Assembly: GCF_005217605.1 (NCBI RefSeq)
Contig: NZ_SZPX01000008.1
Coordinates: forward strand, 62,001-126,000
Direction: 5' to 3'
DNA: 64,000 nucleotides
DNA from: Sulfurimonas crateris
Lineage (GTDB): Bacteria > Campylobacterota > Campylobacteria > Campylobacterales > Sulfurimonadaceae
In this document: piece by piece, positions 1 through 64,000 of the stretch
How the letters are laid out: each line of letters starts with the position of its first letter
Position numbering within the stretch: the first letter of the stretch is position 1
Notes under the pieces: generated by a model
Databases searched by the model: none
Seen by the model: the letters and a program-made list of their open reading frames with translations, nothing else
What the model was told of the DNA's origin: nothing
Translations under genes and position numbers: made by a program

Positions 1-1
1 C

Positions 2-427
2 GTAGCTAAAAATATTGAATTGACAGATGAGCTTTTTGAACTTTTTAAAACAAACAAGATAGGATTGGCACTAAATCATAGCTTGACCCAGCAGATGCAA
101 AAAGAGCTTCTAAGTTACAACGATGATGAGATATCCTACGCTCTGGCACTTAACGGCGGTATTGATGAAGAGATAGTGCATCAGCTTTTAAAGAGCAAAA
201 ATGAGGAGATTATTTCAGCCCTGTATGAAAATCCAAAAACTCCTTCATCTATACTTGAAGAGGCGTACAGAAACAACAAATACTGCCAAGAGATAGCAAA
301 AAATGAGAACACTCCGGTAGAGATATTGTATCAACTCCAGCTTGACTCAAAATATGCCCGCTCAGTTATGGAAAATCCGGCATTTGGCAGATATATACAA
401 CAAGAAAATATAGGATGGGAAGTATGA
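2..427 (+). CDS. LRV-repeat protein, C-terminal part (cut by left edge)
   Basis: The frame is open to the first base of the window, so the TTG at 20 is only the first start-like codon and the real start lies outside. The visible 142 residues contain about 24-26-residue helical repeats of the type 'AKNENTPVEILYQL' and 'YENPKTPSSILEEA', matching the leucine-rich variant (LRV) pattern. Such repeats form alpha-solenoids used for protein binding. The stop overlaps the MoxR start as ATGA, which implies translational coupling, so this may be an accessory subunit of that ATPase. No catalytic motif is visible and the function is unknown. Confidence 0.75.
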   Translation, partial: VAKNIELTDELFELFKTNKIGLALNHSLTQQMQKELLSYNDDEISYALALNGGIDEEIVHQLLKSKNEEIISALYENPKTPSSILEEAYRNNKYCQEIAKNENTPVEILYQLQLDSKYARSVMENPAFGRYIQQENIGWEV

Positions 428-1419
428 AAGCAACAGATCTAAGCTCGGCAATAGAAGCTTTGGTAGAGCAGAGAGTTCCGACATTTTTGTGGGGAGCACC
501 GGGAATAGGAAAATCTTCTATTGTAAAGCAGATAGCAAAAAGCAGGGGTGTCGGTTTTATAGACTTAAGACTGGCACTTATGGATCCGACCGACCTTAAG
601 GGGATCCCGTTTTACGACAAAGATTCCCACACTGCACTCTGGGCGCCTCCTGCCTTTTTGCCCCGTGAAGGAGAGGGGATCTTATTTTTGGATGAGCTAA
701 ACTCTGCGGCTCCTAGTGTTCAGGCTTCTGCTTATCAGCTAATACTTGATAGAAGAGTGGGCGAGTATGAACTCCCTGATGGCTGGGCGATAGTAGCTGC
801 AGGAAACCGTGAGGGAGACAGGGGTGTTACCTACCGTATGCCAAGCCCTTTGGCTAACAGGTTTGTCCACTTTGAGATGGATGTAGATGTTGAGGACTGG
901 AGGCTCTGGGCATACAGAAACGCTATTGATGAGAGAGTTCTCTCTTACATCTCATATAAAAATGAACATCTGTTCACTTTTGATGCCAAAAGCGATGCTA
1001 AAAGCTTTGCAACGCCTAGAAGCTGGGAGTATGTAAACAGCGTTCTAAAGAGCAAAGTCTCTGAAGATCTGCTTTTAGAGACCATCGGCGGAGCACTCGG
1101 CAAGGATGTTGCGGTCTCGTTTTTGGCATTTTGCAAGGTAATGAGTAGACTTCCGGATATAAAAAATATACTACACAGCGGAGGCGGTGAGTACAGCGAT
1201 GAGGTAGATGTTCTTTATGCTCTAAGTACAGGACTCGTTAGCGCATACCTCAAAGATAGAGATGATAAGAAGTTAGAGAATTTGCTTAGATATACGTTTG
1301 GGTTAAAGAGCGAATTTGCCGTGATGACTGTTCAAGATCTGCAGAGAAACGGTGTCAACATGGAACATCTCGAAGCATTTAGAGAGTGGGTGGAGAAGTT
1401 TGCATATCTATTAGAATAA
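424..1419 (+). CDS. MoxR-type AAA+ ATPase
   Basis: A 331-residue AAA+ protein of the MoxR family. The Walker A motif GAPGIGKS is at residues 24-31, Walker B (LFLDE) ends at D89/E90, the sensor-1 Asn is N127 (AAGNREGD), and an 'SPLANRF' arginine-finger segment follows. The ATG at 424 is preferred over 415 because it forms an ATGA overlap with the upstream gene and has AGGA about 8 bases upstream. MoxR ATPases act as chaperones that mature cofactor proteins or complexes together with a VWA-domain protein. The expected VWA partner is here, but 4 kb downstream at 5394, beyond a ferritin-like gene and an accessory islet. Confidence 0.88.
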   Translation: MKATDLSSAIEALVEQRVPTFLWGAPGIGKSSIVKQIAKSRGVGFIDLRLALMDPTDLKGIPFYDKDSHTALWAPPAFLPREGEGILFLDELNSAAPSVQASAYQLILDRRVGEYELPDGWAIVAAGNREGDRGVTYRMPSPLANRFVHFEMDVDVEDWRLWAYRNAIDERVLSYISYKNEHLFTFDAKSDAKSFATPRSWEYVNSVLKSKVSEDLLLETIGGALGKDVAVSFLAFCKVMSRLPDIKNILHSGGGEYSDEVDVLYALSTGLVSAYLKDRDDKKLENLLRYTFGLKSEFAVMTVQDLQRNGVNMEHLEAFREWVEKFAYLLE

Positions 1420-1491
1420 CTCTTTAAAAGATAATTAATCAACTTGATTGTACCATAGGAGCGTACTAAAAATTTTCATGAGGAGTTAGAT

Positions 1492-2010
1492 ATGGCTAGA
1501 GTAGGAAATTCGATAATTAAAGGTCTAGAGGTCTCAGAGATCATTAAACTTCTAAACAGAGCTTATGCGGATGAGTGGCTGGCGTACTACCAGTATTTTA
1601 TCGAGAGCAAGGTCGTAAAAGGAATCATGAAAGATGCTGCTATTACCGAGCTTGATCAGCACGCAGCCGATGAGCTAAGACACGCTACTATGATAGCAGA
1701 CAGAATTTTGCAGCTTGGCGGAACGCCTCTTTTAAATCCAAAAGAGTGGATGAAGAAGACAAACTGCGGCTATGAAGAGCCTAAAAATTTCGATGTCGTC
1801 GCAATTCTAGAAGATGCCATCAAAGGCGAGCAGTGTGCTATAAACACTTACTCAAGCATAGTTGATCTCACAAGAGACAAAGATATAGTTACTTACGACA
1901 TCGTCTCACAGATATTGGCTGACGAGGTCGAGCACGAAGAGGATCTCCAAGCGCTTCATGACGACATTACAGAGTTTGTAAGTGATCTTAAAAAGAGCCT
2001 GAAAAAATAA
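1492..2010 (+). CDS. Ferritin-like di-iron protein (Dps/bacterioferritin-like)
   Basis: A 172-residue four-helix-bundle protein. Putative di-iron ligands are E28 (ADEW), the E61-x-x-H64 pair (DELRH), a mid-protein Glu in 'EDAIKGEQ' and the EVEH motif near residue 145, giving the ExxH pairs typical of ferritin-like domains. Length fits the bacterioferritin/Dps-like group. Likely roles are iron oxidation and storage or peroxide detoxification in the cytoplasm. AGGAG sits just before the ATG and a perfect hairpin follows the stop. It may be transcribed with or just after the MoxR gene. The exact subfamily cannot be decided by eye. Confidence 0.8.
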   Translation: MARVGNSIIKGLEVSEIIKLLNRAYADEWLAYYQYFIESKVVKGIMKDAAITELDQHAADELRHATMIADRILQLGGTPLLNPKEWMKKTNCGYEEPKNFDVVAILEDAIKGEQCAINTYSSIVDLTRDKDIVTYDIVSQILADEVEHEEDLQALHDDITEFVSDLKKSLKK

Positions 2011-2017
2011 CTAAAAT

Positions 2018-2040
2018 ATCAAAGAGGCACTCTCTTTGAT
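2018..2040 (+). terminator. Hairpin after the ferritin-like gene
   Basis: ATCAAAGAG and CTCTTTGAT form a perfect 9-bp stem around a 5-base loop, starting 8 bases after the stop codon. No clean T run follows at once, so it may be a weak intrinsic terminator or an mRNA-stabilising 3' hairpin. Confidence 0.5.
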
Positions 2041-2169
2041 GTTACGCACCAAAATCTTTCAATCTTTTCTTTTTCTTTTTTAAAGTAAATATTGCAATTT
2101 GTCATATTTTTAGATCAAAATAAAAATTTATATTATATTTTTCTATTTTAAAATATGGGAGTAAATATA

Positions 2170-2694
2170 ATGGATGCAAAAAATAAACTCACAAATAATA
2201 TTATCGTCGATGATAAAATTTTTATCATAAGAGGCGCTCAGGTAATGATAGATAAGGATTTAGCAGAGTTATATGACGTAGCTACTAAAAGACTTAATGA
2301 GCAGGTAAAGAGAAATATAGAGAGATTTGATAGTGATTTTATGTTTCAACTAACTGATGAAGAATTGAAAAATTTGCGGTCGCAAAATGCGACCACAAAT
2401 TTTAATATGATAAGAACAAATCCTTATGTATTTACAGAGCAAGGGGTATATATGCTTGCTACTGTACTTAAAAGCGGTATTGCAGTAGAAGTTACTAAAC
2501 AAATTATGCGAACATTTACAAAGCTGAAAAATCAATCTGTACCATACTTTGATATCATAAAAAGACTAGAAAAATTAGAAACAAATGATAAAGAAACAAC
2601 TGAACTACTTCAAAAAGTGGTGCAAGTAGTTTCGAGTATGCAGGGCATTTATGATGAAGCTAAAGAGGGGACTAAGAAGATAGGGTTTGTTTGA
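2170..2694 (+). CDS. ORF6N-domain DNA-binding protein
   Basis: The protein is 174 residues from the ATG at 2170, chosen over the one at 2155 because GGGAG lies 8 bases upstream. The N-terminal ~90 residues ('IIRGAQVMIDKDLAELYDVATKRLNEQVKRN') are a clear ORF6N domain, a DNA-binding module common in phages and mobile islands. The C-terminal part is a predicted helical coiled region (residues ~120-165). It opens an AT-rich accessory islet that precedes the restriction-modification-like pair. Its regulatory or anti-phage role is unknown. Confidence 0.75.
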   Translation: MDAKNKLTNNIIVDDKIFIIRGAQVMIDKDLAELYDVATKRLNEQVKRNIERFDSDFMFQLTDEELKNLRSQNATTNFNMIRTNPYVFTEQGVYMLATVLKSGIAVEVTKQIMRTFTKLKNQSVPYFDIIKRLEKLETNDKETTELLQKVVQVVSSMQGIYDEAKEGTKKIGFV

Positions 2695-2700
2695 TTAAGC

Positions 2701-2898
2701 TCATTTATTTGTTATTTTAAACTTCTCCTGCAACTTCAAAGCTTTTTCGTAACTCTCTTTTTGAGCTTCTACTATTTCGTCAAAGGCAAAACCCTTCATA
2801 ACAATTTCATATAAAAACGGTTTCTCTTTTCGCCAATTTCGTAAAGTCATCGGCGTAATATTCAGTAGTCTTGCTTTGTCTTGTTGTGTTAATTTCAT
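2701..2898 (-). CDS. Small helix-turn-helix protein
   Basis: A 65-residue basic protein with an N-terminal helix-turn-helix: 'TQQDKARLLNITPMTLRNWRKEKP' at residues 4-27 places the turn at 'NITP' and a recognition helix with T-L-R-N-W-R. The rest is a helical, Lys/Glu-rich tail. It is convergent with the ORF6N gene (6-base gap) and divergent from the methylase gene, which is where a controller protein of a restriction-modification system would sit. Two similar palindromes lie in the shared intergenic region. A controller role is inferred, not shown. Confidence 0.6.
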   Translation of the reverse strand: MKLTQQDKARLLNITPMTLRNWRKEKPFLYEIVMKGFAFDEIVEAQKESYEKALKLQEKFKITNK

Positions 2899-2936
2899 AA
2901 AAAAATTCTAATCAATAAAAAATTTAAACAAAATTC

Positions 2937-2980
2937 GCAAATAAATTGCTAAATGATTATTAAAAAAGCAAATATTTTGC
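2937..2980. promoter_or_regulatory. Two GCAA-N5-TTGC palindromes between HTH and methylase genes
   Basis: GCAAATAAATTGC (2937-2949) and GCAAATATTTTGC (2968-2980) are two versions of one imperfect palindrome spaced 31 bp centre to centre, about three helical turns. They lie in the divergent intergenic region between the small HTH gene and the methylase gene and are candidate operators for the HTH protein. Confidence 0.35.
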
Positions 2981-3038
2981 TCTTATTTTATAAAATAGAA
3001 AACAATTATCTAGAAATAAAACAAAAGAGAAAAATTTT

Positions 3039-4121
3039 ATGGCAAATGAGAATCTTGCAAATGCAAAAAAAGCAAAAAATGATGAATTTTATACACAATA
3101 TATTGATATAGAAAAAGAAGTGTCGGCGTATCTTGAATATGACCCAGATGTATTCAAAAATAAAATTATATTATTACCATGCGATGATCCGGAATGGAGT
3201 AATTTTACTAAATATTTTGCTCAAAATTTTGAGAGATTTGGTTTAAAAAAGCTTATTAGTACAAGTTATGCTTCTGCTAGTAAGTTATATGATACCAATT
3301 ATCAGCCTACGCTCTTTGAAATCAATAATCCAAAGTATGATGAATTTAAGACTATAAAAAATGGAAAAATATTTACCCTAGACCATGATACTACACATGA
3401 TGGCAGGATAGATATAAATGACTTAGAGTGGCACTACTTAGAAGGTGATGGAGATTTTAGAAGTGATGAAATAAAAAAACTAAGAGATGAAGCAGATATT
3501 ATTATCACTAATCCACCATTTTCACAGTTTCGTATCTTTTTAGCTTGGATTATAGCGAGTAGTAAGCGGTTTTTAATTATCGGAAATATTAACGCAATTA
3601 CATACAAAGAGGTTTTTCCACTTATTAAAGACAATAAAGTATGGCTTGGACCTAGTATAACAAGTGGAGATAGAGAGTTTGAAGTTCCAAAAGATGTTGT
3701 TGATATGACAAAATTTACGGGGAAAATAAGAGATGGAAGATATTATCAAAGAGTTGTAGGTGTCAGGTGGTTTACAAATATTGATCATGGCAGACGACAT
3801 CAGCCAATATCACTAATGTCAGAAAAGGATGTAATTAAATACAGCACTAAAAAACCTTTTGACAGGTATGACAACTACGATGCCATAGAAGTTCCATATG
3901 TGAAACTCATCCCAAATGATTTTGACGGAGTAATGGGTGTGCCAATTAGTTTTTTGGATAAGTATAGTCCTGAGCAATTTGAAATTCTTGGAAGTGATTA
4001 TGAGGTTAAAGATGGCAAATTACCACAATTAGTAAACTCATCATGGCAAGGAAAACTAGATAGAGGCTATATTACTGGCAGACGAGCATACAGCAGAATT
4101 TTAATAAAACATAAAAGGTAA
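3039..4121 (+). CDS. EcoRI-family adenine-specific DNA methyltransferase
   Basis: 360 residues. The catalytic motif IV, NPPF, is at residues 158-161 after 'DIIIT', as in N6-adenine methyltransferases. The opening 'NAKKAKNDEFYTQY.DIEKE' and the length match the EcoRI-type methylase family rather than the M.Dam or type I HsdM families. It would transfer a methyl group from SAM to adenine at a specific site. The stop is only 3 bases from the next gene (DUF262-HNH), so the two are clearly one operon. The gene is much more AT-rich than the flanking housekeeping genes, consistent with acquisition. Confidence 0.85.
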   Translation: MANENLANAKKAKNDEFYTQYIDIEKEVSAYLEYDPDVFKNKIILLPCDDPEWSNFTKYFAQNFERFGLKKLISTSYASASKLYDTNYQPTLFEINNPKYDEFKTIKNGKIFTLDHDTTHDGRIDINDLEWHYLEGDGDFRSDEIKKLRDEADIIITNPPFSQFRIFLAWIIASSKRFLIIGNINAITYKEVFPLIKDNKVWLGPSITSGDREFEVPKDVVDMTKFTGKIRDGRYYQRVVGVRWFTNIDHGRRHQPISLMSEKDVIKYSTKKPFDRYDNYDAIEVPYVKLIPNDFDGVMGVPISFLDKYSPEQFEILGSDYEVKDGKLPQLVNSSWQGKLDRGYITGRRAYSRILIKHKR

Positions 4122-4124
4122 ACT

Positions 4125-5288
4125 ATGACAACAACATTAAGAACTAAAATAACAATAAAAGAAATCTGTAACGGGTTTGTTTACAATGAACTTGAAGGCA
4201 AAGGTCTGTTTGGGTTATCTGGAAAATTAACCATCCAACCAGAGTATCAAAGAAACTATATTTATGCAGATGGAAAGAGGGATGTTGCGGTCATAGAATC
4301 AATTTTAAAAGGGTATCCGTTAGGGATAATTTACTTTAATAAAATATCTGATGATAAGTTTGAGGTTTTAGATGGACAGCAAAGAATCACAAGTATTGGA
4401 AGATATTTTACAAATAAATTAGCCATAAAAGATGAAAATGGGATGGAACAATATTTTGATACTATTGCTGAGGATAAAAGAAAAAAGATAGAAGAGACAG
4501 AGCTTTTGATATATGAGTGTGAGGGTGAAGAGAGTGAGATTAAAGAGTGGTTTAAAACTATAAATATAGTAGGTGTTCCTCTTAATGATCAAGAATTTTT
4601 AAATGCTATTTATTCAGGAAAGTTTGTGACACTTTGTAAAGAGGAGTTTAGCAACTCGCAAAATGCAAATATTCAAAAGTGGAGTGCTTATATCAAAGGC
4701 TCTGCTAATAGACAGGAGTTTTTTGCAGTCGCACTGGACTGGGTAAGTAAAGGAAATATTGATACTTATATGGCTCAGCATAGACATGATAATAATATTA
4801 ATGAGATAAAAAGATATTTTAATAGTGTTATTGATTGGGTATCTGCAGTTTTTATAGATGTTGAAAAAGAGATGTGTGGGTTAGAGTGGGGAAGGCTGTA
4901 TGAAGAGTATCATAGACAAGCATATAATCCTACTGAAATTCAAAACAGACTTTATAAATTATATAGTGATCCTTATATAAAAAATTATAAAGGATTGTAC
5001 GAGTACATTTTGGGTGGAGAAAAGGATACAAAATTACTAGATGTACGAGTCTTTGATGATGCTACAAAAAGAAGGGTCTATAAAGAGCAAACCAAAATAG
5101 CAGAATTAAAAGGAGTTTCAAACTGTCCATTGTGTGCCATTAGAAATAATTCAAATCAAACGAAAATTTGGAAGCAAAATGAGATGGATGCAGATCATGT
5201 CACAGCATGGAGTAAGGGCGGTGCTACAGATTTCCAAAATTGTGAAATGTTATGTAAAACACATAATAGAGCAAAAGGGAATCGGTAA
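4125..5288 (+). CDS. DUF262-HNH protein, candidate restriction nuclease
   Basis: 387 residues. The N-terminal DUF262 (ParB/Srx-like) domain has the DGQQR signature at residues 83-87. A C-terminal HNH module has the zinc-knuckle-like CPLC at 334-337, the D-H pair at 357-358 (DADHVTAW), 'GGATDFQN' and a final LCKTHN. DUF262 domains in GmrS and related defence proteins bind and hydrolyse nucleotides, and HNH modules cleave DNA. Tight linkage to an adenine methylase suggests it is the restriction half of a modification-dependent pair. Whether it is a type II-like or type IV-like enzyme cannot be told from sequence. Confidence 0.8.
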
Positions 5289-5349
5289 TAGTGACATTTT
5301 GATAGACAAGTAGATTTATTTATAATATTAAAGATAGAGTAATCACATC

Positions 5350-5382
5350 TTGTTTCGTTGGTACTTTAATGTTTGATATAAT
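5350..5382 (+). promoter_or_regulatory. Promoter of the VWA gene
   Basis: A perfect TATAAT (5377-5382) lies 11 bases before the ATG at 5394, with T-rich sequence upstream and no well-spaced -35, as is usual in Campylobacterota. It suggests the VWA gene is transcribed independently of the islet upstream. If initiation occurs about 7 bases after the -10, the leader is very short and the ATG at 5406 might be the true start. Confidence 0.5.
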
Positions 5383-5393
5383 AGTCTTAAAAA

Positions 5394-6524
5394 ATGGATA
5401 TTTGTATGTCAAGCATTGAGCAAAAAATCTCTCAAGCAAAATCAAAACTTCTTCTCAATCACCCTTTTTTCGGGGCACTTGCGGCAAAGCTTGAACTTGT
5501 TCAAAATGATGATATTCAGAGCTTTAAAAGCAACGGCATCAAGTTAGAGTACAACAGCGATTTTTTGCAAAAGTTAGACTCCGCGCAGATGGAGTTCGTT
5601 TTTGCAAACGGTGCAATGCACGCCTCTCTTGCCCATGAAGTGAGAAAAAACGGCAGAAGCGGATGGTTGTGGCAATTGGCTACAGACTATGCTATTAATG
5701 ATATGTTAGTTCAAAACGGTCTTGTCCGTCCGGATGAGGCGCACTACTCAAAGAGATTTAGCGGTATGTACGCAGAGGAGATATATGCGGAGTTAAAAGA
5801 GGATATTTTGCGTGATGAGCTTGAATATAAATCGGACGAGACGGATGATGTGCAAGATAGTAAGAGTGAACAAAACAGGCAAAAAACGCCTCAAAAAACC
5901 GATGCCCTGAGCGAACAGCTTTTTGAAGAGTTTGCCAAAGCTAAACTTGAAGAGGAGGCAAAAAACTCCGAGATGCCCATCGGGATAGGAAGATTTTTCA
6001 GCATAACAGACGAGGGAAAGGTAGACTGGCGCAGAGAGCTAAATGCGGCACTGCAGAGATTTTACAGAGATGACTATAGACTCATTCCGCCTAGTAAAAA
6101 ACTTCTCTACAGAGGCATATATCTGCCATCATCCACAACTCAAAGAGTAAAAATTGTCGTGGCAGTCGATAGCTCGGGTTCGGTAGATGAAAAACTTCTA
6201 GACGAGTTTTTAAGCGAGCTTAACTTTTTGATGTTGAGTGTTGCAAATTTTGAGATAGACATGCTTGTCTGCGATGACAAGATCAGATCGCATAAAACCT
6301 TTTTTGGCGGCGATATTTTAGAAGCAGATATAAAAGGGGGCGGAGGAACCGACTTCAGACCCGTTTTTGAGTTTATAGACAAAGAGCTCTTAGATGTGCA
6401 GCTGCTTCTGTACTTCACTGATCTGGATGGAGTTTTTCCAAAAGATGCGCCAAACTACGAGGTTAAGTGGGTGTCTCCAAAAGAGGCCATTGTGCCATTT
6501 GGCAGTCTGATCGTGTTAGAATAG
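5394..6524 (+). CDS. VWA-like domain protein (COG3864 type), MoxR partner
   Basis: 376 residues, or 372 if the ATG at 5406 is used. The N-terminal part ('LLLNHPFFGALAAKLELV', later 'WQLATDYAINDMLV') is the metallopeptidase-like domain of COG3864/DUF2201 proteins. The C-terminal part is a von Willebrand A-like fold with the MIDAS motif DSSGS near residue 258 and a later 'GGGGTDF' strand. These proteins work with MoxR ATPases, one of which is encoded at 424. The middle (residues ~140-185) is acidic and low-complexity. The partner genes are normally adjacent, so the separation here is unusual. Confidence 0.83.
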   Translation: MDICMSSIEQKISQAKSKLLLNHPFFGALAAKLELVQNDDIQSFKSNGIKLEYNSDFLQKLDSAQMEFVFANGAMHASLAHEVRKNGRSGWLWQLATDYAINDMLVQNGLVRPDEAHYSKRFSGMYAEEIYAELKEDILRDELEYKSDETDDVQDSKSEQNRQKTPQKTDALSEQLFEEFAKAKLEEEAKNSEMPIGIGRFFSITDEGKVDWRRELNAALQRFYRDDYRLIPPSKKLLYRGIYLPSSTTQRVKIVVAVDSSGSVDEKLLDEFLSELNFLMLSVANFEIDMLVCDDKIRSHKTFFGGDILEADIKGGGGTDFRPVFEFIDKELLDVQLLLYFTDLDGVFPKDAPNYEVKWVSPKEAIVPFGSLIVLE

Positions 6525-6547
6525 TTCATAAAAAAATGGAGTCGAAT

Positions 6548-9250
6548 ATGCAAGAGTCTAATAACTGGCACTCTTTAGAAGTAGATGAAGTTCTAAGAGC
6601 AGTTGAGAGTTCACAAGATGGTCTAAGCAGCACCGAAGTTGAGGCAAGGCTTAAAAAATATGGACCTAACAAACTTCAAGAAGAGAAGAAAAAGAGCGCA
6701 GTTGTACGTTTTTTAATGCAGTTTAACAACCTTTTGATCTACGTACTTTTAAGTGCTGCCGTAGTGACTGCAGTGCTTGATCATATGATAGATACGGTCG
6801 TAATACTAGGAGTCGTGCTAATCAATGCCATTATAGGTTTTATCCAAGAGAATAGAGCTCAAAATGCGATGGATGCCATAAAAAAGATGCTGGCATTTCA
6901 TGCTATTGTCATGAGGGATAATAGTAAGCAAAAAGTACAAAGTGAATCATTGGTCATCGGCGATATTGTCTTTATGAAGCCGGGAGATAGAGTTTTAGCG
7001 GATATAAGGCTGCTTGAGACACACGCCTTTAGCGTTCAGGAAGCTCCACTGACCGGAGAGTCCGTTGCTGTTGAGAAGAGTGTCAAAAAAGTCATGCCTG
7101 AAGCAACTTTGGGAGACAGAAGCTCAATGGCATTTGCAGGAACGACTATAGCAGGCGGAGAAGCAAAAGGTGTTGTGGTCGCTACGGCAGACAGAACGGA
7201 GCTTGGACGTATAAGCGGAATGTTAAGCAGTGTAGAGACACTGACCACGCCTCTTGTTGAGCAGATGGATAGATTCGCCAAATATCTAACTTTTTTTATA
7301 CTCTCCTTTTCTCTTCTTATTTTTCTTGTCGGTTATTTTGTAAAAGGGCTTGATTTTACAGAGGCATTTATGGCGGTAATAGGGCTTTTTGTCGCCGCTA
7401 TTCCCGAAGGTCTGCCAGCTGTTTTGACTATAACGCTTGCAGTAGGTGTGCAGGCTATGGCAAAGAGAAATGCAATAGTCAGACAGCTGCCGGCCATTGA
7501 GACCATAGGCTCCGTTTCTGTTATATGCTCGGACAAAACAGGAACTCTTACTCAAAACGAGATGATGGTCAGCAGTGTAGTTACAAATGATAGAAATTAC
7601 AGAGTAAGTGGTGCAGGTTATGAACCGATAGGGGATCTATATTTCAAGGATGAGAAGGTTGATATAGATAGAGATGAGAGAGTGAAATTTTTGGCTAAAA
7701 CCTCTCTTTTATGCAGTGACGCTATTTTAAGGGAAGAGGATAACTCTTGGACAATTGAGGGAAGTCCGACAGAGGGTGCCCTAGTCACATTTGCCCATAA
7801 AGCCGGCTTCTACGCCAATGAGACAAGAGAGGTTTTTAAGCGTGATGACAAGATACCGTTTGATTCAAAACATAAATATATGGCGACGTTAAACCATAGT
7901 CATGAAGGTGAATCCATTATCGTCGTAAAAGGGGCGGCAGAGATCATCATTAAAATGTCAGAGTTCGAGTATGTAGACGCAGAGAATGAAAAAGAGATTC
8001 AGAGCGCATACTGGGAAGAGATGGCAAAAGAGCTTGCCTCTTGCGGAGAGAGGGTGCTGGCACTTGCGTATAAAAAAGTATCTCATGATAAAGCAACGCT
8101 TGATTTTGATGATCTAAAAGAGGGGCTTGTGCTTATTGCGCTTGTAGGATTGATCGATCCTCCGCGTCCTGAAGCCATAGAGGCTATAAAAGAGTGTTAC
8201 AGCGCACATATAGATGTAAAAATGATAACCGGAGATCATCTTTTAACCGCAACTGCCATAGGAAAAACTATAGGGCTTAGAAATTGTGAAAATGTCTTAA
8301 GCGGTGCGGATATAGAGAAGTTAAGTGATGAGGAGCTTGAGAGAGTCGTACTTAATACAGATATATTTGCAAGAACCACTCCTGAGCATAAATTAAGATT
8401 GGTAAAGGCGCTTCAAGCGCACTCAAAAATTGTAGCGATGACAGGGGATGGCGTAAACGATGCGCCTGCACTAAAGAGAGCCAATGTCGGTATCGCTATG
8501 GGAAAAAGCGGCACCGAGGCGGCAAAAGAGTCGAGCGAATTTGTTTTAACAGATGACAATTTTGCCTCAATAGTAAATGCCGTAAGAGAGGGCAGAAGAG
8601 TTTATGACAATATAAAAAAGGTCATAAGCTGGACGCTTCCAACTAATGCTTCTGAGGCTTCGGTAATTATAGTTGCAATATTTTTTGGAATGGTTATGCC
8701 GATAACTCCTATTCAAATCCTTTGGGCAAATATGATAACAGCCGTTACATTGGGTATTGCACTGGCATTTGAGGATGAAGATAAAAATATAATGAAAAGA
8801 AGTCCTAGAGCTATTGATGAGCCTATTTTAAACAGAGAGCTGATATGGCATATAGTTTATGTGACAACCCTCTTTCTTATTGCGGTTTTTGGCGCTTTTT
8901 ACTATGCGATGCAAAGCGGCGCAAGCGTAGAGTATGCGAGAACTCTCGCACTTAATGTTCTGGTCTTTTTGGAGATATTTCACCTTTTTTATATTAGAAA
9001 TCTAAACATAATTGAGCTGAAGCTTAGTGATGTTTTGGCAAACAGAGTAGTGTGGAGCGCAGTATCCGTCATCTTTTTTGCACAGATCGCTATAACTTAC
9101 ATACCGTTTTTGCAGGGAGTTTTTTTAACGGCATCTTTAACGCTATTTGATTTTAGTATGATCTTTCTATGCGGAGTTGTAGTCTTCGCTCTCTTGGAGC
9201 TTGAGAAGCAGTTTAGACTTAGGGTTGCAAGAAAAAGAGAGATAGCCTAG
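6548..9250 (+). CDS. Cation-transporting P-type ATPase (type II-like)
   Basis: 900 residues from the ATG at 6548, preferred because TGGAG lies 6 bases upstream. Features are an N-terminal cation-ATPase domain ('LSSTEVEARLKKYGPNKL'), the TGES actuator loop, M4 PEGLP, phosphorylation Asp D329 in DKTGT, MITGDH, TGDGVNDAPALK and a C-terminal membrane block of about six helices. M5 keeps the N and E of 'TNASEA' seen in Ca-ATPases. M6 reads 'NMITAVTLGIALAF', with Ala where SERCA has the ion-binding Asp800, so transport of Ca2+ should not be assumed. It likely exports or exchanges a cation at the inner membrane. Confidence 0.88.
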   Translation: MQESNNWHSLEVDEVLRAVESSQDGLSSTEVEARLKKYGPNKLQEEKKKSAVVRFLMQFNNLLIYVLLSAAVVTAVLDHMIDTVVILGVVLINAIIGFIQENRAQNAMDAIKKMLAFHAIVMRDNSKQKVQSESLVIGDIVFMKPGDRVLADIRLLETHAFSVQEAPLTGESVAVEKSVKKVMPEATLGDRSSMAFAGTTIAGGEAKGVVVATADRTELGRISGMLSSVETLTTPLVEQMDRFAKYLTFFILSFSLLIFLVGYFVKGLDFTEAFMAVIGLFVAAIPEGLPAVLTITLAVGVQAMAKRNAIVRQLPAIETIGSVSVICSDKTGTLTQNEMMVSSVVTNDRNYRVSGAGYEPIGDLYFKDEKVDIDRDERVKFLAKTSLLCSDAILREEDNSWTIEGSPTEGALVTFAHKAGFYANETREVFKRDDKIPFDSKHKYMATLNHSHEGESIIVVKGAAEIIIKMSEFEYVDAENEKEIQSAYWEEMAKELASCGERVLALAYKKVSHDKATLDFDDLKEGLVLIALVGLIDPPRPEAIEAIKECYSAHIDVKMITGDHLLTATAIGKTIGLRNCENVLSGADIEKLSDEELERVVLNTDIFARTTPEHKLRLVKALQAHSKIVAMTGDGVNDAPALKRANVGIAMGKSGTEAAKESSEFVLTDDNFASIVNAVREGRRVYDNIKKVISWTLPTNASEASVIIVAIFFGMVMPITPIQILWANMITAVTLGIALAFEDEDKNIMKRSPRAIDEPILNRELIWHIVYVTTLFLIAVFGAFYYAMQSGASVEYARTLALNVLVFLEIFHLFYIRNLNIIELKLSDVLANRVVWSAVSVIFFAQIAITYIPFLQGVFLTASLTLFDFSMIFLCGVVVFALLELEKQFRLRVARKREIA

Positions 9251-10494
9251 TTTACGGCTATCTGATTTCTTCCGTTTTGTTTTGCGTTGTATAGCAGCAT
9301 ATCTGCTTCGTTTACGCTTGAGTCAAGGTTCTCGTCGTTGGTTGTCACAAGCCCTATGGAGATAGTGTAGTTTATCTCCTCGTTGTTGTTGCCTTTGGTT
9401 TTGCTGCTCTGCACATTTTGTCTGATCCTCTCAAGTATCTCTATAGCTTTTTGCGCAGATACGTCTTTAAGCAAAACGCCGAACTCCTCTGCGGCAAATC
9501 TTGCCACTATATCCTCGTTTGAGACGTTTGTTCTTAATATATCTGAGAGATGCACGATAGCTCTGTCTCCTGCATCATGACCGTATGTGTCGTTTATCTT
9601 TTTGAAATTGTCGATATCTATCATAGCTATTGCGAAATGCTCTGAGTTCTCTTTAGCATCTTCGAAATATTTTGAAGCGTTCGTAAAGAAGTATCTTCTG
9701 TTGTAAAGACCTGTTAAAAAGTCGCGCTGCGCATTGTTCGTGATCTCCTGTATATTTTCAAGAGCCTCGATCGAGTTGTTTATGCGGCATGAGAACTCCT
9801 CTTTTGAAAACGGTTTTTTTATGTAGTCGTTTGCACCGTTCTTTAAAAACAGAGCGGTCGTTTCATCATCGTTATCACCAGACATTACAATGACGGCAAG
9901 CTCATTTTTCATATATTTTTTTCTGATCTCTCCAGTGAGCACAAGACCATTCATAACCGGCATATGATAGTCCGTAAGAACAAGACTTATATCGGGGGCA
10001 TTCTCTAGCATGCCTAGCGCCTCCTCCCCGTGTGCGACGGATATAACCTTGAAAAACATATTTTCAAGCATACCCTGCATCTGTTTTCTAAATACAAGAG
10101 AGTCGTCTATCACTAGTATCTTGTGGTTTTGGTTCTTTTTGAGTCTTTTTATGGTCTGGATGATATAGTTGACATCATTTGTTCCGCTTTTTGTAACGTA
10201 ATCAATGATGTTTTTTTTGAGCATCTTCTTTCTAAACTCTTTGTCGATATTTCCGCTTAGCACAATGACGCGGTTATCTTTCTCCAAAGCATAATCGACT
10301 ATCTCCCCGTTTGGGGCGTCTGGAAGATTAATATCCAGAAGGGTCAAAAAATATTTATATCTTTTTAAAAAGAGTTTTGCCTCAGAGAGGTTGTATGCAA
10401 CATCAACTTCAAAATCCATCTCCAAGCTTATCTTTTTTGCTATCAGCTTTGCTAAAGTCTTGTTGTCTTCTACTACCAATATTCTATTGCTCAT
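9247..10494 (-). CDS. Double-receiver response regulator with degenerate GGDEF domain
   Basis: 415 residues: receiver 1 (about 1-120, 'LLDINLPDAP'), receiver 2 (about 123-240, 'LVLTDYHMPVMNG' with a phosphoacceptor Asp and 'IKKPF') and a C-terminal GGDEF domain (about 255-415, starting 'RDFLTGLYNRRYF'). The active-site signature is AAEEF at residues 334-338 instead of GG(D/E)EF, while DxxDxFKxxND is intact. Loss of both glycines argues against normal cyclase activity and for a c-di-GMP- or GTP-binding output or a protein-interaction role. The 3' end overlaps the convergent P-type ATPase gene by 4 bases. Confidence 0.85.
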   Translation of the reverse strand: MSNRILVVEDNKTLAKLIAKKISLEMDFEVDVAYNLSEAKLFLKRYKYFLTLLDINLPDAPNGEIVDYALEKDNRVIVLSGNIDKEFRKKMLKKNIIDYVTKSGTNDVNYIIQTIKRLKKNQNHKILVIDDSLVFRKQMQGMLENMFFKVISVAHGEEALGMLENAPDISLVLTDYHMPVMNGLVLTGEIRKKYMKNELAVIVMSGDNDDETTALFLKNGANDYIKKPFSKEEFSCRINNSIEALENIQEITNNAQRDFLTGLYNRRYFFTNASKYFEDAKENSEHFAIAMIDIDNFKKINDTYGHDAGDRAIVHLSDILRTNVSNEDIVARFAAEEFGVLLKDVSAQKAIEILERIRQNVQSSKTKGNNNEEINYTISIGLVTTNDENLDSSVNEADMLLYNAKQNGRNQIAVN

Positions 10495-10541
10495 AAGGCA
10501 GAACTCCCCTAATTTTTTTCGTTATTATAGTATAATTTTTT

Positions 10542-11804
10542 ATGGATTATTTGAACAGAGTCATTGAAAAACTAAAGGCGAAAAAGAGTGTTTTTTTAAC
10601 GGGCGGTGCGGGAGTCGGAAAGACAACTATTACAAGAGAAGTTATAAAATATTATGAGAGCGAGTCTAAAAAAGTGGCAAAACTAGCCTCTACCGGAATG
10701 GCGGCAACGCTTATAGGCGGGCAGACGCTGCACAGTTTTTTGGACTTGGGGATCGCCTCAAGTCTGAGCGAACTTGAGATGAACTCTAAATTTGAGGCAA
10801 GCAAGAAGGTAAAAAAGCTTATATCCTCTATGGATCTTATAGTCATAGATGAGATCTCGATGGTGAGCGATGCCCTGCTTGATATGATACGCATAAGGCT
10901 TGAGCAGAGTGATTTTAAGGGCTCACTTCTGGTTGTCGGCGATTTTTTGCAGCTTCCTCCCGTGGTTCGCGGCTACAAAGAGGTAAGATTTGCTTTTGAG
11001 TCCGATTCATGGAGAGAGTTTGAGTTTGAAGAGGTTGAGCTGACACACGTTTACAGAACTGATGACAGTGATTTTATAGAGCTTCTATCAAGTATAAGAG
11101 ACGGTTTTGTGGATGAGAGTGTACATAACGCCCTCAATGAGTTTATAAAACCGCTTCCGCAGGATTTGAGCGAATTTACCTTTTTATTCGGTAAAAATAT
11201 CTCCGCATCACTGCACAACAAAAATCAGCTGGAGTTTGTAGATAGCGAGCTCTTTATTAAAGAAGCGGGAGTCATAAAACACTCTAAGAGCGTAAAAGAG
11301 AGCGAAATAGAGCGTTTTATGGATGATGCAAGGATAGAGAGAGAGCTGGAGCTAAAGATCGGCGCACCTGTGCTCTTTACCAGAAATGCATGGAACTACT
11401 TTAACGGTGAGCGTGGAGTGGTCGTAAATATAGATGCCACCTATGTATATGTACAAAAAAGAGACGGTGTTGTCGTAAAGCTTGAGACGGTGGCACAGAG
11501 TAAAGAGGTGTGGAGCGAGAAGAGTGTAGACGGGAAAAAAGAGGTGCTTCAAGAGAGCCTATTTAGTGTCTATCAATACCCCATAAAGCTTGCATATGCC
11601 ATAACTATCCACAAGTCGCAGGGCATGAGCATAGAGGATCTAATAATAGAGACAAACGAGATATTTGCGCCATCGCAGTTTTATGTGGCGATCTCCAGAA
11701 GTTCAAGCCCAAAACGCCTGAACCTGATAGCGCCAAAGCGGCAGTGGAGAGATATAGTGTTCGTAAATAATAAAGCTCTGGAGTTTGTAAAAAGAGGGGT
11801 TTAA
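10542..11804 (+). CDS. Pif1-like SF1B DNA helicase
   Basis: 420 residues. Walker A GGAGVGKT is near residue 21-28, followed by motif Ia 'STGMAATLIGGQTLHSF', Walker B 'VIDEISMV', motif III 'VVGDFLQLPPV', 'THVYRT' and C-terminal motifs 'YAITIHKSQGM' (V) and 'YVAISRSSSPKRL' (VI). This order is that of the Pif1/RecD-like SF1B 5'-3' helicases. These act in replication or recombination, unwinding G-quadruplexes and DNA/RNA hybrids. It is shorter than RecD2 and lacks an exonuclease domain. It is divergent from the response-regulator gene. Confidence 0.85.
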   Translation: MDYLNRVIEKLKAKKSVFLTGGAGVGKTTITREVIKYYESESKKVAKLASTGMAATLIGGQTLHSFLDLGIASSLSELEMNSKFEASKKVKKLISSMDLIVIDEISMVSDALLDMIRIRLEQSDFKGSLLVVGDFLQLPPVVRGYKEVRFAFESDSWREFEFEEVELTHVYRTDDSDFIELLSSIRDGFVDESVHNALNEFIKPLPQDLSEFTFLFGKNISASLHNKNQLEFVDSELFIKEAGVIKHSKSVKESEIERFMDDARIERELELKIGAPVLFTRNAWNYFNGERGVVVNIDATYVYVQKRDGVVVKLETVAQSKEVWSEKSVDGKKEVLQESLFSVYQYPIKLAYAITIHKSQGMSIEDLIIETNEIFAPSQFYVAISRSSSPKRLNLIAPKRQWRDIVFVNNKALEFVKRGV

Positions 11805-11805
11805 A

Positions 11806-12075
11806 CTATTTTGCATCCTCTTTCTGCAACTTTAGATAGGTCTCGTAATTTACTACGCTTCCCCCATACTTTTTAACATGCTCGTTTGCATCTTCCTCTT
11901 TTGCAAAAGCAAAGTACTCCTGCATAGTTCCGTATTTATGGCTGTCAATAACGTAGAATGCATCTTTTGCTACGACTAAGCCGTAATTTTTCGCATCAAC
12001 GATATATTTTATCTCCTCTTTTTCGGAGGCGATCAAAGATATCACTATCAAAAATATTAATAACAGAGCTTTCAT
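11806..12075 (-). CDS. Small exported NosL-like protein
   Basis: 89 residues from the ATG at 12075, preferred over an earlier frame start because it has AAGGATGG upstream and gives a clean signal peptide ('MKALLLIFLIVISLIAS'). The mature part ('AKDAFYVIDSHKYGTMQEYFAFAKEEDANEHVKKYGG') resembles the C-terminal half of NosL-type copper chaperones ('G.M......F.....A..F....GG'). The metal-binding Cys/Met residues of full-length NosL are not evident. It probably acts in the periplasm. The role is inferred only from this similarity. Confidence 0.55.
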   Translation of the reverse strand: MKALLLIFLIVISLIASEKEEIKYIVDAKNYGLVVAKDAFYVIDSHKYGTMQEYFAFAKEEDANEHVKKYGGSVVNYETYLKLQKEDAK

Positions 12076-12150
12076 ATTGATCCATCCTTTGAATTTTAGA
12101 GTAAATGATAGCACTATAAGTTCAACAAGGCAATATAAAAAAAAGTGATT

Positions 12151-14064
12151 TTACAAAAACTTTTTTAAATCCTCATAAGAGGTGATATCATCATCTATTA
12201 AATCATAGATGTTAAAGTCAAACTCCAACTCTGCACGTTTTGTAAAATCTTCGATCTTCTCTAAGACACCGTTGCTATTTGTGACTTCATCTTGAAGCAA
12301 AACAAGAAAGTCGTTTGCTCTTACTCTAAAGAGCAGGTTCTCTTTAAAAAGTCCGTAAAGAAGATTCGCAAACTCTTGGAGAGCCTTGTTTCCAGTCTCC
12401 CAGCCATGCTTTTTGTTGTATGTATCAAATTTGTGCAAAGAGATAATGAGAAGTTTTTTATATTTTTGATCGGCAGCTCCATTTTGCAGAACGGTCTCTA
12501 AAAATTTTATGTTGTATAACTCGGTAAGGGCATCTTTGTAGAAGTATGCAAACCTCTGCTGTTCTATCGCAGTTACCGGAGTCTGGTTGAAATCCTCGGA
12601 TATCTCAACATTTGAGAGAGCTTTAAGAGCACTCTTTACAACCTCAGGATGGTAATGTATTTTGCTGAGAGATTCTATCTCCTTTAGTGCGTCACTTATA
12701 CTTTTTTTGTGTTTATATATTCTGTTTGTTGTCATTGCATCAAATGCATCTGCAACCATCATTATGCGTGAAAGCTTTGGTATCTCATCTCCAACAAGTC
12801 CGTCAGGATAGCCGCTTCCATCATATTTTTCATGGTGGTGTCTTACTATTTTTGCAATATCTCTAAACATAGGGACATCTTGAAGTATTTTAACTCCGAC
12901 GTTAACATGCTCTTTTATGAGGTCATACTCAAGCCTTGAGAGCTTGTCAGGTTTTAGCAAGACTGAGTCGGGCGTTGCTATCTTTCCAATATCATGCAGA
13001 GTCGCTGCTCTAAAGAGCAACTCTAGACTATCTTTGCAGCACCCCATCTCTTTTGCTATAAGAAGGGAGTACTTTGCTACCCTCTGGGAGTGTCCTGCCG
13101 TGTATGAGTCTCTCTGCTCGATCATTGAAACCATGGCATAGACCAGTTTTTCATAATCTTTAGCTTTTTGTTCTTGATGTTTTTGCAGTTTTTTAGACTC
13201 CTCGATGACCTCTTTTGTCTTTAGTCCAAGCATATATCTGAAAAAAGCGACCGCCACACCCAATAGCAGCAGAGCTCCAAGAGCTATAGCAAAGAAGATG
13301 TAGACCCATCTAGGAATATGAAAACGCTCCTTCTCTTTGAGCCACTTTGCCATTGATGAGTAGTAGATCGACTCTTTGTTGTTTTTTAGATCATTTAGGC
13401 GAAGATCTATTTTAGTGATAATCTCTTCGTTGTTGTAAAGTCTTGTAAATGCAAATTTAAGAGCTGCTGGATTTACAAGAACAGATGTCGGTTTTACACT
13501 GAATCTATCTTCATTTAGTTCGCCGTAATATCTGTTTACCACAGCTGCATCTGTCTTACCGCTTTGAGTAAGCATAAGTGACTCTTCATAATTCTCTGTC
13601 AAAATGAAGATCGGCTTTACGTCAAAGAGCTCAAAAATCTCCTGCATCTGCTCATGCTGAATACTGTTTTTTAAGATAGCTATATTTTTTTTGTCAAGGT
13701 CCAAGATGGATGATATTTTGCTGTTTTTATTTCCGTAGATTATGGACCAGTTTGAGAGTACGATCTCTTTGTTGAACTTGAAGTGCTTCTCCCTCTCTTT
13801 TGAGTATGCGACATCAGGCATAATGTCGATTTTTCCATCTTCAAGCAGCAAAAGACACTCCTGCCATTCACACTTTACGTAGTTGAGACTCCAACTCTCT
13901 TTTTTGGCTATATCGTTTAAAACATCAACAAAAAAACCAGAAGGTTTACTGTTTTTATCTAAAAATATTTTTGGGGGATTGTCGTAGATGCCGACGCGAA
14001 ACTCTTTTGTCACATCGGCAGTTATAGTTGTAAGAAAAAATAGTATTGTAAATAATAATTTCAT
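12151..14064 (-). CDS. Periplasmic-sensor HD-GYP protein with degenerate GGDEF
   Basis: 637 residues. A signal peptide precedes a bacterial solute-binding-type domain (SBP_bac_3; about 20-245, 'FRVGIYDNPPKIFLDKNSKPSGFFVDVL'). A transmembrane helix (about 252-275) and an HD-GYP domain follow, with HDIGK, the HHEKYDGSGYP motif and 'VADAFDAMTTNR'. The C-terminal GGDEF-like domain starts at 'DALTELYN', where the signature is RANDF, so cyclase activity is unlikely. The protein should sense a periplasmic ligand and hydrolyse c-di-GMP through HD-GYP. It lies just downstream of the peroxiredoxin gene on the same strand, with a hairpin between. Confidence 0.87.
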   Translation of the reverse strand: MKLLFTILFFLTTITADVTKEFRVGIYDNPPKIFLDKNSKPSGFFVDVLNDIAKKESWSLNYVKCEWQECLLLLEDGKIDIMPDVAYSKEREKHFKFNKEIVLSNWSIIYGNKNSKISSILDLDKKNIAILKNSIQHEQMQEIFELFDVKPIFILTENYEESLMLTQSGKTDAAVVNRYYGELNEDRFSVKPTSVLVNPAALKFAFTRLYNNEEIITKIDLRLNDLKNNKESIYYSSMAKWLKEKERFHIPRWVYIFFAIALGALLLLGVAVAFFRYMLGLKTKEVIEESKKLQKHQEQKAKDYEKLVYAMVSMIEQRDSYTAGHSQRVAKYSLLIAKEMGCCKDSLELLFRAATLHDIGKIATPDSVLLKPDKLSRLEYDLIKEHVNVGVKILQDVPMFRDIAKIVRHHHEKYDGSGYPDGLVGDEIPKLSRIMMVADAFDAMTTNRIYKHKKSISDALKEIESLSKIHYHPEVVKSALKALSNVEISEDFNQTPVTAIEQQRFAYFYKDALTELYNIKFLETVLQNGAADQKYKKLLIISLHKFDTYNKKHGWETGNKALQEFANLLYGLFKENLLFRVRANDFLVLLQDEVTNSNGVLEKIEDFTKRAELEFDFNIYDLIDDDITSYEDLKKFL

Positions 14065-14099
14065 TCGATTATTTTACAATAAAAAACAGAAAATAGCAT

Positions 14100-14121
14100 G
14101 TGAGGGTTTTTTAACCCCCAC
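14100..14121 (-). terminator. Hairpin between peroxiredoxin and HD-GYP genes
   Basis: GTGAGGGTT and AACCCCCAC can pair over a T4 loop, with one G-U wobble when read on the minus strand. The hairpin lies about 28 bases after the peroxiredoxin stop. No immediate U tract follows, so its strength is uncertain. Confidence 0.4.
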
Positions 14122-14148
14122 TACGGCAGTATAAGTTTCGTGGTTGTT

Positions 14149-14745
14149 TTAGAGTTTTTCGCTGTTTTTAGCCAAGTACTCGGCAACACCTTCAGTAGAT
14201 GCTTTCATACCTTCGTCACCTTTTTGCCAGCCGGCAGCACATACTTCACCGTGCTCGTCAGTAAACTGCATTGCGTCTACCATACGGATCATCTCATCGA
14301 TGTTTCTTCCAAGTGGCAGGTCGTTGATAACTGCGTGACGAATAGTGCCTTTTGCGTCTATTAAGAATGAGCCGCGAAGAGCAACCGATTCACCGAAAAG
14401 CACGTCGTAATCTTTAGAGATCTGTTTTGTCAAGTCTGCAACAAGAGGGTATTTAACTCTGCCGATACCACCGTTATTTACAGGAGTCTCTCTCCAAGCA
14501 AAGTGTGAAAATTGGCTGTCAACTGAGACACCGATAACATTTACACCGCGGCTTTTAAACTCATCGATTCTGTGAGAAAATGCAATGATCTCAGATGGGC
14601 ATACAAAAGTAAAGTCTAGAGGGTAGAAGAATAGAACCGTACCCTTTTCGCCAAAATTTTCAGATAATTTGAAATTATCAACTATAGAACCATCCGCTAA
14701 AACTGCAGTTGCCGTAAAATCAGGAGCTGGGTTTGTTACTAACAT
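14149..14745 (-). CDS. ahpC: 2-Cys peroxiredoxin (AhpC/TsaA type)
   Basis: 198 residues. The peroxidatic Cys is C49 in 'FTFVCPSE' and the resolving Cys is C169 in 'GEVCAAGW', the typical 2-Cys arrangement. A 'GGIG' segment is present and the C-terminus has 'EYLAKN' in place of the usual YF motif. The enzyme reduces H2O2 and organic peroxides in the cytoplasm with thioredoxin as partner. In Campylobacter an ahpC gene lies beside the fdxA/ndk/rpmF/plsX/fabH block, as here apart from metK. It is divergent from metK. Confidence 0.92.
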   Translation of the reverse strand: MLVTNPAPDFTATAVLADGSIVDNFKLSENFGEKGTVLFFYPLDFTFVCPSEIIAFSHRIDEFKSRGVNVIGVSVDSQFSHFAWRETPVNNGGIGRVKYPLVADLTKQISKDYDVLFGESVALRGSFLIDAKGTIRHAVINDLPLGRNIDEMIRMVDAMQFTDEHGEVCAAGWQKGDEGMKASTEGVAEYLAKNSEKL

Positions 14746-14871
14746 AATAAAAATCCTTTGGGTTTGTTTGCAAAATTTTAACGAAAGTATATTAATAGAA
14801 CTTCAAGCAATAAAAGTTATTCTCTTTTTTGATATACTTTTGGCGTTTTAAAATAGTGTTAAGGAAAATCG

Positions 14872-16047
14872 ATGACAAAAGAAGCTTCTACTCTAAAAGA
14901 GTATATTTTTACTTCGGAGTCTGTAACAGAGGGGCATCCTGATAAGATGGCGGATCAGATCAGTGATGCAATTCTGGATTATATTATTGAACATGATACT
15001 TCTGCGCATGTTGCATGTGAGACCTTGGTGTCAAACGGATTTTGTATAATTGCAGGCGAACTCAAAACTACGGCGTACGCACCGATGCAAGACATAGTCC
15101 GCAAGGTTGTGCAAGAGATCGGATATACCGATGCAACATACGGGTTTGATTACCGCTCCGCAGCGGTTTTAAATGCCGTCGGAGAGCAGTCTCCCGATAT
15201 TGATCAGGGTGTAACCCAGGCTGATGGAGAGATAGGCGCAGGAGATCAGGGACTCATGTTCGGGTACGCTTGTAGTGAGACGGATGTTCTTATGCCTCTT
15301 CCTATATATTTGGCTCACCGTTTGACACAGAGATTGGCTGAGGTCAGAAAAGAGGGTCTTCTTCCATATCTTCGACCTGACGGAAAAGCGCAAATCAGCA
15401 TCAAATACGTAGGTAACAAGCCAATTTCAGTTGAGACGGTTGTCGTCTCTACGCAGCATGCTCCTGAGATATCTCAAGAGAAGATCCATGAAGATGTGAT
15501 TAAGGAGGTTATAAAGCATGTTATTCCTGCTGAGCTTATGAGCGATAAAACTATCTTTCATATAAATCCGACAGGAAAGTTCGTCATAGGCGGTCCGCAA
15601 GGTGATGCAGGACTTACCGGACGAAAGATCATAGTAGATACATACGGCGGAAGCTGTCCTCACGGCGGCGGCGCATTCTCTGGCAAAGACCCGACCAAGG
15701 TTGACAGAAGTGCGGCCTATGCTGCAAGACATATTGCAAAAAATCTGGTTGCAGCGGGAGCTTGTGAGAGAGTCACACTACAGATATCTTATGCAATAGG
15801 TGTCGTTCAACCAACTTCTATAATGGTAAATACTCATGGCACAGCGGTTGTAGATGAGGAGAAGATAGAGAGTTGTTTGAAAGAGCTTTTTGACCTCTCC
15901 CCAAGAGGAATCATAAAATCTCTGGATCTTTTGCGTCCAATATATAGAAAAACTGCTGCATACGGGCACTTTGGAAGAGAAGATAGCGATTTTACATGGG
16001 AGAAACTTGACAGAGTAGAGGATATAAAGAATTATCTCAAAATTTGA
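14872..16047 (+). CDS. metK: S-adenosylmethionine synthetase
   Basis: 391 residues. The N-terminal ATP-binding motif '[18 protein letters not shown]' starts near residue 19, the methionine/ATP hexapeptide-type segment '[12 protein letters not shown]' is in the first third, and the P-loop-like '[18 protein letters not shown]' is in the central domain. The enzyme makes SAM from ATP and methionine. Length is normal for the family. It sits between the divergent peroxiredoxin and the ferredoxin gene. Confidence 0.97.
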
Positions 16048-16097
16048 TAGTAATAATTATCAAAACCCTATTTTTAGGAAATTTTCATATAAAAAGA

Positions 16098-16118
16098 GTA
16101 ACAACTTATACTTGTTAC
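16098..16118. promoter_or_regulatory. GTAACAA-N7-TTGTTAC palindrome upstream of the ferredoxin gene
   Basis: A perfect 7-bp inverted repeat with a 7-base spacer lies about 80 bases before the ferredoxin ATG and 50 bases after metK. No T run follows, so an operator is as likely as a terminator. The cognate regulator is unknown. Confidence 0.3.
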
Positions 16119-16197
16119 AGCTTTAGAGAAGATTTTTTAGCTTTATTTAAAAATCTTTGGTTAAACTTACTTCGAAATAAAAACTAGGAGAATCCTA

Positions 16198-16482
16198 ATG
16201 GCAGTAATTATTGGTGATACATGTATTAACTGTGGCGCTTGTATTGATGAGTGTCCTGTAGAGGCGATTGTAGACGAGGATGATAATCCAACAGGTGAAG
16301 AGATTTACTATGTATATGCAGATAAATGCGTAGAGTGTGTTGGTCACCACGACGAACCTGCTTGTGCTACTGCTTGTCCAACTGAAGGATGTATTACATG
16401 GGATGCTGTAGGACCAAGTCCAGAGCACCGTGAAGACATTACAGATGATATGCGTGGCGTAGGTAAAGCAATAGTAGAGTAA
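16198..16482 (+). CDS. fdxA: 2[4Fe-4S] ferredoxin
   Basis: 94 residues. Cluster I ligands are 'CINCGACIDECP' (CxxCxxCxxxCP). The second half has 'CVECVGHHDEPACATACP', a CxxC with an 8-residue insertion before CxxxCP, as in Alvin-type bacterial ferredoxins. It is a low-potential electron carrier in the cytoplasm. AGGAGAA lies 6 bases before the ATG. The order ahpC, fdxA, ndk matches Campylobacter jejuni as I recall it, which supports the symbol. Confidence 0.9.
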   Translation: MAVIIGDTCINCGACIDECPVEAIVDEDDNPTGEEIYYVYADKCVECVGHHDEPACATACPTEGCITWDAVGPSPEHREDITDDMRGVGKAIVE

Positions 16483-16587
16483 TCTTTTTTATTAAAAATC
16501 ATGGGGATAAAACCCTGTGATTTACATCTTCTTTTCAAATATCTTCGTAAATTTTTCCATTTTAGCTTAAATCAGACTCTTTTTGGG

Positions 16588-16593
16588 TACAAT
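16588..16593 (+). promoter_or_regulatory. ndk promoter -10 element
   Basis: TACAAT preceded by TTTTTGGG is the typical sigma-70 -10 region of Campylobacterota, which use a T-rich upstream stretch instead of a -35. It lies 35 bases before the ndk ATG. Confidence 0.6.
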
Positions 16594-16628
16594 TCCACTC
16601 TAATTTTATATATTTAACAGGAGATTTG

Positions 16629-17042
16629 ATGGAACGCACACTATCAATAATAAAACCAGATGCCGTTGCAAAAGGTGTTATCGGTAAGATTTTAGATCGT
16701 TTTGAGAGCAATGGTCTAAAAATAGCAGCAACAAGAAAGATACAACTTTCTCGCGCAGATGCAGAAGCTTTTTACGCAGTTCACTCTGAGAGACCTTTTT
16801 TCGGTGATTTAGTTGATTTTATGATTAGCGGTCCAGTAGTTGTTTCTGTACTTGAGGGTGAAAATGCGGTAATGAAAAACCGTAACCTTATGGGTGCAAC
16901 AAACCCTAAGGAGGCTGAAGCAGGAACAATTCGTGCAGATTTCGCTGAAAACATAGATGCTAATGCAGTTCACGGAAGTGACTCTGCTGAAAATGCAGCT
17001 ATAGAGATCGCATTCTTTTTCTCAGAGAGAGAAATCTCTTAA
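16629..17042 (+). CDS. ndk: Nucleoside diphosphate kinase
   Basis: 137 residues. '[13 protein letters not shown]' opens the protein and the phosphorylated His is H115 in 'NAVHGSDS'. The enzyme exchanges terminal phosphates among NTPs and NDPs. The ATG at 16629 is used rather than the TTG at 16626 because AGGAG (16619-16623) is correctly spaced. It heads the ndk-yceD-rpmF-plsX-fabH gene run. Confidence 0.97.
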
Positions 17043-17081
17043 TTTATGAAATATTCAAATAAATAGAGCTTAGTTTCTTTT

Positions 17082-17459
17082 ATGAAAATATTATTGCGAA
17101 AAGTGAGCAATACTCCGTTAGATTTTGAAGTTGAATCTGATAAAATAACTTTTAAAGGTTATTTACAGTATGATGCCGACAAATTAATTTTGCTAAAAGC
17201 GAAATTAAGCGGGCAGATCGACCTGAATTGCGACATTTGCGCTAATGAGTTTATGTTTGATATAGATGAGGAGCTAGAGTTTTTCATCTCAGACGGCATT
17301 TACGAAAAAGATGATGAACTTCTCTTAGATGTAGTAGAGTCACTTGACTCTACTGTTGATATAGAAGAGCTTATGAGCTCAGAGATAGAGCTTATAAAGA
17401 GTGATTATCATAGTTGCAAAAGTTGCAATCAGGCTAGTGTTTCCGAAGAGGAAGCGTAG
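17082..17459 (+). CDS. yceD: YceD/DUF177 family protein
   Basis: 125 residues with a central zinc-type pair 'CDIC' and a C-terminal 'CKSC', the 'LSGQIDLNCDICANEF' strand and an acidic segment 'EEELEFF'. This is the DUF177 (YceD, Duf177) family, almost always encoded directly upstream of rpmF and implicated in 23S rRNA accumulation or processing. The next gene is indeed rpmF, 95 bases downstream. Confidence 0.85.
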   Translation: MKILLRKVSNTPLDFEVESDKITFKGYLQYDADKLILLKAKLSGQIDLNCDICANEFMFDIDEELEFFISDGIYEKDDELLLDVVESLDSTVDIEELMSSEIELIKSDYHSCKSCNQASVSEEEA

Positions 17460-17554
17460 TAAAGCAACAAGCTTTAGTGCCAAAGCGGCAAGCGTAGCAA
17501 GATGGGCTCTGCTCATATTGCGTTTTAAATAAAACAAAAAGAAAGGAATTTATT

Positions 17555-17704
17555 ATGGCAGTACCAAAGAGAAGAGTATCTCATTCACGTTCAGCAAAGA
17601 GAAGAACTCACTATAAAATAACTTTAGCTAAACCAGTTAAAGACAAAGACGGAACTTACAAGCTTCCACACCACATCAACCCAACAACCGGTGAGTATAA
17701 ATAG
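17555..17704 (+). CDS. rpmF: Ribosomal protein L32
   Basis: A 49-residue protein reading '[20 protein letters not shown]', continuing with '[14 protein letters not shown]'. It starts after GAAAGGAAT at correct RBS spacing. The start (AVPKRRxSxSRxxxRR) is diagnostic of L32. No zinc-binding Cys residues are present, so this is the Cys-less form. The plsX ATG follows 3 bases after the stop, the usual rpmF-plsX coupling. Confidence 0.95.
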
Positions 17705-17707
17705 TAA

Positions 17708-18706
17708 ATGATAAAGATTGCTATTGACGCAATGGGCGGGGACTTCGGTCCTAAGCCAATTGTAGAGGGCTGTATTCAGGCTCTTAAACATAAACTTTTT
17801 ATTCCTATACTTGTAGGTAGAAAATCTGAAATTTTACCTCTGTTACCAAAGCGTTATAGAGATAAGATTTCTATAGTTGAAGCTGATGACGTTATATCTA
17901 TGGATGACGCTGCGACAGATGCCGTAAAAAGAAAAGAGAGCTCAATCTACAAAGCGATTGAGCTGGTAAAAAACGGTGAGGCACAAGGTTTGGTTTCAGC
18001 TGGACATAGTGGTGCTACAATGACTTTGGCGACCTTGAGACTAGGTCGTTTAAAAGGCGTGTTGAGACCTGCTCTTGTTGCTTTAATGCCTACAAAAAGC
18101 AGTAGAAAGTCAGTAATACTGGATGTTGGAGCAAATGTCGACTCTAAAGCTGAACATCTACTGCAGTTTGCTGTAATGGGCGGATGCTATGCGGAGGATA
18201 TGTTTAAGATAACAACTCCTTCGATCGGTCTTTTGGCAAACGGCGAAGAGAAGAGCAAGGGTAACGATGTTACAAAGGCAGCTTTTAAACTGCTTGACGG
18301 TTACAAGGGCTTTAAAGGTAATGTTGAGGGCAGCGATATTTTCAATGCAAGCTGTGATGTTATTGTATGTGACGGTTTTGTAGGCAACTTGGTTCTAAAA
18401 GCATCTGAGGGTGTAGCTTCTACGATAAGCGGACTTATCAAAGAGTATATTAGAAAATCTCCTGTGGCAATTACCGGAGCACTTTTAATGAGAAAAGTGT
18501 TCAAACTCTTAAAAAAGCAGATGAGCTATGAAGAGATCGGCGGTGCTCCGCTTATCGGTATTCAAGGGTGTGCGATTGTAAGCCACGGCAAAAGCACTCC
18601 AAAAGCAATAAAAAATGCAATCTTTCAAGCAATAAACTATGTAGATACAGGCGTAAACACACACATAGTTGAGAGACTTGAAGCACTAAAAAACAAGGAA
18701 GTTTAA
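17708..18706 (+). CDS. plsX: Phosphate acyltransferase PlsX
   Basis: 332 residues. Family features are '[14 protein letters not shown]' at the N-terminus, 'SAGHSGATM' and '[12 protein letters not shown]'. PlsX makes acyl-phosphate from acyl-ACP for the PlsY step of phospholipid synthesis, at the inner face of the membrane. The stop overlaps the fabH start by one base (TAATG), so lipid-synthesis genes are translationally coupled. Confidence 0.96.
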
Positions 18707-19707
18707 TGGCGTATGCGGCATTTCGCTCTATAGGTGCTTATGTTCCTAGCAAAATTCTCTCAAATGAAGATCTCTCAAAAATGGTTGATACTTCTGATGA
18801 GTGGATAACAAAGAGAACAGGCATAAAAGAGAGGCATATCGCTGCAAGTGATGAGTTTACAAGCGATATGGGTGCCAAGGCAGCTAAACTCGCAATTGAG
18901 AGAAGCGGTTTAGATAAGAGCGATATTGATATGATCGTCTGCGCAACTATCTCGCCTGATTACTTCTGTATGCCATCAACCGCTACTATTATAAGCACAA
19001 AACTGGGTCTTGGAAATATCACTGCGTTTGATATATCTGCAGCATGTACAGGATTTGTCTACATTCTCTCAATAGCAAAAGCATTTATAGAGTCAGGAAT
19101 GAAAAAAAATGTTCTTATAATAGGTGCAGAAAAACTCTCGGCAATAACTGACTACAGCGACAGAGGCACTTGTATACTTTTTGGTGACGGTGCGGGTGCA
19201 GCGGTAATTAGTGCAACCGACAATAAAGAAGAGGCTATTATCGATATTCATACAGGCTCAGACGGTGAGTTTGCAGATCTTTTAATGACTCCAAACGGCG
19301 GAAGCGGGTCTGCACATGATGCACTTGAGCAGGAAGCTACAAGCTGTTTTATGCAGATGAAAGGGAACGAAACTTTTAAGGTTGCGGTCAAGACTCTCAC
19401 TAAAGATGTTGTGGAGATTTTAAAAGATAACAATATTCAGAGTTCTGATATTAAACATTTTGTGCCGCATCAAGCAAACTATAGAATTATAAAAGCAGTA
19501 GGCGATGCTTTAAAACTTCAAGATGAGCAGGTTGTTCTTACTGTTGAGAAGTATGGCAATACCTCAGGCGCTTCTATACCTATGGCTATAAATGATATTT
19601 ATGAGAGCGGAAGACTGGGAGCAGGGGAACTTATGCTGCTTGATGCTTTTGGCGGCGGACTTACATGGGGAAGCGCACTCGTGCCTTTTGCACCATTTAA
19701 AAAATAA
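18706..19707 (+). CDS. fabH: 3-oxoacyl-ACP synthase III
   Basis: 333 residues. The active-site Cys is in '[12 protein letters not shown]', the His in '[10 protein letters not shown]' and the Asn in '[12 protein letters not shown]', the Cys-His-Asn triad of KAS III. It starts fatty acid synthesis by condensing acetyl-CoA with malonyl-ACP. The 3' end overlaps the convergent HIT-family gene by 11 bases. Confidence 0.96.
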
Positions 19708-20080
19708 CTCTTTTGCCACCCTGTAAAGCCTGCTTTACTCTTTTAAAAAACTCTTCCTCATCAGGAAGATTTAACTTCGCCTCTCTTAGTTTTTCTCCCC
19801 ACATTGGGTTTGGAAAGTAGCTGTCACTCTCAAATCTTGCCATAACATGTATATGAACCCGCGGTAGCATATTTGCAAAAGATGCCATATTGATCTTTTT
19901 TGGTTTGTAGTACTCTCTCATCTCGCGCTCTATTATGTCATAAACTTCCCAGAGTCTCATGCGCAGCTCTTTTGGCATATCGCCTAGCTCTATAAAAGGC
20001 TCTTTTGTAAAAATTTTCAGCCATGGTATTTCACTGCTCTCTTTTTCAATATATAGTTCACTATCTTCATAAATTGTCAT
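19697..20080 (-). CDS. HIT-family hydrolase
   Basis: 127 residues. The histidine-triad region reads '[12 protein letters not shown]', with the first His of the canonical HxHxH replaced by Arg, a common variant, and the catalytic second and third His retained. The N-terminus '[24 protein letters not shown]' fits Ap4A-hydrolase-like HIT proteins, with 'F.......P....W.EKLR' later. It probably cleaves nucleotide phosphoesters in the cytoplasm. It lies convergent to fabH. Confidence 0.75.
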
Positions 20081-20156
20081 ATTTTCTCTTTTTTTTTGAG
20101 TAAATTATATCGTTTTTTGGAGTTTTAATTGAGGTTGTAAGTAGGAGATATAGGAG

Positions 20157-20180
20157 AAAACCCGAAATAGATTTCGGGTT
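20157..20180 (-). terminator. Intrinsic terminator of the DEAD-box helicase gene
   Basis: A perfect 10-bp stem (AACCCGAAAT / ATTTCGGGTT) with a 2-base apex lies 26 bases after the helicase stop. Read on the minus strand, the stem runs into TTTTC, giving a good rho-independent terminator. Confidence 0.75.
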
Positions 20181-20205
20181 ATATAGTTATTTGAAAGAGA
20201 AGTTT

Positions 20206-21759
20206 TTAATCTCTTGTTCTTGTACGGTTTCTATCCCCGCTTGGACGACTTCTCTCGCCAGAAGAGCTGTTGCCTCTATAGCCGCCCGAACGACTCTTCT
20301 CACCTGAACGATTTCTGTCGCTGCTGCTTGAGCGGCTTCTGTTTCCACGGAAACCTCCGCGCCCGCCTTTTGTATCTCTTCTGTTGGCAGCTCTCTCTAG
20401 TATTGCAGCCAGTTTATCAGCAGGAATACCGATTGAGTTTGGACCGGCAATAGTCTGTTTGTCTAAGATCATAGATACCAGCTTAAACATAATAGTCTCT
20501 TCGTCTATATCTTGTTTTAAGAGATCAAGAACTTGATGCGCTTCATCATAGATCTTTTGATCTTCTATATTTGTAACAATTGACTTCAAGTTTGTTGCTC
20601 TTAGGTCATTCTTGCTTGGAACAAATGCATGTGTCATAGTAGTTCCAACTTTTGATTTAATGCGTTGAAGCTCTTTAAACTCTAGAGGCGTTAAAAGTGT
20701 AATTGCTTTACCCTTTGTCCCTGCACGACCTGTTCGCCCGATTCTATGAACGTAAGACTCAGGATCAAAAGGGATATGGTAGTTAAAAACATGTGAGATG
20801 TTATCTACATGGATACCGCGAGCAGCAACATCTGTAGCAACTAAAACATTTACATTGTTGTTTTTGAAACCTTTGATTACTGTCTCACGTTGGCGCTGCT
20901 CCATATCTCCATGTAAGCCGTTTGCCAAATATCCTGCACTTGAGAGCACGTTTGAGAGTCTATCAACTTCGCTTTTTGTTCTACAAAAAACAACCGCTTT
21001 TTTACACTCTTCAGAATCCATAAGACGGATAATCGCATCATCTCTCTCATGCTCATCAATAACATAGTACTCTTGGTTGATGTCTGTATTTGTCGTCTCA
21101 CCCTGTGTGATACTAATAAACTCAGGATTGTCCAAAATTCTCTCAGCAAGAAGTTTAATAGGCTTTGGCATAGTAGCCGAGAATAGAAGTGTTTGACGGT
21201 TTGAAGGAAGATAAGAGAATATTTCATTAATATCATCTAAAAATCCCATATCAAGCATCTCATCTGCTTCATCAAGAACGACAATGCTTGGAGCGAAATC
21301 TTTTAATAGGTTCTTCTTAAGAATGTCAAGAAGTCTTCCCGGAGTAGCAACAACAACGCTTGCACCTCTTTGGATAAGGTCTATCTGTCTGTTGTAAGAG
21401 CTGCCGCCGTAAACTGTTACAGTTCTAGCACCTATGTTTCTTCCGTATTTAAAAAGCTCGTCACTTACTTGAGTCGCAAGTTCACGTGTCGGAGTAATAA
21501 CAAGTATGCCTACGCCGTCTTTTGGGTCTATATTGTTTAGTGCAGGAAGGCCGAAAGCCGCTGTTTTACCTGTTCCCGTGTGTGCCTGACCTACGATGTC
21601 GCGACCCGCTAGTACGAATGGTATTGCAGCTGCTTGAATAGGACTTGGAATTGTAAATCCCGCTTCCTTGATACTTTTGAGTATCTCTTTTTTTAGTCCT
21701 AGATCATCAAATGTGATCAACTTTGTTTCTGGTTGTGTTTGTGCATTTTCTTGCATCAT
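20206..21759 (-). CDS. DEAD-box RNA helicase
   Basis: 517 residues from the ATG at 21759, chosen because AAAGGAT precedes the ATGATG. It has the Q-motif region 'FDDLGLKKEILKSIKEAGFTIPSPIQ', motif I AHTGTGKT, DEAD, SAT, 'VATDVAARGIHVDN' and HRIGRTGRAG. The C-terminal ~60 residues are a basic RGG/RSG-rich tail that would bind RNA. These helicases aid ribosome assembly and mRNA decay, especially in the cold. The hexamer TATAAT at 21831-21836 and a 65-base leader suggest its own promoter. It resembles CsdA/DeaD and RhlE, and the subclass is unresolved. Confidence 0.93.
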   Translation of the reverse strand: MMQENAQTQPETKLITFDDLGLKKEILKSIKEAGFTIPSPIQAAAIPFVLAGRDIVGQAHTGTGKTAAFGLPALNNIDPKDGVGILVITPTRELATQVSDELFKYGRNIGARTVTVYGGSSYNRQIDLIQRGASVVVATPGRLLDILKKNLLKDFAPSIVVLDEADEMLDMGFLDDINEIFSYLPSNRQTLLFSATMPKPIKLLAERILDNPEFISITQGETTNTDINQEYYVIDEHERDDAIIRLMDSEECKKAVVFCRTKSEVDRLSNVLSSAGYLANGLHGDMEQRQRETVIKGFKNNNVNVLVATDVAARGIHVDNISHVFNYHIPFDPESYVHRIGRTGRAGTKGKAITLLTPLEFKELQRIKSKVGTTMTHAFVPSKNDLRATNLKSIVTNIEDQKIYDEAHQVLDLLKQDIDEETIMFKLVSMILDKQTIAGPNSIGIPADKLAAILERAANRRDTKGGRGGFRGNRSRSSSSDRNRSGEKSRSGGYRGNSSSGERSRPSGDRNRTRTRD

Positions 21760-21830
21760 TATCCTTTGGATAGGAGATGATACAAGCAAGCCGTAAACGG
21801 CAAGGCACCTTCCCCTAATATATTTGGCGA

Positions 21831-21836
21831 ATTATA
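21831..21836 (-). promoter_or_regulatory. Helicase promoter -10 element
   Basis: TATAAT on the minus strand, preceded by TTAGG. The inferred leader of about 65 bases contains a small GCCGT/ACGGC hairpin (21791-21802). Confidence 0.5.
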
Positions 21837-21991
21837 CCTAAATATATTGTGTTTTTGATTTAAATAAATTATATTGTGAATTAGTTAAGTTTATATTGTG
21901 TAAAAAGAAGCTCATTATGCTCAGGAGCAGTTAAAGAAATGGCGGCATTGTATAAATCACAAATTTTTTAAATTTTAGATATTATACTGTT

Positions 21992-22192
21992 ATGAAAATA
22001 GAGACACAATACAATTATGAAAAAACCTGGAGAACAACCAATGAGGATGACCTTCTTAAGATAATCGCCGAAGAGGTTGGAGATGCGGACCCAAAAGGCA
22101 CGCTTGCATATATAAAAGAGGCTATAACAACAGGCAAAGTTATTTTGGTGGGAAGCTGCAGATTTAGAAAAGCAGAGGAGCAGAGCAAATGA
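21992..22192 (+). CDS. Conserved-looking small protein upstream of a DoxX gene
   Basis: 66 residues, mixed charge, no signal peptide or membrane segment. I do not recognise the family. The stop overlaps the DoxX start as ATGA, so the two are coupled. There is no Shine-Dalgarno sequence before the ATG, and TATTAT (21980-21985) would place initiation on the A of the ATG, so the transcript may be leaderless. The sequence ends 'GSCRFRKAEEQSK'. Coding potential is supported mainly by the coupling. Confidence 0.6.
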   Translation: MKIETQYNYEKTWRTTNEDDLLKIIAEEVGDADPKGTLAYIKEAITTGKVILVGSCRFRKAEEQSK

Positions 22193-22572
22193 CAAATGAC
22201 GCAGCAAAACTCATCTTAAGGCTTACTGTCGGGATAATGATGCTTTTTCATGGGCTTGATAAGATAATTAACGGAATAGGCGGAGTTAAATATTTAACTG
22301 CTTCTGCAGGAGTTCCTGAATTTTTAGCTTACGGTGTTTACGTAGGCGAGATAGTAGTGCCTATCTTGATCCTGCTTGGAGCCTATGCAAGGATCGCCTC
22401 TTTGGTCTTGGCGTTTAATATGGTTCTGGCTATATTTTTAGCCTATGGAAACTCTCTCTTTGCTCTTGGCAAGCACGGCGCTCCTGTTTTTGAGCTTCCG
22501 TTCTTGTATCTTATTATGTCGATCTTAATATTTATGTTAGGAAGCGGAAAGTACGCGCTTAATAGTAAATAG
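22189..22572 (+). CDS. DoxX-family membrane protein
   Basis: 127 residues with four predicted transmembrane helices and the DoxX pattern: 'LRLTVGIMMLFHGLDKI' in helix 1, 'GVYVGEIVVPILILLGAYARIASLVLAFNMVLAIFLAYG' in helices 2-3 and a final helix ending 'GSGKYALN'. The biochemical role of stand-alone DoxX proteins is unsettled; some serve in thiosulfate-quinone or redox-linked membrane complexes. It is coupled to the 66-residue gene upstream and convergent with pssA. Confidence 0.8.
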   Translation: MTNDAAKLILRLTVGIMMLFHGLDKIINGIGGVKYLTASAGVPEFLAYGVYVGEIVVPILILLGAYARIASLVLAFNMVLAIFLAYGNSLFALGKHGAPVFELPFLYLIMSILIFMLGSGKYALNSK

Positions 22573-22578
22573 CCGACT

Positions 22579-23136
22579 CTAAGGGTGGGGAACCTTAATT
22601 TTCGAGTTAAGGCTCCATCCTATAATAATCATAAGAAACATTACTGCAAGTGCAGACAGTATCTCATAAGCAGAGGCCAAGTAAACAAGCCATAGCAGGA
22701 TCGCACCCAATGGAGTAGGCACGCCTGTGAAGTATTTGCTTACCTCTCCCGCATCTGAGTTTATGTTGAACTGTATTAATCTTCTAAGTCCTGAAATAAC
22801 GTAGTAGATGCTTATAGCTGCCGCAATTAGAAGCATCACACTAGAGAGCTCTTTTGAGTAGACTGCTTGAAAAATCAGAAAAATAGGAACAAGAACGAAG
22901 CTTAGAAAATCCGCAAAGCTGTCAAGCTGAACTCCAAACTCATTTGAAAGATCGTATTTTCTGGCGATCTTACCGTCAAATATATCAAAAGCTCCTCCTA
23001 TCCAAGCGAGAATAATCGCCGTAAAAAAGTTGTTTTGGGTTATAAAGTATGTAGCCAACAGCCCAGCTGTTATATTTGCAAAAGTAAACATATTGGCAAG
23101 ATTAAAGTGTGATCTGTTAGTGAATAAAAATTTCAT
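22579..23136 (-). CDS. pssA: CDP-diacylglycerol-serine O-phosphatidyltransferase
   Basis: 185 residues with about six membrane helices. The CDP-alcohol phosphatidyltransferase signature is complete: 'DIFDGKIAR', then a Gly 'EFG' and 'DSFAD' (DxxDGxxAR-x8-GxxxDxxxD). It makes phosphatidylserine, precursor of phosphatidylethanolamine. The N-terminal 'HFNLANMFTFANITAGLLA' matches the membrane PS synthase subtype. PS synthase is more likely than PgsA because of this N-terminus. Confidence 0.85.
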   Translation of the reverse strand: MKFLFTNRSHFNLANMFTFANITAGLLATYFITQNNFFTAIILAWIGGAFDIFDGKIARKYDLSNEFGVQLDSFADFLSFVLVPIFLIFQAVYSKELSSVMLLIAAAISIYYVISGLRRLIQFNINSDAGEVSKYFTGVPTPLGAILLWLVYLASAYEILSALAVMFLMIIIGWSLNSKIKVPHP

Positions 23137-23232
23137 CTATTTCCCTCGTAATATTGGAGAAATTATATCTAAGAAAGTATTTAAAAAAAAGATTGTTTTA
23201 ATAAAAGGTTTAAATTAATCTCTCTTTAATAT

Positions 23233-23251
23233 GATACCGATTATCATCATA
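23233..23251 (+). promoter_or_regulatory. Putative Fur box upstream of feoAB
   Basis: A 19-bp site starting GATA, with ATCAT in its right half, matches the classical Fur box GATAATGATAATCATTATC at 14 of 19 positions. It is 25 bases before the feoA ATG at 23276. Iron repression of feoAB by Fur is established in related bacteria; here it is inferred from the site. Confidence 0.65.
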
Positions 23252-23275
23252 AAAAATAATTGCCAAAGAGAAGAT

Positions 23276-23530
23276 ATGCACACTAAAGCAGACAATAAAG
23301 AGACAAAAAGGTTAATTGATTGTAAAAAATCGTGCATGGTAAGAGTCGTTAAACTAAATGCCGATGCAGAACTAAAGCAGAGACTTATCTCTTTTGGAAT
23401 AATGAAAGAGGCTATTTTGGAAGTCCTTGAACACGCTCCCGCAAAAAGTACGATAGAGGTAAAAGTGGGCAAGATGAGAATAGCGCTTCGAGCAAAAGAG
23501 GCAGAATTAATAGAGGTTGCGCCACTGTGA
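23276..23530 (+). CDS. feoA: Ferrous iron transport protein A
   Basis: 84 residues, SH3-like FeoA domain: 'VVKLNADAELKQRLISFGIMKEAILEVLEHAP....IEVKVGKMRIALRAKEAELIEV'. The ATG at 23276 (after AGAGAAG) is chosen, because the earlier ATG at 23231 falls within or just before the Fur box. FeoA is a cytosolic partner of FeoB. The stop overlaps the feoB GTG start by 4 bases. Confidence 0.88.
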   Translation: MHTKADNKETKRLIDCKKSCMVRVVKLNADAELKQRLISFGIMKEAILEVLEHAPAKSTIEVKVGKMRIALRAKEAELIEVAPL

Positions 23531-25665
23531 ATAGAGATATAAAAGCATGTCCAGTAACGGCAAAACATATAAAAGTAGCACTAGTCGGACAGCCAAACGT
23601 CGGCAAAAGCATGCTTATAAACTCCATATCGAATGCAAATCTGCATGTTGGGAACTTTACGGGAGTCACGGTTGAGAAGAGTGAAGTTCTTTTTGATTAT
23701 AAAGATTATCACTTTACCGTGGTCGATCTGCCCGGAACCTATGCGCTCAACGATTACACTATCGAAGAGAGAGTGACAAGTGATTATCTTCTTACGCAGG
23801 ATTATGACCTTATTATAAATGTTGTAGACTCTACAAATCTGCAAAAAAATCTTCAGCTTACAGCAGAGCTTATGAGTATCGGTAAAAAGATGATACTAGC
23901 ACTTAATATGAGTGATGAAGCGGACAAAGAGGGCACTCTGATAGACGACAAATATATGTCCGAACTTTTAGGATTTGGCTGCGTTAAGGTCTCTGCAGTT
24001 ACAAAAAAAGGTATAGCAGAGCTTATAGAGGCCATTGTAAAAGAGTATGAAAATGAGGCTATGGAGTACAAGCTTATCTTCAGCGAAGCGGTTGAAGAGG
24101 AGATAACGGTAATAGTTGATTATCTTGCAAAACATAAATATGAAGATCAAAATTCATATAGAAATATAGCGATAAATCTTCTAAAAAACACAAAACATAC
24201 CTATGCAAAGCTTCATGATGACCCGATATGGACAGAGCTGCAGCCTATTTTAATAGATGCATCAAAACATATAGAACTCCATCATGATTCAAGTGATATT
24301 AAAGAGGCTTTTGCCTCCGAGTATGCCTCTTTTAACAGAGGAGTAGTAACTGAGGTCTTAAAACAGGATTTAAAGCTCTCAGAGAAGACCATGACCGACA
24401 AAATAGACTCCGTGCTGATCCATCAGGTATTCGGTATACCGATATTTCTATTTTTTATGTGGGCGCTTTTTCAGCTTACTTTTGAGATAGGCTCTATCCC
24501 CATGGAGTGGATAGATGCTCTATTTTCATGGCTTGGAAGCACTATAGGAGCGACCATAGCAAATGATGATGTCCGCTCCCTCGTGGTTGATGGAATCATC
24601 TCCGGAGTCGGTGCAGTTGTTCTTTTTGTACCAAATATCGCCATACTCTTTATAGGTATAGCACTTTTGGAGAGTACGGGGTATATGTCAAGGGTTGCAT
24701 TTTTGCTTGACGGATTTTTTCACAAATTCGGTCTTCACGGGCAGTCGTTCATACCTCTTGTAACAGGTTTTGGATGTTCCATTCCTGCCTATATGTCCGC
24801 GAGAATATTAAAAAATGACCGTGACAGACTTTTAACTCTCTTTATCATAGGGTTTATGAGCTGCGGGGCAAGACTCCCCGTATATGTTCTCTTTGCAGGG
24901 GCATTTTTCTCTGAAAGTATGGCGGGAAATGTTCTCTTTGCCATCTATATAACGGGTGCAATGCTTGGGCTTTTTGCGGCTAAAGTACTGAAATTAACCG
25001 CTTTTAAGGGAATGGATGAACCATTTGTTATGGAGATGCCAAAATACAGACTTCCTTCGTTAAAGCTCATCTGGCACACTGTTGTGACAAAGACTCTTAT
25101 GTATCTAAAAAAAGCGGGTACGTTTATCGCGGCAGCTTCAATACTTATTTGGTTTTTGAGCAACTATCCGCACAATCAAGAGCTTGAAGAGAGTTACGCC
25201 CTAAAGATTGAAAAAGCGGTAGATGAAGAGGAGAGAAGAGTTATTGAAAATAGTCTCGCAGAGGCTAATATGGAGCAGAGCTATCTGGGACGTATCGGTA
25301 AATTTTCAGAGCCTATCTTTGCACCGCTCGGATTTGACTGGAAGATGAGCGTCGCTCTTCAGACAGGACTTGCGGCAAAAGAGGTTGTAGTATCAACTCT
25401 CGGTGTATTGTATGCTCTTGGGGATGATGTGAACGAGGAGAGCTCTTCGCTAAAAGAGATAATCTCTAAAAATATCCCGTTTCCATCCGCGGTTGCATTT
25501 ATAGTCGTGGTCATGATATATCTGCCGTGTCTGGCAGCTTCGGTTGTCTTTACGCGTGAGGCAGGAGGTATAAAGTACTTCTTTTACCTTTTGGCTTTTA
25601 CATCAATAGCGGCGTATTCGCTGGCATTTATTGCCTATAACGTCACTTCTATGCTGTATAACTAA
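23527..25665 (+). CDS. feoB: Ferrous iron transporter B
   Basis: 712 residues, GTG start. The N-terminal G domain has G1 'GQPNVGKS', G3 DLPG and G4 'NMSD'. The C-terminal membrane part has the two Gate motifs 'GFGCSIPAYMSARI' and 'SCGARLPVYVLF', each with a conserved Cys. It imports Fe2+ across the inner membrane. It is coupled to feoA by GTGA overlap and likely under the Fur box at 23233. Confidence 0.96.
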   Translation: MNRDIKACPVTAKHIKVALVGQPNVGKSMLINSISNANLHVGNFTGVTVEKSEVLFDYKDYHFTVVDLPGTYALNDYTIEERVTSDYLLTQDYDLIINVVDSTNLQKNLQLTAELMSIGKKMILALNMSDEADKEGTLIDDKYMSELLGFGCVKVSAVTKKGIAELIEAIVKEYENEAMEYKLIFSEAVEEEITVIVDYLAKHKYEDQNSYRNIAINLLKNTKHTYAKLHDDPIWTELQPILIDASKHIELHHDSSDIKEAFASEYASFNRGVVTEVLKQDLKLSEKTMTDKIDSVLIHQVFGIPIFLFFMWALFQLTFEIGSIPMEWIDALFSWLGSTIGATIANDDVRSLVVDGIISGVGAVVLFVPNIAILFIGIALLESTGYMSRVAFLLDGFFHKFGLHGQSFIPLVTGFGCSIPAYMSARILKNDRDRLLTLFIIGFMSCGARLPVYVLFAGAFFSESMAGNVLFAIYITGAMLGLFAAKVLKLTAFKGMDEPFVMEMPKYRLPSLKLIWHTVVTKTLMYLKKAGTFIAAASILIWFLSNYPHNQELEESYALKIEKAVDEEERRVIENSLAEANMEQSYLGRIGKFSEPIFAPLGFDWKMSVALQTGLAAKEVVVSTLGVLYALGDDVNEESSSLKEIISKNIPFPSAVAFIVVVMIYLPCLAASVVFTREAGGIKYFFYLLAFTSIAAYSLAFIAYNVTSMLYN

Positions 25666-25717
25666 ATATTTGCGCAATATTAACTACTTATTAGCGCATA
25701 TTTGCTAGAATTGCCAC

Positions 25718-26380
25718 ATGAAAAAAATATTAATGATTGAAGATGATTTAGAATTAGCGGAGATACTAACGGAGTATCTGCAGCAGTTTGATTTTGAGAT
25801 TATCACCGAAGATGACCCGTTTAAAGCAGTAAGCATATTGAAGTTGGAGCCTTTTGATCTAGTTATTTTAGATCTTACACTGCCTGGAATGGACGGTTTA
25901 GAGGTTTGTGAAGCGATCCGTGAGAGACAGGATATTCCTATTATTATCTCCTCTGCCAGAAGCGATGTGACTGACAAAGTAAAAGCGCTTGAACTCGGAG
26001 CGGACGACTACCTTCCAAAGCCTTATGATCCAAGAGAATTAGAAGCGAGAATACACTCCGTTCTTAGACGTTATGAAGCGAAATCACAGCAAAAAGAGGA
26101 GTCTAAAAGCGACTTTAAGTGTGATGCATCTTCGATGATGATCACATATAAGGGCAGAAATATAGACCTTACAAAAGCGGAGTTTGGTATTCTCTCTTAC
26201 ATGATAGCCAAGCAGGGGCTTGTCGTCTCAAGAGAAGATCTGATCCATAATGTAAATGCCATAAATGAAGACTCTTCTAACAAAAGTATTGACGTAATGG
26301 TCGGCAGAATCAGAAACAAACTCGGAGACAAATCTCTTATAGAGTCGGTAAGAGGCGTTGGCTATAAACTTCTTAAGTAG
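25718..26380 (+). CDS. OmpR/PhoB-family response regulator (ArsR-like)
   Basis: 220 residues. The receiver domain has an acidic pocket 'EDD' at 8-10, phosphoacceptor D52 ('LVILDLTLPG') and the conserved Lys in 'PKPYDPREL'. The C-terminal winged helix has 'VMVGRIRNKLG...IESVRGVGYKL'. 'IPIIISSARSDV.DKV.ALE.GADDYLPKPYDP' closely resembles H. pylori ArsR (HP0166), the acid-response regulator. The partner kinase follows 39 bases downstream. Confidence 0.9.
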   Translation: MKKILMIEDDLELAEILTEYLQQFDFEIITEDDPFKAVSILKLEPFDLVILDLTLPGMDGLEVCEAIRERQDIPIIISSARSDVTDKVKALELGADDYLPKPYDPRELEARIHSVLRRYEAKSQQKEESKSDFKCDASSMMITYKGRNIDLTKAEFGILSYMIAKQGLVVSREDLIHNVNAINEDSSNKSIDVMVGRIRNKLGDKSLIESVRGVGYKLLK

Positions 26381-26419
26381 CCATTTTTCTCCTCTTGTTA
26401 CAAAGACGGAGAGATAGAA

Positions 26420-27694
26420 GTGCGCCAGCATGCTGTTTTAATAACCGTTCTATTCGCGCTTGGGGTTACCATCGTAAGTGTAAGCATTGTCTTTTGGGAA
26501 TTTTTTCTACTAAACAAACAGCACTATATTGACCACATCTTTACAAAACACGCGACAATCACTCAAATATTTCGCCAGCATCAGCAAAAACAGCACTCTC
26601 AGATCATGCTTGAGGCAAATCTTGCCGTCTACAACTTTGTGCTTGAAAAAGATAAAGAGGCGATAAAGACGATTCTAAATAATGCAAAAGTTCTAAAAAA
26701 GAAGGATTTTCAGAGCGTGAACTCATCCTTGACCTTTTCACAGGGCGGATTTTTCACCAAAAAAACGGTGACGGATCTCACCGCTTCAATGCTTGAATTC
26801 AACAAAAAAATATACTTTTACATTAAATCCCCTACATCTTCGGTTTTGATCTTGGATGAGGAGCTAAAGCCTTACAGATACTGGAGTGTCGCCTACTCAT
26901 ATATGACTATCTTGGTCATCATCTCATTCTCTTTTGTTTTGATACTGCAGAGACTGAGACCGCTTATTCGCTTAAGGAAAAAGATCGCACTTTACGGTGA
27001 CGGTAATATGAACATCTCTTTTAAGACCAAAGGTCATGATGAGATAGCGCTTATCTCAAATGAGCTTGAAGCAACAAGAGAGAAGATAAATATCATTTTA
27101 GAGTCAAGAACCCTATTTTTGAGAAATCTGATGCACGAGCTAAAGACTCCTATTGCAAAAGGCACCATCGCTACACAGATGCTTGAATCCCAAAAGCAAA
27201 GAGACAGGTTCAGCTCGATATTTGGTCGTTTGGAGTCTTTGGTTAATGAGTTTGCGCTCATTGAAGAGGTTACAAGCCTTGGAGACAAGACGGACTTTAA
27301 GGAGTATCGTCTTATTGATATTATCGACGGTGCCATAGATATGGCAATGATAGATAGAAATTGTGTTGAGGTCAATGTAGATGCAAGCTATAAGATAAAT
27401 GCAAACTACAGGCTCTATACGACTGCAATTAAAAATATGATAGACAACGGCATAAAGTACTCCACTGATTCGCACGTTAAGATACTTATAAAAAATGAAG
27501 AGCTCTGTTTTGAGAGCAAGGGTGAATGTATCGCACATCCGCTTCAATATTACATAGAACCTTTTACAAAAGACAACCCAGCAAAGAACAGTTTCGGACT
27601 GGGTCTCTACCTTGTAGACTCTATTTTAAAAGCACACAATCAGGTACTTGCACACGAGTATGAAAATGGTACGAATCGCTTTATTTTTGCATAA
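26420..27694 (+). CDS. Sensor histidine kinase (ArsS-like)
   Basis: 424 residues, GTG start. One membrane helix (about 7-30), a periplasmic region to ~155, a second helix (~157-177), HAMP-like linker, H-box with H239 in 'MHELKTPIAKG', N-box 'NMIDNGIKYS' and G-box 'SFGLGLYLV'. 'RNLMHELKTPI.KG' is characteristic of the ArsS-type kinases of Campylobacterota. It phosphorylates the adjacent regulator in response to an envelope signal that cannot be told from sequence. Confidence 0.88.
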   Translation: MRQHAVLITVLFALGVTIVSVSIVFWEFFLLNKQHYIDHIFTKHATITQIFRQHQQKQHSQIMLEANLAVYNFVLEKDKEAIKTILNNAKVLKKKDFQSVNSSLTFSQGGFFTKKTVTDLTASMLEFNKKIYFYIKSPTSSVLILDEELKPYRYWSVAYSYMTILVIISFSFVLILQRLRPLIRLRKKIALYGDGNMNISFKTKGHDEIALISNELEATREKINIILESRTLFLRNLMHELKTPIAKGTIATQMLESQKQRDRFSSIFGRLESLVNEFALIEEVTSLGDKTDFKEYRLIDIIDGAIDMAMIDRNCVEVNVDASYKINANYRLYTTAIKNMIDNGIKYSTDSHVKILIKNEELCFESKGECIAHPLQYYIEPFTKDNPAKNSFGLGLYLVDSILKAHNQVLAHEYENGTNRFIFA

Positions 27695-27717
27695 GTTTTT
27701 AAGTGTAAACTAATGTA

Positions 27718-29148
27718 ATGGATAAATATCTTAAATCAAGCATAGTATTTTTCTTTGCTATATCTTTTTTTGTGTTCGGATGGCTCTCGCATACGGCATA
27801 TGAGCCTATTCACAGAATCAAAACACCATCTTTGCTAGATGAGATAAAAGAGAAAAAAATTCTTAACGTAGTACTTTTAAACTCTCCATCCACATACTAT
27901 ATAGGGGCAGACGGAGCAAAGGGTTTTGAGTATGATCTTCTTGATGCATACGCTAAGCATTTGGGCGTTAAGTTAAATATCACGGTTGCAAATACTACAA
28001 AAGAGGCACTAGAACTCAGTAGAGATCCAAATATTCACATAACTTCAGCATCTTTGGCAAAAACCAAGATCAAAGAGAAAAATTTTAATTTCGGACCATC
28101 ATATTTTGAGGCTCAGCAGCAGGTGATCTGCTACAGAGGAATGTTGTGGCAGGGTCATTTTCCAAAAAGTATAGAGGATCTGACGGGGCTGAGAATAGTT
28201 GTAGGAGAAGATACAAGTTACAGCGAGACCATAGAGTCGCTGCGCCAAGACGGCTTTGATATAAATGCGACATACACATCAGAACACTCTACCGAAGAAC
28301 TTTTGGCAAAAGTCGCCGATAATGAGATAGACTGCACAATAGCAGACTCAAATATATATGCTCTAAATCAGCGCTATTTTCCAAAGATAGCTCTTGCTTT
28401 TTCAGTTAGTAACCGAGAACAGCTTGCCTGGGTTCTTGCACCCGATTCAAAAGAGCTAAAAGATGATATGTACTCTTGGCTTAATGGCTTTAATCAAAGC
28501 GGAGAGATGGCACGCCTAAAAGATCACTACTACTCTTTTGCTCTCTTTTTTGACTACTACAACACTAAGACCTTTTACGACAGGATAAAATCCAGACTTC
28601 CTAAATATAAGGAGCTTTTTGAAAAGTATGGGGAGAAGTATAATATTCCATGCTCAGTATTGGCCGCGCAATCATATCAGGAGTCTCACTGGAACCCAAA
28701 AGCAAAGAGCTATACTGGAGTTAGGGGACTAATGATGTTAACGCAGTCTACGGCGAAAATGTTAGGAGTTAAAAATAGACTTGATCCAGAGCAGAGCATT
28801 GAGGGCGGAGCAAAACATTTAAATGAGCTGTTGAAACGTGTACCCCCTGAAGTAAGTGGAGAAGACCGTCTAAAGTTTGCACTTGCGGCATACAATGTCG
28901 GCTTGGGTCATATTTTTGATGCGCAGTTATTGGCGGAGAGAATGGGGCTTAACAAAAATGTCTGGAGCGATCTTAAGAAGGTGCTTCCTCTCCTTGCGCA
29001 AAAAAAGTACTACAAAACGCTAAAGCACGGATATGCAAGAGGAAGCGAGCCTGTGAGGTACGTTGACTCAATATATGACTATAGAGATATTTTGCAAAAA
29101 AGCAGCTATGAGCCGTTTTTAGGCAAAGAGGAGAAAGATGAAATATGA
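27718..29148 (+). CDS. mltF: Membrane-bound lytic transglycosylase F
   Basis: 476 residues. An N-terminal signal/anchor helix (about 8-25) is followed by a solute-binding-like domain (~45-270) and a C-terminal SLT domain with catalytic Glu in '[14 protein letters not shown]', then '[17 protein letters not shown]' and '[12 protein letters not shown]'. MltF cleaves peptidoglycan to anhydro-muropeptides. The 3' end overlaps the Crp/Fnr gene start by 11 bases if that gene starts at 29138. Confidence 0.92.
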
Positions 29149-29764
29149 GGAAAATAGTATGATATCATTTAGTTTTTTTGATAAACTTGAGCAAAAGAGT
29201 AAAGAAGCGCTGTTGGAGGTAGCGGTTTTTATGAAAATCCCTGCCGGTATGCAGCTATATTCACAGGGAGATATATGTGAGGATGTTTTGTTTTTAACCA
29301 AAGGTCGCGTCCGCGTTACCAGACAGCATGAGAACGGACAAAGTGTACTTTTGTATTATTTTGAACATGGTGAGCAGTGTAATGTTAATTTTACTGCCGC
29401 ATTAAATTCCGCTCCCGCCGTGGGTACTGCGATAGCAGAGACGGATTTAGAAGGCTTTGATGTTCCTGCTGTAGTTGTAGCACGTTTGTTTATAGAAGAT
29501 AAAGAGTTTCAAAGTTATGTTTTTGATCAATATATAAGACGGATTGAATTTATGGCAACTATGATTGAAGATATACGCTTTTTAAGTTTAGATACGCGAC
29601 TTCTTCACTGGCTGCAAGAGCATGATGAGAAAACACTACATATATCACATGAAGAGATAGGAACTATTCTTGGAACATCACGCGAGGTTGTAAGCAAGAT
29701 TTTGAAAACATTTGAAAAAAATCAAATCGTTAAGTTATCAAGAAAAAAGATAGAGATTTTGTAA
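29138..29764 (+). CDS. Crp/Fnr-family transcription regulator
   Basis: 208 residues. An N-terminal cyclic-nucleotide-type beta-barrel (about 10-120, '[27 protein letters not shown]') is followed by a dimer helix and a C-terminal winged helix: '[30 protein letters not shown]'. The recognition helix S-R-E-V-V-S-K has the Arg-Glu pair of Crp, which fits the TGTRA-type half-sites found at four nearby promoters. The Fnr N-terminal cysteine cluster is absent; the single Cys residues are C48 and C87. The start at 29138 has GAGGAG upstream; ATG 29159 with its own GAGGA is the alternative. It lies right upstream of the KCG-peptide gene. Confidence 0.88.
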
Positions 29765-29775
29765 TATGCAATCTT

Positions 29776-29820
29776 ATGTAATCGTTGTCACATAAAAAGT
29801 TATTATAGTTATGATACAAT
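29776..29820 (+). promoter_or_regulatory. Crp-type operator plus extended -10 of the KCG-peptide gene
   Basis: ATGTAA-TCGTTG-TCACAT (29776-29793) is an ATGTRA-N6-TYACAT dyad. TGaTACAAT follows, with the -10 at 29815-29820. The operator centre (29784.5) lies 35.5 bases before the end of the -10, about -42 relative to a start near 29827, the class-II activator position. Confidence 0.7.
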
Positions 29821-29853
29821 ATTTTTGATCTTACAAAACAAAAAGGATAGTAT

Positions 29854-30132
29854 ATGAAAAAGTTTAATTTTTTATCGTTAGTTGCAGCTGCTGCAATGGT
29901 TTTAAGTGTTGGTGCTACGACGCTGAGTGCTGAGGATATGAAGTGTGGCGCAGGCAAATGCGGTGACGCAAAAAAAGAGATGAAAAAAGATGGCAAATGC
30001 GGAACTAGCAAGTGCGGTGACGCAAAAAAAGAGATGAAAAAAGATGGCAAGTGCGGTGACGGAAAAAAAGAGATGAAAAAAGAAGCGTCTCAAGCAGGCA
30101 AGTGCGGCAAAGGAAAATGCGGCTCTAACTAA
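29854..30132 (+). CDS. Exported KCG-repeat peptide, HvfA-like RiPP metallophore candidate
   Basis: 92 residues. A signal peptide (1-26, ending 'TTLSAED') precedes a Lys/Gly-rich mature part with seven cysteines, every one in a KCG motif and mostly GKCG. An 18-residue unit (54 bp) repeats. The composition and motif resemble HvfA-family precursors (EGKCG repeats), whose cysteines are converted to oxazolone-thioamides by DUF692 (MNIO) enzymes and bind copper. No DUF692 or DUF2063 gene is in this window, so modification is unproven. It has AAGGATAG before the ATG. A simple Cys-rich metal-binding protein is the alternative. Confidence 0.75.
   Translation: MKKFNFLSLVAAAAMVLSVGATTLSAEDMKCGAGKCGDAKKEMKKDGKCGTSKCGDAKKEMKKDGKCGDGKKEMKKEASQAGKCGKGKCGSN
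29959..30089 (+). repeat. In-frame tandem repeat in the KCG-peptide gene
   Basis: The unit beginning TGCGGTGACG recurs at 29959 and 30013 (54-bp period) and again, shortened, at 30052 (39-bp spacing). Each copy codes for CGDAKKEMKKDGK or a close variant. The near identity suggests recent duplication and scope for copy-number change in frame. Confidence 0.8.
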
Positions 30133-30160
30133 CTTCATTTTTTAAGCAGAGTAACTCTGC

Positions 30161-31030
30161 TTAAAAATCTATCTTCATTCTATCTTCGGCAAAAATCACA
30201 TCCCCTGAAAAATCCTTATGAATTAGTTTGAGAGTCTCTTCCTCATGCGTTTTCGTTCTTTTCATTCTGTGCGTCAATACAATTTTTTTCACTTGAGCTT
30301 TTACGGCAATATTTGCAATTGTAGATGGTGTCATATGTAGCTCTTTTGCAAAATTATTTGTTTCTTGGGGTATCGCATGATGTGCTATAAAGAGATCTGC
30401 TCTGTATGCAAATCTTTCTAGGGTGTTTTGCTCATCATTGGTGTCCCCGCTAATAACAATAGATTTTGAACCTACATCTATACGCAAAGCAAGTGCAGGG
30501 ACTATGCCGTGATGAACCGTAATAAAATTAAGTGTAAAATCTTTGTATCTTAGTGTTTTTTTTTCTCCTTTAGCTATTTCAATGGGTATGAGTTCAAAAG
30601 AATCACTCTGTGATGTGAGGATGTCTTGCATGTACCGATAGGCTCCTTTTTTACCGAATAGAATCTCCACAAACTCTCTAATGGATGGAAAATAGTTATT
30701 GCCGTAAGGTCCAACAATATCCAAAGAGTTTTGTCGATTTGTAAAAAATCCTGCTTTCATAAAAGAGGGAAGATCTGCACTGTGATCGATGTGCATATGC
30801 GTAAGGACAACAGCATCAAGATCTTCTGTAGCCGCACTGCTTTGTTCAAAGCGCAGCATAGAACCACTTCCAAGATCAATGAGCAGTTTCGCTTTGTCGT
30901 CAATCCATAACAGATAAGAGGTGCTGGCACGCCCATCTATCTCAGGGCCTCCTGAACCGAGTATCTCAAATCTTATATTTTTTCCATGAATGAGTGTTAA
31001 GGTTAGGCAAAAAATTAAAAAAAATTTCAT
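30161..31030 (-). CDS. Exported MBL-fold metallohydrolase
   Basis: 289 residues with an N-terminal signal peptide ('MKFFLIFCLTLTLIHG'). Metal-ligand motif 'THMHIDHSADLP' (HxHxDH), a later 'ISGDTN' Asp and 'HHAIPQE' His, and 'LTHR' complete the metallo-beta-lactamase fold; the pattern is nearest RNase Z/arylsulfatase-like MBL hydrolases. It would act in the periplasm on an unknown substrate. It is downstream of the HD-GYP gene (28-base gap), in an operon reading away from the shared operator at 32212. It carries an A9 run mid-gene. Confidence 0.82.
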   Translation of the reverse strand: MKFFLIFCLTLTLIHGKNIRFEILGSGGPEIDGRASTSYLLWIDDKAKLLIDLGSGSMLRFEQSSAATEDLDAVVLTHMHIDHSADLPSFMKAGFFTNRQNSLDIVGPYGNNYFPSIREFVEILFGKKGAYRYMQDILTSQSDSFELIPIEIAKGEKKTLRYKDFTLNFITVHHGIVPALALRIDVGSKSIVISGDTNDEQNTLERFAYRADLFIAHHAIPQETNNFAKELHMTPSTIANIAVKAQVKKIVLTHRMKRTKTHEEETLKLIHKDFSGDVIFAEDRMKIDF

Positions 31031-31058
31031 AGTTGTACTCCGATTTAAAATTTATGGA

Positions 31059-32156
31059 TTACAGATCCTTAAACTGTTCCTTTATTTCAAGAAAGTGTTC
31101 CAGATTTTCCATAAGAAGCGTAACAAGTTTTGGCTCAAAGTGTTTACCTTTCTCTTTTTCAAAAAGATTTAAAATATCTTTCATCTCCCATGCTTTTTTA
31201 TAGACTCTATCACTTGCAAGTGCGTCAAAAACATCTGCAACGGCAGTAATACGACCAAAAATATGAATTTCTTCTCCAGCTTTTGCGTTTGGATATCCGC
31301 TTCCGTCCCACTTCTCATGATGTTCTCCCGCAACGATAGCAGCAGCTTTTAAGATTGGTTTTTTGGAGTGTTTAAGCATATCGTAACCCAATGAGGCATG
31401 CGTTTTCATTACTTCAAACTCTTCAGATGTGAGTTTGCGCGGTGCGTTTAAAATAGCATCCGCAATCCCTATTTTTCCTATGTCGTGCATGGGACTTGCC
31501 ATCTGCAAAAGAGCCGCATCCTCTTGGCTCAAACCGTACAAAATAGCAAGTTTGTAGGAGTAGAGTGCTACTCGCTTAACATGATTTCCGGTCTCTTTTG
31601 AGCGTGTTTCCCCTATCTCGCCCATGGCGCAAATAACATCTCTTTGCATCTCTTCGATCTCTTTGTTGAGGGTTATGAGTTCTGTGACATCCGTAAAGTA
31701 AGCTAAAATAAGTTGCTCTTCTTGAATCTCTTTTATTTCAACTTGGTATGAGGTGCTTTTGTTTTCAAAAAATATGGTATCTTGCGTGTTTTTTGCAGCT
31801 ACCTCTTTTGGATTTTTGATACTTAAAGACTCAAGAGAGGTGATTTCTAGAAGATCTTTATGTGATGCTTCATTGCGAAAAAGAATCGCGCCTTTTTCGT
31901 TAAAAATGAAAACAGGAGAGTTCCTGTGCTTTGGAAGAAGAGAGAGATAGTAATTTTTTAGACTATATTTTTGATTGAGATTGAAAAGTGCATAAATAAA
32001 ACAAAATCTCTTTAGTGCTGTATAAAATATTACTAAGGCCATAACTGCCAAGGCATAGGAAGATTCATAAATTGAAAAAAACAGGATCAAAGATGCAATC
32101 GTAAAACGAATATTGGACTCTTTGTGGCTCATGTTGCAACTCGGTTTTTTAGACAT
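31059..32156 (-). CDS. Membrane-anchored HD-GYP phosphodiesterase
   Basis: 365 residues. One or two N-terminal membrane helices (about 15-50) and a PAS-like sensor (about 80-160, 'PVFIFNEKGAILFRNE') precede an HD-GYP domain with 'MHDIGKIG', 'GEHHEKWDGSGYP' and 'VADVFDALASDRVYK'. It should hydrolyse c-di-GMP. It is the first gene of the leftward operon, with a TATACT -10 at 32186-32191 and the Crp-type palindrome at the activating distance. Confidence 0.85.
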   Translation of the reverse strand: MSKKPSCNMSHKESNIRFTIASLILFFSIYESSYALAVMALVIFYTALKRFCFIYALFNLNQKYSLKNYYLSLLPKHRNSPVFIFNEKGAILFRNEASHKDLLEITSLESLSIKNPKEVAAKNTQDTIFFENKSTSYQVEIKEIQEEQLILAYFTDVTELITLNKEIEEMQRDVICAMGEIGETRSKETGNHVKRVALYSYKLAILYGLSQEDAALLQMASPMHDIGKIGIADAILNAPRKLTSEEFEVMKTHASLGYDMLKHSKKPILKAAAIVAGEHHEKWDGSGYPNAKAGEEIHIFGRITAVADVFDALASDRVYKKAWEMKDILNLFEKEKGKHFEPKLVTLLMENLEHFLEIKEQFKDL

Positions 32157-32185
32157 GCGGTACTCCCCTTATTTAGAATTAAAAA

Positions 32186-32255
32186 AGTATATCATTTTTT
32201 ATATGAGACAAATGTAATCAAGCTTACATACAGAGTTATAAATATCTGTTATGAT
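32186..32255. promoter_or_regulatory. Divergent promoter with one central Crp-type palindrome
   Basis: The perfect dyad ATGTAA-TCAAGC-TTACAT (32212-32229) is centred at 32220.5. To the right, TGtTATGAT has its -10 at 32250-32255. To the left, on the minus strand, TGaTATACT has its -10 at 32191-32186. Both -10 elements end exactly 34.5 bases from the palindrome centre, so one dimer could sit at about -41.5 for both divergent operons. Confidence 0.75.
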
Positions 32256-32287
32256 ATGTCAGTTTAAAATTGATTGAGGAGTGTACT

Positions 32288-32728
32288 ATGAAGTGCAAAC
32301 AGATATATATTGAGTTTTCCAGGTTGAGCGAGTATTTGAAATCATTTAGTTTGTTGTTAGCGCGTTTGGCGGTTGCTTACGGGTTTTATGAGCCTGCTAT
32401 GATGAAGTGGGGTGATATAGCCTCTGTTTCCGGTTGGTTTGCGTCTATGGGCATACCGTTTCCAACGCTCAATGCTTATATGGCGGCAAGTACCGAGATA
32501 GTCGGTGTAATACTGCTTACTTTAGGGCTTTTGACACGGTTTATTTCACTGCCGCTTATCATCGTAATGATTGTTGCCATCGTAACCGTACACCTTCCAA
32601 ACGGTTTTTCTGCAGGTGATAACGGCTATGAAATACCACTTTACTACATGTTATTTTTGCTTATCTTTGTATCGCATGGAGCAGGTAAATTTAGCCTTGA
32701 CAGACTTTTTTTCGGTGAGAAGAGCTAA
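32288..32728 (+). CDS. DoxX-family protein, HvfX-like
   Basis: 146 residues from the ATG at 32288 (TGAGGAG upstream). Four membrane helices with the DoxX pattern. The stretch 'GWFASMGIPFPTLNAYMAASTEIVG', followed by 'LGLLTRFISLPLIIVMIVAIVTVHLPNG', strongly resembles HvfX/GigT-type DoxX proteins, which accompany copper-related RiPP (HvfA) clusters. It is first in an operon with the flavoprotein genes that follow (gap 3 bases). Its promoter shares the operator type of the KCG-peptide promoter, which supports a functional link. Confidence 0.82.
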   Translation: MKCKQIYIEFSRLSEYLKSFSLLLARLAVAYGFYEPAMMKWGDIASVSGWFASMGIPFPTLNAYMAASTEIVGVILLTLGLLTRFISLPLIIVMIVAIVTVHLPNGFSAGDNGYEIPLYYMLFLLIFVSHGAGKFSLDRLFFGEKS

Positions 32729-32731
32729 AAT

Positions 32732-34483
32732 ATGGAAGCACTCTTAGATTTTAAAGATGCGGTAAGCCAATTTCGTTTTCCGCTTCTTTTCTTTTTGCTT
32801 CAGGCTTCATTGATTGTTTTTGCTATTATCTCTCTTGTTCTGTTTATCTATGACAGATTTATTCAAAGAGAGGACCAATTACTTATCAACTACCCTCTCA
32901 TAGGGCGTATGCGGTATCTTTTTTATCTCTTGCGTGATCCGATGAGACAATATTTCGGGGATGAGAAGTTTTATGAGTCTTTTGATAAAGTAAAATGGGT
33001 TTATGACTCCGCAGAGAGAAAAGCCGCGTACGCCTCTTTTTCTCCGGGACAACCACAAAAATCTGCACGGCTCTCCATTAAAAATGCCAACTGTGTGCTA
33101 AACACGGAGGATGTTAGCGAGGAGTTTGGGGTTACTTTTGGAGAAGATTCAAAGCACCCTTTTAAAGCTCATTCAGTTTTGGGTAGAAGCGCCATGAGTG
33201 ACGGTGCGATTTCTCCGGAGGGAACACGCGCTTTTAGTAAAGGGGCTTATCTGGGAGGTTTTCCTATCAATACGGGAGAGGGAAGCCTTACCTCAAACTT
33301 CTTATATACACATTGCTACAATCCCAAAAACAGAGATTATCTTGATGTAATTGAGGGAACCTTTTTTGCCAAGAGTGTTTATCTGTTTGTGAAATTTCTG
33401 CTTAATGCTTCTGCTGCCGAGAAGGTATATAGGCATATGGTTATTTTATCAAGCGATGCAGAGAGCTATCTTTTTGATGAAGAGCATAAGGTGTGTTATC
33501 GTGTTAACTGGAGAGCACCCCTTGAAGCATTTCCAAAAGAGATACCATCGGATGTGCCCGATATCATTTTTCAAATCGGAAGCGGTCTTTACGGTGTTAG
33601 AGACGATAAAGGCAATTTTGATGAGCAGCGTTATATAAAAAGCATGCGATTCGCCCGGATGACGGAGATAAAAATGGCGCAGGGAGCCAAGCAGACGGGA
33701 GGAAAGCTTTTAGCAGACAAGGTAAGCGAATCCGTGGCTTATTACAGGGGAGTAGAGGCGCATAGAGATCTCTTTTCACCCAATCGGTTTCCCTATGGAA
33801 AAACTCTTGAAGAACTTTTTGATTTTATGGGCAGGCTCAAAGAGCTATCGGATAAGCCAGTGGGTGTGAAAATTGTTATCTCTTCAAAGGATACTTTTTT
33901 GGAGTATGCTTCTTTAATAAAAAAAAGAGTAGAGGAGGGTTCTAGAGCGTATCCGGATTTTATTACGATTGACGGGGGTGAGGGCGGAAGCGGTGCCGCA
34001 CCTCTGGAGATGATGATGACGGTCGGAATGGTAATAGCAAAAGCACTCTATATAGCAGATATGGCACTCAAAGAAGCAGGCGTACGAGAAAAAGTTAAAC
34101 TTATTGCGAGTGAAAAAGTGCTTACTCCCGATGATGCCATCGTTCTTTTTGGCATCGGTGCGGATTATGTAGGAATTGCCAGAGCCTTCATGATGAGTGC
34201 AGGATGTATTCGCGCACGTGAATGTTCGGGAGCACATGGACGGCACTGTCCCGTCGGACTTGCAACGCAAGACAAAAAGAAGAGAGCCTCTTTTTTGGTG
34301 GAGCAAAAAGCAAGAAATGTCGCCTCTTATCACGCGCAGATGATACACGGTATGCAGCAGCTTTTGGCGATTATGGGAGTAGATCACATATCAAAACTCA
34401 ACAAATCACACCTTATCTTTAAAGACCATGCGGGAAAAACTTATATGAATGTAGATAACTATTTTGAAGAAATGTTAGTATAA
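32732..34483 (+). CDS. FMN-binding glutamate-synthase-family membrane protein
   Basis: 583 residues. An N-terminal membrane helix (about 18-42) precedes a glutamate-synthase alpha/beta-barrel domain: 'SDGAISPEGTRAFSKGAYLGGFPINTGEG', 'FITIDGGEGGSGAAPL', 'IASEKVLTPDDAI'. The Fe-S-type cysteine cluster is 'GCIRARECSGAHGRHCPVG'. These GltB-like stand-alone proteins bind FMN; most lack the amidotransferase domain, as here, so glutamate synthesis is not implied. The gene is 3 bases after the DoxX gene and 6 before the Tat-subunit gene. Confidence 0.85.
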   Translation: MEALLDFKDAVSQFRFPLLFFLLQASLIVFAIISLVLFIYDRFIQREDQLLINYPLIGRMRYLFYLLRDPMRQYFGDEKFYESFDKVKWVYDSAERKAAYASFSPGQPQKSARLSIKNANCVLNTEDVSEEFGVTFGEDSKHPFKAHSVLGRSAMSDGAISPEGTRAFSKGAYLGGFPINTGEGSLTSNFLYTHCYNPKNRDYLDVIEGTFFAKSVYLFVKFLLNASAAEKVYRHMVILSSDAESYLFDEEHKVCYRVNWRAPLEAFPKEIPSDVPDIIFQIGSGLYGVRDDKGNFDEQRYIKSMRFARMTEIKMAQGAKQTGGKLLADKVSESVAYYRGVEAHRDLFSPNRFPYGKTLEELFDFMGRLKELSDKPVGVKIVISSKDTFLEYASLIKKRVEEGSRAYPDFITIDGGEGGSGAAPLEMMMTVGMVIAKALYIADMALKEAGVREKVKLIASEKVLTPDDAIVLFGIGADYVGIARAFMMSAGCIRARECSGAHGRHCPVGLATQDKKKRASFLVEQKARNVASYHAQMIHGMQQLLAIMGVDHISKLNKSHLIFKDHAGKTYMNVDNYFEEMLV

Positions 34484-34489
34484 TAAAGT

Positions 34490-34981
34490 ATGATTTTAAA
34501 TACACGCAGAAATTTTTTCAAACAAAGTTTTTTAGGCGGAGCTGTTTTGCTCTTTGCCGGTTCCTCTTTGTACGGAGCAGCGGAACCTTTAAAAACTCTC
34601 ACACTTGTTCAAGAAGATCTTTTTCCAAAAGCAAAAGAGCTCTATGTCGATACCACTTCTTATCTGCTGCTTATTTTAGACCATTCAAGAATTAGCACTT
34701 CACACAAAGAGTTTCTTCGCAATGGCGTTCAATGGCTTCATGAGGAGTCCCTAAAGCTTCACGGCAAGCTTTACTACAATCTTTCAGCACAAAAACGACA
34801 AGAGGTGTTGCAGGAGATTTCAGAGTATGGATGGGGCGAGTCATGGATAGAGGCTCTTTTGACTTACAGTATGGAAGCGCTGCGCAGTGACGCAGTTTAC
34901 GGTGTAAACAAAAAAGATGCGGCGCAAAAGTGGCTTGGATTTAGTGCGGGTTTGCCGCATCCAAAAAGTGCGTATCTATGA
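34490..34981 (+). CDS. Tat-exported gluconate-2-dehydrogenase-subunit-3-like protein
   Basis: 163 residues. The N-terminus 'NTRRNFFKQSFLGGAVLLFAGSSLYGA' is a twin-arginine signal, and the mature part has the Gluc2DH_3 features 'LLLILDHSRISTSHKEFLRNGVQWLHEES' and 'WIEALLTYSMEA'. Such small subunits pair with a GMC flavoprotein and help export it by Tat. The next gene is a GMC oxidoreductase, overlapping by 4 bases (ATGA). Confidence 0.8.
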   Translation: MILNTRRNFFKQSFLGGAVLLFAGSSLYGAAEPLKTLTLVQEDLFPKAKELYVDTTSYLLLILDHSRISTSHKEFLRNGVQWLHEESLKLHGKLYYNLSAQKRQEVLQEISEYGWGESWIEALLTYSMEALRSDAVYGVNKKDAAQKWLGFSAGLPHPKSAYL

Positions 34982-36636
34982 CGTACGATGTTTGCATCAT
35001 CGGGAGCGGTGCAGGCGGCTCGCCTGTCGCTTATGAGCTGAGTCGCGCAGGTTTTAGTGTAGTTGTGCTTGAAAAAGGAAAAGAGTACAAAGAAGATGAT
35101 TTTAACAAAGATGAGCTGGCGGTTTCGCGGCGCGAGCTTTTTACGCCCGACCTTAAAGATGAGCAGCATGTTATTTATGAACTAGACGAGAGTAAAGAGC
35201 GCAGAAGATATCTAGGAAGCGATTACCAATGGAGTTTTTGGAACGGCTCTATGGTGGGAGGATCATCAAACCTTATGAGCGGCTATTTCCACCGCATGAA
35301 GCCAAACGACTTTAAGCTTCTCTCGACTCATGGAGAGATAGAGGGCGCAAATGTGGCTGATTGGCCTCTCTCTTATGAAGAACTGGAGCCATACTACGAA
35401 AAAGTTGAGCGCATAGTCGGTGTTAGCGGGGAAGTGGTTGCACACTCTTTTTTAGAGCCCAGAAGCACCTCCCATTTTCCTTATGCAAAACTTGAAGAAA
35501 ACGGAGTGACAAAGTGGTTTGACGCCGCATGTAAATCTCTTGACTTTGAGAGCATTCCGACTCCGCGGGCAATAATTCCACATGCGGCACTAAAGCGACA
35601 TGGCTGCTCTTACTCTAACTTTTGCGGGAGTTACGGATGTGCAACGGGTGCAAAAGGGAGTGCCAGAGCTGCACTTCTTCAAAAGTGTGATGCAAGAGTT
35701 ATTACCGAAGCGTTTGTATATAAGCTTGAGAGCGATGCGACAAAGGTTACAAAAGCACACTACTATGATAGCGACATGAAGACGCATGAAATTAGTGCTA
35801 AAATCTTTGTTTTAGCCGCACAAGCAATAGAGAGCTCACGTTTGCTCTTAAACTCAAAAAATCGTTTTTTCCCTTATGGTTTGGCAAACAACAATCATCA
35901 AGTAGGAAAAAATCTTATTTTCTCAGGCGGAGGAGCAGGGGAGGGGCGATTTCGTTTTGAAACGCTTACTCATGAGCAGCAAAAAGAGCTTATGGAGGTC
36001 GGTCTTTTCTTTAACCGCTCTTTGCAGCAGTGGTATGAGTATAAAAAGAGCAGTAAAAAAATAAAAGGCGGAACCATAGACTTTCTGTTTGAGCATCAAA
36101 ATTTGGTTCCCCGCATAAAAAGAGCTTTTTATGATGAAGAGGGAAAAATTCTTTGGGGTAAGGCTCTTGAGCAAAAAATTCATAAAGAGCTTACGACTTC
36201 AAGAGTTTTGAATTTTGAAGTTTTTAATGACTGGCTTCCTACGGATGAGTGTTTTGTAGGTATTGAAGAGGAGGTTAAAGACAAGTACGGCATCCCTGTG
36301 GGCGCAATACATCTCTACAGCCATCCTCGTGATAGAGAAGTCGGTGACGATTTGGCAAAAAAAGCTGTGCAGGTGTTGGAGAAAATGGGAGCTACCGAGA
36401 TAAACTACTCCATCTCCTCTGCTCCTCCGCCAAATCTTGTGGCAGGCGGCTGCAGATTTGGAGAGAATCCTAAAACATCCGTACTCGATAAAAACTGCAA
36501 AGCGCATGCATTAGATAACCTTTATGTTACGGATGCTAGTTTTATGCCTACGGGAGGAAGTGTGCCCTATACATGGACTATCTATGCGAACGCTTTTCGT
36601 ATAGCAGATATTTTACGCAAAAGATTGGAGTCTTAA
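34978..36636 (+). CDS. GMC-family oxidoreductase
   Basis: 552 residues. The N-terminal FAD fold has 'VCIIGSGAGGSPVA' (GxGxxG at 9-14) and an acidic 'VVLEKG'. 'GSDYQWSFWNGSMVGGSSNLMSG' follows, and the C-terminus 'NLYVTDASFMPTGGSVPYTWTIYANAFRIAD' is the GMC C-domain. There is no own signal peptide, so export would rely on the Tat subunit encoded just upstream. The substrate (alcohol, sugar or other) cannot be inferred. It is the last gene of the DoxX-led operon. Confidence 0.87.
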   Translation: MTYDVCIIGSGAGGSPVAYELSRAGFSVVVLEKGKEYKEDDFNKDELAVSRRELFTPDLKDEQHVIYELDESKERRRYLGSDYQWSFWNGSMVGGSSNLMSGYFHRMKPNDFKLLSTHGEIEGANVADWPLSYEELEPYYEKVERIVGVSGEVVAHSFLEPRSTSHFPYAKLEENGVTKWFDAACKSLDFESIPTPRAIIPHAALKRHGCSYSNFCGSYGCATGAKGSARAALLQKCDARVITEAFVYKLESDATKVTKAHYYDSDMKTHEISAKIFVLAAQAIESSRLLLNSKNRFFPYGLANNNHQVGKNLIFSGGGAGEGRFRFETLTHEQQKELMEVGLFFNRSLQQWYEYKKSSKKIKGGTIDFLFEHQNLVPRIKRAFYDEEGKILWGKALEQKIHKELTTSRVLNFEVFNDWLPTDECFVGIEEEVKDKYGIPVGAIHLYSHPRDREVGDDLAKKAVQVLEKMGATEINYSISSAPPPNLVAGGCRFGENPKTSVLDKNCKAHALDNLYVTDASFMPTGGSVPYTWTIYANAFRIADILRKRLES

Positions 36637-36646
36637 ATTTATACTT

Positions 36647-36690
36647 ATGTGACAAATATTACATACTCTTTACTTTTCTTCTGTAATAAT
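36647..36690 (+). promoter_or_regulatory. Crp-type operator plus extended -10 of the 64-aa gene
   Basis: ATGTGA-CAAATA-TTACAT (36647-36664), in reverse complement, matches the KCG-peptide operator at 18 of 20 positions of the extended site. TGtAATAAT gives a -10 at 36685-36690, ending 34.5 bases from the operator centre. Confidence 0.7.
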
Positions 36691-36720
36691 AGTGAAATAA
36701 TCTCATAAAAAGGAGAGAAG

Positions 36721-36915
36721 ATGTGTATCCCACATGGAGCTATGGGCTCGGTAGATAATGGATATGTCAAAGAAGATAAACCTAAAAAAAGCATTAAGAG
36801 AGTTTCTCAAGAAGTTTTTGAAAAAGGCGATCCCAACTTTGTAGATGAGAGAGTAAAACCTTATGAACCTCAAAAGAAAAAGAAAGGATTGTTAGAGTCG
36901 CTTTTTTCCTCTTGA
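36721..36915 (+). CDS. Small soluble protein of unknown function
   Basis: 64 residues starting 'MCIPHGAMGSVDNGYVKED' and rich in Lys, Asp and Glu, with no signal peptide. AAAAAGGAGAGAAG before the ATG is a strong ribosome binding site. I do not recognise the family. It has its own promoter with a Crp-type operator and so belongs to the same inferred regulon as the KCG peptide. Its single Cys (C2) and His (H5) at the extreme N-terminus could bind metal, which is speculation. Confidence 0.7.
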   Translation: MCIPHGAMGSVDNGYVKEDKPKKSIKRVSQEVFEKGDPNFVDERVKPYEPQKKKKGLLESLFSS

Positions 36916-36930
36916 GTTGATAACTGTTTT

Positions 36931-37266
36931 TTAAAGAGGCATACCCTCTTTACCTTCTGCAAGAGAGCTTAAAAAGCTCTCCATGTCATACTTTACTCTG
37001 TATTCAGGGGTCATGATATGGATAAGAATATCACCCATATCGACAACAACCCAGTCACTGCTCTCATCAACGTTTACAAATTTTTCTGCAGGTTTTAGCT
37101 CATTTTTTAGATGGTCCAAAAGCGCTAGTGTATGTTTTGATCCAAGAGATGATGCGATGACCGCGTAATCGACAAAGTAGTTTTTCTCTCTTAGGTCAAA
37201 AACCTCTATGTTCTCCGCTTTGTTCTTATCTAAGACTTCGGTTATTTTTTCTATTCTGTTTTGCAA
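36931..37266 (-). CDS. rsfS: Ribosomal silencing factor RsfS
   Basis: 111 residues, Iojap/RsfS family: 'ENIEVFDLREKNYFVDYAVIASSLGSKHTLALLDHLKNELK', 'DSSDWVVVDMGDILIHIMTPEYRVKYDME'. It binds ribosomal protein L14 and blocks subunit joining in starvation. The start overlaps the nadD end by 16 bases, the usual nadD-rsfS pairing. Confidence 0.94.
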   Translation of the reverse strand: MQNRIEKITEVLDKNKAENIEVFDLREKNYFVDYAVIASSLGSKHTLALLDHLKNELKPAEKFVNVDESSDWVVVDMGDILIHIMTPEYRVKYDMESFLSSLAEGKEGMPL

Positions 37267-37799
37267 CTGTTTTCCTTGTAAAAATTATATATCTCTTTTG
37301 CACACTTTTTTGGCAGTTTTGAGATCTCAATGCACTCTCTAAGATTGGTCGATGATATTTTTTCATCAACATCAAGTCTTAAAAACTGCTCTGGTATCTC
37401 AATATTGTCCCTTGGGACTACTATAAACGTCACCAGTTCTTTTAGCTCATCATATCTGTCCCATTTATGAAGCGAAAAGAGGTTGTCCGCACCTATTACA
37501 AGATATATTTTTCTATAGCTCTCTAAAAGGTGCTTAACGCTCTTGATTGATGAGACCGCTCTTTTTTGTAAAACTTCATACTCTGAAATTTCAACATTTT
37601 TATACTCTTTAAATATCTCTTTTAACCACTCTACTCTAAGAGAGGCAGGAGCATAAAAAGTTGACTTAAACGGATTTAGATAAGTCGGCATTACTATAAC
37701 TTTTTCAATTTCTTTGAAATTTATCAAAGCCTTAACTATTGCCTCGTGACCGATATGCGGCGGGTCAAAAGAGCCGCCAAAAAGTGCGATTGTATCCAT
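37251..37799 (-). CDS. nadD: Nicotinate-nucleotide adenylyltransferase
   Basis: 182 residues. 'FGGSFDPPHIGHEAIV' gives the nucleotidyltransferase HxGH motif, and 'KISSTNLRE' is the ISSTxxR motif. It adenylates nicotinate mononucleotide in NAD synthesis. It overlaps rsfS and is divergent from gapA, as in Campylobacter. Confidence 0.95.
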   Translation of the reverse strand: MDTIALFGGSFDPPHIGHEAIVKALINFKEIEKVIVMPTYLNPFKSTFYAPASLRVEWLKEIFKEYKNVEISEYEVLQKRAVSSIKSVKHLLESYRKIYLVIGADNLFSLHKWDRYDELKELVTFIVVPRDNIEIPEQFLRLDVDEKISSTNLRECIEISKLPKKCAKEIYNFYKENSCKTE

Positions 37800-37864
37800 A
37801 TTTAAAGCGAATTATAACTAAGTTTAGGTAAAATTGCCCAATTTTTATTTTATTAGGAAATATA

Positions 37865-38863
37865 ATGGCACTAAAAATAGCAATTAACGGATTTGGTAGA
37901 ATCGGTCGCTGTGTAGCTCGTATTGCTGCAACAAGAGATGATGTAGAGATCGTAGCAATAAACGACATGGCAAGTATAGATATGATGCTCTACCTTCTTA
38001 AAAACGACTCTGTTCATGGAACATTTAAGAGCGAAGTAGTGCAGATCGATAATGAGAACATTACTATTGACGGTAAAAATATAAGAGTTTTTAGTGACAG
38101 AGATCCAAAAAACTTAAAATTTGCCGAGTGCGGTGCAGATATGGTTTTGGAGTGTACGGGCGTGTTTTTGAGTAAAAAAGATGCTCAGATTCATATCGAC
38201 AACGGCGTGAAGAAGGTTCTCTTCTCGGCCCCTGCAAAAGATGACACTCCTACGTTTGTTCTTGGCGTAAACGAGCATCTTTATGCTGGACAAAACATAG
38301 TCTCTAATGCTTCATGTACGACAAACTGTCTTGGTCCTATAGCTAAAGTACTTGATGATGCTTTTGGGATAGAAAAAGGTCTTATGACGACAATTCACTC
38401 ATATACAAACGACCAAAATATTTTGGATGTGAAACACTCAAAAGATAAGCGCCGCGCACGTGCGGGAGCTATCAATATGATCCCGACAACTACCGGTGCT
38501 GCAAAGGCAATTGGTCTGGTTCTTCCTCAGCTTCAAGGTAAGCTTCACGGGCAGAGCGTTCGTGTTCCGACACCTAACGTCTCTATGGTTGACCTTAACG
38601 TTATCGTTAAGAAAAACACTACAAAAGAGGAAGTGACGGCTGTATTTAACAAAGCTGCAGATGGAGCTCTTAAAGGAATCATTCTTATAGACAAGGAGAT
38701 GAGAGTCTCTCAAGATTTCGTCGGATGCGAGTACAGCTCTATAGTAGCAGAGGATCTTACTCAGGTAATTGACGGCAATATGGTCAAAGTTATGGCTTGG
38801 TACGACAATGAGTGGGGATACTCGACAAGACTTTTAGATATGGCTCTTCATATCAGTAAATAG
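37865..38863 (+). CDS. gapA: Glyceraldehyde-3-phosphate dehydrogenase
   Basis: 332 residues. 'INGFGRIGRCVAR' is the NAD-binding motif and 'SNASCTTNCLGP' contains the catalytic Cys. It oxidises glyceraldehyde-3-phosphate. It heads gapA-pgk-tpiA-fabI, the usual Campylobacterota order. AGGA precedes the ATG. In an autotroph it probably works mainly in gluconeogenesis. Confidence 0.97.
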   Translation: MALKIAINGFGRIGRCVARIAATRDDVEIVAINDMASIDMMLYLLKNDSVHGTFKSEVVQIDNENITIDGKNIRVFSDRDPKNLKFAECGADMVLECTGVFLSKKDAQIHIDNGVKKVLFSAPAKDDTPTFVLGVNEHLYAGQNIVSNASCTTNCLGPIAKVLDDAFGIEKGLMTTIHSYTNDQNILDVKHSKDKRRARAGAINMIPTTTGAAKAIGLVLPQLQGKLHGQSVRVPTPNVSMVDLNVIVKKNTTKEEVTAVFNKAADGALKGIILIDKEMRVSQDFVGCEYSSIVAEDLTQVIDGNMVKVMAWYDNEWGYSTRLLDMALHISK

Positions 38864-38871
38864 GATAGAAT

Positions 38872-40071
38872 TTGGAACTATTAAATATTAAGAATTTAGA
38901 TTTAGCAGGCAAGAAAGTATTTATCAGATGCGATTTTAACGTGCCGATGGATGAGTTTGGAAATATATCAGACGACCGCCGTATACGCTCTGCTCTTGCT
39001 ACCATAAACTACTGTCTCGATCAAGATTGTTCCGTTGTGCTCGGTTCTCATCTTGGACGTCCTGACGGACAGGTAGTTGAGAAATATTCACTGATTCCCG
39101 TAGCTAGAAGAATTCAGCATCTCCTAAAGAGAGAAGTTATCTTGGCAAAAGATGTGGTGGGTGAAGATGCGCTATCAAAAGCAGCGGCTCTGAGACAAGG
39201 AGAGGTTCTGCTTTTAGAGAATCTTCGTTATGAAGATGGTGAGACAAAGAACGACAAAGAGCTCTCAAAAAAACTCTCTTCTATGGCTGATTTTTACATA
39301 AACGACGCATTTGGAGTGAGCCATCGTGCCCACTCATCCGTTGAGGGAATAACACACTTTTTTGATAACAACCATAAAGCAGCGGGATTTTTGCTTCAAA
39401 AAGAGATACAGTTTTTTGGCAAACTGATACAAAACCCTGTACGTCCTTTTGCGGCAATAGTAGGCGGCTCAAAGGTTTCGGGCAAACTTGAAGCGCTTAT
39501 CAACCTTCTGCCAAGAGTGGACAAGATCCTGATCGGCGGCGGTATGGCGTTTACGTTCTTAAAAAAGCTTGGGCACGATATAGGTGCTTCGCTTGTAGAA
39601 GATGACCTGCTCGAAGATGCAGGACACATTATGGATGAGGCAAAAAAACTTGGCGTAAAATTCTACCTGCCTGTGGATGTTGTTGCAGCAGAGAAGTTCG
39701 CGGAAGACTCTATTATAAAGATAACATCTTCTCAGGAGATCCCTGCTGGATGGATGGGTCTTGACATAGGACCTGCTACGGTCAGACTTTACAAAGAGGT
39801 ATTAGGCGATGTTCAGACTGTTCTGTGGAACGGTCCTATGGGCGTTTATGAGATGGATAAATTTGCAAGAGGCTCAAATGAGATAGCTCACTTTGTAGCT
39901 GACAGCTATGCAACAACCGTTGTAGGCGGTGGTGATACGGCTGATCTGGTTCAGAGAATCGGCGTTGATGATGAGATGACATTTATCTCAACAGGCGGCG
40001 GAGCATCTCTGGAACTGCTTGAGGGTAAGATTTTACCGGGCGTAGCATCTTTGATGATAAAAGAGGATTAG
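38872..40071 (+). CDS. pgk: Phosphoglycerate kinase
   Basis: 399 residues, TTG start after AGGATAG. '[24 protein letters not shown]' is the substrate motif, 'SHLGRPDGQ' follows, and '[16 protein letters not shown]' is the C-terminal nucleotide-binding motif. It interconverts 1,3-bisphosphoglycerate and 3-phosphoglycerate. Confidence 0.97.
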
Positions 40072-40074
40072 AGT

Positions 40075-41620
<1,546 letters not shown>

Positions 41621-41803
41621 CTGCAAACAAACATTTTAAAGTCTTAAGCTTCTTTGCTTTAGCCTTTAAAAGAACACTATTAAATTTTCTTCAATAAACT
41701 GCCTGATTTCTAATCTATTTTCTGTACTGCTTGCAACTTCAATTTTTGCAGATAAGGAGAGATCGGCTATTTAATGTAAGCGCAAAATCGATTTAAGATA
41801 GCG

Positions 41804-41831
41804 CCATATTCCTTTTTGGAATATGGTTTTT
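41804..41831 (+). terminator. Strong intrinsic terminator
   Basis: A perfect 9-bp stem (CCATATTCC / GGAATATGG) with a T5 loop is followed directly by TTTTT. It lies about 180 bases after fabI and 10 before the end of the convergent lipoprotein gene. Confidence 0.85.
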
Positions 41832-41840
41832 ATAGCAGAA

Positions 41841-42311
41841 TTAATTCTTACCTATTACAGGCATAGAACTTATCTTGTTTACGTGTGAATTCTTCTCATC
41901 TGTTATGTGAGTAGCGTTGTAAACAGACATTTTATCTACATACTCTTGCAGAGTAAATGCTCTATCCTCTTCCTTATATTTAGATTGTACCTCTTTTTGT
42001 CTCTCTACCTGCTGGGCAGTGAGCTCCTTTAAAACTACGCCTGTATCACTCTCTACAAGTTTTGCAGAGCCGTCCTCATTTGGGATGATTTTAACTTTTG
42101 TATCTCCGGTAGGAGCCTCAGTTCCTGCGACGATCGGTTCCCACTCATTCTTTAACCAGTTGTCCAGTGCTTGTTGCATATAGCCACTTTTTTTCTCTTT
42201 TTTCCCGGCAACGCTGTTTAGTGCTTGGTTCTGAGATGGGTTCGCACCATCCACTTTACTACATGCACTAAAGAGTGTAACTGCCAATATTGTCATAATT
42301 ATGTTTTTCAT
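41841..42311 (-). CDS. Putative lipoprotein
   Basis: 156 residues. The N-terminus 'MKNIIMTILAVTLFSAC' is a lipoprotein signal with Cys17 as the lipidation site. The mature part is hydrophilic and charged, with 'DNWLKNEWEPIVAG' and 'KVKIIPNEDGSAKLVESDTG'. I do not recognise a domain. It is anchored at a membrane and is divergent from the porin gene. Confidence 0.7.
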   Translation of the reverse strand: MKNIIMTILAVTLFSACSKVDGANPSQNQALNSVAGKKEKKSGYMQQALDNWLKNEWEPIVAGTEAPTGDTKVKIIPNEDGSAKLVESDTGVVLKELTAQQVERQKEVQSKYKEEDRAFTLQEYVDKMSVYNATHITDEKNSHVNKISSMPVIGKN

Positions 42312-42457
42312 AATGTAAGTATACAGAAAATAAATAACAATATGGCAAAAAATATTAGTTTATTGGTGTAAGTTAAACTTAATTTAAAGTTTTATATGAC
42401 ATTATGATGACAATATATTGACAAACTGTTGACAATATTAAAACTAGGAGAAACGAG

Positions 42458-43759
42458 ATGAGATTAACAAAATTAAGTTTAATAGCAGCAATGCTAATAG
42501 GTTCAACTGCATTTGCAATTGAAAACACAAAAGTTTCTGGTGACGTAAAATTATTCTACGGAACAATGGATGCTGACAATACTACGGATTTAACAAATGA
42601 TTTATCACAATCAACTGACGGTAAGACATCGTTTTTTGATGCTGATGGTGCTTATGGCGACCTTGCTGTTAACCTAGAGTTGACTACAGATCTTACTAAA
42701 GGTGTATCTGCAGGTGTAAAAGGTACTTTTATAACTACTTTAGGTTTAGAGAGCAACCTTGTAAGTAACACTTGGTCGAATGTTCACGGCGTAACAGGGA
42801 ATACTCCTGCTGGCTTCTCTGGTGGTTATCAGTTAGATGACGCAATGTATATAGGTGAGCTATGGGTTGCAGGTTCTGCATTTGACACTACTCTAAAAGT
42901 AGGTCGTCAAGCACTTGATACTCCTTTAGCGTTTACTGAGACTTGGGGAATTGATGAAAATACTTTTGAAGCTGCAGTTGTAATCAACCAAAGCATTCCA
43001 GATACGACATTGGTAGGTGCATGGGTAGGTAAGTCAAACGGTTCTGCTGATGATGTTACTACTAATGTTACTATAAATGCTATTGACGCTGCACAGGCTG
43101 GCTATATGGCACAGGGTGGAAAGTTTAATACTTTTGCTCAAGACGGCGTTTATGTTGCAGGTCTTGTAAATAACTCAATCAAGCCATTGACAGTCTCTGC
43201 ATGGTACTACAGCCTTCAGCAGATGGCAGAAGCATACTGGTTACAGGCTGATGTAAATATTGGTGGCATCCTAGCTGGTGCTCAATATGCTCAGATAGAT
43301 ACTACTAAATTAACTGATACTAACAAAGACGATGAGGCATTTGCAGTAATGTTAGGATATGAAGCTAAAGATGTAGCTACAGTAAAAGTTGCATACTCAT
43401 CTGTTGATGAAGAAGGTACTATCGGTCTTGGAAATGTTGCAACGACTACAGGTCAGTCTAAGCTTTACACAGAGATGTGGTGGACTTACGGTGCTGTTTC
43501 TGCAACTGGTGCAGATTCTTATTCTATAACTGCAGAGGGAACTGTTGCAGGTATTGATCTGCTTGCAGGTTACTACTTTGCTGATATAGATGTTACTGGA
43601 ACTGCAAATGATTCAGAAGTTACTGAGATAGCTCTAACTGCTACAAAATCATTTGGTCCATTGGACACTACTTTAGCAATTATTATGGATAATGAAGAAA
43701 CTGCTACGACAGATTATGATACTAATCATCTTCAAGTTTATCTAACATACAATTTCTAA
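42458..43759 (+). CDS. Outer-membrane porin
   Basis: 433 residues. The signal peptide ends 'STAFA'. The mature protein has alternating amphipathic strands, Gly/Asp/Thr-rich loops and a terminal Phe ('VYLTYNF'), as required for BAM assembly. It resembles the Opr-type porins of Sulfurimonas and Arcobacter. ACTAGGAGAAACG precedes the ATG and codon use looks highly expressed. The substrate is unknown. Confidence 0.87.
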   Translation: MRLTKLSLIAAMLIGSTAFAIENTKVSGDVKLFYGTMDADNTTDLTNDLSQSTDGKTSFFDADGAYGDLAVNLELTTDLTKGVSAGVKGTFITTLGLESNLVSNTWSNVHGVTGNTPAGFSGGYQLDDAMYIGELWVAGSAFDTTLKVGRQALDTPLAFTETWGIDENTFEAAVVINQSIPDTTLVGAWVGKSNGSADDVTTNVTINAIDAAQAGYMAQGGKFNTFAQDGVYVAGLVNNSIKPLTVSAWYYSLQQMAEAYWLQADVNIGGILAGAQYAQIDTTKLTDTNKDDEAFAVMLGYEAKDVATVKVAYSSVDEEGTIGLGNVATTTGQSKLYTEMWWTYGAVSATGADSYSITAEGTVAGIDLLAGYYFADIDVTGTANDSEVTEIALTATKSFGPLDTTLAIIMDNEETATTDYDTNHLQVYLTYNF

Positions 43760-43784
43760 TCACTGCCATACACCCTTTTATAAG

Positions 43785-43859
43785 CTCATCTTCCCCGACC
43801 TCCTTCCGGGGGAATGAGCCCTCCTCATCTTCTCCTTTCCTGTTTTGTGTGAAGATGAG
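43785..43859. terminator. Overlapping inverted repeats after the porin gene
   Basis: CTCATCTTC occurs at 43785 and 43824, and its exact complement GAAGATGAG lies at 43851-43859. A C-rich left arm (TTCCCCG) also pairs with CGGGGGAA at about 43808-43815. The first hairpin is a plausible porin terminator or mRNA stabiliser. No strong T tract follows. Confidence 0.4.
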
Positions 43860-43899
43860 TAGGTCTCATTTTGATCTTTTTTAGCTATAATTTTTTTCA

Positions 43900-44859
43900 A
43901 TGAACAGATTAATTAAAAAAACGGCATATATACTTTTCATGCTTCTTCTTATCTCCGTTATCTCTTTTTTGGCGATCCATGCCGCGCCCAACAGCTTTTT
44001 TGGAGCAGGTGAATTAAACCCGAATATGACGGACGAGGCAATAGCCGCGCTAAAAGCCGTATACGGTCTTGACAAACCTCTGTCGCAGCAATATACAGAC
44101 TGGGTTATAAACATCTTTAGCCTAAATTTCGGCATCTCTTTTGTAAGCGGTCAGGATGTAAGTGCCGAGATACTAAAGCGCCTCCCCGTAACATTAACTA
44201 TGAATATAAGCGCGCTTGTTGCCGTATTTGTAATATCTCTCTATTTAGGTATAAAAGCGGCACTTAGTTATGAGAAAAAGAGTGACTACATCATTCGCCA
44301 GATATCTCTTGTATCGTTCTCTATGCCTTCGTTTTACCTGGCACTTCTTTTTATAATCTTTTTCTCTTTGACCTTGGGGTTGTTTCCTATCTCTGGTCTG
44401 CACTCCGTAGAGCCAAAAGAGGGAGTCGCTTACTATCTTGATATGGCGTGGCATCTGGTCTTGCCTGTAGGGGTTATGATATTTGTGGGGCTTGGAAGTA
44501 TGATAATCTATATCCGCTCTCTCACGCTGGAGATACTAAAGAGCGACTACTACTACTTCGCACTCTCCCGCGGTTTGGGTAAAAAAGAGCTTCTTCGCTA
44601 CTACATACTTCCAAATCTTCTGCCGCCGATAATCACTCTTTTGGGGCTCTCTTTGCCGGGGCTTATAGGCGGAAGTGTTATTTTGGAGTCTATTTTCGGG
44701 ATAGAGGGGATGGGGCAGCTCTTTTATATGAGCGCTCTGAGCCGTGACTACCCTATAATAATGGGCACTTTGATGATAACGGCGTTCTTGACTCTTTTAG
44801 GCAATATGATAGCGGATATGCTCCTTTTGAAGCTAAATCCTTATATGTCAAGAGAGTAG
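43900..44859 (+). CDS. DppB/OppB-type ABC transporter permease (orphan)
   Basis: 319 residues, six membrane helices. The peptide/nickel permease pattern is present: 'MTDEAIAALKAVYGLDKPLSQQYTDWV' and the EAA-like loop 'FALSRGLGKKELLRYYILPNLLPPIITLLG'. It would pair with a DppC-type permease, ATPases and a binding protein, but none is adjacent. The next gene (nusA) is convergent, so the partners lie elsewhere. Confidence 0.85.
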   Translation: MNRLIKKTAYILFMLLLISVISFLAIHAAPNSFFGAGELNPNMTDEAIAALKAVYGLDKPLSQQYTDWVINIFSLNFGISFVSGQDVSAEILKRLPVTLTMNISALVAVFVISLYLGIKAALSYEKKSDYIIRQISLVSFSMPSFYLALLFIIFFSLTLGLFPISGLHSVEPKEGVAYYLDMAWHLVLPVGVMIFVGLGSMIIYIRSLTLEILKSDYYYFALSRGLGKKELLRYYILPNLLPPIITLLGLSLPGLIGGSVILESIFGIEGMGQLFYMSALSRDYPIIMGTLMITAFLTLLGNMIADMLLLKLNPYMSRE

Positions 44860-44863
44860 TTGG

Positions 44864-46000
44864 CTAGTTAAACAGAGCCGCTAACGCGTCAACGCTCTCT
44901 TTTTGTTCGCTGCTGCTCTCACTGCCATCTTGCTCAGATTTGTCACTCTCTACAAGCTCTATATTTAGACCGCTAAGCATAGAAGCAAGACGTATATTTA
45001 TACCGCCTTTACCGATAGCTTTTGATTTTTGATCACTTGAGAGCGTGATGATAGCTTTCTCGGCCTCACCGTTCTCATCTTTTACGATCTCAACCGCAGA
45101 TATGATAGCAGGACTCATAATTCTTGATAGGAAAAGCTCAGGAATACTCGTATACTCTATACAATCTATATTTTCACCGATAAGCTCTTGGCTTACGGCA
45201 TTGATACGGACACCTTTTACACCGACAGTCGCACCGACTGCATCAACTTGCGGGTGCATGCTTACAAGCGCTATTTTAGCTCTTTCACCGGGAATGCGCG
45301 CGCTCTTTTCTATAATAACCGTACCGTCTGCTATCTCAGGTACTTCAAGTGCCAAAAGCTCCTCTAGAAATTTTGGAGAGGTACGTGAGAGCTCAATTTG
45401 GATGCCGTTCTCTTTGTCCATATTTACACGTCTTACAACAGCTTTTAGATGGTCTCCAACTTTGAAAACTTCGCCTTTTATACGGCTTTTCATTGGAAGT
45501 ACCGCACGGACTTCATCGACATCTATATATGTCGCGTTGTTGTTGTCCACTCTTGTTACTCTGCCGGTAACGAGTGTCCCGATCTTAGCTTTATACTTGT
45601 TAAAAATCTCATCTTCAATAAGTCTTTGAATATGGTACTCTATCTCACGGTGAAGTGATGAAGCGGCAGTTCTTCCGTACTCTTCCAAGTCATGCGGGAT
45701 CTGAAGCTGATCGTCAAGTTCTACCTGATCGTCATACTCTCTAGCCTCTGTTATAGAGATATATGCAGGAGCCGTCTCTTCATCTTTTAATCTCTCGTCA
45801 TCGTCTGCAACTACCGTTATTGTCTGAATAACATCAAGAGTTTTTGTCTGGCTGTTTATTACCGCTTCAAAGGCAAATTTTGAGTTTATGACTCTTTTTG
45901 CGGTTTGAATAAATGCTGTTTTTAGTGCCTCTTTTACCTTCTCAGGTTTAAGACCTTTTTCATGTGCTATTGCTTCAACTATATCTAGAATTTTTTCCAT
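44864..46000 (-). CDS. nusA: Transcription termination/antitermination factor NusA
   Basis: 378 residues. An N-terminal RNA-polymerase-binding domain is followed by S1 ('IGTLVTGRVTRVDNNNATYIDVDEVRAVLPMKSRI') and two KH domains ('GVKGVRINAVSQELIGENIDCI', 'IGKGGINIRLASMLSG'). The acidic C-terminal repeats of E. coli NusA are missing, as in other Campylobacterota. It acts with RNA polymerase in pausing and termination. Confidence 0.95.
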   Translation of the reverse strand: MEKILDIVEAIAHEKGLKPEKVKEALKTAFIQTAKRVINSKFAFEAVINSQTKTLDVIQTITVVADDDERLKDEETAPAYISITEAREYDDQVELDDQLQIPHDLEEYGRTAASSLHREIEYHIQRLIEDEIFNKYKAKIGTLVTGRVTRVDNNNATYIDVDEVRAVLPMKSRIKGEVFKVGDHLKAVVRRVNMDKENGIQIELSRTSPKFLEELLALEVPEIADGTVIIEKSARIPGERAKIALVSMHPQVDAVGATVGVKGVRINAVSQELIGENIDCIEYTSIPELFLSRIMSPAIISAVEIVKDENGEAEKAIITLSSDQKSKAIGKGGINIRLASMLSGLNIELVESDKSEQDGSESSSEQKESVDALAALFN

Positions 46001-46173
46001 TACTCTGTCCTGTACAAAATTGTCTCATAAAAAACAGTGTTAAAAATATTTTTAGGGATTTCTTATGAAGAGTGTGATTGTACCAAAAATAGTCATAAAA
46101 TTAGCTTTAATGCGATTTTTAGTAGAGTTTTACTATAATGCAAGAAAATATAGCATTGATATAAGGATAGATT

Positions 46174-46419
46174 ATGGATTTAAAGTTTGCAAGAACAGAT
46201 ATTACGGTAAAACCTAAAAAAGCGGAACTAGAAAAGATAGAGGCTGCGTTAGAGAAGCAGGAGAGCGCAATCTTTTACTTTGACAGAGAAAATTCACACA
46301 AAGATCTTTTAGAGCTTCAGGACTATTTTGAGGCAAAAGGAAAAAGTTTTTATATGAACGAAGTTAAATACGGACTTGCAGATAACGAGTATATGTACCA
46401 AGTTCACATCATAAACTAA
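46174..46419 (+). CDS. HP0268-family protein (Smr-like nicking nuclease)
   Basis: 81 residues: 'MDLKFARTDITVKPKKAELEKIEAALEKQESAIFYFDRENSHKDLLELQDYFEAKGKSFYMNEVKYGLADNEYMY'-type fold summarised here only by its start and end motifs. It matches H. pylori HP0268 in size and position directly upstream of miaB. HP0268 has been reported to nick DNA and cleave RNA. The gap to miaB is 9 bases. Cellular role unknown. Confidence 0.75.
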   Translation: MDLKFARTDITVKPKKAELEKIEAALEKQESAIFYFDRENSHKDLLELQDYFEAKGKSFYMNEVKYGLADNEYMYQVHIIN

Positions 46420-46428
46420 GAATCTTAA

Positions 46429-47730
46429 ATGTCAAAAAAACTATTTATTGAAACATTAGGCTGTGCGATGAACTCTCGTGACAGCGAGCATATGATTGCC
46501 GCACTTAGAGAGAAAGAGGGTTATGAGACTACAGATGATCTAAAGAGTGCAGACCTTATTTTAATAAATACATGTTCGGTTAGAGAAAAACCCGTTGCAA
46601 AACTTTTCTCGGAGCTTGGAGTTTTTAACAAAAAGAGAAAAGAGGGTGCTAAGATAGGTGTTTGCGGCTGTACTGCATCGCATCTTGGCGAAGAGATAAT
46701 TAAAAAAGCGCCCTATGTCAGTTTTGTACTGGGGGCTAGAAACGTCTCTAAAATAACGGAAGTCCTGCACAAGGACAGAGCCGTTGAGGTAGATATTAAC
46801 TATGATGAGAGCGAATTTGCTTTTGACGAGTTTAGAACATCTCCATATAAAGCCTACATCAATATCTCCATCGGATGCGATAAATCTTGCACCTACTGCA
46901 TAGTTCCAAAAACCCGTGGGGATGAGATATCGATCCCTACAGAGCTTATTTTGCGTGAGGCTAAAAGAGCGGCAGATGGCGGAGCAAAAGAGCTTTTTCT
47001 TCTTGGTCAGAACGTTAACAACTACGGGCGCCGATTTTCAGGCGAACATGAAAAAGTAAATTTTACAGAACTGCTTAGAAGACTAAGTAAAATAGAGGGT
47101 ATTGAGAGAATCCGCTTTACCTCTCCGCATCCGTTTCATATGGATGATGAGTTTATAGAGGAGTTCGCTAAAAACCCTAAAATATGCAAATCTATGCATA
47201 TGCCGCTTCAAAGCGGTTCATCTAAAGTGCTTAGCGATATGAAACGCGGCTACACAAAAGAGTGGTTTTTAAACCGTGTTGAAAAACTAAGAAGTGTATC
47301 TCCAGATGTCAGCATTTCAACAGATATTATCGTTGCTTTTCCCGGAGAGAGCGATGAGGACTTTGAAGATACTCTAGATGTTATGAGAAAGGTGAGATTT
47401 GATCAGATATTCTCGTTTAAGTACTCTCCTAGACCTGAGACGGAGGCTGAGCACTATACAAACGTAGTAGATGAAGATGTCGCGTCTCAGAGACTCACAA
47501 CGCTTCAAAATCTCCATACGGAGATATTGGATGAAAAGAACAAAACACATCTGGGCAAGATATACAGAGTCTATTTTGAAGATCTTAATCAAGACTACTA
47601 TGTAAGCGGACGAAGCGATAACAATATAGTCATAAAAGTAAAAGGTTCTGATGAGCTTCTGGGTGAGTTTAGAGATGTAAAGATCACTCAGATAGGAAGA
47701 ACAATACTCAGTGGAGAAGTTGTTGGGTAA
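46429..47730 (+). CDS. miaB: tRNA-2-methylthio-N6-isopentenyladenosine synthase MiaB
   Basis: 433 residues. An N-terminal UPF0004 domain with Cys ligands (C11 in '[13 protein letters not shown]', 'NTCSVREK', '[11 protein letters not shown]') is followed by the radical-SAM CxxxCxxC '[11 protein letters not shown]' and a C-terminal TRAM domain. It methylthiolates A37 of certain tRNAs. 'SRDSEHM' after the first Cys is MiaB-like and separates it from RimO. Confidence 0.95.
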
Positions 47731-48346
47731 AAAGATCTTTCGCACATTAGCACTTTTGATCGTCCCCTTTGTGGCATCGCTCTTTATTAGGCTGATTTAT
47801 CTGAGTAACAAAAAAAGATTCCACTCTCCAGAATCAATAAGCGACGAGCCGACGATCTTTGCATGTTGGCACGGAGAGCTTTTGATGCTTCCATACCTAT
47901 ACTCCAGATACAGAAAAACTCCCCACGCAAAAGTATTGATCTCAAGCCATTTTGACGGTATGCTTATCTCAAAAACCATAAAATATTTTGGGCTCGGAAC
48001 TATAGAGGGCTCGACAAACAGAAATGCAACAAGAGTCTTGATGCAAGGAATAAGGGCGTTAAAGGATGGTTATGACATCGGTATTACGCCGGATGGACCA
48101 AAAGGACCGCGACATGAGGTCGCAGATGGTATAATAGCAATGGCGCAAAAAGCAAAAGCCAAAATAGTTCTGGTTGAGATGAAACCGACCAAGTTTTGGC
48201 AGCTTAATAGTTGGGACAAATTTACCATACCAAAACCATTTGGTACTTTGAACTACTACTCCACATCTCCGATAGATGTCAGTGATATGGATATGCAAGA
48301 GGCAAAAAAAGTGATGAAAGAGGGGCTTCTAAAACATGAAATCTAG
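47711..48346 (+). CDS. DUF374 lysophospholipid acyltransferase-like protein
   Basis: 211 residues. One N-terminal membrane helix (about 10-30) is followed by motifs '[10 protein letters not shown]', '[11 protein letters not shown]' and '[17 protein letters not shown]', the DUF374 signature related to lysophospholipid/LpxL acyltransferases. It presumably transfers acyl groups in envelope lipid synthesis. It overlaps miaB by 20 bases and the next gene by 11, so it is part of a compact operon. Confidence 0.85.
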
Positions 48347-48794
48347 ATTGTTTATTCCGATAATCGCGCTTTTTTTGCTCTTTGTAATGGGAGCGTACTT
48401 TATAGTAAACCCATCATATGAGAAGTCGCTTAGAGCTAAGTATTACTACGAGACGGGTGAGTATAAAGAGGCATATACTCTTGCAAAAGAGGCTTTTAGT
48501 CTGGACCTCTACAACAGGATGGCAGCTACTGTTATGACTCAGTCTCAGACATCTTTGAAATATGTCTCCTATATAGACGATGCAAAAAAGTATATGAAGA
48601 TCATAGATGAGATCGCTCGCAAAGAGAGCATCTCCGATGCGGATAAGGCAAAAATGAAGATGATGTGCGAGATCATGATAAGCGCATATATAAAACTGGC
48701 ACCCAGCGTTGTAACAGACGATGAGTTGGTAGAGCAGGCTGCAGAGTACTACAATAAGTTTGAGAAGTTACTTGAAAAAATCAATAGAAGCTAA
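48336..48794 (+). CDS. Membrane-anchored hypothetical protein
   Basis: 152 residues. One N-terminal transmembrane helix (about 5-24) is followed by an extracytoplasmic helical domain. 'YYYETGEYKEAYTLAKEAFSLDLYNRMA' looks TPR-like. No catalytic motif is visible. It overlaps both neighbours, which supports a real gene in the miaB operon. Function unknown. Confidence 0.75.
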   Translation: MKSRLFIPIIALFLLFVMGAYFIVNPSYEKSLRAKYYYETGEYKEAYTLAKEAFSLDLYNRMAATVMTQSQTSLKYVSYIDDAKKYMKIIDEIARKESISDADKAKMKMMCEIMISAYIKLAPSVVTDDELVEQAAEYYNKFEKLLEKINRS

Positions 48795-49608
48795 AAGAGG
48801 AGAGTTTCTTCTCTACTTGGAAGAGATAAGAGGCTACTCCGACCTTACCATCAAGAGCTACGATGAATCTTTAAAAGAGGCGTTTGCATATATTGAAGTT
48901 CTTCAGGAGGGTGGGCATACGCTTTTAAATCTTATGCCTTACCGCATAAAGATCTCTTCGCTAAATCCAAAGACGATCAGTAAAAAACTCAGTGCGATCC
49001 GCTCTTTTGCCGAATATTTGAACGACAACGGCACTAGGGTCATATTAAAGGCTGATGAGAGCGTCAAGGTGGCAAAAACTCTTCCAAAACCTATATCGCA
49101 TAAGCATATCGTAGAAGCTATCTCACACTGCGATCTAAGAGATAAGCTTGTTGTAACACTTCTTTACACGCTCGGTCTTAGAATATCCGAACTGGCTTCA
49201 TTGACGCTAGAAAATATCTCTGATAAATGGGTAAGAGTTATAGGAAAAGGTAATAAACAAAGAGATATCCCGCTTTTGGCAAATACTAAAGAGCTGCTTG
49301 ACGAATATTTGAGTATAACAGCGCAAAAAAAGTTTGTTTTTGAGAAAAATGGCGAAAAATTAAGCCAAAACAGTCTAAGATATATAGTTACAAATGTCTT
49401 TAGAAGAGTCGGCTTAAAAGTCACTCCGCATCAGCTCAGGCACTCTTACGCATCGGGTCTTTTAAATGGCAGGGCTCCTATTGCCGATGTCAGCGAGCTG
49501 TTGGGACACTCATCTATGGCAACGACACAAATATATACGAAACTGGGTAGTGCATTGAAACAGGAAAACTACAACTCGGCTCATCCTCTTTGTGGAGCTA
49601 AAGAGTAA
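48760..49608 (+). CDS. Tyrosine recombinase (Xer-like)
   Basis: 282 residues from a TTG start that overlaps the previous gene; TTG 48772 is an alternative. It has an N-terminal SAM-like DNA-binding domain and catalytic residues Arg in 'LGLRISEL', Lys in 'GKGNKQRDIP', His-x-x-Arg in 'PHQLRHSYAS', His in 'LLGHSSMATT' and Tyr in 'IYTKLG'. Size and motifs fit XerC/D/H-type chromosome-dimer resolvases. No dif site was identified in the window. Confidence 0.85.
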   Translation: MRSYLKKSIEAKRGEFLLYLEEIRGYSDLTIKSYDESLKEAFAYIEVLQEGGHTLLNLMPYRIKISSLNPKTISKKLSAIRSFAEYLNDNGTRVILKADESVKVAKTLPKPISHKHIVEAISHCDLRDKLVVTLLYTLGLRISELASLTLENISDKWVRVIGKGNKQRDIPLLANTKELLDEYLSITAQKKFVFEKNGEKLSQNSLRYIVTNVFRRVGLKVTPHQLRHSYASGLLNGRAPIADVSELLGHSSMATTQIYTKLGSALKQENYNSAHPLCGAKE

Positions 49609-50621
49609 TGATCGGTAAATTTTTAGAGACTTTATATACAAAAGTTTTTATAAATATCATTGTCGAAAATCTACAGACAGTCGTATATGTTGAGGTCTGC
49701 TCAAAAAAAGATGTGCTGCAGAGCACGCATAAAGTCTTTGAGACAACTACGATAAACTCCAAGATGTATGAGTTTGTCCGCTCATTTTTTAAAGAGACCC
49801 CTTTTTATTACATATCCGTACTCGATAAATCTTCAAATCAGGGGGCTGTTCCGACCTGTGCTCCAAGTGAGATGGAGAAGTATTGCGATATTAACTCATC
49901 GGAATATATCTGCTACTCGGACAAGTGGGCTTTTTACACCTCGGAGTACGATATAGAAGCTATAAAACATGAATACAGAAGTATCGGGCTAGATTATATC
50001 TTCTCCCCTTTTGCGATCATGGCTAACTTTTTTAAAGAGAAGATAGAGAGCAGCTTGTCTATGTTTGTCCTAGTCGAGGACAACTACCTCTCTTTTACCA
50101 TATTTGACAACTCAAAACTACTCTACGCTGAGTATCTCGATATGCAGCATCATAAGGATGATGAAGATATGCTTATGGACTCCTCGCTTGATGAGGATGA
50201 CGACTTTGGGATCGAGGGGATCGATCTTGAAGAGATTAGCAGTATGGATGATGACGACTCTTCAGGTTTTGATGATTTTACAAATATCGAAGATCTTGAC
50301 AGCGGTGAAGATATGGATGAGTTTTCTGAGATACAGGAGATTGAAGAGAGGGTAGAGAGTGATGTTGATATTTCAAGCGACGGGTTTAATGAAGATTATC
50401 AGAGATTCTCACTAATACAAAGCGCACTTAACACCTTTTACAAAGACCCAAAATATGAGAGTCAGTTTATTGAGACCATCTATATAGCCGACGGCATAGG
50501 AACAAGTACCGAACTTAAAAGCTATCTTGAAGAGGAGATGTTCTTAAACGTATATGTAAGAAAGATAGATCTTGGCGCAGCACTCTCTGAGATGGCAAAG
50601 GCAGAGGCAAATGAGATATAG
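49608..50621 (+). CDS. PilM-like? first gene of a PilMNO-like set
   Basis: 337 residues. The N-terminal half alternates strands and helices and lacks membrane segments ('VVYVEVCSKKDVLQSTHKVFET'). Residues ~180-255 are extremely acidic (Asp/Glu/Ser). The end ('FIETIYIADGIGTSTELKSYLEEEMFLNVYVRKIDL') resembles the second half of actin-like PilM domains. The two following genes have PilN- and PilO-like layouts, so this is probably the cytoplasmic partner. The PilM assignment rests mainly on order. Confidence 0.6.
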   Translation: MIGKFLETLYTKVFINIIVENLQTVVYVEVCSKKDVLQSTHKVFETTTINSKMYEFVRSFFKETPFYYISVLDKSSNQGAVPTCAPSEMEKYCDINSSEYICYSDKWAFYTSEYDIEAIKHEYRSIGLDYIFSPFAIMANFFKEKIESSLSMFVLVEDNYLSFTIFDNSKLLYAEYLDMQHHKDDEDMLMDSSLDEDDDFGIEGIDLEEISSMDDDDSSGFDDFTNIEDLDSGEDMDEFSEIQEIEERVESDVDISSDGFNEDYQRFSLIQSALNTFYKDPKYESQFIETIYIADGIGTSTELKSYLEEEMFLNVYVRKIDLGAALSEMAKAEANEI

Positions 50622-51135
50622 TTACATAAAGGCGAGAGAAAAAACGGTCTTTACAAAAGATATACAGCTGCTTTTTATGTTCTTTGGTGTTACTCTTTTT
50701 ATGCTCTTTAGCACGTACGCTTTTTTAGTTTTTAAAGATTACAGATTTAAGAGCGAGATAGATGATATTGTCAAGCAAAAAGTTGAATTCCGCACAAATA
50801 TATCAAATATGAATGCCCAGATCACAGTCGTAGAGAAACAGAGCCTCTTTTGCGAGAAGGTCTTTACCAAAAACAGCGTTTTAAAAGAGAGCATAAACAA
50901 TCTCTTTGATCTCGTTCCAAGCAGAATAACGCTCTCTGAGGCAAAGATCATGCAAGACGGGCTCATTCTTTACGGTATTACGCCAAACAAGGATGTTTAC
51001 AACTTTATGCTTCAAGCACCGCTTCGTTCTATCTTTCACAGAACATACAGCAGTTTTTATCCGGCCCAGAACGGCTGGCTTAGATTTGTCTCCACCAACT
51101 ATATAGATGAAGAGGAGTTAAGCGGTGCAAATTAA
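50611..51135 (+). CDS. PilN-like bitopic membrane protein
   Basis: 174 residues from ATG 50611, which overlaps the upstream gene by 11 bases. A short cytoplasmic N-terminus, one transmembrane helix (about 20-40), a coiled coil and a periplasmic domain with 'LVPSRITLSEAKIMQDGLILYGITPNKDVYNFMLQAP' give the topology and fold pattern of PilN/GspL C-terminal domains. It likely forms an inner-membrane alignment complex with its neighbours. Confidence 0.65.
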   Translation: MRYSYIKAREKTVFTKDIQLLFMFFGVTLFMLFSTYAFLVFKDYRFKSEIDDIVKQKVEFRTNISNMNAQITVVEKQSLFCEKVFTKNSVLKESINNLFDLVPSRITLSEAKIMQDGLILYGITPNKDVYNFMLQAPLRSIFHRTYSSFYPAQNGWLRFVSTNYIDEEELSGAN

Positions 51136-51664
51136 TTTCTCAAGACAAAATATATATTTGATGGCGATCACGCTCTTTTTGTTGCTGTTTGTTCTTATAT
51201 TCTCTTTTGGAGTTCTGATTCCAGAGGGCAAAGAGTACAGGATGAAAAAAGCGGAGCTTAAAAAAGAGAATCTTGAACTGAAGCAGCTTAGCGATTTCTC
51301 GATCGAGAAAGAGGTTGTACTTCAAAAGTTACAAAGCGACAATCTGCATATCATAAAAGCATTTGCGACGGAGTTTAACCCAGAGAGATTTGAGAAGCAG
51401 CACAGAACTTTTTTCAGCACTTTAAGCGTCTCAAAAACCAGCAAGGCTGAAGAGGAAGAGGAGTTTAGTGTCTATGAAGTAAATACGACGTCCGAGATCA
51501 GCTCGCCTAAGAGTTTTTACAACTTCCTTGAGGCGGTAAATAAAAGCGACTGGATAATAGCTGTGAACTTTCCGATAAACTTCAAAAGAGAGGGTGAGAT
51601 GATAAGCTCATCTTTTACTATGAAGGTTTATAACAACAAAGAGTCAAACGCCACTAAGCAGTAG
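51125..51664 (+). CDS. PilO-like bitopic membrane protein
   Basis: 179 residues, GTG start overlapping the previous gene by 11 bases. One transmembrane helix (about 12-32), a coiled coil (~38-75) and a periplasmic domain 'SPKSFYNFLEAVNKSDWIIAVNFPINF' followed by a strand 'ISSSFTMKVY' give a PilO-like layout. The 3' end overlaps the convergent tilS gene by 11 bases. No secretin, ATPase or pilin gene follows. Confidence 0.65.
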   Translation: MQINFSRQNIYLMAITLFLLLFVLIFSFGVLIPEGKEYRMKKAELKKENLELKQLSDFSIEKEVVLQKLQSDNLHIIKAFATEFNPERFEKQHRTFFSTLSVSKTSKAEEEEEFSVYEVNTTSEISSPKSFYNFLEAVNKSDWIIAVNFPINFKREGEMISSSFTMKVYNNKESNATKQ

Positions 51665-52658
51665 TACTAAGAAGCTCTTTTACTTTTAAAAAAGCCCTTT
51701 GGTTTTTGTATAGATAGGGTCTGAGTTTTGGTTCTATCTTTAGAACTCTGCACTCATCTTTGAACTTCTCATCCATTTTGATGCTCTCTTGTTCGTACGG
51801 TGCTATAAATACTAATCCTCTATCCTGATTTACTATAAAACGTCTTCCGACAATAACCGTAGGAGTCTCTTTTAAGGCTTCCCGCTCGCTCGCACTTAGC
51901 ATATAAAGGCGCGATTTTAGATATTTGTCGATAGTGAAAATATCGGCTCTTAGGTTATGTGAACTTCTAAAGTATGCAAAATCTACGATGCTATCAAGCT
52001 CTATCTCTTCAATAAGCTCTGCTCTGTCTTCATCGATGTAGTCAAAACTTTTTTTGATCCCGCTTAGATATTTTTCCAAAAGCGGCATAGAGTAGTTGTG
52101 TCTAAAGGAGTTTCTTTTTATATCCTCGTCAAGATTGCTCTCATCCTCAAAGTACTCTTTTTCGTTCGCATGCAAGTAGGCTAAGAGCTCTTTTTTGTCC
52201 AGGTGCAAAAGAGGGCGCACAAGAGTGTAAAAATCTCTCTTTTGAATGCTCTGCATTCCCGCGATCTCTGCACATCCCGCACCTTTGCAAAACTGCATTA
52301 GCATCCACTCAAATCTGTCTCCCAGATGGTGCGCCGTTAAAAGATTTTCGTAAGCATGTTTTTTAATCAGCTCTTCAAAAAATCCGTAGCGGATTTCCCT
52401 TGCTTTTGCTTCAAAGTTTCTCTCTATTTTCGGTGCCCTAAAAATGTAACATGTAAGGTTGTGCGTGCGAGCAAGTTCCTGCGCATAGGCGACTTCTTCT
52501 TTGCTCTGTTCCCTAATGCCGTAGTCAACAATTGCAATATCAAATGGAACTTTGTGTTTTAATAGAAGAAAAAAGAGAGCCGTAGAGTCCGCTCCGCCAG
52601 AGAAGGCTAGGAGGTTCTTTTTATCTTTAAGGTTTAGAAGAGTTTTGTCTTTAAGCAT
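51654..52658 (-). CDS. tilS: tRNA(Ile)-lysidine synthase
   Basis: 334 residues. The PP-loop 'SGGADST' is at residues 20-26, with 'LTAHHLGDRFEWMLMQFCKGAG' and 'RPLLHLDKKEL' downstream. It ligates lysine to C34 of tRNA-Ile(CAU). It is shorter than E. coli TilS, as in other Campylobacterota. It overlaps rimO by 8 bases. Confidence 0.93.
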   Translation of the reverse strand: MLKDKTLLNLKDKKNLLAFSGGADSTALFFLLLKHKVPFDIAIVDYGIREQSKEEVAYAQELARTHNLTCYIFRAPKIERNFEAKAREIRYGFFEELIKKHAYENLLTAHHLGDRFEWMLMQFCKGAGCAEIAGMQSIQKRDFYTLVRPLLHLDKKELLAYLHANEKEYFEDESNLDEDIKRNSFRHNYSMPLLEKYLSGIKKSFDYIDEDRAELIEEIELDSIVDFAYFRSSHNLRADIFTIDKYLKSRLYMLSASEREALKETPTVIVGRRFIVNQDRGLVFIAPYEQESIKMDEKFKDECRVLKIEPKLRPYLYKNQRAFLKVKELLSTTA

Positions 52659-53964
52659 TATCTACTGTTGCGGTTAGTATGTCCCCGACAATGTCGGTGA
52701 TCTTGGCTCTGTAAATCTTGCCAAACTCAAGCTCTTCATCGCCGGTTCTGTCATTTACATAAATTTCTCCGTCAATCTCAGGCGCCCAGATAAGCTCTTT
52801 TGCGCTTAGAAGATACTCATGCTCTTCGCTCTCGCCATCAATTACTATCTCAACCTCTTTGCCGATCTCGCCTTTGAGCGATTTTTCCATAACTTCAGCG
52901 GCAATTTCACCTAAGATCTCGGCTCTTTTGTTGATGATTTTTACAGGAATCTTCTCGCTCATCTCATGAGCCGTAGTGGTCTCTTCATCGGAGTAAGCAA
53001 AAACATTTATGCGGTCAAAACCGAAATTTGCGGCAAACTTACACATCTCTTCAAACATCTCATCCGTCTCGCCAGGGTGTCCGACAATAAAGCTTGTACG
53101 CATAAATGAGTTAGGAAGTGACTTCATAAACTCTAAAAGCTCCAAGGTCTCTTTTTTGCCAAAACCTCTCTTCATAATGCGAAGCATGTCGTTATTTATA
53201 TGTTGGATAGGCATATCGAAGTAGTTGTGGAAGATATTGCTTTTTGCTATATTTTTTAGAAGCGCCATCGATGTTGTAGAGGGGTAAAGGTAGAGGATCC
53301 TAGCACTTTTTACACCATCAATGAGCTCAATCCTTTGGATAAGCAGGCTAAGTCCGTCTTTTACATTTTGGTCTCGCAAATATGAGCTGCTGTCTTGAGA
53401 GATAAATGAAAAATCATAGTAGCCTTTTGCTACAAGACCTTCAACCTCTTTTGCAATCGAGTCGAGAGTTCTTGAGTTTAGTTTGCCTTTGAAAGAGGGA
53501 ATTGCGCAGAAGCTGCATGCTTGGTTACAGCCTTCTGAGAGTTTTATGTAAGCATGATAGGTTGAGCCTGTAACAACGCGCTCGGCACCGTCAATAAGAT
53601 ATACAGCCTCAGAAAATCTGCTCTTCTTCTCTTGCAGCAGTTCATCGATCTTATCATAATCACCAACACCGGTAAAGATGTCAACCTCTGGCATATCTTT
53701 TGCCAACTCCTCTTTGTACCTCTCGCTAAGACATCCCGCCATAACCAAAACAGAGTCCTCTTTTCGCGCGTCGTGAAGATTTAGCACCGTGTTTATCGAT
53801 TCCTGTTTTGCAGCATCTATAAAACCGCAGGTGTTTACTATGATGACATCTGCATCTCCCTGATCATCGGTCAGCTCAAAGTTTTGAAGTTTGCCCATCA
53901 TAACTTCGGTGTCAACCAGATTTTTTGTGCATCCAAGAGATACGATATGAAGTTTATTGCCCAT
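52651..53964 (-). CDS. rimO: Ribosomal protein S12 methylthiotransferase RimO
   Basis: 437 residues from ATG 53964. GTG 53973 would add three residues, but homologues begin 'xKLHIVSLGCTKNLVDTE'. N-terminal UPF0004 cysteines ('SLGCTKN', 'NTCGFID', 'MAGCLSERY'), radical-SAM CxxxCxxC 'CNQACSFCAIP' and a C-terminal TRAM domain are present. 'GCTKNLVDTE' separates RimO from MiaB. It methylthiolates Asp of S12. Confidence 0.95.
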   Translation of the reverse strand: MGNKLHIVSLGCTKNLVDTEVMMGKLQNFELTDDQGDADVIIVNTCGFIDAAKQESINTVLNLHDARKEDSVLVMAGCLSERYKEELAKDMPEVDIFTGVGDYDKIDELLQEKKSRFSEAVYLIDGAERVVTGSTYHAYIKLSEGCNQACSFCAIPSFKGKLNSRTLDSIAKEVEGLVAKGYYDFSFISQDSSSYLRDQNVKDGLSLLIQRIELIDGVKSARILYLYPSTTSMALLKNIAKSNIFHNYFDMPIQHINNDMLRIMKRGFGKKETLELLEFMKSLPNSFMRTSFIVGHPGETDEMFEEMCKFAANFGFDRINVFAYSDEETTTAHEMSEKIPVKIINKRAEILGEIAAEVMEKSLKGEIGKEVEIVIDGESEEHEYLLSAKELIWAPEIDGEIYVNDRTGDEELEFGKIYRAKITDIVGDILTATVDNA

Positions 53965-54065
53965 TAATTCCACTTTTAAATATTTTTCGTATTATAGCTA
54001 AAGGTCTTGTAAAGCTCAATGTTTTTGTTTTTTTGTCACAGCTTTATTTAAGCATTTATTAATAA

Positions 54066-54076
54066 GGGGGGGGGGG
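54066..54076 (+). repeat. Homopolymeric G11 tract
   Basis: Eleven consecutive G residues in an AT-rich intergenic region, 39 bases before a small coding sequence. Poly-G tracts of this length are slippage-prone contingency loci in Campylobacterota. A possible -10 (TATTAAT, 54057-54063) just upstream would put the transcription start inside the tract. Confidence 0.9.
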
Positions 54077-54114
54077 TACACTCCTAGTTAATTTTAATTA
54101 AAAAAAGGAGTGTA
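54077..54114 (+). promoter_or_regulatory. RBS-sequestering inverted repeat
   Basis: TACACTCC (54077-54084) pairs exactly with GGAGTGTA (54107-54114), and an inner TTAATT/AATTAA (54088-54101) pairs as well. The right arm contains the GGAG Shine-Dalgarno of the gene starting at 54116, so folding would hide the ribosome binding site. Confidence 0.6.
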
Positions 54115-54115
54115 A

Positions 54116-54289
54116 ATGTCAAAAATTAAGCAAGAACATATTTTGAATCTTCTTATTACTTCAATTGCAATTTGTGCAAATGAAATACTGGGCGTATTTG
54201 TACAGGATGACTGGATTTCAGCAACAGCATTTGGAGCATTAAGCTTTGCAATGCTAATAGCTTATTTTATTATTGGGGATAAAAAATGA
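54116..54289 (+). CDS. 57-residue membrane protein
   Basis: A short gene with GGAG 5 bases before the ATG. It starts 'MSKIKQEHILNLLITSIAIC' and has two hydrophobic segments (about residues 9-29 and 36-53) separated by 'QDDWIS', then ends 'GDKK'. The stop overlaps the next start as ATGA, so it is coupled to the FGE-fold gene. Family unknown. Confidence 0.65.
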   Translation: MSKIKQEHILNLLITSIAICANEILGVFVQDDWISATAFGALSFAMLIAYFIIGDKK

Positions 54290-55050
54290 AAAAAATTATT
54301 CTCTCAACTTTCGTTGTTTCTAGTTTTTTATTTGCTGGTGATTTTACCAACTCTATCGGTATGGTATTTAAAGAGATTCCTTCAGGAAGCTTTCTAATGG
54401 GGACCGCAACGCCAAACTGCCCAAAAGACAATCCATATACTTCTCAAAATGAGTACGAAGATTGCATGAGTTACATTAAAAAAGAAACCCCACAACACAA
54501 AGTATTTGTTGATGGTTTTTATATGCAAGAGAGCGAAGTGACTCAAGGTCAATGGTATGAAGTGATGGGAGATAACCCTGCAAACTTTAAAACAGGTGAT
54601 GCAAATATGCCGGTAGAACATGTAAGCTGGGATGATGCAAAAAAATTTATCAAAAAACTCAATGCCAAAGAGGGTACAGACAAATACCGCCTTCCAACTG
54701 AAGAAGAGTGGGAGTATGCAGCAAGAGCAGGAACAACCACAAAATGGTACTGTGGAGACAATGAGAGCTGTGTAAGTTCGATAGCAGTCACTGGTACATC
54801 TTCTCCAAAACCAGTAAAAAGCAAAAAACCAAATGCTTGGGGTCTGTATGATATGAGTGGCAATGTTTGGGAGTGGACAGATAGCTGTTGGAGAGATGAC
54901 TACAACTCAGAAAAAAAGTGCGATAGGAAAGTTATCCGTGGTGGGAGCTGGACTGGCGACGCTTCCGCTACCTATTCAGCGTTTCGTGGCATCTTTATCC
55001 CAGATGTTGGTACCATAATCTTAGGTTTTCGACTCCTCAGGATGAAATAA
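54286..55050 (+). CDS. Exported FGE/SUMF1-fold protein
   Basis: 254 residues. The signal peptide 'MKKIILSTFVVSSFLFAG' precedes a formylglycine-generating-enzyme-like domain: 'FKEIPSGSFLMGT', 'FYMQESEVTQGQWYEVMG', 'PVEHVSWDDAKKFIKKLN', 'YRLPTEEEWEYAARAG', 'NAWGLYDMSGNVWEW', 'VIRGGSW' and 'GFRL'. The catalytic Cys pair of true FGE is not evident, so it is likely a structural or ligand-binding member. It acts outside the cytoplasm. Downstream genes encode a PLD-like protein and a beta-barrel. Confidence 0.83.
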   Translation: MKKIILSTFVVSSFLFAGDFTNSIGMVFKEIPSGSFLMGTATPNCPKDNPYTSQNEYEDCMSYIKKETPQHKVFVDGFYMQESEVTQGQWYEVMGDNPANFKTGDANMPVEHVSWDDAKKFIKKLNAKEGTDKYRLPTEEEWEYAARAGTTTKWYCGDNESCVSSIAVTGTSSPKPVKSKKPNAWGLYDMSGNVWEWTDSCWRDDYNSEKKCDRKVIRGGSWTGDASATYSAFRGIFIPDVGTIILGFRLLRMK

Positions 55051-55079
55051 TTAAGCCTAAATTTAACTAAAGGAATCAA

Positions 55080-55520
55080 ATGTTTAAAAAAGGCACAGCT
55101 GTTGAAGAGGTATCTGAGTTTTTGAGAGAAAAAATCAGAAAAGCAGGTGTAAAATCAAAAATTACGATTATAGATGCTTATTTTTTTAGTAACAGCAGCT
55201 ATAGTATTACTAATTTGTTGAAAAATATTCTAGAGCCATTTAAAAATACGATATCAACAATTGAAATAATAACAGTTGAATCCAAGATAAATAATAGTAA
55301 TTATGAACGATTTAAGCGTGACTTTTCAAATTATGATATAAAAGTGTTTCAAAGTGATGATTTTCATGATAGGTTTTGGATTATTGATGATTCACAAGCT
55401 TTTATAGTCGGGGCTTCAATAAATGGCATTGGAAAAAAGCATTTTTTTGTTCAAGATGATTATTTAACACAAAAAGATAGTGATGAATTATTGAGTTTAT
55501 ATAAAGGGGAAGAGCTATAA
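55080..55520 (+). CDS. PLD-like (degenerate HKD) protein
   Basis: 146 residues. The C-terminal half has 'FHDRFWIIDDSQAFIVGASINGIGKKH', an HxRx4D variant of the HxKx4D motif of phospholipase D (H96, R98, D103) followed by the GxSxN element. Only one motif copy is present, so an active enzyme would have to dimerise. No signal peptide. It may be a nuclease-like or inactive PLD fold. AAAGGAATC precedes the ATG. Confidence 0.6.
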   Translation: MFKKGTAVEEVSEFLREKIRKAGVKSKITIIDAYFFSNSSYSITNLLKNILEPFKNTISTIEIITVESKINNSNYERFKRDFSNYDIKVFQSDDFHDRFWIIDDSQAFIVGASINGIGKKHFFVQDDYLTQKDSDELLSLYKGEEL

Positions 55521-56017
55521 TGAAAAAACTATCAAGGTTAATTCTAGCTGTTACCCTTACAGTTTCTTCTTTAGCTGCCGATGAGGTTAGAAAAACAGTA
55601 TATATCGGTGTTACAACTGCTTCTATAGAAAATGAGAGCATGACCGAGGGAGTATTTGGATTTGGGGTGGATAAAATCTATAGCAGCTGCATGCTTTGGG
55701 GGCTTCATAGCGAGTACAGTTTTGGCAAACTCTCTGATGATGCCACAAATAAAAATGACATGGTAGCTACCATAGAGTTAGATTTAAAAGCTGGTTTTGT
55801 TCCCTTTAGAGGCTTTTCTGTGTATGCTTTAGTGGCAGGGGCAGGGCAGTACATAGAGAATGATGGTGCTTATGGTTTTGGGTATGGTGCAGGGATGGAC
55901 TATGCGCTGAGTGAGAGCATTATTTTTGATGTGAGATACAAAACTTACAGTATGAAAAGCACTCTGCTAGACTACGACTACGACAAAGCCGTTGCTTCTT
56001 TGAGATATAAGTTTTAA
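55520..56017 (+). CDS. Small outer-membrane beta-barrel protein
   Basis: 165 residues. The signal peptide ends 'SSLAADE'. The mature part has alternating strands with Gly/Tyr/Phe ('GFGYGAGMDYALSESIIFDVRYKTYSM') and a C-terminal Phe ('SLRYKF'). It resembles an 8-strand OmpA/OmpW-type barrel. The start overlaps the PLD-like stop by one base (TAATG). Confidence 0.72.
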   Translation: MKKLSRLILAVTLTVSSLAADEVRKTVYIGVTTASIENESMTEGVFGFGVDKIYSSCMLWGLHSEYSFGKLSDDATNKNDMVATIELDLKAGFVPFRGFSVYALVAGAGQYIENDGAYGFGYGAGMDYALSESIIFDVRYKTYSMKSTLLDYDYDKAVASLRYKF

Positions 56018-56085
56018 AAAAAACTTTAGATAGTTGCGAGCTCAAAGATTGCAAAGCTAAAGGTGCCATAAAGTATAATTTCGAC

Positions 56086-57234
56086 ATGAAGATATATGAT
56101 GTTTTAATACTCGGTGCAGGTGCCAGCGGACTTATGTGCGCCTCAAATTTGGACAAAAAACTAAGCGTTGCAATTGTAGATGGCAACAGTAAAATAGCCC
56201 AAAAGATAAAAATCTCAGGCGGCTCAAAATGTAATATTACGAACACTCAGCTAAGCAGAGATAATTACGACGGCGACAAAGAGTTTATATTTAATGTTTT
56301 TGAGACCTTTTCAAGAGATGACCTGCTTGAATATCTGCATAAAAACGATCTTGAACCCGTAGTGAGAAAAAAGCGCTACTACTTCTGCAAAGACTCATCA
56401 GACGAGATCATAAACATCTTTAAAAAACATACAAAAAATGTGGATCTTTTTTTAAACAGTGAGATCTTATGGGTAAAAAAAGAGGGTGATATTTTTGAAG
56501 TAAAAACTCTCAAAGAGCACTTTAGAGCCAAAAAAGTAGTCGTGGCAACTGGTGGCAAAAGCTATAAAAATCTAGGTGCAAGTGATATCGGTCTTGAAAT
56601 CGCAAAGAGTTTTGGCATAAAAGTAAAAGAGTTTTCTCCCGCACTTGTCGGGCTTACCGTTCAAAAAGAGCAGTTTTGGATGAAAGAGCTAAGCGGGCTT
56701 AGCTGTTATGCTAATATAAAAGTTGATGGCAAAATCCTAAAAGAGGAGCTTCTTTTTGCTCACAAAGGCATAAGCGGTCCCGTAGTTCTCTCAGCATCGC
56801 TCTACTGGCAAAAGGGAAATATTTCGATTGATTTTCTTCCCGATAATAATATTTTAGAGCTTATCAAGGGGAGTAAAAAACAGCTAAGTTCAGTTATACC
56901 GCTTCCAAAAAGACTCTCAAAAGCACTTTTAGAAGCCCTTGATATAGAAGATATTGAGTGCAAAAAGGTCACAAATGAGATAAAAGAGAAGTTAGTTCGT
57001 ATTCACGATTATGAGTTCGCGCCTGCTGGAAATTTCGGTTTTTCAAAAGCTGAAGTATGCCGCGGCGGAGTCTTGAGTGAAGAGCTAAATCCATACACAA
57101 TGGAAGCACTGGATGTAAAAGGACTCTATTTTATTGGCGAAGTCGTTGATGTAACTGGTGAGCTTGGCGGATACAATTTTCAATGGGCGTTTAGCAGCGG
57201 ATATGTATGTGCAAAAGGGATAAGTGAAAGTTAG
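56086..57234 (+). CDS. HI0933/YhiN-family FAD-dependent oxidoreductase
   Basis: 382 residues. 'VLILGAGASGLMCA' is the FAD GxGxxG motif, with 'KIAQKIKISGGSKCNITN', 'VVATGGKSYKNLGASDIG' and the C-terminal 'FIGEVVDVTGELGGYNFQWAFSSGYV', all hallmarks of the HI0933-like flavoprotein family. The substrate is unknown. It is a chromosomal gene before an accessory cluster. Confidence 0.88.
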   Translation: MKIYDVLILGAGASGLMCASNLDKKLSVAIVDGNSKIAQKIKISGGSKCNITNTQLSRDNYDGDKEFIFNVFETFSRDDLLEYLHKNDLEPVVRKKRYYFCKDSSDEIINIFKKHTKNVDLFLNSEILWVKKEGDIFEVKTLKEHFRAKKVVVATGGKSYKNLGASDIGLEIAKSFGIKVKEFSPALVGLTVQKEQFWMKELSGLSCYANIKVDGKILKEELLFAHKGISGPVVLSASLYWQKGNISIDFLPDNNILELIKGSKKQLSSVIPLPKRLSKALLEALDIEDIECKKVTNEIKEKLVRIHDYEFAPAGNFGFSKAEVCRGGVLSEELNPYTMEALDVKGLYFIGEVVDVTGELGGYNFQWAFSSGYVCAKGISES

Positions 57235-57342
57235 AAGTATTGAGAAAATTACTGAATATGACGCACTCACGGAAGAAATATCAAGCATTACAGCCTCATC
57301 AAATTTTGTCCACAATTTAATGATATATTTTAAAAATTACAT

Positions 57343-57377
57343 CCAGACATAAAGCTGTCCGAACTCTCCTCTATACT
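57343..57377 (+). promoter_or_regulatory. Shared promoter element, copy 1
   Basis: CCAGACATAAAGCTGTCC (57343-57360) is followed 11 bases later by a TATACT -10 (57372-57377). The same 18 bp occur at 61576 with the same spacing to TACACT. The core GACA-N6-TGTC is a dyad, so a dimeric regulator is plausible. Confidence 0.65.
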
Positions 57378-57407
57378 TCTCCTATAACTATTTTATAGGA
57401 GCATAAA

Positions 57408-59516
57408 ATGCCAAAACAAACATCCTCTTTTATTACAAATTATAAACCAACAGACTTCATTGATGCAGAGCTGGTTGAGAAAGCTTCGTTGTGGATACTG
57501 CGTATTATTATGAAAACACATGGATACAGAGAGTTTATGGATGAAAAGGGAAGCTTTGACTATAACTCTAAAGAGATATGCTATTTTTTAGGTTTAGAAA
57601 AATATGCTGTTATGGATGAAGAGCAGTACACTCGTACCGAAGTGCTTGGCATCTTATCTAAAAAACTCCAAAGCTTAGAGAAGCGCAAGAAATTTAATTC
57701 TTTGAGTGTTTTAAGTAGAAATATTAAACGCATAGCTAATCTTGCAGGTCTTAATAGCGCAGAAGAGAGAGTGCTTGAGTTTAGCGTATTGATAAGACGT
57801 TACGAGATACTTGAAAAAGGGGTTAGACTTCTTGGCAATGAGCTAAACTCTTTGCAAACAAAGCGCATCTTAAGTACTGTTTTAGATATTGAAAAAGATG
57901 AGATTGATGCAATGTTCGCATCCACTTCAAAGTTCTCAAAATCTTCATTGCTGCTTTTAGACAAAAGAAACAACTACTCTCTTGATATAAAACTGGATTT
58001 GCTCAGTGATGAGTTTTGCGAAAATCTTTTATCTCTTGATGAGGATGTTGAGAACTTAATACAAGATGTTGTGAAGCCTTGTCAAAAAAGTGATTTGGAT
58101 ATACAAAATTACCACCATATCAAATTTGATTTGGACTTAATGCTCTCACACCTAGAACATGCCCTACAAAGCAAACAAAAAGGTGTCAATATCCTTTTAT
58201 ACGGGCTCCCGGGAACCGGAAAAACAGAACTTGCAAAAGTGGTAGCCCAAAAACTAGAAGCAAAAATCTATGAAGTTAGCTATACAGATAATGAACAAGA
58301 GCCAATCGATGGCAAGCAGCGACTAAAAGCTTACAAAAGCGCACAAGCGCTCTTGAGCAATGAGAATACACTGCTTATGTATGATGAAGCCGAAGATATA
58401 TTTGAGAACAGCGGCGGTTTCTTTTTTGCGCCACCGCAAAGACAGAAAGATAAAGCGTGGATAAATCGTATACTAGAGTCCAACACTATCCCTACTATTT
58501 GGATTACAAACAACGTTGAGAGCGTAGATGGTGCTATTGTGAGACGCTTTGATATGAGCATAGAGATTCCCATTCCTCCGAAAAAAACAAGAGTAGAGAT
58601 AATTAAAAAATACAGCCAAAATATTTTGGATGAAAAAACGCTCCAGATGTTAGCGGCAAATGAAGATATTTCTCCTGCACTAATCTCAAGCGCGACAAAG
58701 GTTGTCGGCAATTTGCAAAACAGTGACCAAGCCGAAGCATTTACGCACCTGCTTAACAACACCCTAAAAGCACAAGGATACAGTGAGATAAATAAGAACA
58801 GCGGAGTATCGCTTCCAAGCAACTATAACCCTGCATTTATCAACACGACAACAGACTTAAATGCACTTGCATCAGGCATCAAAGAGAATAAAAATGCGCG
58901 TCTATGTCTTTACGGACCTGCCGGAACAGGTAAAAGCGCTTTTGGAAAATATATAGCAGAGGTCATAGAACAGCCCGTTCTTTTAAAAAAAGGAAGTGAT
59001 TTAATCTCAAAATGGGTCGGTGGAACCGAACAAAACATAGCAAGAGCGTTTCAAGAGGCAAAAGATGAAAATGCAGTTCTTATCTTTGATGAAGTAGATA
59101 CTTTTCTAAGTGATAGAGAAAATGCTAAAGCCTCATGGGAAGTAACTCAAGTCAACGAGATGCTTGTGCAGATGGAAAACTTTGAAGGGGTGTTTATTGC
59201 CACAACAAATCTGATGGACAATCTTGACCGAGCAAGTCTAAGACGCTTTGATCTAAAACTTGAATTTAGCTATTTGCAACCAAAACAGGCATGGGAGATA
59301 TTCTGCTCCTACGCAAAAGAGCTGAGACTCACCAAACCTCAGATGAGCTTTAAAAGCCAAATAGGTTATTTGCGTTATCTAACTCCCGGCGATTTTGCGG
59401 CGGTAATACGTCAAAACAGGTTTAGACCTATAAAAGATGTTGAAAGTTTTATAGAAAGACTTAAAGAAGAGGTCGCTGTTAAAAATGCAGTTGGGAAAAC
59501 GATGGGGTTTTTGTAA
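57408..59516 (+). CDS. Tandem AAA+ ATPase
   Basis: 702 residues. An N-terminal helical domain (about 1-230) is followed by two AAA+ modules. Module 1: GLPGTGKT (266-273), Walker B D326/E327 ('LLMYDEAEDI'). Module 2: GPAGTGKS (503-510), Walker B D561/E562 ('LIFDEVDTF') and 'RRFDLKLEF'. The layout suggests a Cdc48/ClpB-like remodelling machine of unknown substrate. AGGAGC precedes the ATG. It leads a cluster of unusual genes under the element at 57343. Confidence 0.83.
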   Translation: MPKQTSSFITNYKPTDFIDAELVEKASLWILRIIMKTHGYREFMDEKGSFDYNSKEICYFLGLEKYAVMDEEQYTRTEVLGILSKKLQSLEKRKKFNSLSVLSRNIKRIANLAGLNSAEERVLEFSVLIRRYEILEKGVRLLGNELNSLQTKRILSTVLDIEKDEIDAMFASTSKFSKSSLLLLDKRNNYSLDIKLDLLSDEFCENLLSLDEDVENLIQDVVKPCQKSDLDIQNYHHIKFDLDLMLSHLEHALQSKQKGVNILLYGLPGTGKTELAKVVAQKLEAKIYEVSYTDNEQEPIDGKQRLKAYKSAQALLSNENTLLMYDEAEDIFENSGGFFFAPPQRQKDKAWINRILESNTIPTIWITNNVESVDGAIVRRFDMSIEIPIPPKKTRVEIIKKYSQNILDEKTLQMLAANEDISPALISSATKVVGNLQNSDQAEAFTHLLNNTLKAQGYSEINKNSGVSLPSNYNPAFINTTTDLNALASGIKENKNARLCLYGPAGTGKSAFGKYIAEVIEQPVLLKKGSDLISKWVGGTEQNIARAFQEAKDENAVLIFDEVDTFLSDRENAKASWEVTQVNEMLVQMENFEGVFIATTNLMDNLDRASLRRFDLKLEFSYLQPKQAWEIFCSYAKELRLTKPQMSFKSQIGYLRYLTPGDFAAVIRQNRFRPIKDVESFIERLKEEVAVKNAVGKTMGFL

Positions 59517-59524
59517 AGTGAGCT

Positions 59525-60583
59525 GTGCTGAAGGTAGAAAATGTGAATGAAGAAGATATATTAAACGAGATTGTGGCCAATCCTTTTATAACAGAAGAAG
59601 GCGATGAGAGATATCTAACAGACAAAGACTTTATGCTTTATGCTTGCAAGAATCATGGTTGGATATTTGAATATGCAGGTGTAGAGTTAAAAACCGATAA
59701 AGAGTTTTTGCTTGAAATTATGAAACATTCCTCTTCATGCTTTCGATGGATAAGTAGAGCGTTGAAAAGAGATAAACAATTTGTGCTAAAAGCAGTAAAA
59801 ACAAACGGTTTGATTTTAGAGCACACTCTTAAAAAATCAAAAATGGATAGAGAAATTGTATTTGAAGCAGTTAAAGAAAATGGTAATGCTTTGCTGTTCG
59901 TTCATAAAAAATTTTTATCTGACAGGGAAATAGTTCTAGAGGCGGTAAAAAATACTATTAGTTCTTCATATTTTTTAGCTAATCTATCTTGTCCAAGTGT
60001 TACAGTTTCATATGTAAAGTATACTCAGTCGTTAAGTGTAGCTTGTGAAAAGTTGAGAGCTGATAGAGATATCGTATTGGAAGCTGTCAAAAGTGATGCC
60101 TGCGCTTTAGAATATGCCAGTGATGAATTAAGAGACGACATAGAAGTTGTATTTGAAGCAGTTAAGAAGGATGGAAGTACTTTAGAATATGCCAGTGATA
60201 GATTAAAGGCCAATAAAGAGTTGATTCTTAAAGCAAGTAAAACAACTGAGACCAGTGTAGAGCCTTTAGGTCATGAGTTTCTAAAAGATTTAAGGGATGC
60301 TTGCTCGTTAAAATACGCAAGCGAGCATATGAGAGCTGATAAGAAAATCGTATTGGCTGCCGTATCTAAGAATGCTATTGTTTTGCAATATGCCAGCGAA
60401 GAATTGAAAGCGGATAAAGAGGTCGTATTAAAGGCTGTTAAAAACAATGGTCTGGCTTTACAATATGCAAGTGAAACATTACGAGCTGACAAAAATATTA
60501 TCGATATAGCCGTTAAAAATAACATATTAGCAAAACGATTTATTTTTGGTATGTCACCGATACTAGCAAAAAAAATAAAATGA
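59525..60583 (+). CDS. DUF4116-repeat protein
   Basis: 352 residues, GTG start 8 bases after the AAA+ gene. It is built from about nine imperfect repeats of 'LRADKEVVLEAVKxNGxALEYASE' type, the DUF4116 repeat. These form helical arrays and occur in many bacterial and phage-like proteins of unknown function. Likely co-transcribed with the AAA+ gene. Confidence 0.8.
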   Translation: MLKVENVNEEDILNEIVANPFITEEGDERYLTDKDFMLYACKNHGWIFEYAGVELKTDKEFLLEIMKHSSSCFRWISRALKRDKQFVLKAVKTNGLILEHTLKKSKMDREIVFEAVKENGNALLFVHKKFLSDREIVLEAVKNTISSSYFLANLSCPSVTVSYVKYTQSLSVACEKLRADRDIVLEAVKSDACALEYASDELRDDIEVVFEAVKKDGSTLEYASDRLKANKELILKASKTTETSVEPLGHEFLKDLRDACSLKYASEHMRADKKIVLAAVSKNAIVLQYASEELKADKEVVLKAVKNNGLALQYASETLRADKNIIDIAVKNNILAKRFIFGMSPILAKKIK

Positions 60584-60631
60584 AATAGTATGTTTTAGCT
60601 ATAATGAAAAAAACTTTAGGGACATCTTTAA

Positions 60632-61417
60632 ATGCAAGTAAAAAAAGAAGTTAGTATGCAAAACAGTCTTGACGAACTTTATGTTAGTGTATTAAATAAA
60701 GAAAAACTAAATAAAGACTTTGGAGATGATACTGGTGTACTTTCTGCCCCATTTTTAATTAATGTGCCACAATCATATGCAACAGCAAATAAAAAGGTTT
60801 TATATATTGGTAAAGAAACTAATATTTGGTGGGGTAAATTAAAGCATTTTGTTGATTATGATGACTCAATCGATATTTTAAAACAAAGATACACCGCTGA
60901 ATTTGAAGGAGGGTCTGTAACGCAGTCAAAAGATCCTCTTGGAAAACCAAAAGAGTATACAAAAGAAGACTGGAAGAATAATGCATTTTTTTCTAAATAT
61001 AAATACTTTCGAGAGAATATAGTAGGGGCTTCAGTCCTTTGGACAAATCTTTTAAAAATGGATGATGGAGGCAAAGGCTATGCCAAAAACTCGATTCATA
61101 ACCAAAAAGTTAAAGAATATTCAAAAAATCTTCTCTTACAAGAGATAGAGATTTTAAAACCTGATATTATAATTTTTGTAACAGCGACCTCTACAAATTT
61201 AAAAAAGTATGACGATGCAATAAAAAATGCATTTGATAATAATTTTCAAAATTCAAAAGTTTGTGAACCAAAACGATTGTGGATCTTTGAATACAAAGGG
61301 ATCAAATGTTACAGAACAGTCCATCCGCTCAGCCATCAATTTAGAAAACTAGAACGAGATTACTATAAAGAGATAGCGGAAGATATTAACAATGGATTTC
61401 CTCTGTTTAAACCATAG
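60632..61417 (+). CDS. Uracil-DNA-glycosylase-fold-like protein
   Basis: 261 residues. 'KVLYIGKETNIWWG' early, 'ILKPDIIIFVTATSTNLKKYDDAIKNAF' centrally and 'CYRTVHPLSHQFRK' late mimic the UDG superfamily layout (substrate-loop, strand, H-P-S loop). A true UDG active site cannot be confirmed. The ATG at 60656 is an alternative start. It may belong to the accessory cluster. Confidence 0.45.
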   Translation: MQVKKEVSMQNSLDELYVSVLNKEKLNKDFGDDTGVLSAPFLINVPQSYATANKKVLYIGKETNIWWGKLKHFVDYDDSIDILKQRYTAEFEGGSVTQSKDPLGKPKEYTKEDWKNNAFFSKYKYFRENIVGASVLWTNLLKMDDGGKGYAKNSIHNQKVKEYSKNLLLQEIEILKPDIIIFVTATSTNLKKYDDAIKNAFDNNFQNSKVCEPKRLWIFEYKGIKCYRTVHPLSHQFRKLERDYYKEIAEDINNGFPLFKP

Positions 61418-61575
61418 ACCATAAGTGAGTTGAATAAATACAAATAAAAATACTACACACTACTGATTTGTATTTTAATAAAGATTGGTTTGATTGACTA
61501 TCAAAAATTTCAAATGTATATAGTGACGATACTATCAAAACAATAAATGGCATATATAAATTTGAGTAAACTTTA

Positions 61576-61610
61576 CCAGACATAAAGCTGTCCATATAAA
61601 CCATTACACT
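61576..61610 (+). promoter_or_regulatory. Shared promoter element, copy 2
   Basis: The same CCAGACATAAAGCTGTCC (61576-61593) is followed 11 bases later by TACACT (61605-61610), 24 bases before the next ATG. It is identical to the copy at 57343 over 18 bp, and both have TTCT after the -10. Confidence 0.65.
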
Positions 61611-61634
61611 TCTAAATAAACTTAGGAGTCAAAA

Positions 61635-62324
61635 ATGGATAAAGTTAATATAAAATACATAGCGGATGAGCTAGGAGTAAGCACTAAAGAGGTGTTTAAT
61701 AGAGCTGTTTTAATGTCTATGGATGTTAAATCTATAAGAAGTGCTGTTTCACTTGAAGATGCACAAAAGATATTTGATGCAATAATGCATAACGAACAAT
61801 TTGATAGCATAGACAGTTTATTTTATAAAAATAAAAATCTTACTGTCTATTTATCTGATAATAGCATTGATATAAATTTTCTAAATAATATATCATTACC
61901 ATACACAGACCAAGCGATAGATAACCTCTTATTATTCAGTTACAACTTCTCCGACGATAGACTTCAAGAACTATACTCCATGTCCCTAGAAAAATTGAAT
62001 ATTGAAAAGTATTTAAAAAATAAATTTAACGACAGTGATTTTAAAAATTTAGCAGAGAGTATTAGAAGCTTTTCTAATGATTTTGAGATAGATTTCATTG
62101 ATAATAAACCACTTGACAATCTCAAGTTATATTGTAAAAAATTCAAGCCTCAGCTAATATCTATAGAAGGAATTGATTTTTTGGCTATCGAAAAGAACAA
62201 TTTTGAAATTTTTAATATTGTTAAGGAGATGACACTACTTGGTATAAAATTTGAATTGAGCATAGTTAATGCAAGGATAAACAAAAAAGAGATATTTAGA
62301 AATAAACTTAATACTCTTTTTTAG
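61635..62324 (+). CDS. IF2_N-like domain protein of unknown function
   Basis: 229 residues. Residues ~4-50 ('VNIKYIADELGVSTKEVFNRAVLMSMDVKSIRSAVSLEDAQKI') resemble the N-terminal domain of translation initiation factor IF-2. The remaining 180 residues are predicted helical and match no family I know. TTAGGAG precedes the ATG. It has the same promoter element as the AAA+ gene, so it probably acts with it. Confidence 0.6.
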   Translation: MDKVNIKYIADELGVSTKEVFNRAVLMSMDVKSIRSAVSLEDAQKIFDAIMHNEQFDSIDSLFYKNKNLTVYLSDNSIDINFLNNISLPYTDQAIDNLLLFSYNFSDDRLQELYSMSLEKLNIEKYLKNKFNDSDFKNLAESIRSFSNDFEIDFIDNKPLDNLKLYCKKFKPQLISIEGIDFLAIEKNNFEIFNIVKEMTLLGIKFELSIVNARINKKEIFRNKLNTLF

Positions 62325-62417
62325 ACCGTTTGCTTATTTTGTAAAAGTGTTTTAAATAAATATCAAAGTATGTAAGTGATAGTATGTACATGATTTGCAA
62401 TAAAAAGGCGGACAAAT

Positions 62418-63101
62418 ATGTTTGATATGAATAATGTTATGGACACAAAAAATAAAGATGTTCAAAAGACACATAAGTTCTTTCAAGATTTTTTCAATGC
62501 TTTTGCTAAAGAGACAATAAATTTTTACGAGCATTGGGGAATGCTGCCTTTTACATACAAGGAAAAGCAATTAAATTCAGTTGTAACGCCAGCGATATAT
62601 AAAATAACAAACAACGTATGGCTTGAACAACCGTTTAAAGCTCGTGGGAAACAGAGATTTTTAGATATAGCAACAGTTCATGGAGATAGTATTTATTTGA
62701 TTGAACTAAAGCATTCGTGGAATAGTAAAAAAGAAGACATTACTAAGAATACTGATGAGGAATGGGAAGTAGCTATCGAGCAAATTGCTGATTTAAAGCG
62801 AAACACGGTAAAACAATTTGTGAATCATAAAGATTTTAATATTTTCAGAATCGCATTAATGGTAATGCCTACTTACCTTACCAATGATTTAAATCATGGT
62901 GTTTTGGAAGAATCTTCACAACAATATGCTGAGAAAATTTTTAACAAGTATCAAGAATATCGATCTGAAAAGTACCGTGCAAATTATGTTTCAACATGGA
63001 AGGTTGAAGAGTGTATTAAATATATCCATGAATATGATCGAGGAAAACAAATTTTCCCATTCATCTCATTTATAGCAAGGATTGAACAGATTTTTGATTA
63101 A
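62418..63101 (+). CDS. PD-(D/E)XK-like nuclease candidate
   Basis: 227 residues. 'RFLDIATVHGDSIYLIELKHSW' has D83 and E97-L-K99, the spacing of a PD-(D/E)XK core (a strand Asp, then ExK). The surrounding sequence 'DEEWEVAIEQIADLKRNT' is helical. It is orphan, with AT-rich codon use. Function inferred from the motif only. Confidence 0.45.
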   Translation: MFDMNNVMDTKNKDVQKTHKFFQDFFNAFAKETINFYEHWGMLPFTYKEKQLNSVVTPAIYKITNNVWLEQPFKARGKQRFLDIATVHGDSIYLIELKHSWNSKKEDITKNTDEEWEVAIEQIADLKRNTVKQFVNHKDFNIFRIALMVMPTYLTNDLNHGVLEESSQQYAEKIFNKYQEYRSEKYRANYVSTWKVEECIKYIHEYDRGKQIFPFISFIARIEQIFD

Positions 63102-63126
63102 CAAGAGTAGCTAATTCATTATATGA

Positions 63127-64000
63127 TTATTGAACATTATTAGCCGCCACAAGAGATATTTTCTCAAAGCCGGCAATGAGAATAGTCACACGAATAAAAT
63201 CAACAGGCAATGTCTCATCGGCTGTTGTGCCGAAGATTATATCAGCTGAATCGCTTGCTTCACTACTGACAATGTGCATTGCATCCATGATTTTTATAAA
63301 ATAAAATTCCGGATGCATCGTAAAATGAACAAGAATTCCCGAAGCATCTTCAATGGATGTGTCACAATTTTTAGCAAACTCGATTGCGCTTGTAATTGAT
63401 TCGTATGCGGCTTCCTCTCCTTGTGATTCACCAATCCCCACAAAAGCCATTCCACTATTTGACATAATGCTTTGTAAATCTTCAATATTAATGTTGATAT
63501 CATTTTGGCTATTGGCAGACAATGTGCCGATGATCCCTGTAATTGTCTGAGTAATCACGCCATCTGCAATTTTGAAGATCTCTGAATTATTTAGTTTACG
63601 ATCAATTGTAGAAAAGATTTTATCGTTTGAAATAATGACTACACAATCTGCTTCTTTTTTAACTTTTGCAAGAGACTCTTGCGCAACAACATGACGCTTT
63701 TTCTTTTCAAAAACAAAAGGTTTAGTAGTAACCAAGATTGTCAATGCGCCAGCATGTTTAGCAAATTTAGCAATTTCAGGAACTGCCGCATACCCCGTTT
63801 GCCCGCCTAGACCACCTGTGATAAAAACAATATCTGCACCCTCTAATGTATTTATGATATTTTTATAATCATCATCTGAATTGATTGTAATAAATTCAAT
63901 ATTTGTGCCTTGTGTCTTTATCATACTCTCGACAACATGGCTGCCGCTTTTTCCAAAGCCTACTACAACTATTCGATTTTTTTGAATCTCTTCCGATTTG
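63127..64000 (-). CDS. Divergent FtsZ-like protein, C-terminal part (cut by right edge)
   Basis: The frame is open to the right edge, so the N-terminus is outside; the ATG at 63924 is internal to the domain. The visible 290 residues give the tubulin/FtsZ order: 'IVVVGFGKSGSHVVESMI', 'EFITINSD', 'FITGGLGGQTGYAAVPEIAKFAKHAGALTILVTTKPFVFE', 'GIGESQGEEAAYESI'. The signature loop is GGLGGQTG instead of GGGTGTG, and the T7 loop reads N-I-N-I-E-D where FtsZ has N-V-D-F-A-D, replacing the first catalytic Asp. This is not the housekeeping FtsZ. Confidence 0.75.
   Translation of the reverse strand, partial: KSEEIQKNRIVVVGFGKSGSHVVESMIKTQGTNIEFITINSDDDYKNIINTLEGADIVFITGGLGGQTGYAAVPEIAKFAKHAGALTILVTTKPFVFEKKKRHVVAQESLAKVKKEADCVVIISNDKIFSTIDRKLNNSEIFKIADGVITQTITGIIGTLSANSQNDININIEDLQSIMSNSGMAFVGIGESQGEEAAYESITSAIEFAKNCDTSIEDASGILVHFTMHPEFYFIKIMDAMHIVSSEASDSADIIFGTTADETLPVDFIRVTILIAGFEKISLVAANNVQ

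Follow-up and report, generated by a model that had tools for sequence, protein, structure and literature searches.

HvfABCX, or oxazolin (Buf_EGKCG), systems combine a secreted KCG-repeat precursor with the DoxX-family protein HvfX. The product of HvfB (an iron enzyme of the MNIO or DUF692 family) and HvfC (DUF2063) is now assigned as 5-thiooxazole (PMC13419390, PMC12668002), which makes the oxazolone-thioamide named in the original prediction for the present locus outdated. HvfX is uncharacterised (PMC13419390). A census of MNIOs counted 2,583 genomes encoding EGKCG precursors, 67 of them lacking an MNIO, and the precursors of these 67 were proposed either to have activities needing no modification or to have lost their function; GMC enzymes go unmentioned there (PMC12452194). 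In 2026, the GMC-family flavoenzymes ThaO and TheO were shown to install thiazoles at Gly-Cys of RiPP precursors (PMC13083261). Within a partial coverage of the literature, we found no paper linking GMC enzymes with HvfA-like peptides.

The locus studied here lies in a window of 64,000 nucleotides (the whole stretch of DNA analysed) from Sulfurimonas crateris. An HvfA-like precursor and HvfX are encoded there and HvfB and HvfC are absent, so that the locus amounts to half an Hvf system. Unlike HvfABCX, it has no MNIO and no DUF2063 protein, and instead has a GMC flavoprotein and a Gluconate_2-dh3 protein in a transcription unit of their own. Canonical KCG-HvfB-HvfC-HvfX loci occur within the same order. 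Like ThaO and TheO, the locus has a GMC flavoenzyme genetically tied to cysteine-rich precursors. However, those enzymes belong to lanthipeptide clusters of Acidobacteriota and act at Gly-Cys sites, and neither a Tat-signal partner nor HvfX nor a precursor exported by Sec is described in the accessible part of the report. TheO requires glycine before cysteine, whereas KCG peptides carry lysine there (PMC13083261).

The KCG peptide gene and the hvfX-GMC operon

The peptide encoded at 29854–30132 is as originally predicted, being 92 amino acids in length with a Sec-type N-terminus and having all seven of its cysteines within KCG. The claimed likeness to HvfA holds for the family domain (NF050137, NCBIfam KCGExKCG; 38.2 bits, cut-off 19.5) but not for the HvfA equivalog (NF050188; 19.8 bits, cut-off 95). 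The gene has a good ribosome-binding site (AAGGA) and a –10 box (TACAAT). A flavoprotein operon (32288–36636) is located 2 kb downstream, with adjacent genes 3–6 nt apart or overlapping. Its first gene is hvfX, which the original prediction had not included; its start is the ATG at 32288, and our scans used the upstream TTG at 32270. The features of the locus are as follows.

29138–29764, + strand: CRP-family regulator, 208 amino acids (HTH_Crp_2 and cNMP_binding above cut-off)
29774–29795, no strand: CRP/FNR-type palindrome TTATGTaatcgttgtcACATAA preceding the KCG gene (motif match)
29854–30132, + strand: HvfA-like KCG-repeat precursor/peptide, 92 amino acids, Sec signal, seven KCG (sequence; NF050137 match)
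30139–30167, + strand: intrinsic terminator of the KCG gene, a monocistronic unit (hairpin with 13-bp stem, T-rich tail)
32212–32229, no strand: palindrome again, as ATGTAATCAAGCTTACAT, preceding the hvfX-GMC operon (motif match)
32288–32728, + strand: HvfX-family DoxX membrane protein (NF050144, 120.8 bits, cut-off 80; PF07681)
32732–34483, + strand: membrane-anchored FMN glutamate-synthase-like protein, 583 amino acids (PF01645, 207.9 bits)
34490–34981, + strand: small subunit of the Gluconate_2-dh3 type; twin-arginine signal, TRRNFFKQSF (PF13618, 26.8, cut-off 23.4)
34978–36636, + strand: GMC flavoprotein, 552 amino acids, candidate KCG-peptide maturase (PF00732/PF05199)
36647–36664, no strand: palindrome for the third time, preceding a 64-amino acid ORF (motif match)
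36721–36915, + strand: 64-amino acid ORF with no Pfam family and the same operator (position after the third palindrome)

Three copies of the palindrome (ATGTNAN6TNACAT) lie in the window, where 0.14 would be expected. There are six sites in the whole genome (2.2 Mb); the three at the KCG/GMC locus are in promoter position, and the other three are inside ORFs. The CRP-family protein encoded directly upstream of the KCG gene is a candidate regulator of the locus, and the 64-amino acid ORF is, by its operator, a possible third member of the regulon. The palindrome before the KCG gene is kept in the close relative L166 and persists in altered form in L042, L039, L041, and L117. Genome G230 (L042:9872-10087) lacks mltF and an intact CRP gene; what is left of the latter's 3'-end precedes the KCG gene, whose operator has diverged. 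In the MNIO locus of genome G003, too, an FMN glutamate-synthase-like gene comes after hvfX, and a twin-arginine-type motif is present in 151 of 163 homologous Gluconate_2-dh3 ORFs (repeated loci counted).

The KCG context is not a product of chance, since only ~5% of cysteines fall within KCG when the residues of such peptides are shuffled, compared with 89% in GMC-linked and 76% in MNIO-linked peptides. Its retention without an MNIO looks, from the sequences, as if some enzyme still reads the K-C-G context; inheritance of the repeat could be a further contributor. The number of cysteines is not strictly kept, as two KCG repeats are replaced by KYG and KSG in the peptide of the closest relative (L166:2186-2461). 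These two altered positions are what would be expected of a relict precursor whose function disappeared along with the MNIO. This explanation is very improbable, as the ORF, promoter, and terminator are intact, the operator is conserved, and many lineages lacking an MNIO keep KCG alongside GMC. A signal-peptide motif was considered as a marker of MNIO substrates and dropped, as LLGA-type motifs occur in GMC- and MNIO-linked peptides alike.

MNIO and GMC enzymes across the order

The absence of DUF692 and DUF2063 genes, originally noted for 64 kb, extends to the whole 2.21-Mb genome, in which neither PF05114 (DUF692, MNIO, HvfB) nor PF09836 (DUF2063, HvfC) has a match. The assembly is 100% complete, and both models do give matches in control genomes. 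No MNIO was found among 14 sampled genomes of the genus either. Split Hvf loci are known from other genomes (PMC12452194), and maturases encoded elsewhere had been one of the options put forward for this locus. The genome-wide absence of both families rules out a split Hvf locus here, leaving the probability of an ordinary one negligible, barring an MNIO too divergent for PF05114. The single AP_endonuc_2 match (281 amino acids) was rejected as a candidate, its length and score fitting endonuclease IV. A YcaO acting in trans is conceivable; the one YcaO (C1:173389) is far from the locus, and no link to the locus was seen.

We surveyed 249 genomes of the order, in which NF050137 is found in 31, MNIO in 22, HvfX above its cut-off in 50, and a GMC of the locus type in 54 (E<1e-100). 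The translated motif KCGxGKCG is found in 50 (1 match for an out-of-frame control pattern). The 50 genomes with KCGxGKCG divide into 31 with GMC, 14 with MNIO, none with both, and 5 with neither (Fisher 1.2e-8), and the 50 with HvfX into 30 with GMC only, 14 with MNIO only, 1 with both, and 5 with neither (Fisher 1.6e-7), these p-values being inflated by shared ancestry, as the genomes are not independent samples. Exclusion is weak across all 249 genomes (p=0.054) and strong only where the KCG/HvfX module is present, the pattern to be expected if the two are alternatives in a single system. Most KCG carriers in the order lack an MNIO, and nearly all of these encode one specific flavoenzyme. 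There are 17 genomes with GMC that have neither KCGxGKCG nor an above-cut-off HvfX, and the two enzyme types occur together in genome G226 and at locus L203. The latter, a contig of a Sulfurimonas MAG (L203:961-7659), encodes a KCG peptide and the GMC pair in addition to MNIO and DUF2063.

Both types are found inside each of four genera (g9, g25, g57, and g65), and the HvfX tree requires at least eight switches between them, with many of its forks poorly supported. MNIO loci have the order KCG-HvfB-HvfC-HvfX (e.g., genome G170), and GMC loci the order KCG-HvfX-Gluc2dh3-GMC or variants of it; genus g57 has both gene orders (G244 and G120). When GTDB contigs were scanned, most matches came from Sulfurimonas, and further ones from Helicobacter sp. 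16-1353 (L213), Bacteroidales (L233), Lutibacter (L236), and bacterium PL23b (L241). KCG peptides adjoin the GMC pair in these last four, two of which (L233 and L236) are from Bacteroidota. Within Sulfurimonas, the locus is also present in the cultured S. indica NW8N (L182). At 56 of 119 non-redundant loci, two or more KCG occur in an ORF within 3.5 kb of GMC, compared with none for the reversed motif GCK. About half of the GMC loci have no KCG ORF within that distance, many of these loci being incomplete. In one clade (L219, L222–L224, L226, and L229), a queC-like gene adjoins the GMC/Gluc2dh3 pair, and there is no nearby KCG peptide.

Residues and proposed role of the GMC pair

The closest solved relatives of the GMC protein are FAD glucose and fructose dehydrogenases (6a2u, E 9e-60; 7w2j). 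With these and with gluconate dehydrogenases it shares a GMC catalytic subunit, three Fe-S cysteines, and a small subunit with a Tat signal. The Fe-S cysteines (C210, C216, and C221) are invariant among 120 sequences of the GMC family. In contrast to the FAD sugar dehydrogenases, which have a catalytic histidine and asparagine, the GMC of the locus has Leu487 (120 of 120 sequences) and Pro530 (114 of 120) at these positions, along with its linkage to KCG peptides. A more distant two-subunit GMC of three order-mates keeps both residues, in STHNTGG and YNPT. The size and architecture of these order-mates' loci match those of Campylobacter jejuni Cj0414/Cj0415, of which they are probably orthologues, and gluconate dehydrogenase activity has been attributed to Cj0415 in C. 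jejuni (PMC3156733). As the catalytic pair is lost in the KCG-linked GMC and kept in gluconate dehydrogenases, a role as a sugar dehydrogenase appears unlikely. An AlphaFold2 model of the GMC built from 11 sequences was poor (pLDDT 56) and was left out of the argument.

The KCG peptide, HvfX, and the GMC pair very probably form one functional system that stands in for MNIO/DUF2063. Whether the GMC pair would also chemically modify KCG cysteines is, judging from sequence, an evenly balanced matter. In the proposed scheme, the KCG peptide would reach the periplasm via Sec, and the FAD/Fe-S GMC would be carried out by its Tat-signal Gluconate_2-dh3 partner. There it may act on the KCG cysteines, oxidizing Lys-Cys to a heterocycle or to another oxidized form of the thiol, with electrons probably passing to the membrane via HvfX (DoxX). 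The product would be a periplasmic buffer of copper or another soft metal, probably copper, and GMC and Gluconate_2-dh3 would take the place of HvfB (MNIO) and HvfC (DUF2063). That such RiPP maturation after secretion exists in Bacteroidota too and, within Campylobacterota, has on several occasions supplanted the MNIO pathway of the cytoplasm, we hold tentatively, as just short of an even prospect. With about equal chances for and against, the locus may represent a form of the Hvf (oxazolin) class of secreted cysteine-peptide systems that does without an MNIO, and it suggests a second way of making metal-binding cysteine peptides.

The shared palindrome, MNIO exclusivity, operon replacement, and loss of the catalytic pair favor the co-regulated flavoproteins, an option of the original prediction. 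Along with the absence of MNIO and DUF2063, K-C-G retention, the ThaO/TheO precedent, and copper genes among the neighbors, they argue for maturation by the GMC pair. The copper genes encode CusAB/OEP, CopA ATPase, CopB, HMA, and YtkA, and recur near GMC loci (as occurrences in neighborhoods). Counted against GMC maturation are TheO's need for glycine where KCG peptides have lysine, the GMC loci and genomes without KCG, the KCG genomes with neither enzyme, the presence of both in G226 and L203, and the KYG and KSG of L166; a ring thiazole would also bind Cu(I) less strongly than a thiooxazole does.

The main rival is an unmodified KCG peptide serving as a periplasmic thiol buffer for copper, with GMC, Gluc2dh3, and HvfX forming a redox enzyme of their own within the same response to metal stress, a possibility that we take seriously while doubting it. 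Unmodified function is the published default for precursors without an MNIO (PMC12452194), and it agrees with the frequency of copper genes as neighbors and with GMC being sometimes distant from KCG genes. By itself, however, it predicts neither the strict MNIO exclusivity among KCG genomes, nor operon replacement, nor the K-C-G context. The GMC pair might instead be a thiol oxidase/reductase that switches KCG cysteines back and forth between the disulfide and thiol states for metal loading or release, leaving no permanent modification. A flavin, an Fe-S center, and a DoxX membrane partner would suit this, as would cysteine substrates in the periplasm and the DUF4395 protein with a KCG-type tail encoded next to Gluc2dh3. 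We nevertheless consider thiol cycling unlikely, as no CxxC redox motif was identified and GMC enzymes are not known to act as disulfide oxidases. If it is maturation by GMC that takes place, cysteine-peptide metallophores gain a second biosynthetic route, which uses another cofactor and operates outside the cytoplasm, and a metal-homeostasis branch is added to the GMC RiPP maturases of 2026.

Other proteins with KCG motifs near GMC loci

DUF4395 membrane proteins with a C-terminal tail of the KCxxGKCxxGKCG type were observed at L169:3954-4655, L170:4816-5508, L171:4790-5488, and L138:7709-8401; in the three Sulfurimonas-type loci, the DUF4395 gene is 5–19 nt upstream of Gluc2dh3. A second lipoprotein-like family near GMC, 116–141 amino acids in length, has KCG pairs at each terminus around a core conserved as ANMFDG..KKKKNIL..MR..DPR (L041:9079-9501, L039:7651-8025, L200:9885-10307, and L187:10562-10987). 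YtkA-like proteins carry an N-terminal KCGAGKCG tag directly after the signal peptide (L051:6393-6839, L023:1441-1890, and L022:1435-1734).
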